DNA of 36,132 nucleotides, from IMG/VR virus record IMGVR_UViG_3300037189_004092, positions 1 to 36,132 of that record. One strand, given 5' to 3'. The stretch comes from a virus. A program made the translations under genes and the position numbers. Below are positions 1-36,132 of this stretch, piece after piece. The first letter of the stretch is position 1; every line of letters begins with the position of its first letter. The notes beneath the pieces were generated by a model. That model saw only the letters and a list, made by a program, of their open reading frames with translations. It did not search any database and was not told the DNA's origin.

Positions 1-999
1 ATCAGTCATCTGCAGGCCTTCAGCGCGGGCGCGTCCGTACAGCTGGTCGGCCGCCGTCTCACGCGCCGCGTCATAGAACTCACGCCGACCATCAGTGCCC
101 GCGAGATCGTCAAGCACCTGGCGGTAGCCGGCCACCTGGCGCCCGCGCGCCTCGGCCAGCGCGCTGGCCACGTCGGTCGACTGGCTGGCGGCGCCCCGCT
201 GCAGTTGCGCGATGCCCGGGTCCATCGTGGCCTCGGCCAGGGTCGGGGTGACGCCAGGCACGTAGCTGGGAGCATTGACCGACCGCGCGACGGCGCCAGG
301 CTGACTCTCGAACCGCTCAAGCGTGCGCTTAAGCACGCGCTCGCGGCCGCTTTGCCACAATGGTTCGACCGCTGCCTTGGCGCCCTTGTACCCGGCCGCC
401 ACCACGCGCCCGGCAGCCTCGCCACCGGCACCAGCCAATGCGCCCATGGTCGCGCCCTCGCCCATGTCCTCTGGGCTAGTGGCAGCGCCGATTACAGCGC
501 CCGATCCCGCAGCGCCCACATAAGGGGAAGCAATTGTTGTGGCACGCTGCGCAGCCATTGGCAGCACCTTTGCCGCCGCTCCTGTCGCAGTCGTAAGGCC
601 TTTTTGCAGCCGATAACCAGGCACGGCAGTCAAGGCGACATCGCCCGCGATATTGCCAACCCTGCCGGAGGTGGTGTTCATCAGCGGCTTGTCGAGCTCC
701 TCGTCTCGGGCTGCAGCAGCTTTATCGTAATCGCCAATGCCGACAAAATTGCCGATGCGCTTGGCGGTGCGGCCAAGGTCGACAAAAGACTTGCCCATGC
801 CGGCAAGGAACTTCTCGCCAGTGCTCATGCCCGCGGTCGGGTCTGTGCGCTGCGTGTCAAAGTCGATCCTGTCGTAGAACTTAGCCGCCGGGATGTCGGC
901 GTAGTACCGCTTGCGCAGCCCCATCAGAAGCTGCTCGTCGCTCAAGTCCCCGTACATCGGGAACTGTGCGCGGATGTCGGAGAGCTTGATCTTTTCCAC
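1..999 (-). CDS. Internal virion / DNA-transfer-like protein, N-terminal 333 residues (gene continues at 36132)
   Basis: The gene starts with GTG at 999, directly after the TAA of the upstream gene (1000-1002), with an AAGGGG-type ribosome site before it. The frame is open to position 1 and resumes in the same codon phase at 36132, ending at 35281, so the whole product is 616 residues. The N-terminus begins MEKIKLSDIRAQFP; a glycine/alanine-rich stretch around residues 100-160 could contact a membrane. The rest is charged and helical. Its place between virion proteins and the tail fibre fits a podovirus internal (ejected) or tail-tip protein. The function is inferred from context; no enzymatic motif was seen. 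Confidence 0.8.
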   Translation of the reverse strand, partial: MEKIKLSDIRAQFPMYGDLSDEQLLMGLRKRYYADIPAAKFYDRIDFDTQRTDPTAGMSTGEKFLAGMGKSFVDLGRTAKRIGNFVGIGDYDKAAAARDEELDKPLMNTTSGRVGNIAGDVALTAVPGYRLQKGLTTATGAAAKVLPMAAQRATTIASPYVGAAGSGAVIGAATSPEDMGEGATMGALAGAGGEAAGRVVAAGYKGAKAAVEPLWQSGRERVLKRTLERFESQPGAVARSVNAPSYVPGVTPTLAEATMDPGIAQLQRGAASQSTDVASALAEARGRQVAGYRQVLDDLAGTDGRREFYDAARETAADQLYGRARAEGLQMTD

Positions 1000-2040
1000 T
1001 TACTTCCCCTTGCGCAGGCCGAGAGGATCTGCCGCGGCGCCGTTGTCATCGCCGATGATGTTGCGCTCGTCGACGCCACGCCGCTGCGCTTTGTCCCTGA
1101 CCTCCGCGCGGCGCTGCTCGACGCGGCGCCCTGCCACATCAGCAAGCGCGCCGGCAGCCTGCAGGAACTGTTGCCGCTGATCCGGGTTGAGCCGCTCGCC
1201 GCTAAGCGCGCGGTTGTACTGGTTTCGGATCTGATCCGGCACGCTGGCGGCGTTTTGCGCGGTGGCAAATTCACCCTCGCGCACCACGCTGCCCGGGTCA
1301 AGCATCTTCATGTACTGGAAGATGAACGAGATGTCGCCAGCAGCGCTTGCCGGGGTTGCGCGCAGGTTCTGGAACGCCGAGATGACCGTGCGGTCGTTCT
1401 TGGTCGCCTGCTCGTAGTCGTCAGCCATGCGGTCCTCGACCGTGAACCGGCGATTGTTGTCGGCCCCACCGGCCGCGATGCGCTGCACCCCCAACATGTC
1501 CTGGCGGTACTGGTTCATAAAGTCCTGCTGCTGCAGCCGGTCACGACGATCGCGCTCATCCTTCTCCTGCCGATCGATCATGGCCCCGAGCGTCGTGGCT
1601 TGCCGCTCAAGAGAGCCGCGGCGCGCATCACGCGAGGCGAACGGGTCCTTGATGAACTCGCCAGCCGGCGTCAGCATGCCGCCGCCAATCTTCATGGGCT
1701 CGGTAGCTGCTGCTGCGCGCTTGAGGAACTGCGCCTGCACCGGCTGAAAGTTCTCGCCGGCGTATTGGGCCGCCAGCGCGTTGAGCATGGATTGCTCGCC
1801 CGCCTGGCCCTGCTGACGCGCAAAGGCCTGCAGGGCCGAAGTGTCGACGTCCTGCCCCTCGATCTTGTCGAGCTCGTCGTACACCTTGCCCAGCCGCTGA
1901 CGCATGCTCATCGGCAGCGCCTGGCCAGGCTGCACGCTGTTGGACAGCGTCCCGCCAGGCGACACCAGCGAGCTCATGGCCATCGGCAGCATGGCCCGCT
2001 TGCGGCGCTCGACGTCCTCAGAAAAGGTCAGCGGATCCAT
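1000..2040 (-). CDS. Conserved podovirus structural/internal virion protein
   Basis: The product is 346 residues, starting MDPLTF two bases after the upstream stop. The N-terminal two thirds are rich in Gln, Arg and Met and likely coiled-coil (for example the DRQEKDERDRRDRLQQQ region). The C-terminal third holds a stretch around FQYMKMLDPGSVVREGEFA that I recognise as a recurring block in large phage virion proteins. This suggests an internal or ejection protein. It is coupled to the next gene, whose GTG abuts its TAA. There is no signal peptide or catalytic motif. The exact role is unknown. Confidence 0.75.
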   Translation of the reverse strand: MDPLTFSEDVERRKRAMLPMAMSSLVSPGGTLSNSVQPGQALPMSMRQRLGKVYDELDKIEGQDVDTSALQAFARQQGQAGEQSMLNALAAQYAGENFQPVQAQFLKRAAAATEPMKIGGGMLTPAGEFIKDPFASRDARRGSLERQATTLGAMIDRQEKDERDRRDRLQQQDFMNQYRQDMLGVQRIAAGGADNNRRFTVEDRMADDYEQATKNDRTVISAFQNLRATPASAAGDISFIFQYMKMLDPGSVVREGEFATAQNAASVPDQIRNQYNRALSGERLNPDQRQQFLQAAGALADVAGRRVEQRRAEVRDKAQRRGVDERNIIGDDNGAAADPLGLRKGK

Positions 2041-2042
2041 GA

Positions 2043-2396
2043 TCAGTACCCCGCCATCGGATCGCGGTCACCGTAGTCCATGACGCCAGTGCCGGTCAGG
2101 CCCTGGCGACGACGTCGCATGTCCTCAAGCGCGCGGCGCTGGCGTTCGTTCATGCCAGCCATGCCGGCGTCCACGCCCTTCTGCTGCTGCCCGGCCATGT
2201 AGGCCGTGCCCATCTGCGCGATCGCGTTGGCGATACCGGGCGCCACGTAGTGCTTGCCGACCATCTGGCCCTGCATCGGCTCCATAGCGCGGCCGCGCAG
2301 CGCGTCCACCATGGCCTGCTTGCGACGCAGCTCATCCTGCTCGGGGCGCATAGCGCCCATCTCCAACAGGTAGTCGAACATCAGGTTGTCGTTCAT
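2043..2396 (-). CDS. Small Met/Gln-rich virion-module protein
   Basis: The product is 117 residues. ATG at 2396 is preferred over the in-frame GTG at 2399 because a perfect GGAGG lies six bases upstream of it and the start shares one base with the preceding stop (TGATG). The composition is unusually rich in Met, Gly, Gln and Arg; the centre reads as a short helix-glycine region (AQMGTAYMAGQQQKG), and the tail ends in YGDRDPMAGY. It lies between two large virion proteins and is translationally coupled to the upstream one. It may be a minor internal virion protein. I do not recognise a family. Confidence 0.7.
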   Translation of the reverse strand: MNDNLMFDYLLEMGAMRPEQDELRRKQAMVDALRGRAMEPMQGQMVGKHYVAPGIANAIAQMGTAYMAGQQQKGVDAGMAGMNERQRRALEDMRRRRQGLTGTGVMDYGDRDPMAGY

Positions 2397-3856
2397 CACA
2401 GGCCTCCGTAGTTCACCATCAGGTAGCCGTTGGCGTGCCGCTTGACCAGGTCAGGGCGCACGCGCTCCACCTCTTGTGCAATCACACCGCGTTGCGGCAT
2501 TCCCATCATTGTGTAGTCGTAAATGCCCACGCCGATCGCGTGCGTGCCCACCCGCTTGATGTTGGACTTCAGGCGACGATCAGAGAACATGAACGCGGCC
2601 GAGCCTAGCTGCGCGCCGGCTCCCAGCAAGTTGCCAAACGCAGCGTTTTGCGCATTGGCAGCGCCCAGCGCGGCGTCGTAGCCCATCTGCGTGGCGCCCA
2701 GGATGTTGGGCGTCTCCGCGCGCTGAGCGGCCGCGAACGACGGCATCTGCGGCATGCTCACCTGCTGCCCCGACAGCAGCGCGTTCATCTCGTTGAGAGA
2801 CATGCCGCGGCGCTGCATCTGCTCGGCGATCGCCTGCTGGCGCAGACGGTTGCGTGAATCAGCAAACTGCTGGTTCAGGCCGTACTGCTGAGCGGCCGCT
2901 TGGTTTTGCGCCTGCATGCGTGCCAGATCCAACGCGGAGGCCTGACCAAGCGCTTGGTTCTGAAACTGAGCCGCGCCCAGGTTTTGGTTGTATTCCTGGC
3001 CGATCGCCTGGTTGCGGAACTGACCTGCCTGCAGCCCTTGGTTGAATGCCTGGTTGGCGGCTTGGTTGGTGAAGTTGCCGCCGGTGACGTCCTCGTTGAA
3101 CGCCTGCTGGCGAGAGCCCATTTGCATGCCGAACAAGCGCTGGGCCTCGTTGCCGGCCATGTCCAGCGCGTTGAAGCGCTCATTGGCCTGCCGTTGCTGA
3201 AGCTCGTTTAGCGCGCGGTTGTAGGCCTCGCTTCCGACCGTGAAACCTTGGTTGGCTAGACGCGTCTCAAGCTGCTGCTGCTGGTAGTTGTGCGTCGGCT
3301 GCATGCGCTGCATCAACTGGTCAGCAACTCGGTCCCGATAGCCGCTGTCAATCTGCGGCAAGTTGGGGTTGTCGCCCGTGTTCAGGCCCCGCTGCAAAGA
3401 CTCGGTCTGGACGTTGCCCTGCGGACCACCAAACCCGAACGCAGTGCTGATCCCCGGCGTGTAGTCGGTCGCGCGCGTCTGCAGGTTTCCAACCGCATTG
3501 GCCTCGGTCATCTGCGGCAGGCTGGCAAAGTCAAACGGGCGCGCATATTCACTGGACACACGATCCATGAACCCGCTAGCCAACCGCGAGCGGTCGTTCT
3601 GCAGCCCTATCTGCGCATCAAGAGCGCTTTGAAGGCCAGGCGCCAGTGTGTTGTTCTGGGTCCATTGCGTGACCGACTGCCCCGTCGCGGGATCAGTGGT
3701 CGCAGACGTGTTCCAGGACTGCGAACCGAACGGCGTGTTGATCGACGGCCGGTTAGCAAAATTCTGGATATTGGTCAGCTCCTTCGAAGCTGCCGCCTGC
3801 TGCTGCGCAGCGCCCAAATAGTCAGGTGCTGCTGGTGCTCGACCTTTGCCGCCCAT
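2396..3856 (-). CDS. Gln/Asn-rich tail or internal virion protein with C-terminal S74 chaperone domain
   Basis: The product is 486 residues, starting MGGKGRAP; AGGAG precedes this ATG and supports it over an upstream in-frame start. The body is a long Gln/Asn/Ala-rich region with tandem AFNQGLQAGQFRNQA-like units (roughly residues 250-330), likely fibrous. The last 62 residues begin SDRRLKSNIKRVG and contain GVIAQEVERVRPD, the signature of the peptidase S74 intramolecular chaperone, which in endosialidases and tail spikes helps trimerise and then cuts itself off before the Ser-Asp. This copy is short, ending soon after the conserved block. The gene overlaps the upstream acetyltransferase gene by 35 bases. 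Confidence 0.75.
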   Translation of the reverse strand: MGGKGRAPAAPDYLGAAQQQAAASKELTNIQNFANRPSINTPFGSQSWNTSATTDPATGQSVTQWTQNNTLAPGLQSALDAQIGLQNDRSRLASGFMDRVSSEYARPFDFASLPQMTEANAVGNLQTRATDYTPGISTAFGFGGPQGNVQTESLQRGLNTGDNPNLPQIDSGYRDRVADQLMQRMQPTHNYQQQQLETRLANQGFTVGSEAYNRALNELQQRQANERFNALDMAGNEAQRLFGMQMGSRQQAFNEDVTGGNFTNQAANQAFNQGLQAGQFRNQAIGQEYNQNLGAAQFQNQALGQASALDLARMQAQNQAAAQQYGLNQQFADSRNRLRQQAIAEQMQRRGMSLNEMNALLSGQQVSMPQMPSFAAAQRAETPNILGATQMGYDAALGAANAQNAAFGNLLGAGAQLGSAAFMFSDRRLKSNIKRVGTHAIGVGIYDYTMMGMPQRGVIAQEVERVRPDLVKRHANGYLMVNYGGL

Positions 3857-4262
3857 GAGCGTTCTCCTTGATCCAGCGGCACTCGTCGTGCCGCATTTCA
3901 AACATTACGCAGTCAATCGTCTCAGCGATCCTGCGGAATCCCAATTTGTCATTCATCCGCAGCGCTTCGTCGAGGTTCTTGGGCGTCAAGCCGTAGATGG
4001 CCTCCATGCCGCATTTTACGAATGGATAGTCAAAGGCCGCGCGCCAAAGGCGCCGATTGAGGCCATGCGGGCCGTCAAACGCAACGTGAATCCAGCAGGC
4101 CGACATCGTCCAGGCATTGAACGCGACCGCGCTCGAGATCGTCCCGTCGTCTCTCATGGATGCGATCGTGCGCAGGTCGCTGCTCCACGGCAGCCGCGTG
4201 CGCTTGTTCATCCATTCCCAGACGACGGGGTACTCGCCGGGCTGATCGGTCACGAGCTTCAT
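3822..4262 (-). CDS. GNAT-fold acetyltransferase-like protein
   Basis: The product is 146 residues, starting MKLVTDQPG; the ATG overlaps the upstream stop as ATGA. The pattern is that of phage GNAT proteins: a central strand region (WIHVAFDGPHGLNRRLWRAAFDY), a helix, and the typical closing motif NLDEALRMNDKLGFRRIAET followed by a strand (CVMFEMRHDECRW). GNAT enzymes transfer an acyl group from acyl-CoA to an amine; the substrate here cannot be told. The classic Q/RxxGxG/A pyrophosphate loop is not obvious, so activity is uncertain. It sits among virion genes and overlaps the next gene by 35 bases, implying co-expression late in infection. Confidence 0.65.
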   Translation of the reverse strand: MKLVTDQPGEYPVVWEWMNKRTRLPWSSDLRTIASMRDDGTISSAVAFNAWTMSACWIHVAFDGPHGLNRRLWRAAFDYPFVKCGMEAIYGLTPKNLDEALRMNDKLGFRRIAETIDCVMFEMRHDECRWIKENAHGRQRSSTSST

Positions 4263-5959
4263 TGGTGCGCAAACTCCGTGTCGCCGAACTTTTCCTGCAG
4301 CTTATTCTCAGCTTGCTTTGCAAACGCCAGCAGATCCAACTCGTCGATCAGTTGGTTGACGTCGATGATCTCCTCGCGCACAGGGTCCTGGTCCGACATC
4401 AGCACGCCGAAGCTGTACTGATCGCTTTGCAAGTCGGCGCCATTAACGTCATTGACGCTGCCAAGCGAGTCGGCGGCATCAATGTCGGAGTCCAGCACAC
4501 CAAACGTGTACTGATCGCTGTCCAGGTCGGCGCCGTTAACGTCCGAGCTGTACTGATCGCTGTCCAGGTCGGCGCCGTTAACGTCGTCAGATGAGCCGGC
4601 GTCGTCCACGTCATCCATCAGAACGCCAAAGCTGTACTGGTCGCTATCCAAGTCTGCGCCGTTGACGTCATCCACGCTTCCAAGCGTGTCGTCGTCCATG
4701 TCAGACAAAAGCACACCAAATGTATCGTCCGTGTCGGTATCGTCCGTCTGACTATCATTCGCGGACGCAGGAGCAGGAGCAGGCGCAGGCGAGGTAAAGG
4801 TTGGCGGCGGGGGCGCCGTCACCGGAGCCGGAGCCGGAGCCGGGGCTACCGGCGCGGGGGCGGGAGCCGTTGGCGCGGGAGCCGGCGCTGTCGGTGCAGG
4901 TGCTGGCGCCACAGGGGCTGGCGCTACAGGAGCCGGGGCTGGTACTGGCAGCGTCGGCAGCGCGCCATTATTAGAGTTGGAGTACACCGTGAAGCCGGGG
5001 TTGTTAAAGCCTGCCGGTGATGCGTCACGCAACGACCTAATCAAAGAACTTTGATACTGCGCAGGTGCAGCCAAGTTGCCCGATGCGCGGCCCTCGGTGG
5101 TGCTTGTCAAAAATGCCGCAGGCGCGTTAGGAGTCGGCGAAGTTGGTCGCGTGGTCGCCGGGGGCGTTGATGTGGGCACGGTTGTGGCGGTAGCGCCGCC
5201 CGTACTGAGGGCGTTTCGATACGCCTGATTAAGCTGATCTCTTGTGGTTTGGTTGCCGGTCGCATACTGGCGAGCAGCCGCCGCCTGGTATTCGGGAGAA
5301 TTCAGCAGCTGCTGACGAATTTGGTCGACCGAGAACCTAGAGCCTCCATAAAACTGCAGCCCATCCTTGTCTGCATCTCGGCCAAAAACTTCTCTGTACA
5401 GCGCGTTAATTTGGTCAGGCGTAGCAGGCGTGCCGGTAGCGTACTGGCGCGCCTGCATACCCTTGAGCTCTGGCGACTTGAGCAGCTGCTCGGCGATCTG
5501 ATCTGCAGAAAAGTCCGATGCGTCGTAAAACTGTAGGCCTTCCTTGTCAATCGGCCGCTCAAACACAGTTTGATACAGCTGCTCAATCTCCTGTTGTGTA
5601 GCGGGTGTGCCGGTTGCGTACTGGCGCGCTTGGATGCCCTGCATCTCGGGCGAGCTGCGCAAGTTGTTTCTGATCTGGTCAACAGAAAAGTCGCTGTTGT
5701 CATAGAAGTCCAGGCCAGCTGCATCTGCGGCGCGACCAAACGTTTCGAGGTACAGGCTGTTGATCTCGTCTCGCGTCGCCGGCCTGCCCGTGGCGCTTGC
5801 ACGCGCCCGCACCGATTCGGCCTCCGGCGAGTTGCGGATGTCGTTCTCAATCAACTCTAGCGAGAAGTCTGGGTTTGAATAAAACTGAAGGCCGCCAGCA
5901 TCTGGCTCTCGGCCAAGATACCGCTGATACAGCGCTGAAATCTCTGCTGCAGTTGCCAT
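4259..5959 (-). CDS. DUF4214-repeat protein with proline-rich stalk and acidic C-terminal repeats
   Basis: The product is 566 residues. ATG at 5959 overlaps the upstream stop by one base (TGATG). It has three zones. Residues 1-240 are four tandem units of about 59 residues, each with the pattern (I)xxLYxxxFGRxxDxxGLxFY..FSxDQI...L..SPE, recognised as DUF4214. After a Thr/Pro/Ser linker, residues about 340-395 are PAPAP/VAPAP repeats. Residues about 400-535 are acidic repeats around DVNGADLDSDQYSFGVL, followed by a short helical tail. DUF4214 occurs in secreted bacterial proteins; in a phage virion module it suggests an adhesin-like tail or decoration protein. The role is inferred. Confidence 0.8.
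   Translation of the reverse strand: MATAAEISALYQRYLGREPDAGGLQFYSNPDFSLELIENDIRNSPEAESVRARASATGRPATRDEINSLYLETFGRAADAAGLDFYDNSDFSVDQIRNNLRSSPEMQGIQARQYATGTPATQQEIEQLYQTVFERPIDKEGLQFYDASDFSADQIAEQLLKSPELKGMQARQYATGTPATPDQINALYREVFGRDADKDGLQFYGGSRFSVDQIRQQLLNSPEYQAAAARQYATGNQTTRDQLNQAYRNALSTGGATATTVPTSTPPATTRPTSPTPNAPAAFLTSTTEGRASGNLAAPAQYQSSLIRSLRDASPAGFNNPGFTVYSNSNNGALPTLPVPAPAPVAPAPVAPAPAPTAPAPAPTAPAPAPVAPAPAPAPVTAPPPPTFTSPAPAPAPASANDSQTDDTDTDDTFGVLLSDMDDDTLGSVDDVNGADLDSDQYSFGVLMDDVDDAGSSDDVNGADLDSDQYSSDVNGADLDSDQYTFGVLDSDIDAADSLGSVNDVNGADLQSDQYSFGVLMSDQDPVREEIIDVNQLIDELDLLAFAKQAENKLQEKFGDTEFAHQ
4385..4740 (-). repeat. Acidic tandem repeats in DUF4214 protein
   Basis: The DNA repeats a block of about 39 bases containing gtactgatcgctgtccag and gcgccgttaacgtc. 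It encodes four copies of DVNGADL(D/Q)SDQY, three of them followed by (S/T)FGVL and an aspartate-rich spacer. One unit is shortened and lacks FGVL, so copies lie close together near 4510-4590. Near-identity at DNA level indicates recent expansion or slippage. Confidence 0.85.
5240..5953 (-). repeat. Four tandem DUF4214 units
   Basis: Four consecutive units of about 59 codons, each ending in a (Q)YATGxxAT-type linker before the next unit. Units 2-4 are more alike than unit 1. A fifth, broken start (RDQLNQAYRNAL) follows unit 4, suggesting loss of further units. Confidence 0.8.
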
Positions 5960-7572
5960 CACATCACCCCACCCAATTCAGTCAACATGTGCGCCGACGT
6001 GAAAACCGTCTGCGGCAGGCCACGCACCTTCATGCGCAGCGACCCGTAGTAACCAAGGCCAGCCGAGCCGGCCCAGGCCTGATATGTGTTCTGTCCCGTC
6101 CAGGTAGCCTGGTTCCACGTCGCCGTGTCCCACAGGCCGGGATCGGCCTCAAAGTAAAAAGGCGAGCCGCCAGGCGACGAGAACTGAAACTGCGTGTTGA
6201 CCGACACCTTGACCGCTGGCGGCGCCAGCGCAATGAAGATGGGCCGAACCATGCCGAACTTCTTGTTCTGCGCCGGCGTGCCAAAGTGCGAGAACGCGGT
6301 CTGCACATCACCCTCGACGTAGTTGCCGCCGGCGCCAACCGTGTCGACGCCGTCGCGGTCGCCGAACAGACCCTTGCAGGTAAACCCGTCCTCGGTGCCG
6401 AAGTAGAGCTGGCCACCGATTACCGTCGCGCAGCGCATCGGCATGCCGACAAACTCACACCAGGCGCCGGTGGTCACGTTCATCGCAAATTGGCGATACG
6501 TGCCGCCGTCGTTTGGCAGCTTGATCACCAGCACCTCGCTCGATGGCACCACGAACACGTTGAAGTAACGGTTGTTGCGCAGCCTGCGCACCAAGGGCGC
6601 AAACACCGACTGAATCTTCGATGCCGGGCCGCCGGCCTGCACATCCTGCGAATACTGGCCAGTGATCAGGCGCGACATCGGCACCAGGCCGAGCTCGCTG
6701 ACGATCATCACGTCGCCGCCGAACGGGGTGAAGTAGGTGCCGAACTTAGGCACAGGGCCGACGTACCAGACGCCCTTGAGGTTGAACGTCGTGGCGCTAG
6801 TCGGGTCGGTGCCCTCCCACACGGCCACATCACCCTCGGTGCCGACCGCCACCAGGAAGTCGTCCACGCTGAATCCGGCGTCGATCGTCCAGTTGAACAG
6901 CGCTGAAACCGAGCCGCCGTTACGCAGGATCGAGCCCATGGGGAACGACGTCACGGTTCCCGTGATCGCGTCCACGTTGTCCATGTAGGCCACATTAGGG
7001 CTGCCGTCGAAAGTGAACCAGACGCGCCGTTTCCACACGGCCACCGTGCGCACCGACGTCGTCATCCCCGTCACGGTGCCCGTGCGGTTGACCCAGCCGG
7101 AAGTCGTGCTGTAGGTCCAGTACCCGGCGCCAGGCGAGACGGCCAACAGGAACGTGTCAGCGGCCGTCGAGAACTGCGTCGTCCACCAGTCATCGTTGGA
7201 GCTGCCAGTGGCAGTCACTGCAAGCACTGGGGCGCCGCCAGCCGTCACGTCGTAGATGTTGCCGTTGGCGGCCATGAACACCTTGTTGTTGGCCGAGTTG
7301 GGCGCGGTGTAGCTGAAGATCGAGTCGACAGCCTGCGGCACGCTGGCCACGGTGACCGCGGTGGCGTAAGCCTGCCAACCTTTGCGCAGCTCGCACCCCT
7401 GCTGACGCGGGATCATGTTGGTCAAGACAAGCGCATCTTGAGGCGCCATCGCCGAGATGGGGTCGCGGTAGTTCAATCCGCCCGTCGGTGCGGGGATCAC
7501 GTTGGACTGCGCCACCTGAGCGGCGGCAGCCCTTCGCGGCACCTTGAAGGGCTTGACTGGCACCAACGGCAT
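5959..7572 (-). CDS. Tail tubular protein B-like / phage stabilisation protein
   Basis: The product is 537 residues, starting MPLVPVKP three bases after the upstream stop with a G-rich ribosome site. The N-terminal block (APTGGLNYRDPISAMAPQDA, then NMIPRQQGCELRKGW) is the usual opening of the long beta-rich nozzle or stabilisation proteins of short-tailed phages (T7 gp12-like or P22 gp10-like role). The rest is mostly beta-strand with many Gly, Trp and Thr residues and no catalytic motif. It follows a putative gp11-like connector, the order expected for a short tail nozzle. The subclass is inferred. Confidence 0.75.
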   Translation of the reverse strand: MPLVPVKPFKVPRRAAAAQVAQSNVIPAPTGGLNYRDPISAMAPQDALVLTNMIPRQQGCELRKGWQAYATAVTVASVPQAVDSIFSYTAPNSANNKVFMAANGNIYDVTAGGAPVLAVTATGSSNDDWWTTQFSTAADTFLLAVSPGAGYWTYSTTSGWVNRTGTVTGMTTSVRTVAVWKRRVWFTFDGSPNVAYMDNVDAITGTVTSFPMGSILRNGGSVSALFNWTIDAGFSVDDFLVAVGTEGDVAVWEGTDPTSATTFNLKGVWYVGPVPKFGTYFTPFGGDVMIVSELGLVPMSRLITGQYSQDVQAGGPASKIQSVFAPLVRRLRNNRYFNVFVVPSSEVLVIKLPNDGGTYRQFAMNVTTGAWCEFVGMPMRCATVIGGQLYFGTEDGFTCKGLFGDRDGVDTVGAGGNYVEGDVQTAFSHFGTPAQNKKFGMVRPIFIALAPPAVKVSVNTQFQFSSPGGSPFYFEADPGLWDTATWNQATWTGQNTYQAWAGSAGLGYYGSLRMKVRGLPQTVFTSAHMLTELGGVM

Positions 7573-7575
7573 GGT

Positions 7576-8325
7576 TTAGCCCCCCATGCCCGTGTCGGGC
7601 GTGTTGATCAGCGGCTGGATGTAGGGGAATCGGAAGTCGCGCGCCATGGAAAGCACGGGCGCACCCTTCTCGGTGTTCTTGCGGTTGTCGAACGCGATGC
7701 TGAAGTCGCGCATCGCGGCACTGCTGTCCAGGCCCTTCATCTCAAGCCACTTGACGCGTGTGTAGAGCGTGACAACCGTGGCGTCGAGAAGCGCCACGTC
7801 GCCGTTCTTTGTGAGCCGGTTCTTGTACAGGTTGGGGTCGTCCTGGTCGCGGACCCAGCCCGCAGACAGGTAGAACACGCTCATGATCTGCGGCGAGCTC
7901 GGGGGAGCCAGCACGTAGATCTTGTTGTCGCGGACCTGCCAGTAGAACGAAAGCGTGGGCAGCGTCGTGCGAATCAGCAGCTGCTGCCACATCTGCGGCG
8001 ACACCGGGCCCAGCGACGGGAACTGCGTCGTCGCGTTCCAGTTGGTCTGGTCGACCCACTTGAACAGGTCCTCGGGCAGATCAAACGCTCGCTCGCGCTG
8101 ATTGGACTCCGAGGCCTGGATCGTCATCGCGTGGCGCTTGATGAGCTCCTGCCAGTCGAACATCGACAGCAGCTCGTTGCCGGCCATGTTGGCCGCCTGC
8201 ACCATCTGCTGGACCGCAGGATCCTCAGAGCCCGCAGGATCGTTTGGGACGGGGTAGGCCACCATCCCGGCCACGTTTTGCACGATGGCCGAGAGGGTTG
8301 ATTCGTTGACGATCTGGAAGGCCAT
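7576..8325 (-). CDS. Tail tubular protein A-like head-tail connector
   Basis: The product is 249 residues, starting MAFQIV behind a perfect GGAGG (GGAGGACGGGG-ATG). The pattern is helix-rich at the N-terminus (MVQAANMAGNELLSMFDWQEL), then a DLPEDLFKWVDQTNW block and a beta stretch ending ILAPP-like, then DDPNLYKNRLTKNGDVALLD. This organisation is typical of gatekeeper/adaptor proteins that bind below the portal in podoviruses (T7 gp11-like). The position between capsid genes and the nozzle protein supports it. The family is assigned from pattern and context. Confidence 0.7.
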   Translation of the reverse strand: MAFQIVNESTLSAIVQNVAGMVAYPVPNDPAGSEDPAVQQMVQAANMAGNELLSMFDWQELIKRHAMTIQASESNQRERAFDLPEDLFKWVDQTNWNATTQFPSLGPVSPQMWQQLLIRTTLPTLSFYWQVRDNKIYVLAPPSSPQIMSVFYLSAGWVRDQDDPNLYKNRLTKNGDVALLDATVVTLYTRVKWLEMKGLDSSAAMRDFSIAFDNRKNTEKGAPVLSMARDFRFPYIQPLINTPDTGMGG

Positions 8326-8339
8326 CCCCGTCCTCCGGT

Positions 8340-8945
8340 TTACTCAGCGTCGGCCGTGGCTGCGACCTGGCGCTTGGGCTTGATCTGCGCCTTGAGCGCC
8401 TCGAGCTGAGCCTGCATGTCCTCAATCAACTGGTCACGCTTTTGCAGCTCCTCGTTCATCTTCTCGATCGGGGCATTGTTGGCCGCGACCTGCATGAACG
8501 CCCTAGCGCGGCTCTTGTCCTGCTGGAAGGACATGAACTTCTGGCCCACGTTGTCGGGAGCCTCGGCCAGCTGCTCGACCGTAAAGATCTTGAAGTAGCG
8601 ATACTCCTCAGCCTTCGCCGGCGTCATGCCAGGCAGCACCGTGATCGGCGTGCCGGTGATGGCCTGCTCCTGGCCAGCCTTCCACTTGCTGTAGCGATCA
8701 GCAAAGCGCTGCTCGTCAAGCACGTTGACGGGGCGCTCGATCACGCTGGACTTGTCGCCCGGCGTGTAGATGCGCAGGTAGTCCACTTCCTCGTAGATGG
8801 CGCGGCCAGCCTCTCGGCTCTTGGCCTCCATGTGCACGGGCTTGCGGAAGAACTCAACCACCAGGCGCGAGTCGTGCGCGTAGCGGTTCTCGTCGGGCTG
8901 AGGGATAGGAATCTCAGGGAATACGGTAGGTGTCGTGGGTTGCAT
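8340..8945 (-). CDS. Conserved virion-module protein with C-terminal coiled coil
   Basis: The product is 201 residues. An early proline-rich stretch (VFPEIPIPQPDENR) is followed by a mixed domain with the segment EEVDYLRIYTPGDKSSVIERPV, then the PITVLPGMTPAKAEEYRYFKI and TVEQLAEAPD block, which resembles a helix-hairpin-helix-like fold. The last 50 residues (KMNEELQKRDQLIEDMQAQLEALKAQ) form a clear coiled coil. The upstream ribosome site is weak (AGAAAGA). It lies just after the small protein that follows the capsid gene. Possible roles are a head-completion or scaffold-associated protein; I do not assign one. Confidence 0.7.
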   Translation of the reverse strand: MQPTTPTVFPEIPIPQPDENRYAHDSRLVVEFFRKPVHMEAKSREAGRAIYEEVDYLRIYTPGDKSSVIERPVNVLDEQRFADRYSKWKAGQEQAITGTPITVLPGMTPAKAEEYRYFKIFTVEQLAEAPDNVGQKFMSFQQDKSRARAFMQVAANNAPIEKMNEELQKRDQLIEDMQAQLEALKAQIKPKRQVAATADAE

Positions 8946-8974
8946 GGTTTTTTCTTTCTAGTGGTGGTTGATGA

Positions 8975-9175
8975 TCAAACGCCCGGGCCGTCGCCGGTGT
9001 CGATCTTGAGATCGGTCGTCGTTGCAGACGCGCCGATGCGCCAGCCGCTGATAGACGCCTCGTCGGCGCCAGTCAGGCCGATGCCTTCACAGACAGCGCC
9101 GGTGTCTTGCGACGCGGCGGTGTCAACTACTGCGGGAGCTGCAGCAGAAACCGCTGCGCCAAATGTTGCTGCCAT
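8975..9175 (-). CDS. Small alanine-rich protein downstream of capsid gene
   Basis: The product is 66 residues, starting MAATFGAAVSAAAPAVV. AGGAG sits nine bases before the ATG, supporting translation. The N-terminus is Ala/Val-rich and the C-terminus acidic (LKIDTGDGPGV). It lies directly after the terminator that follows the capsid gene, so its expression depends on read-through or transcripts from upstream. It could be a small head-decoration or accessory protein. Nothing specific is recognised. Confidence 0.65.
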   Translation of the reverse strand: MAATFGAAVSAAAPAVVDTAASQDTGAVCEGIGLTGADEASISGWRIGASATTTDLKIDTGDGPGV

Positions 9176-9192
9176 GGTGATCTCCTAGTGGC

Positions 9193-9231
9193 AAAAAACC
9201 CAAGGGGTGTGGGTCACCCCAACCCCTTGGG
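9193..9231 (-). terminator. Rho-independent terminator after the capsid gene
   Basis: A perfect 10-bp inverted repeat (CCCAAGGGGT at 9199-9208 with ACCCCTTGGG at 9222-9231) is followed on the minus strand by six T residues (9198-9193). The 13-base loop can pair further internally. It is 28 bases beyond the capsid stop and should end or attenuate the capsid transcript. Confidence 0.85.
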
Positions 9232-9258
9232 AAGGGTGACCCACGACAGGCCCACCAA

Positions 9259-10233
9259 TTAGTTCTGCATGCGGCCCTGGAACTGAGCTCCAGAGGCAGT
9301 CAGGTTGCCGGCCCAGGCGAGGATTTGCACCTCGGCGTCCTGGTTGATGGCATAGCGGCGGTTGGGCGACAGCGGCACCATGTTGCGATCCTTGTGGGGA
9401 CGCCACTTGATGAACTTGGTGTTCAGGAAGAACCCCGTGTTCGCCGGGCAGAAACCACCGATACCGCCGTCCAGCACCACGTCTGCGTCCATGAACTTGA
9501 TGGACGGGAAGCCGAGGTTGCCGGTTTCGGGGCTGGTGAAACGCTGCTGAGCCTGCAGGCTGGCCATGTACAGCGACCAGTAGTTCGTGTCCATCACGAT
9601 CAGGTCAACACGATCAGCGCCGCGGGTCGTTTGGGCCCACAGGTTGTTCATGCCGGCCTGGATGTTGGCCGCAGTAGCGTTGCCGCCGGTGGCGGTGCTG
9701 AAGTCGTACAGCTTGGAGCGCCAGAACGACCAGGTCGCGCGGTTGATGCCACCGTAGGTGCCGGTGGTGGGATCAGAAGGCACAGCGGCGTTCAAGCCGG
9801 TCACTTCCTTGCCGCCAGAGCCGGTGCCGTCCGAGTAGATCGACTGCGACAGCTGGTTCATCATCGTGCTTTCAGCCACGTTCAGACGGGCCTCCAACAG
9901 GTCGATGAACTGCTCCTTGCCGCTGTTCTGCAGCATCTCCAGGCCGCTCATAACGACCGGGACAGCGTACTGCTTGATCTGGAACTCGGCAGCCGAGATC
10001 ACGTCCTGAGCAGCCACAGGCAGCAGGTCGTAACCCGAGTAGAAACCGCCGTTCGCGTTCTCAGCGAAAGACAGTTCTTCAAAGATCACGTTACCGCCGC
10101 TGATCGTGCGGACGTTGCCGCGCTGGTTCAGCTTGGCCAGGATGGCGTTGTTCTTGGTGACGTTGTCCGCGATCTGACGCGAACGGTTTTGAATCGTCGT
10201 TGCGACGATGTCTGAGACATTTGGGAATGCCAT
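9259..10233 (-). CDS. Major capsid protein
   Basis: The product is 324 residues, starting MAFPNVSDIVATTIQNRSRQ. A strong GAGGAG site precedes the ATG. The protein shows the usual order of a phage coat protein of this group: an N-terminal helix; GNVIFEELSFAENANGGFYSGYDLL; AAEFQIKQYAVPVVMSG, a segment common to many such coats; NAAVPSDPTTGTYGGINRATWSFWRS; and a C-terminal block with DADVVLDGG and PHKDRNMVPLSPNRRYA. It follows the scaffold gene and is bounded by its own predicted promoter and terminator, fitting high output. HK97-fold membership is inferred. Confidence 0.85.
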   Translation of the reverse strand: MAFPNVSDIVATTIQNRSRQIADNVTKNNAILAKLNQRGNVRTISGGNVIFEELSFAENANGGFYSGYDLLPVAAQDVISAAEFQIKQYAVPVVMSGLEMLQNSGKEQFIDLLEARLNVAESTMMNQLSQSIYSDGTGSGGKEVTGLNAAVPSDPTTGTYGGINRATWSFWRSKLYDFSTATGGNATAANIQAGMNNLWAQTTRGADRVDLIVMDTNYWSLYMASLQAQQRFTSPETGNLGFPSIKFMDADVVLDGGIGGFCPANTGFFLNTKFIKWRPHKDRNMVPLSPNRRYAINQDAEVQILAWAGNLTASGAQFQGRMQN

Positions 10234-10376
10234 GATTTAACTCCTCATCTGAGTTGGGTTGTTACGGGCTTTCGCCCACCAGTTCAGATGCGCCGACGCG
10301 AACCGATCTCAGTCCGTCTATGTCGTGGGTGGGACGCGGTGCGTCTCCCAGGAGCTGCGGTGGCTGGGGTGCTTGG

Positions 10377-10411
10377 GCACACCAAGGGAAAGTTGCCCTT
10401 CCCTGTGGTGC
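10377..10411 (-). other. Imperfect stem-loop at the 5' end of the predicted capsid transcript
   Basis: On the minus strand the segment folds as an outer GCAC/GTGC stem, a small internal loop and an inner AGGGAA/TTCCCT stem. It lies only a few bases downstream of the predicted -10 box. No T-run follows, so it is not an ordinary terminator. A role in mRNA stability is inference. Confidence 0.5.
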
Positions 10412-10413
10412 GA

Positions 10414-10441
10414 ATTATCCATCAGCGTGCGCTTTGGACAA
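10414..10441 (-). promoter_or_regulatory. Candidate sigma70 promoter for the capsid gene
   Basis: On the minus strand TTGTCC (10441-10436) and GATAAT (10419-10414) are separated by 16 bp. The -35 matches four and the -10 five of six consensus positions. It overlaps the last codons of the scaffold gene and points into a leader of about 170 bases before the capsid ATG. Confidence 0.55.
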
Positions 10442-11555
10442 TAGCCGCCTCGATGGCCGACCGAACGTCAGTGCTTGGTTGCTGCAGGGCGCCCACCGGC
10501 GCCGAGCCGGAAACGCTGACCGCGGCCGATCGGGCCTTTTGAGCGGCTTTGGTTTGTTGCTGGGCTCCGCGCGACTGCTTGCGCGCACGCAGCACGCTCA
10601 TCACCCGGTCGTTCATCAGGCAGGCCTTTTTGTAGGCGTCGGCCAGGCTCAGGTTTTGACCGCGCCGGGAGGCCGTCTCCATCAGGTCAGCCATGTCCTC
10701 GCGGACGTCATTGCCGAACTCCGCGCGGTCTAAGAAGCGCTCGACCTCGGACTGGGCCTCTTGCGCGACGCGCTGCTGCTGCATCTGCTGCGCCTGCTGG
10801 AACTGCGACAGCATCTGCTGCACCGGCGCCAGGCGCTGGTTGAGCACCTGCTCCATCGCGGCCTGCTGCGGATCCACCACCGGCGACTGGCCGGCCAGGG
10901 CGCTGTCCAGGGCCTGGATGAACCCATTGCCAAACCGGCCGATGCCGAACTGGTTGACGATGCCGGCCACCATTGAGGCCAGCTCGGGCGCGGTGCCCGT
11001 GCGCAGCTTGGCCGCGGTGGCCATCAGGTTGTCGATCGCCTGGATGGGGTTGGAGCCCTCGGCGCGGATGAACGCCTCGTAAGGCGCCACCGTGCGCATC
11101 ACGGCGTCGTAGTTCTTGCGGGCCTCGGCCGATTCCTGCAGCGTGCGCTGCACCTCGACCTCGCGGCGGTGGATCTCCGAGCGCACCGTCTCAGGCAACT
11201 GCGCCCAGTGCTCGCGCACGTCAGGGCGCCAAGATGCCGGGGCACGCTCCCCAGCATTCGGCCGCGGTCCTGACTTTGGGCCTGGCTGGATGCCCTCCTC
11301 TTTTGGCTTAAATCGGCCGTTTTCGTCTCTCTCGCGTTGAGCAAGGTCTTGCGCATCTGCGGGCTTTTCGCCCTCTGCGAGCGTGTCGAGGTTCTGCGCA
11401 GGTTCTGCAGATTCGGCAGCAGATTCGGCAACCGGCGCCGAATTCTGCGCAGGCGCGGGGTCGGGTGTTGACGCCGGCGCTGCTGGTGCAGCCTCCGGCG
11501 CCTCGGTCTGCTCAAGGGCAGCCTCAATCTCGTCGCGGAGTGTCGTGGGTTCCAT
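10422..11555 (-). CDS. Scaffold-like protein
   Basis: The product is 377 residues, starting MEPTTLRDEIEAALEQ. The first 75 residues are acidic, Ala/Pro/Glu-rich and probably disordered. The middle contains RERDENGRFKPKEEG followed by PASWRPDVREHWAQLPE, an opening seen in many podovirus scaffold proteins. Residues about 240-290 are Gln-rich coiled coil (QFQQAQQMQQQRVAQEAQ). The C-terminus is basic (RARKQSRGAQQQTKAAQKARS), suitable for coat binding. It lies immediately upstream of the capsid gene, the normal place for a scaffold. There is no protease motif. Confidence 0.75.
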   Translation of the reverse strand: MEPTTLRDEIEAALEQTEAPEAAPAAPASTPDPAPAQNSAPVAESAAESAEPAQNLDTLAEGEKPADAQDLAQRERDENGRFKPKEEGIQPGPKSGPRPNAGERAPASWRPDVREHWAQLPETVRSEIHRREVEVQRTLQESAEARKNYDAVMRTVAPYEAFIRAEGSNPIQAIDNLMATAAKLRTGTAPELASMVAGIVNQFGIGRFGNGFIQALDSALAGQSPVVDPQQAAMEQVLNQRLAPVQQMLSQFQQAQQMQQQRVAQEAQSEVERFLDRAEFGNDVREDMADLMETASRRGQNLSLADAYKKACLMNDRVMSVLRARKQSRGAQQQTKAAQKARSAAVSVSGSAPVGALQQPSTDVRSAIEAAIVQSAR

Positions 11556-11557
11556 GG

Positions 11558-11884
11558 TTATCTCTTGTTTTGGAGTTGATGAATCGCGCGCTCTACGTCG
11601 CGTCGTGAGAACGTGCCACCGTGCTGTCGGTAGTGGTCACGCTGTTCCTGAGCCTTGGCCCAGGTGTTCTTGAAATCGTCGACCGTGGCCAGGCCATTGG
11701 CCTTCATGTACTCGCGGTGCTTGCTGCGCGAGCTGATGTCGGTGCCGTCGGTGGCGCGCAGGCCGTCATAGCTGCGATCGCCCCACAGGGCGCCGGAGTC
11801 GGTGCGCAGCTCGGCCTGGTGGTCGGGCGTGACCTCGATCAATTCGCCCGTGATACGGTCCTGAATCCAGCGGCGTCGTGTCAT
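11558..11884 (-). CDS. Small conserved head-module protein
   Basis: The product is 108 residues, starting MTRRRWIQDRITGELIEV; its ATG overlaps the upstream stop as ATGA. It has a strand-turn start (the WIQD..TGELIEV pattern), a middle with the motif YDGLRATDGTDISSRSKHREYMKANGL resembling a segment of phage proteins located next to scaffolds, and a basic helical end. The stop is two bases before the scaffold start. No catalytic motif is visible. The function is unknown; position suggests a head-assembly helper. Confidence 0.75.
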   Translation of the reverse strand: MTRRRWIQDRITGELIEVTPDHQAELRTDSGALWGDRSYDGLRATDGTDISSRSKHREYMKANGLATVDDFKNTWAKAQEQRDHYRQHGGTFSRRDVERAIHQLQNKR

Positions 11885-12036
11885 TTGTTCTCAGGTTTGG
11901 CGGTTTTGGCAGCGTCCTTGAAGTCCTGCCGCGTCGGAGCACCGGGCGAGCCGGGCTTGCGCATGCGCTCGCCGCTGCCGTCTGCGATGCGCTCACGCTT
12001 GCGCAGGATGTTTGCGTAAAGGCCTTGCTTGTTCAT
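11881..12036 (-). CDS. Short basic phage protein (MNKQGLYANI type)
   Basis: The product is 51 residues, with a GAGGACGAC site before ATG 12036. It reads MNKQGLYANILRKRERIADG, then SGERMRKPGSPGAPT and a Lys-rich end. Proteins of exactly this style occur in many phage head modules beside the portal. The stop overlaps the next ATG (ATGA). It is strongly basic and possibly disordered. The function is unknown. Confidence 0.75.
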   Translation of the reverse strand: MNKQGLYANILRKRERIADGSGERMRKPGSPGAPTRQDFKDAAKTAKPENK

Positions 12037-12043
12037 GTCGTCC

Positions 12044-12412
12044 TCACTTGAGCATGCGCAGCTTGTAGAGCGTGGTCTGGTACAGCTTCACGACCTCGTC
12101 GATCGTGTTCTGCAGCGACGTGTCGTCGCGGTCGCAGACCTTGTATCGGTTGGCCTCGATCCACTCGCACGACAGCTCAAGCATGTCGTCAATGCCCTCA
12201 GCACTCACCGCCAGGCCAACGACCTTGGGCTCCATACGTTTGGCGTAATACCCCTGGTACTGCTCAACAAACCCGTCGACCAGGTCGACTAGCGCGTCGT
12301 AGAACTCAGCCAACGCGACGTGCGCCGAGTAGCTGCCCGTGGCCCAGTGCGCAACATGCGCCGCCGACCGATCGGCCAGCAGCTTGGTGACGAACTCGTT
12401 TGCTTTTTCCAT
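12044..12412 (-). CDS. DUF5856-like four-helix protein
   Basis: The product is 122 residues, starting MEKANEFVTKLLADRSAAHVAHW, with GAGGTGACGC before the ATG. It is all-helical, with the pattern HVAHWATGSYSAHVALAEFYDALVDLVDGFVE, like the DUF5856 family, whose helices recall the ferritin/Dps bundle. Metal-ligand spacing (H19, H22 and nearby E residues) is suggestive only. It lies between portal and scaffold genes. A structural or head-associated role is inferred from context. Confidence 0.65.
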   Translation of the reverse strand: MEKANEFVTKLLADRSAAHVAHWATGSYSAHVALAEFYDALVDLVDGFVEQYQGYYAKRMEPKVVGLAVSAEGIDDMLELSCEWIEANRYKVCDRDDTSLQNTIDEVVKLYQTTLYKLRMLK

Positions 12413-12420
12413 GCGTCACC

Positions 12421-14352
12421 TCACTGCATCGGCCCGCCCACGGGCGGCATTTGGGGGGCGGCAGGCGGGAGCTGGGGCTGCGGCTGCAGCATCCCCATCT
12501 GCATCGCCTTCATGCGGGCGTCCATCTCGGTGTTGACGGCCTTGGCCTGGCGCTCCTTCGCGCCGGCCATCTTCTCGGCCACCTCAGCCTGCTGCAGCGG
12601 GCTAGGGCCCTGCGGTTGCGGCAGACCCTGCTGCTTGAGCGCGCCGATCGCCTGGTCGAGCACGCCCTCGATCTGCTGCGACACGCGGAACTTCGACACG
12701 CTCCACTGCAGCAGCGACATCAGCACCGGGGCCGCCTGCGGCACCGACTGCGCCATCGGAGCCACCTGGGAGATAAACGCCCCCAGGCCCTGCATGAACT
12801 GCACCGCGGCGTCGCGCTCGGCGGCCCAGTCCAGCGCGGCCATGCTGTCGGCCTCGACGTTCACCCGGTACTGCGCCATGTGCTCGTCCTTGAGCAGGGC
12901 GATGGCCTCAAAGGCCATTGCGGCGTCGGGCGTGCGCTCGATGTTCGACCGCTTGATGATCGTCTCAGGCTGCCAGTGCTTGCAGATAATCTCGGCCTTG
13001 ATCCGCAGCGCCTGCGAGATCCAGTCGGCGATGTAAAACTGCATCAGCTGGATCCGGGTCGATCCGAACTGCGCCTTGATCTGCTGCGCGGTGGCCGTTT
13101 CGCTAGCGCGGCTCGAGCCCCGCATCACGTCGGAGATGCCCAGCACCTCGTAGATCTGCATCACCTTGTCCTGCCGGTACTGGCGCAGACGCTCGATGCA
13201 GTTAGTCACCATGTCGATCGGGGCCCAGTCCACCTGGCCCTTGATGCCGCCCTTCTCAGCGAACAGGGCCCAGTTGTCCACCGGGATCAGCTGGTTCTCA
13301 GCGCCCTGGTTGAACATGCGCTGCACGCCGTCGGCCGACTTGTCGTACACGCCCACGACCTTGGCCGCGCGGGTCAGCCAGGTGATGCGGGTGTTGATCT
13401 CGTCGAGCTCGTTGAACTGGTCCTGCGCAAAGATGTAGTCCGCGCGCGGCATGAAGTTGGAGCTCGTGACGTTGGCCGCCAGCGGCTTGGGGCACGGGAA
13501 GAAACCGTCGAGCTGCAAAGGGTCGTCCTTCACGTCCAGGATGACGTCCGCACCCTTGGCGTACCAGTAGACCTTCTTGTTTTCCTTGCACCAGATCTCG
13601 AACACCTCGGCCTTCGACCACGGGTCGTGCTTGGGCGACTGGTCGTTGACGTCAGCCTTGCGCACCTGCACACCCAGCGGCACGACCTCGGCAATCTCCT
13701 CGCCAAAACGCTCCACCAGCTGGTCCTTGGTCATCCACACGCGGCGGGCGACCCACCGCACCTCGGGCCAGGTCCGCGCCGGCGAGTAGAAGAAGTCCTC
13801 CCAGTAGATGTAGTCGACCGGGGCGTCCTCGTCGACGATGCGCTCGGCCTCCGTCTCGGGCTGGATCTCAATGCCGAACTCGTCGAACACGGCCGGAATG
13901 ACATAGGGCTCGGTCTTGACCTCGTAGCGCAGCCAGATCTGGCCCATGCCCACGATCAGCCAGTCCTCAATGCCCTGCCGCACGGCCGCGTCCCACACCG
14001 AGACGTTCTCGTCGAAGCCGCGGTTCAGGATCCGCTGCAGCATCAGCCCGGCCACGCGGGCCTGGTCGTCCTCAAAATCCTGGAAGGTTCTGCTGACGTC
14101 GGCCTTGGGTGGCCGCGCGTACAGCATCGACAGCAGGACCTTCATCGTCGACCAGAACAGGTTGACCTTGCTCTCATCCTTTGCATACGCGTCGCGCCGG
14201 TCCAGATACCGCTGCGTGATGCGGTTGGCGTCCGTGTGGAACTTGCCCAGTTCCTGCTGTGACGCCTCAATCTCAGTCGACCACCGCTGCGCCAGGCCCG
14301 CCGGGGTGCTTTGGAAATCACTCGCGCTGGTGATCTTGGCGTTGTTGTCCAT
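12421..14352 (-). CDS. Portal protein
   Basis: The product is 643 residues. ATG 14352 shares a base with the terminase stop (TGATG) and has AAGGA upstream. It has the features of a podovirus portal: N-terminal WSTEIEASQQELGKFHTDANRITQRYLD; NLFWSTMKVLLSMLYARPPK, typical of the group; a long acidic middle; FDEFGIEIQPE; and the FNELDEINTRITWLTRAAK stalk-like helix. The C-terminal 100 residues are Gln/Pro/Met-rich (barrel/tail). It forms the dodecameric DNA channel and docks the terminase. It directly follows the large terminase gene. Confidence 0.9.
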   Translation of the reverse strand: MDNNAKITSASDFQSTPAGLAQRWSTEIEASQQELGKFHTDANRITQRYLDRRDAYAKDESKVNLFWSTMKVLLSMLYARPPKADVSRTFQDFEDDQARVAGLMLQRILNRGFDENVSVWDAAVRQGIEDWLIVGMGQIWLRYEVKTEPYVIPAVFDEFGIEIQPETEAERIVDEDAPVDYIYWEDFFYSPARTWPEVRWVARRVWMTKDQLVERFGEEIAEVVPLGVQVRKADVNDQSPKHDPWSKAEVFEIWCKENKKVYWYAKGADVILDVKDDPLQLDGFFPCPKPLAANVTSSNFMPRADYIFAQDQFNELDEINTRITWLTRAAKVVGVYDKSADGVQRMFNQGAENQLIPVDNWALFAEKGGIKGQVDWAPIDMVTNCIERLRQYRQDKVMQIYEVLGISDVMRGSSRASETATAQQIKAQFGSTRIQLMQFYIADWISQALRIKAEIICKHWQPETIIKRSNIERTPDAAMAFEAIALLKDEHMAQYRVNVEADSMAALDWAAERDAAVQFMQGLGAFISQVAPMAQSVPQAAPVLMSLLQWSVSKFRVSQQIEGVLDQAIGALKQQGLPQPQGPSPLQQAEVAEKMAGAKERQAKAVNTEMDARMKAMQMGMLQPQPQLPPAAPQMPPVGGPMQ

Positions 14353-15695
14353 CACCCGATCCTTGTGCTCTGTTGGGGACCGCAGTCCCAGATGTCGTCA
14401 AGGGCGAACGCGTAGTTCATGCTCTTGGCCGCAGGTGTCGAGATTTTAGGACTGGGGTGCGATTTCCCCACCACCGGACGCGCAGCAAGCGCAAGGTATC
14501 GGAACGAGTCACTCGCATGAGAATGCTGGTCGTGCTTGGGCCGGTTGCGGTAGGTCTGGGTTTTCTCGTCCCACTCCCGCATGTACGCCCGCAGGTGGTC
14601 GACGCCGTCGTAGGTGACCTCCTCATGGAACCAGCACTTGGGCAGCACCAGGCGCGCGGCCTCAATACCGTCCTGCAGCGACATCTCGGGCACCATCCGC
14701 GGCCGGATGCCGTTGGCCAGGAACTGCTCGATGATGGATTTGCCCGTCTGCAGCGACTTGGCGCGGGCATCGTGGGGCAAAAAGACGCCCTCCGCGTTGA
14801 CCCGGTACGGGCGTGACTTTACCCAGTCGATGTAGTGCTGGATCGGCTGGTTGTCCGCTTCGTAGAAGTCGACGACGCGATACCCATCGCGCGTTTCCTG
14901 CCAGCCCCACCAGCTGCAGCTGTCGGTAAACCCCAGGTCGGCCACCAGGTTGACCGGAAACGCCGGGTCGACAGGGAACTTGCCGATGCGGCCCTGCTCA
15001 TAGGCGTCGCCGATCTGCTTGGCGTAGTACGCGCCCGGCACCGCCGCATCAAACGAGCACTCGTACTCGACCTCAAACGCCTCCGGCGTCATCTGCGCCT
15101 TGGCGTCGCGCAGTTCATCGGGGTGGATGATGTTGGTCTTGGACGCGGGAAGCTCGAGCAGCATGTGCGTGCCAGGGTTCAGCCGCGCCTCCTCGCGCAA
15201 ATTCCAGAACAGGTTCTTGCCGCGGGGCGTGCCGGCAAAGATGGCCCACCCGCGCCGGTCTGACAGCGCCGGTCGGATCACCGTGTACCAAGCAGACGGC
15301 CTCATGTCGCCCACCTCGTCCAGCACCGCGCCGTCGAAGTACATGCCGCGCAGGGCGTCGTAGTTGTCAGCGCCCGCCACGTAGATCGTCGACTCGCCCT
15401 TGTGGCCGTTGTTGAGCGTGATCTTCAGCTCCGACTCATTCGGCGGCCGCGACCAGAACGGCCGCGTCAGATCCTTGAGGTAACCCCACGCCACACGCTT
15501 GGCCTGGTCGCGCTGCGGCGCCAGGTAGGCGAACTGGGGCTTGGGCAGGGACGTCTCGAGCGCGCCGAGCACCAGGTCGGCGCACATGGCCACCGTCTTG
15601 CCGCAGCGCCGGTGCGCCACGACCACCGTCCAGCGCCGGTCGCGGTTGTGCAGCGGCAGGAACACCTGGCGCGGTTGGTATTCCTGCAAATTCAT
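14352..15695 (-). CDS. terL: Terminase large subunit
   Basis: The product is 447 residues. The ATPase half has Walker A AHRRCGKT (27-34), Walker B GAVLDEVGD (122-130) and the coupling motif FAGTPRG (153-159). The nuclease half has acidic residues in LVADLGFTD (D253), LPHDARAKS (D309) and HSHASDSFRYLA (D396), the RNase H-like metal site. It cuts concatemeric DNA and pumps it through the portal. The short start MNLQEYQPRQ is usual. No clear ribosome site is visible; translation may follow from the upstream small gene, whose stop is 17 bases away. Confidence 0.95.
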   Translation of the reverse strand: MNLQEYQPRQVFLPLHNRDRRWTVVVAHRRCGKTVAMCADLVLGALETSLPKPQFAYLAPQRDQAKRVAWGYLKDLTRPFWSRPPNESELKITLNNGHKGESTIYVAGADNYDALRGMYFDGAVLDEVGDMRPSAWYTVIRPALSDRRGWAIFAGTPRGKNLFWNLREEARLNPGTHMLLELPASKTNIIHPDELRDAKAQMTPEAFEVEYECSFDAAVPGAYYAKQIGDAYEQGRIGKFPVDPAFPVNLVADLGFTDSCSWWGWQETRDGYRVVDFYEADNQPIQHYIDWVKSRPYRVNAEGVFLPHDARAKSLQTGKSIIEQFLANGIRPRMVPEMSLQDGIEAARLVLPKCWFHEEVTYDGVDHLRAYMREWDEKTQTYRNRPKHDQHSHASDSFRYLALAARPVVGKSHPSPKISTPAAKSMNYAFALDDIWDCGPQQSTRIG

Positions 15696-15711
15696 GGCGC
15701 GGTGTTGATGT

Positions 15712-15933
15712 TCATCCGCGCGTCAAGCGCTGGATCTCGCGGTCGATGTACCAGCGCGCCTTGCGCAGGTCCTCCACCGGGCTGTCCGACTTCAGGCCGG
15801 CGCGCCAGACGTACTTGATCGCGTTGCCCAGGCAGAAGTTCATGTGCTCGGTGATGTCGATGCACTCCACCCCGCTCGGGTGCGCGGTGTAGTGGCTAGG
15901 GTGGTTGACGGGGTCGTGTTGAGGATTGCTCAT
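15712..15933 (-). CDS. DUF3310-type small protein
   Basis: The product is 73 residues, starting MSNPQHDPVNHPSHYTAHPS, then GVECIDITEHMNFCLGNAIKYVWRAG and EDLRKARWYIDREI. This is the DUF3310 pattern, common in phages and sometimes labelled nucleotide-kinase-like; the biochemical role is not settled. The usual DUF3310 start supports ATG 15933 even though no Shine-Dalgarno is visible. The frame upstream is open but GC-skewed and looks non-coding. Confidence 0.8.
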   Translation of the reverse strand: MSNPQHDPVNHPSHYTAHPSGVECIDITEHMNFCLGNAIKYVWRAGLKSDSPVEDLRKARWYIDREIQRLTRG

Positions 15934-16111
15934 AAGGTTGGTGGGGGGTAGAGGAAAAGGGCGGGGGGCCCCAGCCTCGGCACCCCCTCCCCCCACCGGC
16001 TCGACGGGGGGGTGGGGGTCAGGAATCGTCCGCGGCCGGCAGTGCCCCGCGCAGGGGCCCAGCAGGGCGCAGGAGGCCCGATCGCACAGCAGGTCAGGCC
16101 AGGGCCCCACC
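15934..16111 (-). other. GC-rich non-coding block with G runs and long hairpin
   Basis: There are 178 bases without a credible gene between the small terminase and DUF3310 genes. The plus strand has several runs of 5-7 G (15945-15968 and 16006-16018). The C-run arm ACCCCCTCCCCCC (15982-15994) pairs with a G-run arm (16007-16019) with one mismatch. G-quadruplex formation or a packaging-site role is possible but inferred. Confidence 0.5.
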
Positions 16112-16627
16112 TCAGCCCTCCGAGCGGCCTGGCGGGCCGCTATTCGCGTCGCCCCCTGCTGCCGCCGGCGTGGCCGGCACCCCCTCGGCGCCTGATGTCG
16201 GATCAATGATCCGGTATGTGCCGTCGTTTTCCCGTTGCAGATCAAGCACTTGCGCAGGCTGATTCTGAATTTGTGCCGCAGGCGTGCCCACTTGCCGCGC
16301 CGACAACCAGCCCAGCTCGAGCCGGATGCCGCCGTCCACGTTGGTGTTCACCTGCAGCGGCATGGCCTTGTTGACCATCGCGGCGAAGATCTGGCGATCG
16401 CCCAGCGAGCCCTGCGCCCGCTCCACCAGCCAGCCGGCCAGGCCCTTGGGGTGGCAGTCACGCGCGGCCATCTCGACGGCCTCGCGGATCGTGCGCGTCA
16501 GCTTGTTCGGCACGCCCTTCTGCCGGCCGACCGGCAGCGGCGCCCCGCTCAGCGGGCTGCGCGGCCGCTCCTTCTCCGCTCCATGTTTCGGAGCCGCGAC
16601 CTCAGCCTGATGTTGCGTTTCCATCAT
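16112..16627 (-). CDS. Terminase small subunit-like DNA-binding protein
   Basis: The product is 171 residues, starting MMETQHQAEVAAPKH. After a disordered start comes GRQKGVPNKLTRTIREAVEMAARD, the common opening of small-terminase-like proteins, followed by helical segments (GLAGWLVERAQGSLGDRQIFAAMVN). The C-terminus is Gly/Pro/Ala-rich. It would recognise the packaging site and recruit the large subunit. The position upstream of terL fits. The start may be either of two adjacent ATG codons, and no clear ribosome site is visible. Confidence 0.65.
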   Translation of the reverse strand: MMETQHQAEVAAPKHGAEKERPRSPLSGAPLPVGRQKGVPNKLTRTIREAVEMAARDCHPKGLAGWLVERAQGSLGDRQIFAAMVNKAMPLQVNTNVDGGIRLELGWLSARQVGTPAAQIQNQPAQVLDLQRENDGTYRIIDPTSGAEGVPATPAAAGGDANSGPPGRSEG

Positions 16628-16642
16628 GTCCAGATTCTCGCA

Positions 16643-16759
16643 TCACGCCGGCCACGCCAGCGCGACCACAACGGCCACCGCTAGCCCAATCCAGCCGCCG
16701 ACCATGAACCCCAAGATCGCCGCCAGCAGCAGAACGATCAACGCGCCCTCAGCACTCAT
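16643..16759 (-). CDS. Predicted 38-residue membrane protein
   Basis: A short ORF reads MSAEGALIVLLLAAILGFMV then GGWIGLAVAVVVALAWPA, with two hydrophobic stretches joined by GGW. A GGGTGA-like site precedes the ATG. It sits just upstream of the small terminase gene and ends 16 bases before its start. Small membrane peptides of this sort are frequent in phages; the function is unknown. Coding status rests on composition, so moderate confidence. Confidence 0.45.
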   Translation of the reverse strand: MSAEGALIVLLLAAILGFMVGGWIGLAVAVVVALAWPA

Positions 16760-16792
16760 GCTTCACCCCCATCAAACCCCGATCCACGCCCG

Positions 16793-16942
16793 TGCACCCG
16801 CTGCACGTGCACGCGCTCCCCACACCCCTTACAGAGCGAGTGCGCGTGCAGGTGCAAAGCCCCCTTTTTGAGGGGCTTTTGCGCCCACCTGCACGACCAT
16901 GCACATGCACTGCACGTGCACAGCGCGTGCACAGCGCGTGCA
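16793..16942. repeat. TGCA / GTGCAC-rich repeat cluster flanking a hairpin
   Basis: Twelve TGCA tetramers lie within 150 bases. The 10-bp palindrome TGCACGTGCA occurs twice (16802-16811 and 16911-16920), one on each side of the hairpin at 16856-16879. An 11-bp unit CAGCGCGTGCA is repeated in perfect tandem (16921-16931 and 16932-16942). This looks like a set of protein-binding sites between the replication and packaging genes. Confidence 0.7.
16856..16880. terminator. Possible bidirectional terminator hairpin
   Basis: AAAGCCCC (16856-16863) pairs with GGGGCTTT (16872-16879) around an 8-base loop. T-runs are short on both strands (four on plus, three on minus). On the minus strand it would separate the replication block from the packaging/virion block. 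Confidence 0.55.
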
Positions 16943-16950
16943 GCCCCCAA

Positions 16951-17736
16951 TCAGTCCCCGCAAAAGCACGACAGCGTCCCCTCGTCGTTGAACATGTCAG
17001 CTTGGTCGACCATGAACCGATGCAGGTCCGAGTAGCTCGGCCGATCGCTGCGGAAGGTCGCCCCGACCGCCTGCTCCTGCCGCGCCCACCACACCGCGCG
17101 CTCGGGCTTGTCCTTGACCAGCCCCGCGATCTGCTGCGGGCCCTTCATGAAGCACAGGTCGCAGTTGCCCAGCGCCGTGACGCCGTTGCGGAACTCCAGC
17201 TTTAGGTCGAAGGGCTGAGCGCGCCAAAAGGCCTGCACATCGGCCTGGGTGACGCCCGCGCTGACCAGCGGCAGCAGCAGACCTCGAGCGCGCAGCTTTG
17301 GCACGCGCCTGGGCTCATCAGCGCGCACGCCGACCATGGTTTCCCAGTCACCTGGGCCCAGCAGCCGCTCGATGGCCTTGCCCTTGAGCTCCTCGCTGCA
17401 GAATCTGGCCACCGGGTTGGGCAGGTAGCTCTTGGCGGCGATCAGCTCGGCGAAGGGCTCGCCGGCCCTGCTGGCTGTCTCAAACGTGACGCGCTTGTAC
17501 TTGGGCGCCTCGCGTTGGTATTACACCCACGTGATGGGAACTTCCCAATGGTCTGAGCACGCCTGCACGAACCGCAGCGTGGCCTCGTCCTCCTTGCCGG
17601 TGTTGGCGAAGGTGACAACGGCATCGGGCGGCAGCCCGCCATTGGCCTGCAACACCCGCCACAGCATGTACGCGCTGGTCCTGCCGCCGCTGAAGCTGAT
17701 GCAGGTCGGACTGTCAATCTTGAATGGGTCACTCAT
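16951..17736 (-). pseudogene. PAPS reductase-like gene interrupted by an in-frame TAA
   Basis: From ATG 17736 (AGGTGGA upstream, overlapping the primase-helicase stop) the frame reads [20 protein letters not shown] with the PP-loop variant [10 protein letters not shown], characteristic of phage PAPS-reductase/DndC-like proteins. A TAA at 17523-17521 stops it after 71 residues. The same frame continues without shift through YQREAPKYKRVTFETASR, NPVARFCSEELKGK and NCDLCFMKGPQQ to a normal Cys-rich end (SCFCGD). The full product would be about 261 residues. The downstream part is well preserved, so the change is recent, an artefact, or read through. Confidence 0.75.
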
Positions 17737-19876
17737 CACTTCCACCTTTCCACATCGCCGGCGCGCCCGATCCCTGAGCCGCCCGCAGCCTTCCCGGCTC
17801 GGTCAGCACCACGCGCTTGGCCTTGGTCCGGTTCTCGCGGACGTACTCGATCTCCTCGAGCAGGCCATCGCGCTGCAGCTCGAACAGCATCGAGAAGAAG
17901 TCCCGCCGCTCGATGCGCGGGAACTGCTCGGCGCCCCGCAGCGCCAGCCAGGCGTTGTTGTTGGCCTGAGCGCTCATGCTTAGCCGCTGCCCGGCGTTCT
18001 CGGCATCGGCAAGTAGTCGGAGAATCGCAGCGCGTTGCGTGTTGCGCATCAGCGCAGCCGCAGCAGCCTGGCCCGGGATCGTCCCGAAGCGCTTGAAGGT
18101 TTTGCTGCCCTGATCGAACTCCACCCGCAGCTCGTCCTGTAGGGGGCCCAGGTTGCACTTCTCGTGGCGCACGGTGACGACCTGGCCATCGCGGACCATG
18201 GCCCAGCGCGAGCGGGCGCTGTTGTTCCAGGCGGTCGACCCGCTGAAGGTGCTGTTGGTGTCCTGGCCGGCGCCCATGCGCACGCTGGCCTTGTCGACGT
18301 GGGCCAGCAGCAGGACCGCGGCCCGGGTGACGTGGGCGATCAGGTTCAGGGCCCGCATGAAACCCCGCACGGCCGTCCGGTCGTTCTCGTTGTCGGCGAA
18401 CACGTCGCTGGCGTTGTCGATCACGATCACCTCGGCGCGCGTGCGCACGGCGGTGTCGGCCAGCCACTGCATGCGCTCGGTCGGGTGGCCATCGCGCCAC
18501 AGGACGCAGTCGGCCTGGGTCAGGTCGTACACGGCCATGCGGCCGTTCAGTGTCGACATCTCGACACCCTGGTCCTGGCAGATGTTGGCCACGCGGAAGT
18601 GCACCGTGCGCGCCTCGTCCTCGCCTGACAGCACCAGGACCCGGCTCTGCTTGGTGTCGATGCCCATGAACTGCTGACCGGTGGCCAGGGAAACGCCCAG
18701 CTGCAGGGACAGGTTCGACTTGCCCACGCCACCGTTGGCGGCCAGAAGCGTCACCGTGCCCTCGGGCAGCCAGCCCTCGAGGCGCCAGGCCGTGGGCTCG
18801 GGCTTGGTGTGGGCCAGCGCCCCCCAGTCCATCGGCACCAGGTCGCCGGCCGCCGGTGATGCAGGCGCGGTGATCTCGCCCGTCTCGGGGTCGACGTCGG
18901 CCGCCTTGCCCAGGTTGACGGTGATGCTGGGCGGCTTGCGGTTGTCAGGCGCGAACTTCTCGGCGCTGCGCACCGCCCGCTCGATCTCGTCGTACCGCGA
19001 CTGCCAGCGCCGGATCTCCTCCTCGGGCCCGGCCGGCTTGACCTGGTGCATCAGGTCGCGCAGGAACTCCACGGCCGCCCCAGGGAACATGCCGTTGGAC
19101 ACCAGGCTGGCGGCCAGGCGCGTGATCGACTCGTGGTACACGCGCTGTCCCGGATTGGGATCTGTCAGGCCCGCGATCATCTCGCCCGCGTGCACGCCCT
19201 GCCCCGGCGTTGATGCAGATTTAGTGGTCTGCACCTGCGACGCAGCCCGCAGGTGGTCTAGGTCAATCCCGATCGCGTGGCAGGCGTCCTCGAGGGACCA
19301 GCGCACTGATGGGCGCCAGGTGTCGAGCTGCACCGCCCACTCGCCGGCGGCCCGCGGTTTGGTGTTCTGCCCGACTGGCAGGCGGACATAACGCACCGCG
19401 TTATTACCGCTGCGGTCGGCCTTGATGAACCCCCGCGTGGCCAAAGCCTGCATAAGTAGGTCTACGAGCTGCCTATTTCGGGCATCAGGATCGTCTAGGT
19501 CAATCAAAATCCCGACCTGGAACTTGCCAGGGCTGGTCTGGATCGCGTAGCTGTAACCCTGCAAGTCCTGAAGCTGCACGTCGTCCAGCACCAGCACAGC
19601 AAGCCTGACAAACGCATCCTTGCGCCGCACGCAGTCACCCTCCTCGGTGGCGGTGAGCACGGCGGTGCAGTAATAGGTGTTGTCTTGATGGCTGCGATCA
19701 ATCAGCGCCGCCTGTTGCGGCGTGCCTTTGTAGATGCGCCCGGTCCACACGGCCGGCGGTGCGTTGCTGGGGTCTGCTCTGAACGTGCACACCCAGCCGT
19801 GTGTGCCCTCCATGAGCTCGCCGTAGATCTCGGCCAAGAAGTCGCTGTTGGTCATGGTTGGTGCTCCGACAACCAT
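17729..19876 (-). CDS. Primase-helicase (AEP-type primase plus RepA-like helicase)
   Basis: The product is 715 residues. The N-terminal half resembles RepB/AEP-type primases, with acidic pairs in LAVLVLDDV (93-100) and [10 protein letters not shown] (122-131) and the motif [16 protein letters not shown] (158-173). The C-terminal half is a RepA-like ring ATPase, with Walker A NGGVGKS (381-387), Walker [14 protein letters not shown] (481-493), LLLAHVDK (522-529) and [13 protein letters not shown] (546-558). A short helical tail follows. It would prime and unwind phage DNA. Two ATGs are possible (19876, or 19855 with GGAG eight bases upstream). It follows Cro closely. Confidence 0.85.
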
Positions 19877-19878
19877 GG

Positions 19879-20121
19879 CTACACCTCAACGGCTACCAGC
19901 TCCTCGATCTTGATGCGCACCTTTTTCTCGCGCGCAATCTTCATCAGCTCCGGCCAGTGCCGCTGCGGGATCTGGCCCCCAGTGCCCTCGGGCCGCGGCT
20001 GGCACCAGCGGCTGAGCGTGCTCTTGTCCAGGTTCAGGCGTTCAGCGACCTCAGTCTTGCCGCCCAGGCGCTGGATGACCTCGTAGGCCGGGGAGAGGGT
20101 GTGGATCGTGGGTATTGGCAT
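19879..20121 (-). CDS. Cro-like HTH regulator
   Basis: The product is 80 residues, starting MPIPTIHTLSPAYEVIQRLG, with GGAG six bases upstream. The helix-turn-helix is GGKTEVAERLNLDKSTLSRW, in the style of small Cro/YdaS-like proteins; a WPELMKIAREKKVRIKIEEL segment closes the fold. It is the first gene of the long leftward arm and is divergent from the repressor gene, so it is the natural partner of the lysis-lysogeny switch. Two TTGCG-type operators lie in the gap. Confidence 0.8.
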   Translation of the reverse strand: MPIPTIHTLSPAYEVIQRLGGKTEVAERLNLDKSTLSRWCQPRPEGTGGQIPQRHWPELMKIAREKKVRIKIEELVAVEV

Positions 20122-20139
20122 TTGCACTCCGTGTTGTTG

Positions 20140-20148
20140 TTGCCGCAA
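20140..20148. promoter_or_regulatory. Candidate operator 1 (TTGCCGCAA)
   Basis: This 9-bp near-palindrome lies in the predicted leader of the Cro transcript. It matches operator 2 at eight of nine positions, and the two start 34 bp apart, about three helical turns. Confidence 0.5.
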
Positions 20149-20162
20149 TCTTGAGGCTGCTC

Positions 20163-20168
20163 ATTGTA
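20163..20168 (-). promoter_or_regulatory. Candidate -10 box of the leftward (Cro) promoter
   Basis: TACAAT on the minus strand, five of six consensus positions, about 42 bp upstream of the Cro ATG. No good -35 box is visible at normal spacing, so it may need an activator. Confidence 0.4.
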
Positions 20169-20173
20169 TGAGG

Positions 20174-20202
20174 TTGACGCAATATGGAGAGACTGCCACT
20201 AT
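20174..20202 (+). promoter_or_regulatory. Candidate repressor promoter overlapping operator 2
   Basis: TTGACG (20174-20179) as -35 and CACTAT (20197-20202) as -10 are spaced 17 bp. Operator 2 (TTGACGCAA, 20174-20182) covers the -35, so repressor or Cro bound there would control the repressor gene. Confidence 0.45.
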
Positions 20203-20247
20203 CTAGTCCCTGTTGATTTAGAAGCGGCTGTTTCGCTTTCCGTAGCT

Positions 20248-20832
20248 ATGAACACACAATGGTTTCGCGGTCGGCTCACCGACAAGAAGTTGTCTCAGAG
20301 AAGGTTGGCGAAGATGTTGGAAATTGACCCTGCGGCGGTGTCGCTCATGTTCAGAGGGCTGCGCCGAATGACGCCCCATGAGGCGCACCAGATCTCCACG
20401 ATTCTCGGCGTGCCGCTGAACGAGGTGATGCGCAACGCCGGCATCGAGGTGACCGAGGACGTCAAGCGCTGCCCTGTGGCCGCGCACGTGGATGAGAACG
20501 GTGTGGTTACGACAATGCCACCGCGAACTCACGACGACGTCATTGGCCCGGCCGACTGCCCCTTTGGGACATTCGCAATCCAGGTGCGTTCGCACTCCAG
20601 CACGAAGGACGGCTGGTTGCTGTTCGTGACGCCGGCCCAGCTCGCGCCCGCGGACAACATCGACCAGCTGTGCCTGGTGGCCACGGGCGACGGCCGGCAG
20701 ATCCTGGCCGTGGTGCGCCGCGGCTACCGCCGGGACACGCACAACCTGATCATCTGGCCCTCCAACGAGATGATCGCGGACGCCTCGATCACCTGGACTT
20801 CCACGGTCCTCTGGATCAAGCCCCTGTATTGA
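20248..20832 (+). CDS. CI-like repressor without visible S24 catalytic residues
   Basis: The product is 194 residues from ATG 20248. The N-terminal XRE helix-turn-helix is LSQRRLAKMLEIDPAAVSLMFRG (about residues 15-37). The C-terminal half (DCPFGTFAIQVRSHSSTKDGW, then LLFVTPAQLAPADNIDQLC and QILAVVRRGY) has the order of a LexA/CI S24 dimerisation domain, but the usual Ser-Met and Lys catalytic pattern is not apparent. It may therefore not self-cleave. It is divergent from Cro. No Shine-Dalgarno precedes the ATG; an in-frame TTG at 20164 is less likely. Confidence 0.8.
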   Translation: MNTQWFRGRLTDKKLSQRRLAKMLEIDPAAVSLMFRGLRRMTPHEAHQISTILGVPLNEVMRNAGIEVTEDVKRCPVAAHVDENGVVTTMPPRTHDDVIGPADCPFGTFAIQVRSHSSTKDGWLLFVTPAQLAPADNIDQLCLVATGDGRQILAVVRRGYRRDTHNLIIWPSNEMIADASITWTSTVLWIKPLY

Positions 20833-20843
20833 CCTGTCGGGAC

Positions 20844-20860
20844 GTAGGGTATATCCCTAC
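20844..20860. promoter_or_regulatory. 17-bp inverted repeat GTAGGG-N5-CCCTAC
   Basis: Perfect 6-bp arms (20844-20849 and 20855-20860) surround TATAT, 12 bases after the repressor stop and upstream of the early rightward promoter. It could be an operator or a weak terminator; no T-run follows. Confidence 0.5.
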
Positions 20861-20879
20861 TAAATAGTCGGGCTAAGTG

Positions 20880-20908
20880 TTGCGCTATTCGCATCGTGGA
20901 GATACATT
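20880..20908 (+). promoter_or_regulatory. Candidate early rightward promoter
   Basis: TTGCGC (20880-20885) and TACATT (20903-20908) are separated by 17 bp. Perfect arms GTGTTGCG (20877-20884) and CGCAACAC (20917-20924) bracket it and carry the same TTGCG half-site as the Cro/repressor operators, so it is probably repressed in lysogeny. Confidence 0.5.
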
Positions 20909-20941
20909 CACTCCATCGCAACACGAACCGGAGCCCGAACC

Positions 20942-21205
20942 ATGAACACCGCAATCAACCACCTCGATGTAATGCAAGAGTTCGCCACGATCATTCGCGG
21001 CGAGCATCCAGGTTGGTCTGGCGACAAGCGTGAAAACGCCGGTTTCTTTCTTCGCACCCTGCGCAACGACATGCCTGAGCAGGCCAAGGCTCTCGCCTTT
21101 GACGTCGAGTGCAATCTCAACGACTTCTCCGAGCTGACCGGCCTTCCGCACCGCACCCTCGAGCAGGCGCAGCGCGTTCTGTACGGCCAATGGGCTAGCC
21201 TGTAA
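20942..21205 (+). CDS. Hypothetical early protein
   Basis: The product is 87 residues, starting MNTAINHLDVMQEFATIIRG, with GGAG eight bases before the ATG. The protein is mostly helical with a HPGWSGDKRENAGFFLRTLRN turn and an LTGLPHRTLEQAQRVLYGQW end. It is the first gene of the early rightward unit, after the TTGCGC promoter. I recognise no family. An early host-takeover or regulatory role is possible but unsupported. Confidence 0.65.
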   Translation: MNTAINHLDVMQEFATIIRGEHPGWSGDKRENAGFFLRTLRNDMPEQAKALAFDVECNLNDFSELTGLPHRTLEQAQRVLYGQWASL

Positions 21206-21221
21206 ACACCCCTCCCCCGAA

Positions 21222-21249
21222 CTGGCCCTTCCCCACCTACAAGGGCCAG
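21222..21249 (+). other. Perfect 9-bp hairpin in early-gene gap
   Basis: CTGGCCCTT (21222-21230) and AAGGGCCAG (21241-21249) pair around a 10-base loop. No T-run follows, so it may be an RNA processing or pausing element rather than a terminator. The rest of the 130-base gap shows nothing else. Confidence 0.5.
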
Positions 21250-21335
21250 CCCTACAAACCGCCCCGGCAACCAAAGCAAGACCCCCTTAAGAAATACCCG
21301 CCGGCACCCTTCTGACCCACGACAGGACCCACACC

Positions 21336-21515
21336 ATGCTTCGACCCTCTCACTTCCGCACGCCTCGCACCATTCACGAGGCCTGCTTCACTGACTGCAG
21401 CTACATCTACCGCACGCCTGGCGAGCGCCGCATGGCCAAGGCCGCGGACATCGCCTTCGCCACCGCGCTTGGCATCGCAGGAGCTTCTTTGCTGTTTTAC
21501 TGGCTCAGTCTTTGA
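21336..21515 (+). CDS. Small membrane protein
   Basis: The product is 59 residues, starting MLRPSHFRTPRTIHEAC. The N-terminal half is basic with two Cys and the C-terminal half is one hydrophobic span (FATALGIAGASLLFYWLSL). A weak AGGA lies 8-9 bases before the ATG. It is in the early rightward unit. The topology predicts the N-terminus in the cytoplasm. The function is unknown. Confidence 0.55.
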   Translation: MLRPSHFRTPRTIHEACFTDCSYIYRTPGERRMAKAADIAFATALGIAGASLLFYWLSL

Positions 21516-21559
21516 GCCACTGTGATGCGATTCTGGCAACTCATCAACAGGAACACAAC

Positions 21560-21820
21560 ATGACCATCACCTTCCAACCCCTTAAAGATTACCGCAAAGC
21601 CCTGCAGAGCTTTGACTGGCTCTACGACTACAGCGACGACCACGCCTTCTGGGCCAAGTCCAAGCGCGAATACGACCGGCTCTGGGACCAGGCAAAGATC
21701 AGCGACGACCACCGCCAGGTGTGGGACGAGGAGCAGGCCCGGCGTCAGGCTGAACAAGAGAAGCGCGAAGCGCAGTACCGGGCCCGCGTGCTGCGCGCCA
21801 ACAACGAGATCAACGACTGA
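21560..21820 (+). CDS. Small charged early protein
   Basis: The product is 86 residues from ATG 21560, with AGGA eight bases upstream; an earlier start at 21512 is less likely. It begins MTITFQPLKDYRKALQSFDW, then YDYSDDHAFWAKSKREYDRLW, and ends in a long charged helix (EEQARRQAEQEKREAQYRAR). It is probably alpha-helical and cytoplasmic. It lies directly before the Sak4-like ATPase gene (13-base gap), suggesting a link to recombination. The family is not recognised. Confidence 0.65.
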   Translation: MTITFQPLKDYRKALQSFDWLYDYSDDHAFWAKSKREYDRLWDQAKISDDHRQVWDEEQARRQAEQEKREAQYRARVLRANNEIND

Positions 21821-21833
21821 AGGAACCAACGAC

Positions 21834-22583
21834 ATGGCATTCGACCTCTCATCCATTCGCCGCACCAAGAGGCTGCGCGCCCCGAAGATCGTCATCGCCG
21901 GCCCCGGCAAGATCGGCAAGACGACGTTCGCCGCCAGCGCCCCCAACGCGATTGGCATCCTGACTGAGGACGGCGCTGACGCGGTTGACGCAGCGGCCTT
22001 TCCTCTGGCCACCAGCCTGGCCGACGTCTACCAGGCCATCAGCACGCTGCTGAATGAGGAGCACGACTACGGCACCGTGTTCCTGGATTCGCTCGACTGG
22101 CTAGAGCCACTTGTACACACACATGTGTGTACACAGAACAAGTGGGCCACGATTGAGGCCGCCGGCTACGGCAAGGGCTACATCGCCGCGGCCGAGGAGT
22201 GGCGCACGCTGCTGCAGGGTTTCGAGGAGCTGCGCGCTCAGCGGAACATGGCCGTGATCCTGATCGCGCACGACAAGATCAAGCGCTTCGAGTCACCGCT
22301 GCACGACGGGTACGACCAGTACGTGCTCAAGCTCCACGACCGCGCCGGTGCCCTGGTGCAGGAGTGGGCCGACGTCATCGGCTGGGCCAACTACCAGATC
22401 GTCACGACCGAGTCGGACGCTGGCTACGGCAACAAAGAAGTCAAGGCCCGCACGACGGGCAAACGGATTCTCCACGTCGAGCCGCACCCCGCCCACATGG
22501 GTGGCAACCGATTCGGCCTGAAGAACATGCCCCTCGATTGGGAGGCATTCGCCGCGGCTTTGTCCGCATCTCAAAACGCCTGA
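21834..22583 (+). CDS. Sak4-like RecA-fold ATPase
   Basis: The product is 249 residues, starting MAFDLSSIRRTKRLRAPKIV, with AGGA upstream. Walker A is GPGKIGKT (23-30) and the Walker B-like strand is YGTVFLDSLDW (about 78-88); the order fits the AAA_24/Sak4 group. These ATPases act in phage single-strand annealing recombination, usually next to a DUF669 ssDNA-binding partner, as here. There is an 18-base gap to that partner. The C-terminal block TGKRILHVEPHPAHMGGNRF is typical. Confidence 0.8.
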   Translation: MAFDLSSIRRTKRLRAPKIVIAGPGKIGKTTFAASAPNAIGILTEDGADAVDAAAFPLATSLADVYQAISTLLNEEHDYGTVFLDSLDWLEPLVHTHVCTQNKWATIEAAGYGKGYIAAAEEWRTLLQGFEELRAQRNMAVILIAHDKIKRFESPLHDGYDQYVLKLHDRAGALVQEWADVIGWANYQIVTTESDAGYGNKEVKARTTGKRILHVEPHPAHMGGNRFGLKNMPLDWEAFAAALSASQNA

Positions 22584-22601
22584 ACCAAGGAAATCTGAAT
22601 C

Positions 22602-23081
22602 ATGGCAACTCTCAACTTTCAAGCCTCATCCGTCCAATTTGAAGAACGCGCGCCTAGGTCCTATGGCCCGCTGCCCCCCGGCGACTACGAAATGATGGTC
22701 ACCGCATCGGCCAGCAAGCCGACCAAGAGCGGCAACGGCGAGTACCTAGAGCTTGAGATGCAGATCATCAGCGGCGAGCACTCTGGCCGCCGCTACTGGG
22801 AGCGGTTGAACCTTAACAACCCCTCGCAGCAGACGGTGAAGATCGCCAAGGAGCAGCTCGCGCGGCTGCTGATGGCGATGCACATAGATCGCATTGAGGA
22901 CACACGCGAAATGCACGACATCCCGTTCATCGCGGAGGTGGGCATCGACAAGAAGGACGACAGCAAGAACGTGATCTGGAACTACCGCGCGGCCGTCGAC
23001 GCGCCAGTGGCAACACCTGCAGCGCCGGCCAGGCCGGCACCAGCTGCGGCGGCCAACAAGTCAGCACGCCCCTGGGGTTGA
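22602..23081 (+). CDS. DUF669 ssDNA-binding partner of Sak4
   Basis: The product is 159 residues, starting MATLNFQASSVQFEERAPRS. The core LPPGDYEMMVTASASKPTKSG, EYLELEMQIISGEHSGRRYWERLNL and YRAAV pattern is that of DUF669, an OB-like fold. The C-terminus is Pro/Ala-rich and ends ARPWG. In known phages DUF669 proteins bind ssDNA and stimulate Sak4-like annealing. It shares an operon with the Sak4-like gene and is followed two bases later by the exonuclease gene. Confidence 0.75.
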   Translation: MATLNFQASSVQFEERAPRSYGPLPPGDYEMMVTASASKPTKSGNGEYLELEMQIISGEHSGRRYWERLNLNNPSQQTVKIAKEQLARLLMAMHIDRIEDTREMHDIPFIAEVGIDKKDDSKNVIWNYRAAVDAPVATPAAPARPAPAAAANKSARPWG

Positions 23082-23083
23082 AC

Positions 23084-24283
23084 ATGGCGGCGCTTCCTGA
23101 AGATCCTCACACCACCAGCGCCGCGATCGTGCGGTGGTACGAGAGCAAGCCGCAGGAGCACCGCCCCCACATGGGGGCCAGCCTGATCGGCCACGTCTGC
23201 GACCGCTACATCTGGCTGACCTGGCGCTGGGCCATGAAGCCGGAGTTTAAGGGCCGCATCCTGCGCCTGTTCAATACCGGCGTGCGCGAGGAGCCCCGCC
23301 TGATCGAGGAGCTGCGCGGCATCGGCGCCGAGGTGTGGGACACCGACCCGGCCACCGGCGGCCAGTGGCGCGTGAGCGCGTGCAACGGGCATTTCGGGGG
23401 CTCGCTGGACGGCGTGGCCAAGGGCCTGCCCGAGGGCCCCAAGACGGCCGCGGTGCTGGAGTTCAAGACGCACTCCAACAAGTCCTGGAACGACGTCGTC
23501 AAGAAAGGCGTGCAGGCCAGCAAGGCGCAGCACTATGACCAGATGACGGTCTACATGGGGCTGATGGAGCTGGACCGCGCGCTCTACATGGCCGTCAACA
23601 AGGACACCGACGACGTGTACACCGAGTGGGTGCACTTCAGCCGCGAGCGGTTCGACCAGCTGATCGAGCGCGCCCAGCGCCTGCTCGACTCACCGCAGCC
23701 GCCCTACCGCATCAGCACCGACCCCGAGCACTTCGAGTGCAAGTACTGCAGCATGTGGAAGGTCTGCCACGGTGGCCAGGCCGGCGAGCCCAACTGCCGC
23801 ACCTGCTGCCACTCGACGCCGATCCACGACGCGCAGTGGCGCTGCGCGATGAAAGGTGAGCTCATCTCGGACGCTGAGCAGCGCGCCGGCTGCAACACGC
23901 ACCTGATGATCCCGGGCCTGCTGCCCTACGCGGAAGCAGTGGACGGCGGCGAGAACTTCGTCGTGTACCGGCACACCGAGACGGGCAAGCTGTTCGTCAA
24001 CGGCCCCGACGGGTGCGCGGACCAGGGCCCGGTGTTTTCGAGCAAGGAACTGCACCGCTGCCCGGGCTCACTGATCGGCGAGATGTCGACGTTCAAGGAC
24101 CAGTTCCCTGGCGCGACGGTGACCAGCGGCCGCGTGTTCGCGCCCAAGACTGTGGGCACGATCATGGACATGGAGTCCGACGACCTGGACGCGATCCCAG
24201 TCAAGCCTACGACCAAGGCGCAGAAGGAGGCCGCGGCCAAGAGGACGCGCACCGCGAAGGCAATCATGGAGGGCAAGGTATGA
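23084..24283 (+). CDS. PD-(D/E)XK exonuclease with Cys cluster
   Basis: The product is 399 residues from ATG 23084. The nuclease core has GGSLDGVAKG (D109) and VLEFKTHSNKSW (E126, K128), the D-ExK pattern of RecB/Cas4-type nucleases. A later cluster of cysteines (FECKYCSMWKVCHGG, PNCRTC, WRCAMKG, GCNTHL; about 215-275) recalls the iron-sulfur site of Cas4/AddB-like proteins. It would supply single strands for the Sak4/DUF669 pair. It overlaps the next gene as ATGA. An in-frame TTG at 23078 is less likely. Confidence 0.8.
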   Translation: MAALPEDPHTTSAAIVRWYESKPQEHRPHMGASLIGHVCDRYIWLTWRWAMKPEFKGRILRLFNTGVREEPRLIEELRGIGAEVWDTDPATGGQWRVSACNGHFGGSLDGVAKGLPEGPKTAAVLEFKTHSNKSWNDVVKKGVQASKAQHYDQMTVYMGLMELDRALYMAVNKDTDDVYTEWVHFSRERFDQLIERAQRLLDSPQPPYRISTDPEHFECKYCSMWKVCHGGQAGEPNCRTCCHSTPIHDAQWRCAMKGELISDAEQRAGCNTHLMIPGLLPYAEAVDGGENFVVYRHTETGKLFVNGPDGCADQGPVFSSKELHRCPGSLIGEMSTFKDQFPGATVTSGRVFAPKTVGTIMDMESDDLDAIPVKPTTKAQKEAAAKRTRTAKAIMEGKV

Positions 24284-24705
24284 GCTCATACCCGGACTTT
24301 GCATTGCTGAATCAGTACGACGGCATGCACTGCCGAATTGTTTGGAAGTTGCTACCGGCGAATTGGGTTTGCCCGGCCTGCCAACGCAGCAAACATGAAA
24401 CGCTGCGATGGGGTCAGCGCACAGGAAGCAATCGCGCCAAGTACGGACCCACAGGCTGGATGGGCGGTTTTCATCTTCACCACGACCACGCGAGAGACAT
24501 GGGCCAGCCCGAATCGTTTGCGACCGAAGTGATCTGCGGCGCCTGCAACACTGCAGAAGGGGCAGCGCGCAAGCGTTTAGGGTGGAGCAACTCTCTGTCC
24601 GTGGCGCAATTACGCGGCTGCATCCGCAGCGCCCAGCCGCACGGCAAGGTAACCCTTGACATGGCAGCGGTGGACCGCATGGCCAAAAAAAGGAGCGACG
24701 TATGA
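24280..24705 (+). CDS. HNH / endonuclease VII-like nuclease
   Basis: The product is 141 residues, starting MSSYPDFALLNQYDGMHC, its ATG overlapping the upstream stop. It has two zinc-binding pairs, CPACQRSK and CGACNTAEG, flanking GGFHLHHDHARDMG, which matches the HH-D-H catalytic core of EndoVII/HNH enzymes. It could cut branched or packaged DNA, or resolve junctions beside the RuvC-like gene downstream. The specificity is unknown. It is followed by another ATGA overlap. Confidence 0.7.
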   Translation: MSSYPDFALLNQYDGMHCRIVWKLLPANWVCPACQRSKHETLRWGQRTGSNRAKYGPTGWMGGFHLHHDHARDMGQPESFATEVICGACNTAEGAARKRLGWSNSLSVAQLRGCIRSAQPHGKVTLDMAAVDRMAKKRSDV

Positions 24706-24863
24706 GCTGCACCGGACCATGCAACCAGGGGCGCAAGCCGTGCCCCTGCCCCGAGGCCTGCGGCAATCCGACCTACGACGGCGGCATGGAGCTGCTGGGC
24801 ATGCTCGTGATTTACGTGATAGGCGTGGCCACGGGAACCTTCTTCACTATTCTGCTCTTCTAA
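24702..24863 (+). CDS. 53-residue Cys-rich membrane peptide
   Basis: It reads MSCTGPCNQGRKPCPCPEAC then one hydrophobic span (LGMLVIYVIGVATGTFFTILLF). The N-terminus has five closely placed cysteines, suggesting metal binding or disulfides. Start and stop are tight against neighbours (ATGA with the nuclease gene upstream). Short Cys-rich/membrane peptides of this sort are common in phage early regions, often unannotated. The role is unknown. Confidence 0.65.
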   Translation: MSCTGPCNQGRKPCPCPEACGNPTYDGGMELLGMLVIYVIGVATGTFFTILLF

Positions 24864-24866
24864 GTG

Positions 24867-25364
24867 ATGAGTTATTCTCAATGCATTGAGTCGATCAGAT
24901 CGCGGTGCGAGGAGATCGGTGATTGTTGGGAGTGGCAGCTGGCCCTGCAGCTGCGCAGCCGCTCGCCGGTGATGCGCTACCAGGGCAAGCACATGTGCGT
25001 GCGCCGCGTCGTGGCGCTGGCCCTGGGCCACAACATCGAGGGCAAGGTCGCCACCTACAAGTGCGGCAACAGTCGCTGCGTCAATCCCGAGCACATCGTC
25101 GTGATGACCAAGACGACGCTGCAGAAGCGGACCAACAAGGTCAACGTGCAGTACATGCACCCGACCAGGCGCCAGCGGGTGGCCGCGGCCAGGCGGGCCA
25201 CCGCCAAGCTGTCGCCCGAGATTGTGCAGAAGATCCGCGAGGACCCTCGAGTGCAGCGCGCGATCGCCAGCGACTACGGCATCACACAGACCACCGTCAG
25301 CCGCATCAAGCGCGGCGAGATGTGGCGCGACTACTCCAACTCATTCATCCAGTTGTTCCGATGA
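24867..25364 (+). CDS. HNH-like DNA-binding protein with C-terminal HTH
   Basis: The product is 165 residues from ATG 24867; an in-frame GTG at 24864 is an alternative. The N-terminal half has the GDCWEWQ opening and the CGNSRCVNPEHIVVMT element of homing-type HNH proteins, but the usual catalytic His before the CxN is replaced by Tyr/Lys (ATYKCGN). The C-terminal half has LSPEIVQKIRED and a helix-turn-helix QRAIASDYGITQTTVSRIKRG. It may be a regulator or inactive nuclease. It overlaps the zinc-ribbon gene as ATGA. Confidence 0.7.
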   Translation: MSYSQCIESIRSRCEEIGDCWEWQLALQLRSRSPVMRYQGKHMCVRRVVALALGHNIEGKVATYKCGNSRCVNPEHIVVMTKTTLQKRTNKVNVQYMHPTRRQRVAAARRATAKLSPEIVQKIREDPRVQRAIASDYGITQTTVSRIKRGEMWRDYSNSFIQLFR

Positions 25365-25534
25365 AGTGCCCGCAGTGCGAGGCCTGGACCGAGGTGCGCG
25401 AGACACGCCAACGCACTGACGGGACCAAGCGCCGGCGCTACGAGTGCGCGAACCTGCACAGGTTCACCACCGTCGAGCGCGTTGAAGAAATCAAGCGCGG
25501 CCCACCGCCGCGTCAGAAGGACCCAGCAACATGA
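25361..25534 (+). CDS. NrdR-like zinc-ribbon miniprotein
   Basis: The product is 57 residues, starting MKCPQCEAWTEVRETRQRTD, then GTKRRRYECANLHRFTTVERV. This closely mirrors the N-terminal zinc ribbon of NrdR, with CxxC at residues 3-6 and a second site C-x3-H in place of C-x2-C. The ATP-cone half of NrdR is absent. It may bind DNA or partner the resolvase gene, to which it is joined by ATGA. The function is inferred. Confidence 0.7.
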   Translation: MKCPQCEAWTEVRETRQRTDGTKRRRYECANLHRFTTVERVEEIKRGPPPRQKDPAT

Positions 25535-26013
25535 GCCAGTACATATTCGGCATCGACCCCGGCGCCAGCGGCGCGATCGCCATCATCCAGGCCGAAACCG
25601 GCAAGCTGATCGACGTCATCGACATGCCGGTCACTGAGCTCGAGATCGGCGGCAAGACCAAGCGGCGCGTGTCGCCCGTGTTCCTGCAGTCCGAGCTCGC
25701 CTTCTACGCCGACGACGCCCGCGCGGTGGTCGAGCTGGTGAACGCGATGCCTGGCCAGGGCGTCACCTCCATGTTCGCGTTTGGCGAGGCCCTTGGCATC
25801 GTCCGCGGCGTGCTGGCCGGCATGAAGGTGCCGGTCGACCTGGTGACGCCGGCCAAGTGGAAGCGCGACCTGAAGCTGAACCCGGGCAAGGACGGCGCCA
25901 GGGCCATGGCCGCCAACCTCTGGCCCGACAAGGCCGACCTGTTCAAGCGCGTCAAGGACGACGGCCGGGCTGAGGCGGCGCTGATTGCCCATTGGGGGAA
26001 GTCAACTTCCTAG
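25531..26013 (+). CDS. RuvC-like Holliday junction resolvase
   Basis: The product is 160 residues. The fold signature is FGIDPGASGAIAII (D9) at the start, an acidic VVELVN (E68) in the middle, and KDDGRAEAALIAHW (D144, E148) near the end, matching the four acidic residues of RuvC-family nucleases. LVTPAKWKRDLKL is typical of phage versions. It would resolve recombination branches before packaging. It is the last gene before the integrase promoter. Confidence 0.85.
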   Translation: MSQYIFGIDPGASGAIAIIQAETGKLIDVIDMPVTELEIGGKTKRRVSPVFLQSELAFYADDARAVVELVNAMPGQGVTSMFAFGEALGIVRGVLAGMKVPVDLVTPAKWKRDLKLNPGKDGARAMAANLWPDKADLFKRVKDDGRAEAALIAHWGKSTS

Positions 26014-26035
26014 CCGTTTGTGCCGCTAAATACTG

Positions 26036-26064
26036 TTGACAGACCCCTATGCTGTTGAGACAAT
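26036..26064 (+). promoter_or_regulatory. Integrase promoter
   Basis: A consensus TTGACA (26036-26041) is spaced 17 bp from GACAAT (26059-26064). It begins 22 bases after the resolvase stop and lies 32 bases before the integrase ATG. Confidence 0.65.
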
Positions 26065-26068
26065 CTCA
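26056..26068. promoter_or_regulatory. Candidate operator TGAGA-CAA-TCTCA on the integrase promoter
   Basis: Perfect 5-bp arms with a 3-base centre overlap the -10 box. CTGTTGA is also repeated 19 bp apart (from 26033 and 26052). The binder is unknown. Confidence 0.45.
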
Positions 26069-26096
26069 CCACAACAACACAGCAAGGACCCACGAC

Positions 26097-27053
26097 ATGA
26101 CCCTCAAACTCCGCAACGACACCTACTGGATCGACGTCCAGATCAACGGCCAGCGCATCCGCGAGTCGCTCAAGACGACCGACAAGAAGCAGGCCCAGGC
26201 CCTGTATGACATCCGGCGCGCCGAGCTCTGGCAGGGCCGCATGCTCAAGGCCAAGCCCAAGAAAACCTTCCGCGAGGCCTGCGCCCGCTGGCTGGTCGAG
26301 CGCGCCCACAAGAAGTCGATCCAAGAGGACAAGGACAAGATCAACTTCTTCCTGCCAAAGCTGGGCGATCGCCAGCTCTCCAGCATCACCCGCGACGACA
26401 TCGAGGGCTCGCTGCCACAAGACGTCAAGCCGGCCACCAGGAACCGCTATCGCGCCTTCATCCGCGCCGTGCTGCGTGCGGCCGAGCGCGAGTGGGAGTG
26501 GATCGACCGCGCGCCGGTGCTGCGCACTGAGGCCGAGCCCAAGCGCCGCGTCGCGTTTCTGACACGCGAGCAGGCCGAGGTTTTGGTCGACTCTCTACCA
26601 GAAAAGTACCGGACTCCCGTCCGTTTCGCTTTGCTCACCGGGTTGAGAAGATCTAATGTGTTCAACCTCACCTGGGACAAGGTGGATCTGGAGCGCGGGA
26701 TGGTGATCATTGAGGCCGACGAGGCCAAGGCCGGCCAGCGCATCCTGGTGCCCCTGAACAGCGCAGCCAAGACGATCCTGGCAGCCCTGCCGGAGCCCCG
26801 CACGGGCCGCGTATGGGGTGACCTCACCCGCGTGTGGTGCAACACCTGGAAGGCCTCGTGCAAGCGCGCCGGCGTGCCCTGGCTGCGGTTCCATGACCTG
26901 CGCCACACCTGGGCCTCCTGGCACGCGATGGCCGGGACACCGCTGTCGGTGCTGCAGGAGCTGGGCGGCTGGCACTCGCCGCAGATGGTGCAGCGCTACG
27001 CGCACCTGTCGCCGGAGCACCTGGCCGCGGCGGCCGAGCGGGTCACGCTGTGA
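26097..27053 (+). CDS. int: Tyrosine-recombinase integrase
   Basis: The product is 318 residues from ATG 26097 with AAGGA upstream. The N-terminal arm- and core-binding half is followed by the catalytic domain: R184 in ALLTGLRRSN, HDLRHTW (H266, R269), GGWHSPQ (H293) and nucleophile Y301 in QRYAHLS. It integrates and, with an excisionase not identified here, excises the phage. It ends six bases from tRNA-His, the predicted attachment core. Confidence 0.95.
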   Translation: MTLKLRNDTYWIDVQINGQRIRESLKTTDKKQAQALYDIRRAELWQGRMLKAKPKKTFREACARWLVERAHKKSIQEDKDKINFFLPKLGDRQLSSITRDDIEGSLPQDVKPATRNRYRAFIRAVLRAAEREWEWIDRAPVLRTEAEPKRRVAFLTREQAEVLVDSLPEKYRTPVRFALLTGLRRSNVFNLTWDKVDLERGMVIIEADEAKAGQRILVPLNSAAKTILAALPEPRTGRVWGDLTRVWCNTWKASCKRAGVPWLRFHDLRHTWASWHAMAGTPLSVLQELGGWHSPQMVQRYAHLSPEHLAAAAERVTL

Positions 27054-27059
27054 GGGGAA

Positions 27060-27136
27060 TGGGGTGGCTGATGGGGCTCGAACCCACGACCACTGGAATC
27101 ACAATCCAGGGCTCTACCAACTGAGCTACAGCCACC
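27060..27136 (-). tRNA. tRNA-His (anticodon GTG), attachment-site core
   Basis: The minus strand folds as a full 77-base tRNA: acceptor GGTGGCT/AGCCACC with the extra 5' G of tRNA-His, D arm TAGCTCAGTTGGTAGA, anticodon loop with GTG in GGATTGTGATTCC, T arm GTGGGTTCGAGCCCCAT and encoded CCA (27060-27062). It closely resembles enterobacterial tRNA-His. Its 3' end faces the integrase. Having the whole gene, not only the 3' part, is unusual for an attP. Confidence 0.95.
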
Positions 27137-27152
27137 TCTGACTGCTTGGAAT

Positions 27153-27169
27153 GGCACAAAAACGGCACA
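27153..27169. promoter_or_regulatory. Integrase arm-type site 1 (candidate)
   Basis: GGCACAAAAACGGCACA holds two GGCACA half-sites 11 bp apart and differs by one base from the copy at 27315-27331. Confidence 0.55.
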
Positions 27170-27201
27170 TTCCTGAATTTCTAACCCTGCGATGCCTTGT
27201 A

Positions 27202-27214
27202 AATCAACAGTTTA
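27202..27214 (+). promoter_or_regulatory. IHF consensus site
   Basis: AATCAACAGTTTA fits WATCAANNNNTTR exactly, between the two arm-type repeats. Confidence 0.55.
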
Positions 27215-27255
27215 GCAAACAGAAGTACCAGTATCACAATCGGAATTGACAATCC

Positions 27256-27268
27256 TAACCTATTGATT
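27256..27268 (-). promoter_or_regulatory. IHF consensus site, opposite strand
   Basis: The minus strand reads AATCAATAGGTTA, a second exact match to WATCAANNNNTTR, 54 bp from the first and inverted. Confidence 0.55.
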
Positions 27269-27314
27269 GAGCGTTTCTCAGCGTTGAGTGACGCATGCCG
27301 TGTCACGTTTGTGC

Positions 27315-27331
27315 GGCACAAAAGCGGCACA
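27315..27331. promoter_or_regulatory. Integrase arm-type site 2 (candidate)
   Basis: GGCACAAAAGCGGCACA is the second copy of the 17-bp repeat; it lies just before the leftward-arm terminator. Confidence 0.55.
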
Positions 27332-27356
27332 AAAAAATGCCCCGGCTGAGCGGGGC
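27331..27356 (-). terminator. Terminator ending the leftward (late) arm
   Basis: GCCCCG (27339-27344) pairs with CGGGGC (27351-27356) around a 6-base loop; on the minus strand the stem is followed by seven T residues (27337-27331). It stops late transcription before the attachment site. Confidence 0.85.
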
Positions 27357-27386
27357 AAAACCTCGTTGTGGCAACTGCGAGGTGTT

Positions 27387-27533
27387 TTATCTTGTCGCCA
27401 GGACGTACAGGCCGACGTTGCTAAAGGCGTAGCCCGCGTACACGACGCACATGGGCAGGTTTCCCTTCAGGCCCTGCTCCAGGGCGATCCAGGCGTAGAT
27501 GGCGCCGGTCAGCGCGATCAGCCAGCCGCTCAT
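27387..27533 (-). CDS. 48-residue membrane protein, last gene of late arm
   Basis: It reads MSGWLIALTGAIYAWIALEQ then GLKGNLPMCVVYAGYAFSNV, ending in YVLATR, with two hydrophobic segments separated by a short Lys/Gly turn. ATG 27533 overlaps the upstream stop as ATGA, which supports real translation. It is the last gene before the terminator. A small membrane protein in this place could act in superinfection exclusion or lysis, but there is no direct evidence. Confidence 0.65.
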   Translation of the reverse strand: MSGWLIALTGAIYAWIALEQGLKGNLPMCVVYAGYAFSNVGLYVLATR

Positions 27534-27733
27534 TGCCGGGGCGGTTTAGACGCGAGCTTTTGCATGATCTCTTCGGCCTCGTCGTCGGGCACCGGCTTGG
27601 ACTGCTCAAAGATGGACCCGTCCTCAACCATGGCGCGCAGCATGGCGATGAATTCCTGCAGCTCCTCTTGGGTGCCGTCAAAGTCGTCGAACGCGCCAGG
27701 GGCGATAACCAGTTTTGGCTTGTTGTCGTCCAT
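27530..27733 (-). CDS. Small acidic protein
   Basis: The product is 67 residues from ATG 27733 with GGAG seven bases upstream. It reads MDDNKPKLVIAPGAFDDFDG then TQEELQEFIAMLRAMVEDGS and an acidic tail. The composition is strongly acidic and partly helical. I recognise no family, though the KLVIAPGAFDDFDGTQEEL opening looks conserved in style. It is coupled on both sides to the metallophosphoesterase and the membrane protein genes. Confidence 0.7.
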   Translation of the reverse strand: MDDNKPKLVIAPGAFDDFDGTQEELQEFIAMLRAMVEDGSIFEQSKPVPDDEAEEIMQKLASKPPRQ

Positions 27734-27734
27734 G

Positions 27735-28721
27735 TCAGTCTCCGTATAGCTTGCCGCGGAAGTAGGCCCGGCCGTCATCGCGCACGGCACAGAACTCGGG
27801 ATGCAGAAGCACCCCCTCCTTCCACGTCAGCACCGCGAACCCTGATTGCCAGTTGAGCCCGGGCTTGCCAAGGCGGTAGTCGAACTCCTGCTGGTCGTCG
27901 TCAGCCAGCATCCCCGTCTTTATGCCGTAGTGCGTGCCCTTGAAGCCCTTATGTGCTTTGCAGCCTAGCTCATGGGTGTGGCCGGTCACTGTATGACAGC
28001 CACCCTTCAACACGTCGTTCCATCCGCTGTGGATGCCCGCGTGCCAGTCGTGGATGATGACCATGTCGTCGTTGACATCGATGCGGTCGGAGTCCATCCA
28101 CTGCGGAAGGTGGTCGCGCAGGGTAAACCCGGCGACGCCCTCGTACTGGGGCACCATCGACGACAGCCGCGACTCAAAGCGCGCGCAGTGGTTGCCGTAG
28201 GTGCGGAACAGGTGCGTGCCTGGCACGATCGCCCGCTCGATGTCGCCGGTGCGCTCCAAGACAGCCTCCAGCTCGTCCTTCACCGAGGGCGCCTGCTTCC
28301 AGCGGATGCGCGGGTGCCGGCTGATGCTGCCACCATCCAAGATGTCGCCGTTGAGCACCACGGCTTTCACCTCGCGGCCCAGCTCGGTGATCAGGTTGCA
28401 CATGGCCTTGTGCGCCACCGGGATCACGCCTGGCGAGTAGTGGGCGTCCGAGCCGACCAGCACCACGCCGTCGTGGATCTCCAGCCGGTTGACGTCCCGG
28501 CGCGAGGACATGATCGCCCGCAGGGCCGTGGGATCGTGCTTCTGCGCCTTGGGGCTGTTGGCGACCAGGGCGATGCCGTGGCGCTGCTCGATCGATTCGC
28601 GCCGAAGGTAGATGGCGCGAACGCTTAGGCCGAGCTGCTCGCTCAGGCGTGCTGGCGAGCCGCCGGCCGCGTGCCAGGCTGCAATGAACTGCTCATCCCT
28701 TTTCTTGCTGGGGTGCCCCAT
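27735..28721 (-). CDS. HTH-metallophosphoesterase
   Basis: The product is 328 residues from ATG 28721 (GGAG seven bases upstream); an in-frame start nine codons earlier lacks support. Residues 1-45 form a helix-turn-helix (SPARLSEQLGLSVRAIYLRR). The catalytic half has all calcineurin-like ligands: VGSDAHYSPG (D92, H94), NGDILDGG (D126), YGNHCAR (N177, H178), IIHDWHAG (H224) and TGHTHELG (H248, H250). It could act on phosphodiesters of nucleic acid or small nucleotides; the substrate is unknown. It overlaps the zincin gene by 29 bases. Confidence 0.85.
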   Translation of the reverse strand: MGHPSKKRDEQFIAAWHAAGGSPARLSEQLGLSVRAIYLRRESIEQRHGIALVANSPKAQKHDPTALRAIMSSRRDVNRLEIHDGVVLVGSDAHYSPGVIPVAHKAMCNLITELGREVKAVVLNGDILDGGSISRHPRIRWKQAPSVKDELEAVLERTGDIERAIVPGTHLFRTYGNHCARFESRLSSMVPQYEGVAGFTLRDHLPQWMDSDRIDVNDDMVIIHDWHAGIHSGWNDVLKGGCHTVTGHTHELGCKAHKGFKGTHYGIKTGMLADDDQQEFDYRLGKPGLNWQSGFAVLTWKEGVLLHPEFCAVRDDGRAYFRGKLYGD

Positions 28722-29091
28722 TAATCGCTCCAAACAGGACCGTTTCAAGCACGTTGATCACCCCATGCTCTGCAGCCTCAAGCTGGTCAGGGGTGGCGCC
28801 ACGGTCCTGCGCAGTGGCGATCAACTCGTAGAGAAAGACATGCAGCACCTCATGGAGCGCCGTCTGGGATAGCGACTGTTCGTTGATGGTCGTCGCACCG
28901 AAGTCGCCGAGTCGGTACGTGGCCAGCTTGGCCTGGTCGTTCATCAAGACCGAGGCCATGGCATCCACTGCGGGCTTTGTGCCGCGCTCCATGCGCCAGC
29001 GCTGCAGCCCCAGCACTGCTTGCCAGTGCTTGATGTATTGGTCGAACTGCTGGGCTTGTTCGCGGTTTGGGGCGTTTACTGCTTTTGACAC
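28693..29091 (-). CDS. HExxH zincin-like protein
   Basis: The product is 132 residues, GTG start at 29091 inside the end of the Rz gene. It begins MSKAVNAPNREQAQQFDQYI. HEVLH (80-84) is the zinc motif of gluzincin-type metallopeptidases, with E108/H109 in EAAEHG as a possible third ligand. Such small phage zincins are often annotated as putative metallopeptidases; their substrate is not known. It follows the spanin genes and precedes the metallophosphoesterase. Confidence 0.7.
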   Translation of the reverse strand: MSKAVNAPNREQAQQFDQYIKHWQAVLGLQRWRMERGTKPAVDAMASVLMNDQAKLATYRLGDFGATTINEQSLSQTALHEVLHVFLYELIATAQDRGATPDQLEAAEHGVINVLETVLFGAINGAPQQEKG

Positions 29092-29525
29092 ACGCCCCTC
29101 ACGTAAGCCTGCAGTCCTATGACCTGCGCCGCCAGTCGGTCAGCATCTTCTGCCACTCCAACAAGAGCTGATGCACACGCTCCGAGTAGTTGGGCCTCGG
29201 GGGATCCACCATCAACTCGGATGGGGGCGGCGGTAGTTGCGGCGGCGGCACCACGGGCGGCGAGCTGGTCGCGCAGCCGGCCAAGCTCAGCGCGAGCACC
29301 AGCAGCGGCAGCGTCTGCCTTGCGTTTGTCTTGCACATATCTGTCCTCCAGCTTTTGCCGCTCGGCGATGAGCTCCTGCTCGCGCTCGCGGGCGGCCTTC
29401 TCCGCGGCCAGCTCCTTGGCCTGGTACTCGGCCCGCACGGCCTTCTTGCCGTTGAGGTAGGCCTTCCAATGCGTGCCGGCCAGGACGACCAGCACCACCG
29501 CGGTGATCACGAGCCGGATGTACAC
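29076..29525 (-). CDS. Rz: Rz-like inner-membrane spanin
   Basis: The product is 149 residues, GTG start at 29525 overlapping the endolysin. An N-terminal membrane anchor (YIRLVITAVVLVVLAG) is followed by a long periplasmic coiled coil (KAAREREQELIAERQKLEDR). It spans the periplasm with Rz1 to fuse inner and outer membranes at lysis. The C-terminal part is Ala-rich and ends GVCQKQ. The Rz1 gene is nested within it in another frame, the classic arrangement. Confidence 0.85.
   Translation of the reverse strand: MYIRLVITAVVLVVLAGTHWKAYLNGKKAVRAEYQAKELAAEKAAREREQELIAERQKLEDRYVQDKRKADAAAAGARAELGRLRDQLAARGAAAATTAAPIRVDGGSPEAQLLGACASALVGVAEDADRLAAQVIGLQAYVRGVCQKQ
29117..29338 (-). CDS. Rz1: Rz1-like outer-membrane lipoprotein spanin (nested in Rz)
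   Basis: The product is 73 residues from ATG 29338 with GGAGG upstream. The signal MCKTNARQTLPLLVLALSLAGC ends in lipobox LAGC, and the mature part is proline-rich (PPVVPPPQLPPPPSE). This is the typical outer-membrane partner of Rz, encoded in a different frame within the Rz gene. Confidence 0.85.
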   Translation of the reverse strand: MCKTNARQTLPLLVLALSLAGCATSSPPVVPPPQLPPPPSELMVDPPRPNYSERVHQLLLEWQKMLTDWRRRS

Positions 29526-29965
29526 AGCTGGTACTCCTGCTGCCGCCTGATGGTCAGGCCACGCAGCGGCTGGCCCTTGAACTTGTCCCAGCGCAGGATC
29601 TCCGCGCAGGCGCCGGCGTAGTCCTCGGCGTTGAGCTTCCTGACCAGGGTGCTGCCGCAGAACGCGGCCTGACCGATGTTGTAGGACAGGCTGATGTAGG
29701 CGTCGTACTCATGCTGGTGCAGCGGCACCTTGACGCATCGCTTGAGTGCACCCTCGAACTTCTGAACGTCCTGCAGGGCCCTGATCAGGGCCTTTGGTGG
29801 GGTGATCGTGTCACCGGCCTTGACGCCGTCGGTGGTGCCGAATCCGATCGTCGGGACGTCACCCGGGACCGGGGTGTAGGCGCGGTCGCTATAGCCCTCG
29901 TGAAGCGCGATGCCGACGAGTGCAATCGCACTCAGTGACAGGCCGGCGAGCTTCACGCGGTCCAT
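29507..29965 (-). CDS. SAR endolysin (GH24 lysozyme)
   Basis: The product is 152 residues from ATG 29965, which shares a base with the holin stop (TGATG). A weakly hydrophobic N-terminal span (LAGLSLSAIALVGIAL) acts as a signal-arrest-release helix. The lysozyme core follows: LHEGYSDRAY (E23), VPGDVPTIGFG (D36, T39) and SLSYNIGQAAFCGSTL. It cleaves peptidoglycan after release from the membrane. It lies between holin and spanin genes in the usual order. Confidence 0.9.
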   Translation of the reverse strand: MDRVKLAGLSLSAIALVGIALHEGYSDRAYTPVPGDVPTIGFGTTDGVKAGDTITPPKALIRALQDVQKFEGALKRCVKVPLHQHEYDAYISLSYNIGQAAFCGSTLVRKLNAEDYAGACAEILRWDKFKGQPLRGLTIRRQQEYQLCTSGS

Positions 29966-30195
29966 CACTCATCCCGCATTCGTTTGTCGTGCTCTGCCTG
30001 GCGGCGCCGATCTTCTTTGTGTTTGTAGAACCAGTTGACGATCAGGCCGCCGATGCCGAGAGCTATACCGGCCAGCATGCCGAACTCAGAGGACAGCATC
30101 CAAGCGACGACGCTGGTACTTGCGCCCGTGTAGGTCGCTTTGCTGCCCGCGGCCGCCAGGGTGGCGTCAAGTGTTGCGTGATGCTCGGCTGACAC
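29965..30195 (-). CDS. Holin
   Basis: The product is 76 residues, GTG start at 30195 with GAGGAG upstream. It has two hydrophobic spans (about residues 25-40 and 40-55, SVVAWMLSSEFGMLAGIALG, GGLIVNWFY) and a charged C-terminus (KHKEDRRRQAEHDKRMRDE). It permeabilises or depolarises the inner membrane to trigger release of the SAR endolysin. It is directly upstream of the endolysin. Confidence 0.85.
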   Translation of the reverse strand: MSAEHHATLDATLAAAGSKATYTGASTSVVAWMLSSEFGMLAGIALGIGGLIVNWFYKHKEDRRRQAEHDKRMRDE

Positions 30196-30231
30196 TGCGA
30201 TCTCCTCATCTCGGTGCTATTTTCCCACCAG

Positions 30232-30732
30232 TCAGGTCGGCATTTCGGGCCACTGGACATCCCACGGGAACCCCGGCTGGGCGCTGATGTCGCGCAGGGC
30301 CTGGCGGTAGGTCGCCCACGCGGCCTGGTCCACAGGTGCGTCCAGCACCTGCGTCCAGTCGCTGTCCTTGAGCTTCTGGTTGCGTTGCTCGCGCACGGCC
30401 TTGGCCTGCTCTTCGTCCTTGCGTGCCTTGTAGGCGGCCGCATGCTGGGCAGCCGTAGTCACCACGCCGTTCTGATCCGTGGTGTCGAAGAACGTCGGCC
30501 CCAGGGCGTACTTGGTGTACCACTTGCCGTCTGCCGCCTGCTCGACGCCTGCGTAGACGCTGAACTGGTAGCGGTCGCCACCCGTGGCCTGCGGCCCCTC
30601 AAACACCACGTCACCGCCGAAGTCGTTGATGATTTCCTCGGTGAGCTGCGGCGGGAACCCGGTGTTGGGGAACAGCGCCCGGAACTCGCTGTGGGTTACC
30701 AGTGCGCCATCGGCGCGAAGTCGGATGTTCAT
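30232..30732 (-). CDS. Tail fibre assembly / tail assembly chaperone-like protein
   Basis: The product is 166 residues from ATG 30732 with AAGGAG upstream. It starts MNIRLRADGALVTHSEFRAL. The last part, LKDSDWTQVLDAPVDQAAWATYRQALRDI then QPGFPWDVQWP, is the APC-type chaperone block common to phage tail-fibre-assembly proteins. It lies right after the adhesin-like gene. It likely helps fold or attach the fibre; it is usually not part of the mature virion. Confidence 0.8.
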   Translation of the reverse strand: MNIRLRADGALVTHSEFRALFPNTGFPPQLTEEIINDFGGDVVFEGPQATGGDRYQFSVYAGVEQAADGKWYTKYALGPTFFDTTDQNGVVTTAAQHAAAYKARKDEEQAKAVREQRNQKLKDSDWTQVLDAPVDQAAWATYRQALRDISAQPGFPWDVQWPEMPT

Positions 30733-30742
30733 GCTTTGCTCC

Positions 30743-32662
30743 TTATGCGATGGCGAGGAAGATGTAGGTGCCGCCGTTTGCGTTCAACCCCGCCGGGGCT
30801 GCTGCGGTTACTTGGAACCCCACACTGGTGGTGTCAACGTAGTTGGTGCCCGTGACTTCCGCTGCCGTGGTGTTCAAGAAAAGGTAGGGGTCGTTGCCGC
30901 TGCTGATGCCCCGCGCAGAGTCGTAGACAAACCAGTCACCCGCGCTGTCCGTGCGCTTAATCAAAACGAACCGAGTGCCGCCTGTGAAGCCGCAGTTGAC
31001 AGTCTGTAACGCGCCAGTGCCGGTGTATGAGCCTACCTTGCTTACACCGGCGACGGTGGCAAAAAGATAGGCAACAAACGTATACGAACTGCTGTTCACG
31101 CCGTCAGCCGTACCTACCGTAAACACACTAGACGTTGGCGTTGTGTTGTTCCAAAACTGGGATGCAGTTATAGGCGCTTGGTCATTGTTTAAAGTTACAG
31201 CCCGGGTATTACCGAGCGAAGAATGATAGGTGATCCAACTCTCAAAACCGGTGCGCGCCTTCACAATCATCATTTCAGGCACAGCACCCAAATTGTGCGA
31301 CAGGGTTCTATTGGCGCCGTTCCCCGTATAGCAAACCTCATCAAAGAAGCCGGGGGCGCGGCGGAAGTTCCAGTAGATACCAGAACCGCTTCCTGATAGG
31401 TAACCGTCTTGGTTGTATCCCGTATTACTCCACGCCAATGTTCTGAAATTCAAAGCCGTTGATTCAGCGGCAGTGTTTGTGGATGTTAAATAGTTTGCCA
31501 CCTCTGTAGAGGTGCTGCTTACGCCGCGAAGTCGATCAGAGAACCCAAAGTTTGGGGTGAGGCCGGGGCGATACCCGGCTATTTGCAGATCAGGCGGAAA
31601 GTTCGTCGTTACCGTCGTGCCAGTTGTGGTGGCAGACAAGTTAGGACTAAACACACTCGTCCCCGTCGTCGGAGTTTTCATCGGGCCGCGACGGATGGCG
31701 ATGTAGATGTGTGTTGCTGATCCGTCATGACCGGCGATTTCAAAGCCGGTGGCGGTTGGAGAACAGTAATCTGAGTTTGTGATTTCAGCCGCACTACTAT
31801 TTGCCTGCAACAAGGCATCATTCTGACCGGCGGTCGTCATACCGCGCATCGTGTCAAACATTCTCCATGCACTCGTGCCGGAAGAATTCTTGGTCATCAC
31901 CCACTGTGGTTCATAGCCCAACGTAACGCTTGCCACGCCACCGCTATCAGTCGTAAACGACCCACACGAAATCACATTGTCCGTACCCGTCAGGCCAAAG
32001 CCTCCTGCGTCGTGGGCGAAGATGTAGGCGACGTAGGTTTGGCCGTTTTCGTTTACTGCGGCAGAACTTCCGAGCGTGAATTGAGTGCTCGTCGGTGTTG
32101 TGTTGCTCCAATATCCAGAAGCAAGAAAAGAAGCAGCGGTGTCGTTAAGCAAAAGCGCCCTACCGCTTCCTTCGCTTCTGTGATAAACAGGCCAACCCTG
32201 TCCGCTTGCGCTTGTTTGTTTAATGATAATGCAGCCGGGGACAGCGCCAAGATTGTGAGCAACAGTTCTCCCCGCAGTTCCATTCCCCGTATACGTCACC
32301 ACATCAAAGAACTTCGGCTGCTTGCGGAATGTCCATGAGGCGAATGTCTGACCTGAGTTGTTTGGATTGTTCGCTGTGTTTAGACTGAATCCGCTGCTTG
32401 TGAACGCCACTCGATTAAGTAACGACTGTGCTGACGTTTGATCCGTAGCCAACCAATATTCTGGCCCTCTCGCGGAATCTTGCAGGCTGTGAGAAGAAGT
32501 GTTGCTTCGGCCTTTGTTCCAAACCAACCCGCCCTTACCCGCCAGATCAATCCCGTTGGTGATGGTCTGCGTAGAGCCGTTGCCGGTGTAGAGCCACGTC
32601 GAGAACACGTCCTCGATGTAGGTCGCGTCCCCGCTGACTGCTGATGTGTTTGAGCTAAACAT
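30743..32662 (-). CDS. Repeat-rich tail adhesin-like protein
   Basis: The product is 639 residues from ATG 32662 with GAGGTG upstream. It is beta-rich and made of internally repeated units: YTGNG(S/T/A) starts, HNLGAVPxxIIxK(Q/A) cores and W(S/N)NTTPTS(T/S)xF(T)xG segments recur, and YxFVAYLFA-like strands recur. The group is one of the DUF-type phage tail proteins. It looks less GC-rich than its neighbours, as expected for an exchanged receptor-binding module. It sits between the tail fibre and its chaperone. Confidence 0.75.
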   Translation of the reverse strand: MFSSNTSAVSGDATYIEDVFSTWLYTGNGSTQTITNGIDLAGKGGLVWNKGRSNTSSHSLQDSARGPEYWLATDQTSAQSLLNRVAFTSSGFSLNTANNPNNSGQTFASWTFRKQPKFFDVVTYTGNGTAGRTVAHNLGAVPGCIIIKQTSASGQGWPVYHRSEGSGRALLLNDTAASFLASGYWSNTTPTSTQFTLGSSAAVNENGQTYVAYIFAHDAGGFGLTGTDNVISCGSFTTDSGGVASVTLGYEPQWVMTKNSSGTSAWRMFDTMRGMTTAGQNDALLQANSSAAEITNSDYCSPTATGFEIAGHDGSATHIYIAIRRGPMKTPTTGTSVFSPNLSATTTGTTVTTNFPPDLQIAGYRPGLTPNFGFSDRLRGVSSTSTEVANYLTSTNTAAESTALNFRTLAWSNTGYNQDGYLSGSGSGIYWNFRRAPGFFDEVCYTGNGANRTLSHNLGAVPEMMIVKARTGFESWITYHSSLGNTRAVTLNNDQAPITASQFWNNTTPTSSVFTVGTADGVNSSSYTFVAYLFATVAGVSKVGSYTGTGALQTVNCGFTGGTRFVLIKRTDSAGDWFVYDSARGISSGNDPYLFLNTTAAEVTGTNYVDTTSVGFQVTAAAPAGLNANGGTYIFLAIA

Positions 32663-32670
32663 CAGTCACC

Positions 32671-35268
32671 TCACACCGTGTAGTTCTTGCCAGCGTCGGA
32701 GCCGTACCAGTTGGTGCCGTCTGACGTAAAGATGTACTTGTCGAGCTTGGACGCCGTCGACGTGATCGTCGGCGCCGTGCCGCCTGGCCACTTCACCGCC
32801 GCCGGCCACGTTACCGTGCGCGAGCCGGTGCCGTCTTGCTTGAGCAGCAGGATGAAGCTCTCGCCGGCCACCGCAGTCGGGAACGTGAACGTGCAGTTGC
32901 CCGTCAGCGTCAGGATCTGCACAGTGCCGTTTGCCGTGTTGATGGTGTACGCGGTGCCGGTGTTGGCCGTGACGACGGCCTCTTTGTAGTCGCTCGCCAG
33001 CGTCAGCGTGCCGGCCTGCGTGATTCGCAGCCGCTCAGTCGGCCCAGACGCGCCGTCAGGGGTCGTGCCGAACACAAGATCGGCCGGCATGTCGTTGGAG
33101 CCAGGTACGGCGCTGACGACAGCATTGATGAACGCGCCCTGCAGGTAGTTCGTGCCGTCAAAGCCCCGGAACACCAGGTTGCCCAGCACGTCGCCGTTTT
33201 GCACCACCGCGCCGTTGCGGTTCTTCTCTAGCACCACGTAGGAGGCGTTGCCGTCTGCGGTGGTGTTCCGCTGCACGAGCTGCGGATAGAACCCGCTGTT
33301 GGACACCAGCGCGATGCCGGCCGACGTCACGTTGTCAGGCGTCGTCGTGCCAATCCCCATCACGCCGGTGGACGACACCACGAACGGTGTGGCGTCTGAC
33401 GCCACATCCTCGATGTACAGCGCGTTGCCCGAGCCCGTCTGCGTGATCTTCAGCGCGTCTGCCGACGTGTTGGCCGTGATCGTCTGGTTGGCCGTGAAGG
33501 TGTTGGCAGACGTGAGCGCCGCGTAGCCCGCTGCCGGCAGGTACGCAGCCACCCAAGCCGAACCGTTGTAGATCCGCGTCTCGTTGGCCACCGTGTTGAA
33601 GTACAGGTCGCCAGCAGTCACCGGGTTGCCGTTGCCGTCGACCGTGGGGTCAGACGACAGCGGGCCCAGGTACTGAGCGCGGAAGTTGAATAGCGCGGTG
33701 GACGCGGTGCTGGCCGAGCTAGAGGCGCTGGACGCGCTGGACGACGCGCTGGACGCGCTGGAGCTCGCCGACGATGCGCTCGCGGCCGCTGCAGCAGCAG
33801 ACGCAGCTGCCGACGTCGTCGAACCGAAGATCGTGTCGATGTAGTTCTTGGTCGCGCCGTCCTGGGCATTCACCGGGTCACCCATGCCGGTGATTCGGTT
33901 GGTGCCCATGGCCAGGGCGCCCGACATCGTGCCGCCGGTCAGCGAGAGCTTGCCAGCCAACAGCGTGTCAGTGGCGGTCGTGGTGTAGGCGTCGGTGATG
34001 CCGTAGCCGGCCAGCGTCGTAGGGTTGGTGCCCGTCGTGACGCGGCCCCACTGGTCGACAGTCACCGAGCGGAAGGTGCCCGCCGAGACGCCGGTGGTCG
34101 CCAGGTCGATCTCGTCAGCGCCCACGACGATGCGCGAGCTCGAGGCCGTGTTCACGTTCAGCGTGTTGCCGGTCTTGGTCATGCCGGTGCCGGCAATGAC
34201 CTGACCAGCACCAGAGAACTGCTCAAAGGTGACAGCAGTCACGCCAAGCGTGCCACCAGGCGCCACCGCGCAGACCCAGCCGGTGTTGTCGTTGGTGGTG
34301 CCGTCCTCGATGAACGTGAACGCGCCGACCAGCTCGTCCCAGGTGTTGGCGTCCGCAGCGCGCGACCAGGTGCTCACGGCCGCGACATAGATGCCGTTCT
34401 CGGCGGCGCTGGACTGGTTCTTCACCAGCACCCGGTCGCCAGCAATCACGGCCACGCCGTCGATCGTTTGCGTGCCCGACAGCGTGATGTTGGCGGTGGT
34501 CGCCGCGCGGCATGATGCCTTGATGTCCAGGCCCTGCGCCACGCCGTCCACGTAGGCCTTGGTGGCCGCATCCTGATCCGCAGTCGGCGTGCCCAAGCCG
34601 GTGATCTTGTTGGACCCCATGGCGATCGCGCCAGACATGGTACCGCCCGACAGCGCCAGGCGCAGCGCGTCCTGCGTGTCGACGTAGCCCTTGTTGGCCG
34701 CGTCGCTGGCGTTGGTCGGGGTGCTCAGGCCGGTAATGGTGGCAGAGCTGCCCACCGCCATGTCCAGCGAGCCGTTGATCACCACGTCGTTGAACGTCGA
34801 GGTGCCGCTGGCCGCCGTGACGTTGCCAGTAACTCCACCAGTTGCGGTAAAAGCACCAGTCACGACAAGGCTAGACGCGAAGGTGGCCGCGCCGGTGACG
34901 CCGAACGTGCCGGCCACCAGCGCATTGCCCAGCGCGTTCAGGGTGCGCGCTGCAGGGATGGTCACCGATGTGGTGTTCATCTGCAGCGTGTTCACGCCCA
35001 GGATCGAGAACGCGACCGAGCCGGCGCCCACACGGTAGTAGCCGGTGTTGGTTTCGTTGAGGAACGACAAGCCAGGCGCGGTGACGGTGCCGTCCGCGAC
35101 GCGGAACGGCGCCAACATGCCACCCGCGCCCGTGCGCGACAGCGAGTTGGTCAGCTCGTTGGAGATGTCCTGCAGCGTCGAGTTGGCCCACGCCGCGTCG
35201 ATTGTGGTGCCCGGCACGACCGGGTTGCCTGCGGGTAGCGTGTAGACGCCGGAACTGTTGCGGGGCAT
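32671..35268 (-). CDS. Tail fibre protein
   Basis: The product is 865 residues from ATG 35268 with GGGAGA upstream. The N-terminus (LPAGNPVVPGTTIDAAWANS) is the usual fibre attachment opening. The middle has several LSGGTMSGAIAMGSNKITGL-type repeats with QDAATKAYVD segments, common in phage fibre shafts. A run of Ala/Ser repeats (ASSASSSASSASSS) near residue 500 is a flexible or coiled linker. The C-terminal 250 residues form the tip, ending in a beta-rich domain. It binds the host receptor. Confidence 0.85.
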   Translation of the reverse strand: MPRNSSGVYTLPAGNPVVPGTTIDAAWANSTLQDISNELTNSLSRTGAGGMLAPFRVADGTVTAPGLSFLNETNTGYYRVGAGSVAFSILGVNTLQMNTTSVTIPAARTLNALGNALVAGTFGVTGAATFASSLVVTGAFTATGGVTGNVTAASGTSTFNDVVINGSLDMAVGSSATITGLSTPTNASDAANKGYVDTQDALRLALSGGTMSGAIAMGSNKITGLGTPTADQDAATKAYVDGVAQGLDIKASCRAATTANITLSGTQTIDGVAVIAGDRVLVKNQSSAAENGIYVAAVSTWSRAADANTWDELVGAFTFIEDGTTNDNTGWVCAVAPGGTLGVTAVTFEQFSGAGQVIAGTGMTKTGNTLNVNTASSSRIVVGADEIDLATTGVSAGTFRSVTVDQWGRVTTGTNPTTLAGYGITDAYTTTATDTLLAGKLSLTGGTMSGALAMGTNRITGMGDPVNAQDGATKNYIDTIFGSTTSAAASAAAAAASASSASSSASSASSSASSASSSASTASTALFNFRAQYLGPLSSDPTVDGNGNPVTAGDLYFNTVANETRIYNGSAWVAAYLPAAGYAALTSANTFTANQTITANTSADALKITQTGSGNALYIEDVASDATPFVVSSTGVMGIGTTTPDNVTSAGIALVSNSGFYPQLVQRNTTADGNASYVVLEKNRNGAVVQNGDVLGNLVFRGFDGTNYLQGAFINAVVSAVPGSNDMPADLVFGTTPDGASGPTERLRITQAGTLTLASDYKEAVVTANTGTAYTINTANGTVQILTLTGNCTFTFPTAVAGESFILLLKQDGTGSRTVTWPAAVKWPGGTAPTITSTASKLDKYIFTSDGTNWYGSDAGKNYTV

Positions 35269-35280
35269 GTCAATCTCCCA

Positions 35281-36132
35281 TCAATTCGTGTTGTACTGGA
35301 CCGCCGCCTGCGCGGCGAACGGCTGCAGAATCTCAGCGATCGTTCGCGGATCACGAACCTGCATGATTTTCGCAGCAGTCTGCGGGTCGGTTAGAGCGCG
35401 AGCGAGCAGCTGCTCCGTCTGGCTTTGCGTGAGCTTGTAGGGCAGTCCCAGCACGCCGCTGCTGATGCTGCCGATAAGTGCGTCAGCGGCCGATGCTGGG
35501 ATGCCCAGCGGTCCCAAGAACTGCCGCACGACGTTCTGCGCAGCCAGGTACTGCGCCGTCGGAGAGCCCGGCACGCGGGCCAAGTCCTGAGCCGCTGCGT
35601 ACCGCGCCATGTCCTGTCCGACGCCTTGAACCGCTGCCATTTGCTGGGGCTCGAGCACGTCAGACATGGTCGCGCTCCGCAGCCCTGTCGCCTGCCTGGC
35701 CGTCCTGTCAGCGTTGCGTAAGGCATTGGCATACGAGTTGGCGTTGACGCGCGCCAGGCTGGAGTTGCTCAGCTCGTCCAGCGCGGGCAGCGCCGTCCTG
35801 CGCAACTGCTCGCCGATGTCCATCTGGTTAATTGGGCGCGACATCGCCTGGTAGGTGCGCCGGGCCTCGCCAAATGCCGGCGCTGCGTCGTCAAGAATCG
35901 ACAAAAGCTCATCACGGGTGGACTTCAGGGCGCTGGCCAGGTCGGCGTCGCCAGCGGTCTTGGCACGGCCGATCATGCCGCCAAGCTCGTCGACGACCGT
36001 CTCCAGGCCTGCCACGCTGCCGCGCGGGTCATTGATGTTTATCCCCTTCTCGCGGCCGCGAGAGCGCGCAGCCTGCATGGCCCTCTGCACCGACGGCCGC
36101 TTCATCAGCTCGTTCATGCGCGCCTGCAGGGC
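35281..36132 (-). CDS. Internal virion / DNA-transfer-like protein, C-terminal 283 residues (gene starts at 999)
   Basis: The second half of the junction-spanning gene enters at 36132 as ALQARMNELMKRPSVQ and ends at 35281 (QYNTN). It is helical, with MSDVLEPQQMAAVQGVGQDMAR and FLGPLGIPASAADALIGSISS near the end. No separate start is needed; the ATG at 36117 is internal. The tail fibre gene starts 13 bases upstream of its stop in the other direction of reading. Codon phase is preserved across the junction. Confidence 0.8.
   Translation of the reverse strand, partial: ALQARMNELMKRPSVQRAMQAARSRGREKGININDPRGSVAGLETVVDELGGMIGRAKTAGDADLASALKSTRDELLSILDDAAPAFGEARRTYQAMSRPINQMDIGEQLRRTALPALDELSNSSLARVNANSYANALRNADRTARQATGLRSATMSDVLEPQQMAAVQGVGQDMARYAAAQDLARVPGSPTAQYLAAQNVVRQFLGPLGIPASAADALIGSISSGVLGLPYKLTQSQTEQLLARALTDPQTAAKIMQVRDPRTIAEILQPFAAQAAVQYNTN

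Follow-up and report, generated by a model that had tools for sequence, protein, structure and literature searches.

A 566-residue protein of unusual make-up is encoded in the tail operon of an uncultivated phage, between two genes that lie next or almost next to each other in isolated relatives, and we asked what such a protein might do there. The DNA analysed (the window) is the whole 36,132-base virus record IMGVR_UViG_3300037189_004092. An ejection-protein ORF of 616 residues, resembling the 615-aa homolog of locus L012, runs in frame across positions 1 and 36132 with no base missing, so that the record probably represents an entire, circular genome. The phage is an uncultivated short-tailed phage (podophage) of the Mx8 lineage, with a major head protein related to the Mx8 one. 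Two large fibre-like genes at 30743-35268 (DUF7483, tail fibre and head decoration PHROGs) probably encode its main host-binding proteins.

Gene neighbourhood and architecture of the protein

The gene lies between a gene for a P22 gp10-like nozzle protein and one for a GNAT-fold protein homologous to P22 gp14, a position referred to here as the slot; an S74 structural protein and the ejection proteins follow downstream. The start and stop codons of the slot gene overlap the gp10-like and GNAT genes, respectively. From this place in the operon it is plausible that the product is a virion protein, as the initial annotation of the sequence had proposed. PHROGs labels the family of the 5959-7572 product "amidase", a label that looks wrong, since context and the phiGT1 paper point to a nozzle protein. 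The S74 gene and the end of the GNAT gene share tens of bases, read in different frames (window 3822-3901; likewise in L008, L010 and L011). The slot is empty in Mx8, Mx9, BUCT555, RHph_N2, pCB2047-A, phiGT1, ctMlz233 and Mwe-JY13, where little or nothing separates the gp10-like gene from the GNAT gene.

From N- to C-terminus, the protein consists of four DUF4214 units, a linker, a 34-residue motif, a PAPAP stretch, an acidic zone and a helical tail (Table 1). The units, the proline stalk and four aspartate-rich repeats, one of them shortened, had been described in the initial annotation and were recovered here. Pfam PF13946 (DUF4214) matched with E=4.8e-19 and 68.6 bits against a gathering score of 23.2, and a six-frame search placed all four DUF4214 sites of the genome in this ORF. 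The units begin near residues 3, 62, 121 and 180 with an exact period of 59, and a half unit follows near residue 239. Pairwise, they share 42-62% of amino acids and only 52-60% of DNA positions, and are thus old duplications. The acidic repeats, DVNGADL[DQ]SDQY[ST], start at residues 431, 459, 473 and 504, with FGVL missing from the second copy; they are 82-95% identical in DNA, a closeness noted earlier, and are therefore young. Residues 400-541 comprise 39 D, 3 E, no K and 1 R. In the AlphaFold2 model, residues 1-235 are helical (pLDDT mostly 75-91), residues 250-541 are disordered except for a short helix at 303-312 within the motif, and helices return at 534-565. Two features go beyond the earlier description: the motif, at residues 299-332, and the helix conserved at the C-terminus.

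Table 1 Features of the slot gene and its neighbours in the window
Feature	Position	Strand	Evidence
P22 gp10-like nozzle / head-closure protein, presumed docking partner	5959..7572	-	phrog_5107 E=3e-91; phiGT1 tubeB / P22 gp10 homolog
GNAT-fold P22 gp14 / IVPA-like protein, other slot boundary	3822..4262	-	phrog_4470
Slot gene, modular acidic protein, 566 aa	4259..5959	-	ORF; 85 distinct homologous-slot proteins; dN/dS
DUF4214 unit 1	5792..5950	-	Pfam, six-frame search, unit comparison; helical in AlphaFold2 model
DUF4214 unit 2	5615..5773	-	Pfam, six-frame search, unit comparison
DUF4214 unit 3	5438..5596	-	Six-frame search, unit comparison
DUF4214 unit 4	5261..5419	-	Six-frame search, unit comparison; half unit then at 5204-5242
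Putative docking motif PAQYQSSLIRSLRDASPAGFNNPGFTVYSNSNNG, conserved, 34 residues (299-332)	4964..5065	-	Pattern counts, model helix, IMG/VR pattern matches
PAPAP proline-rich stalk, residues ~335-398	4766..4957	-	Sequence; disordered in model
Acidic disordered zone, residues 400-541, repeats ending near 524	4388..4762	-	Composition and model
Acidic repeat 1 DVNGADLDSDQYSFGVL	4619..4669	-	Repeat comparison
Acidic repeat 2, shortened, without FGVL	4547..4585	-	Repeat comparison
Acidic repeat 3	4493..4543	-	Repeat comparison
Acidic repeat 4	4400..4450	-	Repeat comparison
C-terminal helical tail DPVREEI...EFAHQ	4262..4387	-	Kept in acidic-repeat relatives; model helices 534-565

The earlier suggestion that the acidic repeats recall calcium-binding loops found no support: at EF-hand positions 5 and 6 they carry A and D. 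No EF-hand or dockerin profile was found in them even at E<=10, and a Pfam search found no RTX nonapeptides (GGxGxDxux, PF00353) in the window protein.

Conserved motif and exchanged modules in uncultivated relatives

With the gp10-like protein and the GNAT protein as queries, IMG/VR yielded 138 loci with both genes, several loci coming from one contig, and 85 distinct slot proteins of 122-673 residues. With few exceptions they are acidic, with a median pI of 4.05 and a maximum of 5.2, and 84 of the 85 contain no cysteine. The slot start overlaps gp10 by 1 nt in 72 and the slot stop overlaps GNAT by 4 nt in 55, overlaps which show that the gene is tightly embedded in the tail operon.

The modules are diverse: DUF4214 (6 of 72 proteins scanned), UBA-like, RTX and PT repeats, and further QKADY helical, YESYQQGF, DYTDDLW, DDFVGP and VTVEEL repeats. 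DYTDDLW repeats occur in 19 proteins (L137-L169 group), and several different repeat types have a hydrophobic or aromatic core flanked by acidic residues. RTX nonapeptides (GGTGNDTI; GGxGNDT) are present in L157:4795-5997 and L138:1223-2428; PF00353 matches one family member with E=2.4e-15, identifying a true calcium-binding RTX module in L157. A GEFVLNKDAAKAIG-type tail, weakly matching the C-termini of tape-measure proteins, ends the slot proteins L090:7593-8738 and L049:4739-5761.

The slot protein is covered by no described phage family: no Pfam or PHROG family spans these proteins, and PHROGs gives only weak module-level matches. Sequence searches of the PDB returned only low-complexity or non-significant matches, and the fold of the QKADY repeats (L114) had no convincing PDB match. 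When the protein, one relative and the motif consensus were compared with 50,697 phage records by tblastn, there was no true match and no isolated phage carrying a slot protein was found; Dickeya matches at E~0.1 lie in large phages. Bacterial genomes searched for a host contained only five distant relatives (26-34%), and our literature search found no DUF4214 paper on a phage protein of this kind.

Against this diversity, every one of the 85 proteins has retained the motif YxSxLIxxLRxxS...NPGxxxxxN or a close variant of it. Its core L[IV]xx[LI]R is found in 80, compared with a mean of 0.8 and a maximum of 4 after shuffling, and the remaining five have close variants. The motif lies within the first 20 residues in 36 proteins and behind an N-terminal module in 44. 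A scan of the whole IMG/VR collection with a DNA pattern for the motif, strict enough that its hits are a sample rather than a census, found 19 loci, all 19 directly downstream of a gp10-like gene. In loci that lack a slot gene, the motif was found nowhere else in the DNA examined. Because it is conserved while everything else is freely exchanged, we regard it as a putative docking peptide; the pattern is most simply read as a docking peptide with interchangeable cargo. Its constant neighbours, gp10 and GNAT, would be natural partners, and linkage favours gp10. In a coevolution analysis, gp10 columns conserved in slot-bearing phages were not consistently altered in slot-lacking ones, and the changes that accompany slot loss fell inside the range of long-branch slot-bearing controls; the analysis gave no sign of coevolution, and gp10 is the presumed partner.

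Around the motif, whole modules have been swapped between phages whose neighbouring genes are almost the same. Between the window and L114, gp10 and GNAT are 96% and 97% identical and the slot proteins 38% (of the longer protein); the N-terminal module differs, and the motif, acidic repeats and tail are common to both. L115 and L124 share 97% of gp10 and 14% of the slot protein. There, DNA similarity ends within about six codons of the slot start and returns after the stop. Repeats inside modules also vary in number, which bears out a proposal of the initial annotation: L118 and L119, which have the same gp10 and GNAT proteins, are distinguished in the slot by a single acidic repeat of 28 residues.

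Wholesale swapping also affects the ejection protein (~600 aa) and the 375-aa protein preceding it (L008-L012; in the window, 1000-2040 and the gene that spans its ends). In most pairs the ejection protein is 23-30% identical, even where gp10 is 96-99% identical. Slot type showed no link to ejection-protein type.

Close pairs of the same type gave dN/dS values mostly of 0.04-0.20, some of 0.3-0.5, and 0.8 for L128/L129, two sequences that hardly differ. Of the close pairs whose differences are informative, most thus indicate purifying selection on the slot gene. A fast-drifting, low-complexity protein with little function would fit the disorder, the repetitiveness and the length range, but such selection, together with the conserved motif, already disfavours drift, which we consider very improbable.

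The gp10 tree, a quick tree with approximate supports, has one clade characterised by the slot gene, within which the gene was lost at least three times. It is dispensable for the lineage, as several members and every isolated relative examined do without it. Dispensability would also suit a non-virion late protein, such as an assembly factor or a moron expressed from the tail operon, and phages commonly carry hypervariable accessory genes. For a moron, however, constant linkage of the motif to gp10 and codon overlap on both sides would be unusual, and we judge this origin distinctly improbable.

Comparison with tail needles and fold relatives

In P22, the tail needle gene gp26 follows gp10. 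The slot gene occupies the corresponding position, between gp10-like and gp14-like genes, as in P22, Sf6 and HS1, and a functional replacement of the needle, plugging the nozzle after packaging and leaving on infection, has to be considered. P22-like needles retain the N-terminal domain that binds the virion and exchange the distal domain (PMC3741392), a logic similar to that of the slot proteins and a further point for such a replacement. The slot protein differs in having no coiled-coil trimer, in a motif that is often internal, and in modules that are disordered or made of helical repeats. The slot-protein models show short helical units and disorder, with no long helix and no long trimeric coiled-coil shaft. 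Moreover, relatives without the gene exist in at least three lineages and include all isolated ones examined, which argues against an essential plug in the slot. By the features tested, the slot protein would not be a needle and at most shares a similar way of working; we regard replacement of the needle as improbable.

Receptor-binding proteins of phages with swapped distal modules likewise keep an anchor and exchange the rest, but there the anchor is a folded N-terminal domain and in the slot proteins a short peptide. No β-structured fibre or enzymatic domain was detected in the slot protein. With bacterial DUF4214 proteins (PF13946) it has four genuine units in common, which here form one interchangeable module of a phage protein.

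The initial annotation had likened the overall design to a bacterial surface adhesin. This remains plausible as a general likeness, and the fold comparisons give it weak leads. The top Foldseek match of the model, the N-terminal domain of the Caulobacter S-layer protein RsaA (PDB 6t72), was non-significant (E=0.028), with a VIA Z of 3.6 over 45 residues at 11% identity. Both are helical; in RsaA this domain binds the LPS O-antigen through Ca2+ and aspartates (PMC6978808). The likeness is weak and would not by itself prove relation or function. Single DUF4214 units resemble halves of phycobilisome linkers (PF00427; ApcE, CpcC) with Z of 4-5 (up to 5.1) and rmsd of 2.1-2.8 Å over 53-54 residues; the best sequence match was non-significant (E 0.26), and the biology of these linkers is unrelated. 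Together, the two matches may hint at a surface-binding or protein-linking rod.

Possible roles of the slot protein

We tentatively favour an accessory binding protein presented on the tail, docked by the motif and encoded in an exchangeable cassette that sits where P22 has its tail needle gene. The motif would form a docking helix with the conserved gp10-like nozzle, or else the GNAT protein encoded beside the slot, as its binding partner; any cassette that carries the motif could then be shown at the tail tip. The N-terminal DUF4214 array may act as a folded binding rod, probably for a host surface glycan or protein, and the proline and acidic part, flexible and strongly negative, may serve as a spacer or as a multivalent ligand. 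Exchange and repeat-number variation would then let the phage change what it touches while the nozzle stays unchanged.

Several points weigh against tail display, the coevolution result for gp10 among them. The fold matches are weak; having a fold in common would not establish function. Given the separate tail fibres at 30743-35268, host recognition does not need the slot protein, and wholesale exchange is not confined to surface proteins, as the ejection proteins of these phages also undergo it.

This last point also favours a protein carried inside the virion and ejected together with the DNA. The motif would then serve as a packaging signal, while the acidic, hypervariable modules would act in the periplasm or cytoplasm, for example against defence systems. 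The next downstream gene is IVPA/gp14-like and is followed by the ejection proteins, these phages also exchange their ejection protein and 375-aa protein, and the slot proteins are very acidic and cysteine-free. On the other hand, their modules include DUF4214 and RTX, and RTX requires extracellular-level calcium to fold. Strongly acidic, disordered chains would also be unlikely beside packed DNA. Finally, slot type reassorts freely with ejection-protein type, an independence expected if the slot protein docks on the conserved nozzle. An ejected protein appears rather unlikely, although it ranks next after tail display.

A more specific form of the tail-display reading is possible, though we hold it with some doubt: that Mx8-lineage podophages possess a tail display site of their own, at which the SLIxxLR...NPG helix fixes unrelated, mostly disordered acidic proteins to the gp10 nozzle, with cassettes traded at codon precision and repeat number as a second, faster dial. 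Docking specifically predicts that the motif peptide binds gp10. If the motif does dock on the nozzle, it would be a minimal tag for interchangeable tail modules in short-tailed phages, apart from their fibres, and would account for a large group of acidic, hypervariable proteins that stand unannotated in the genomes of uncultivated phages.
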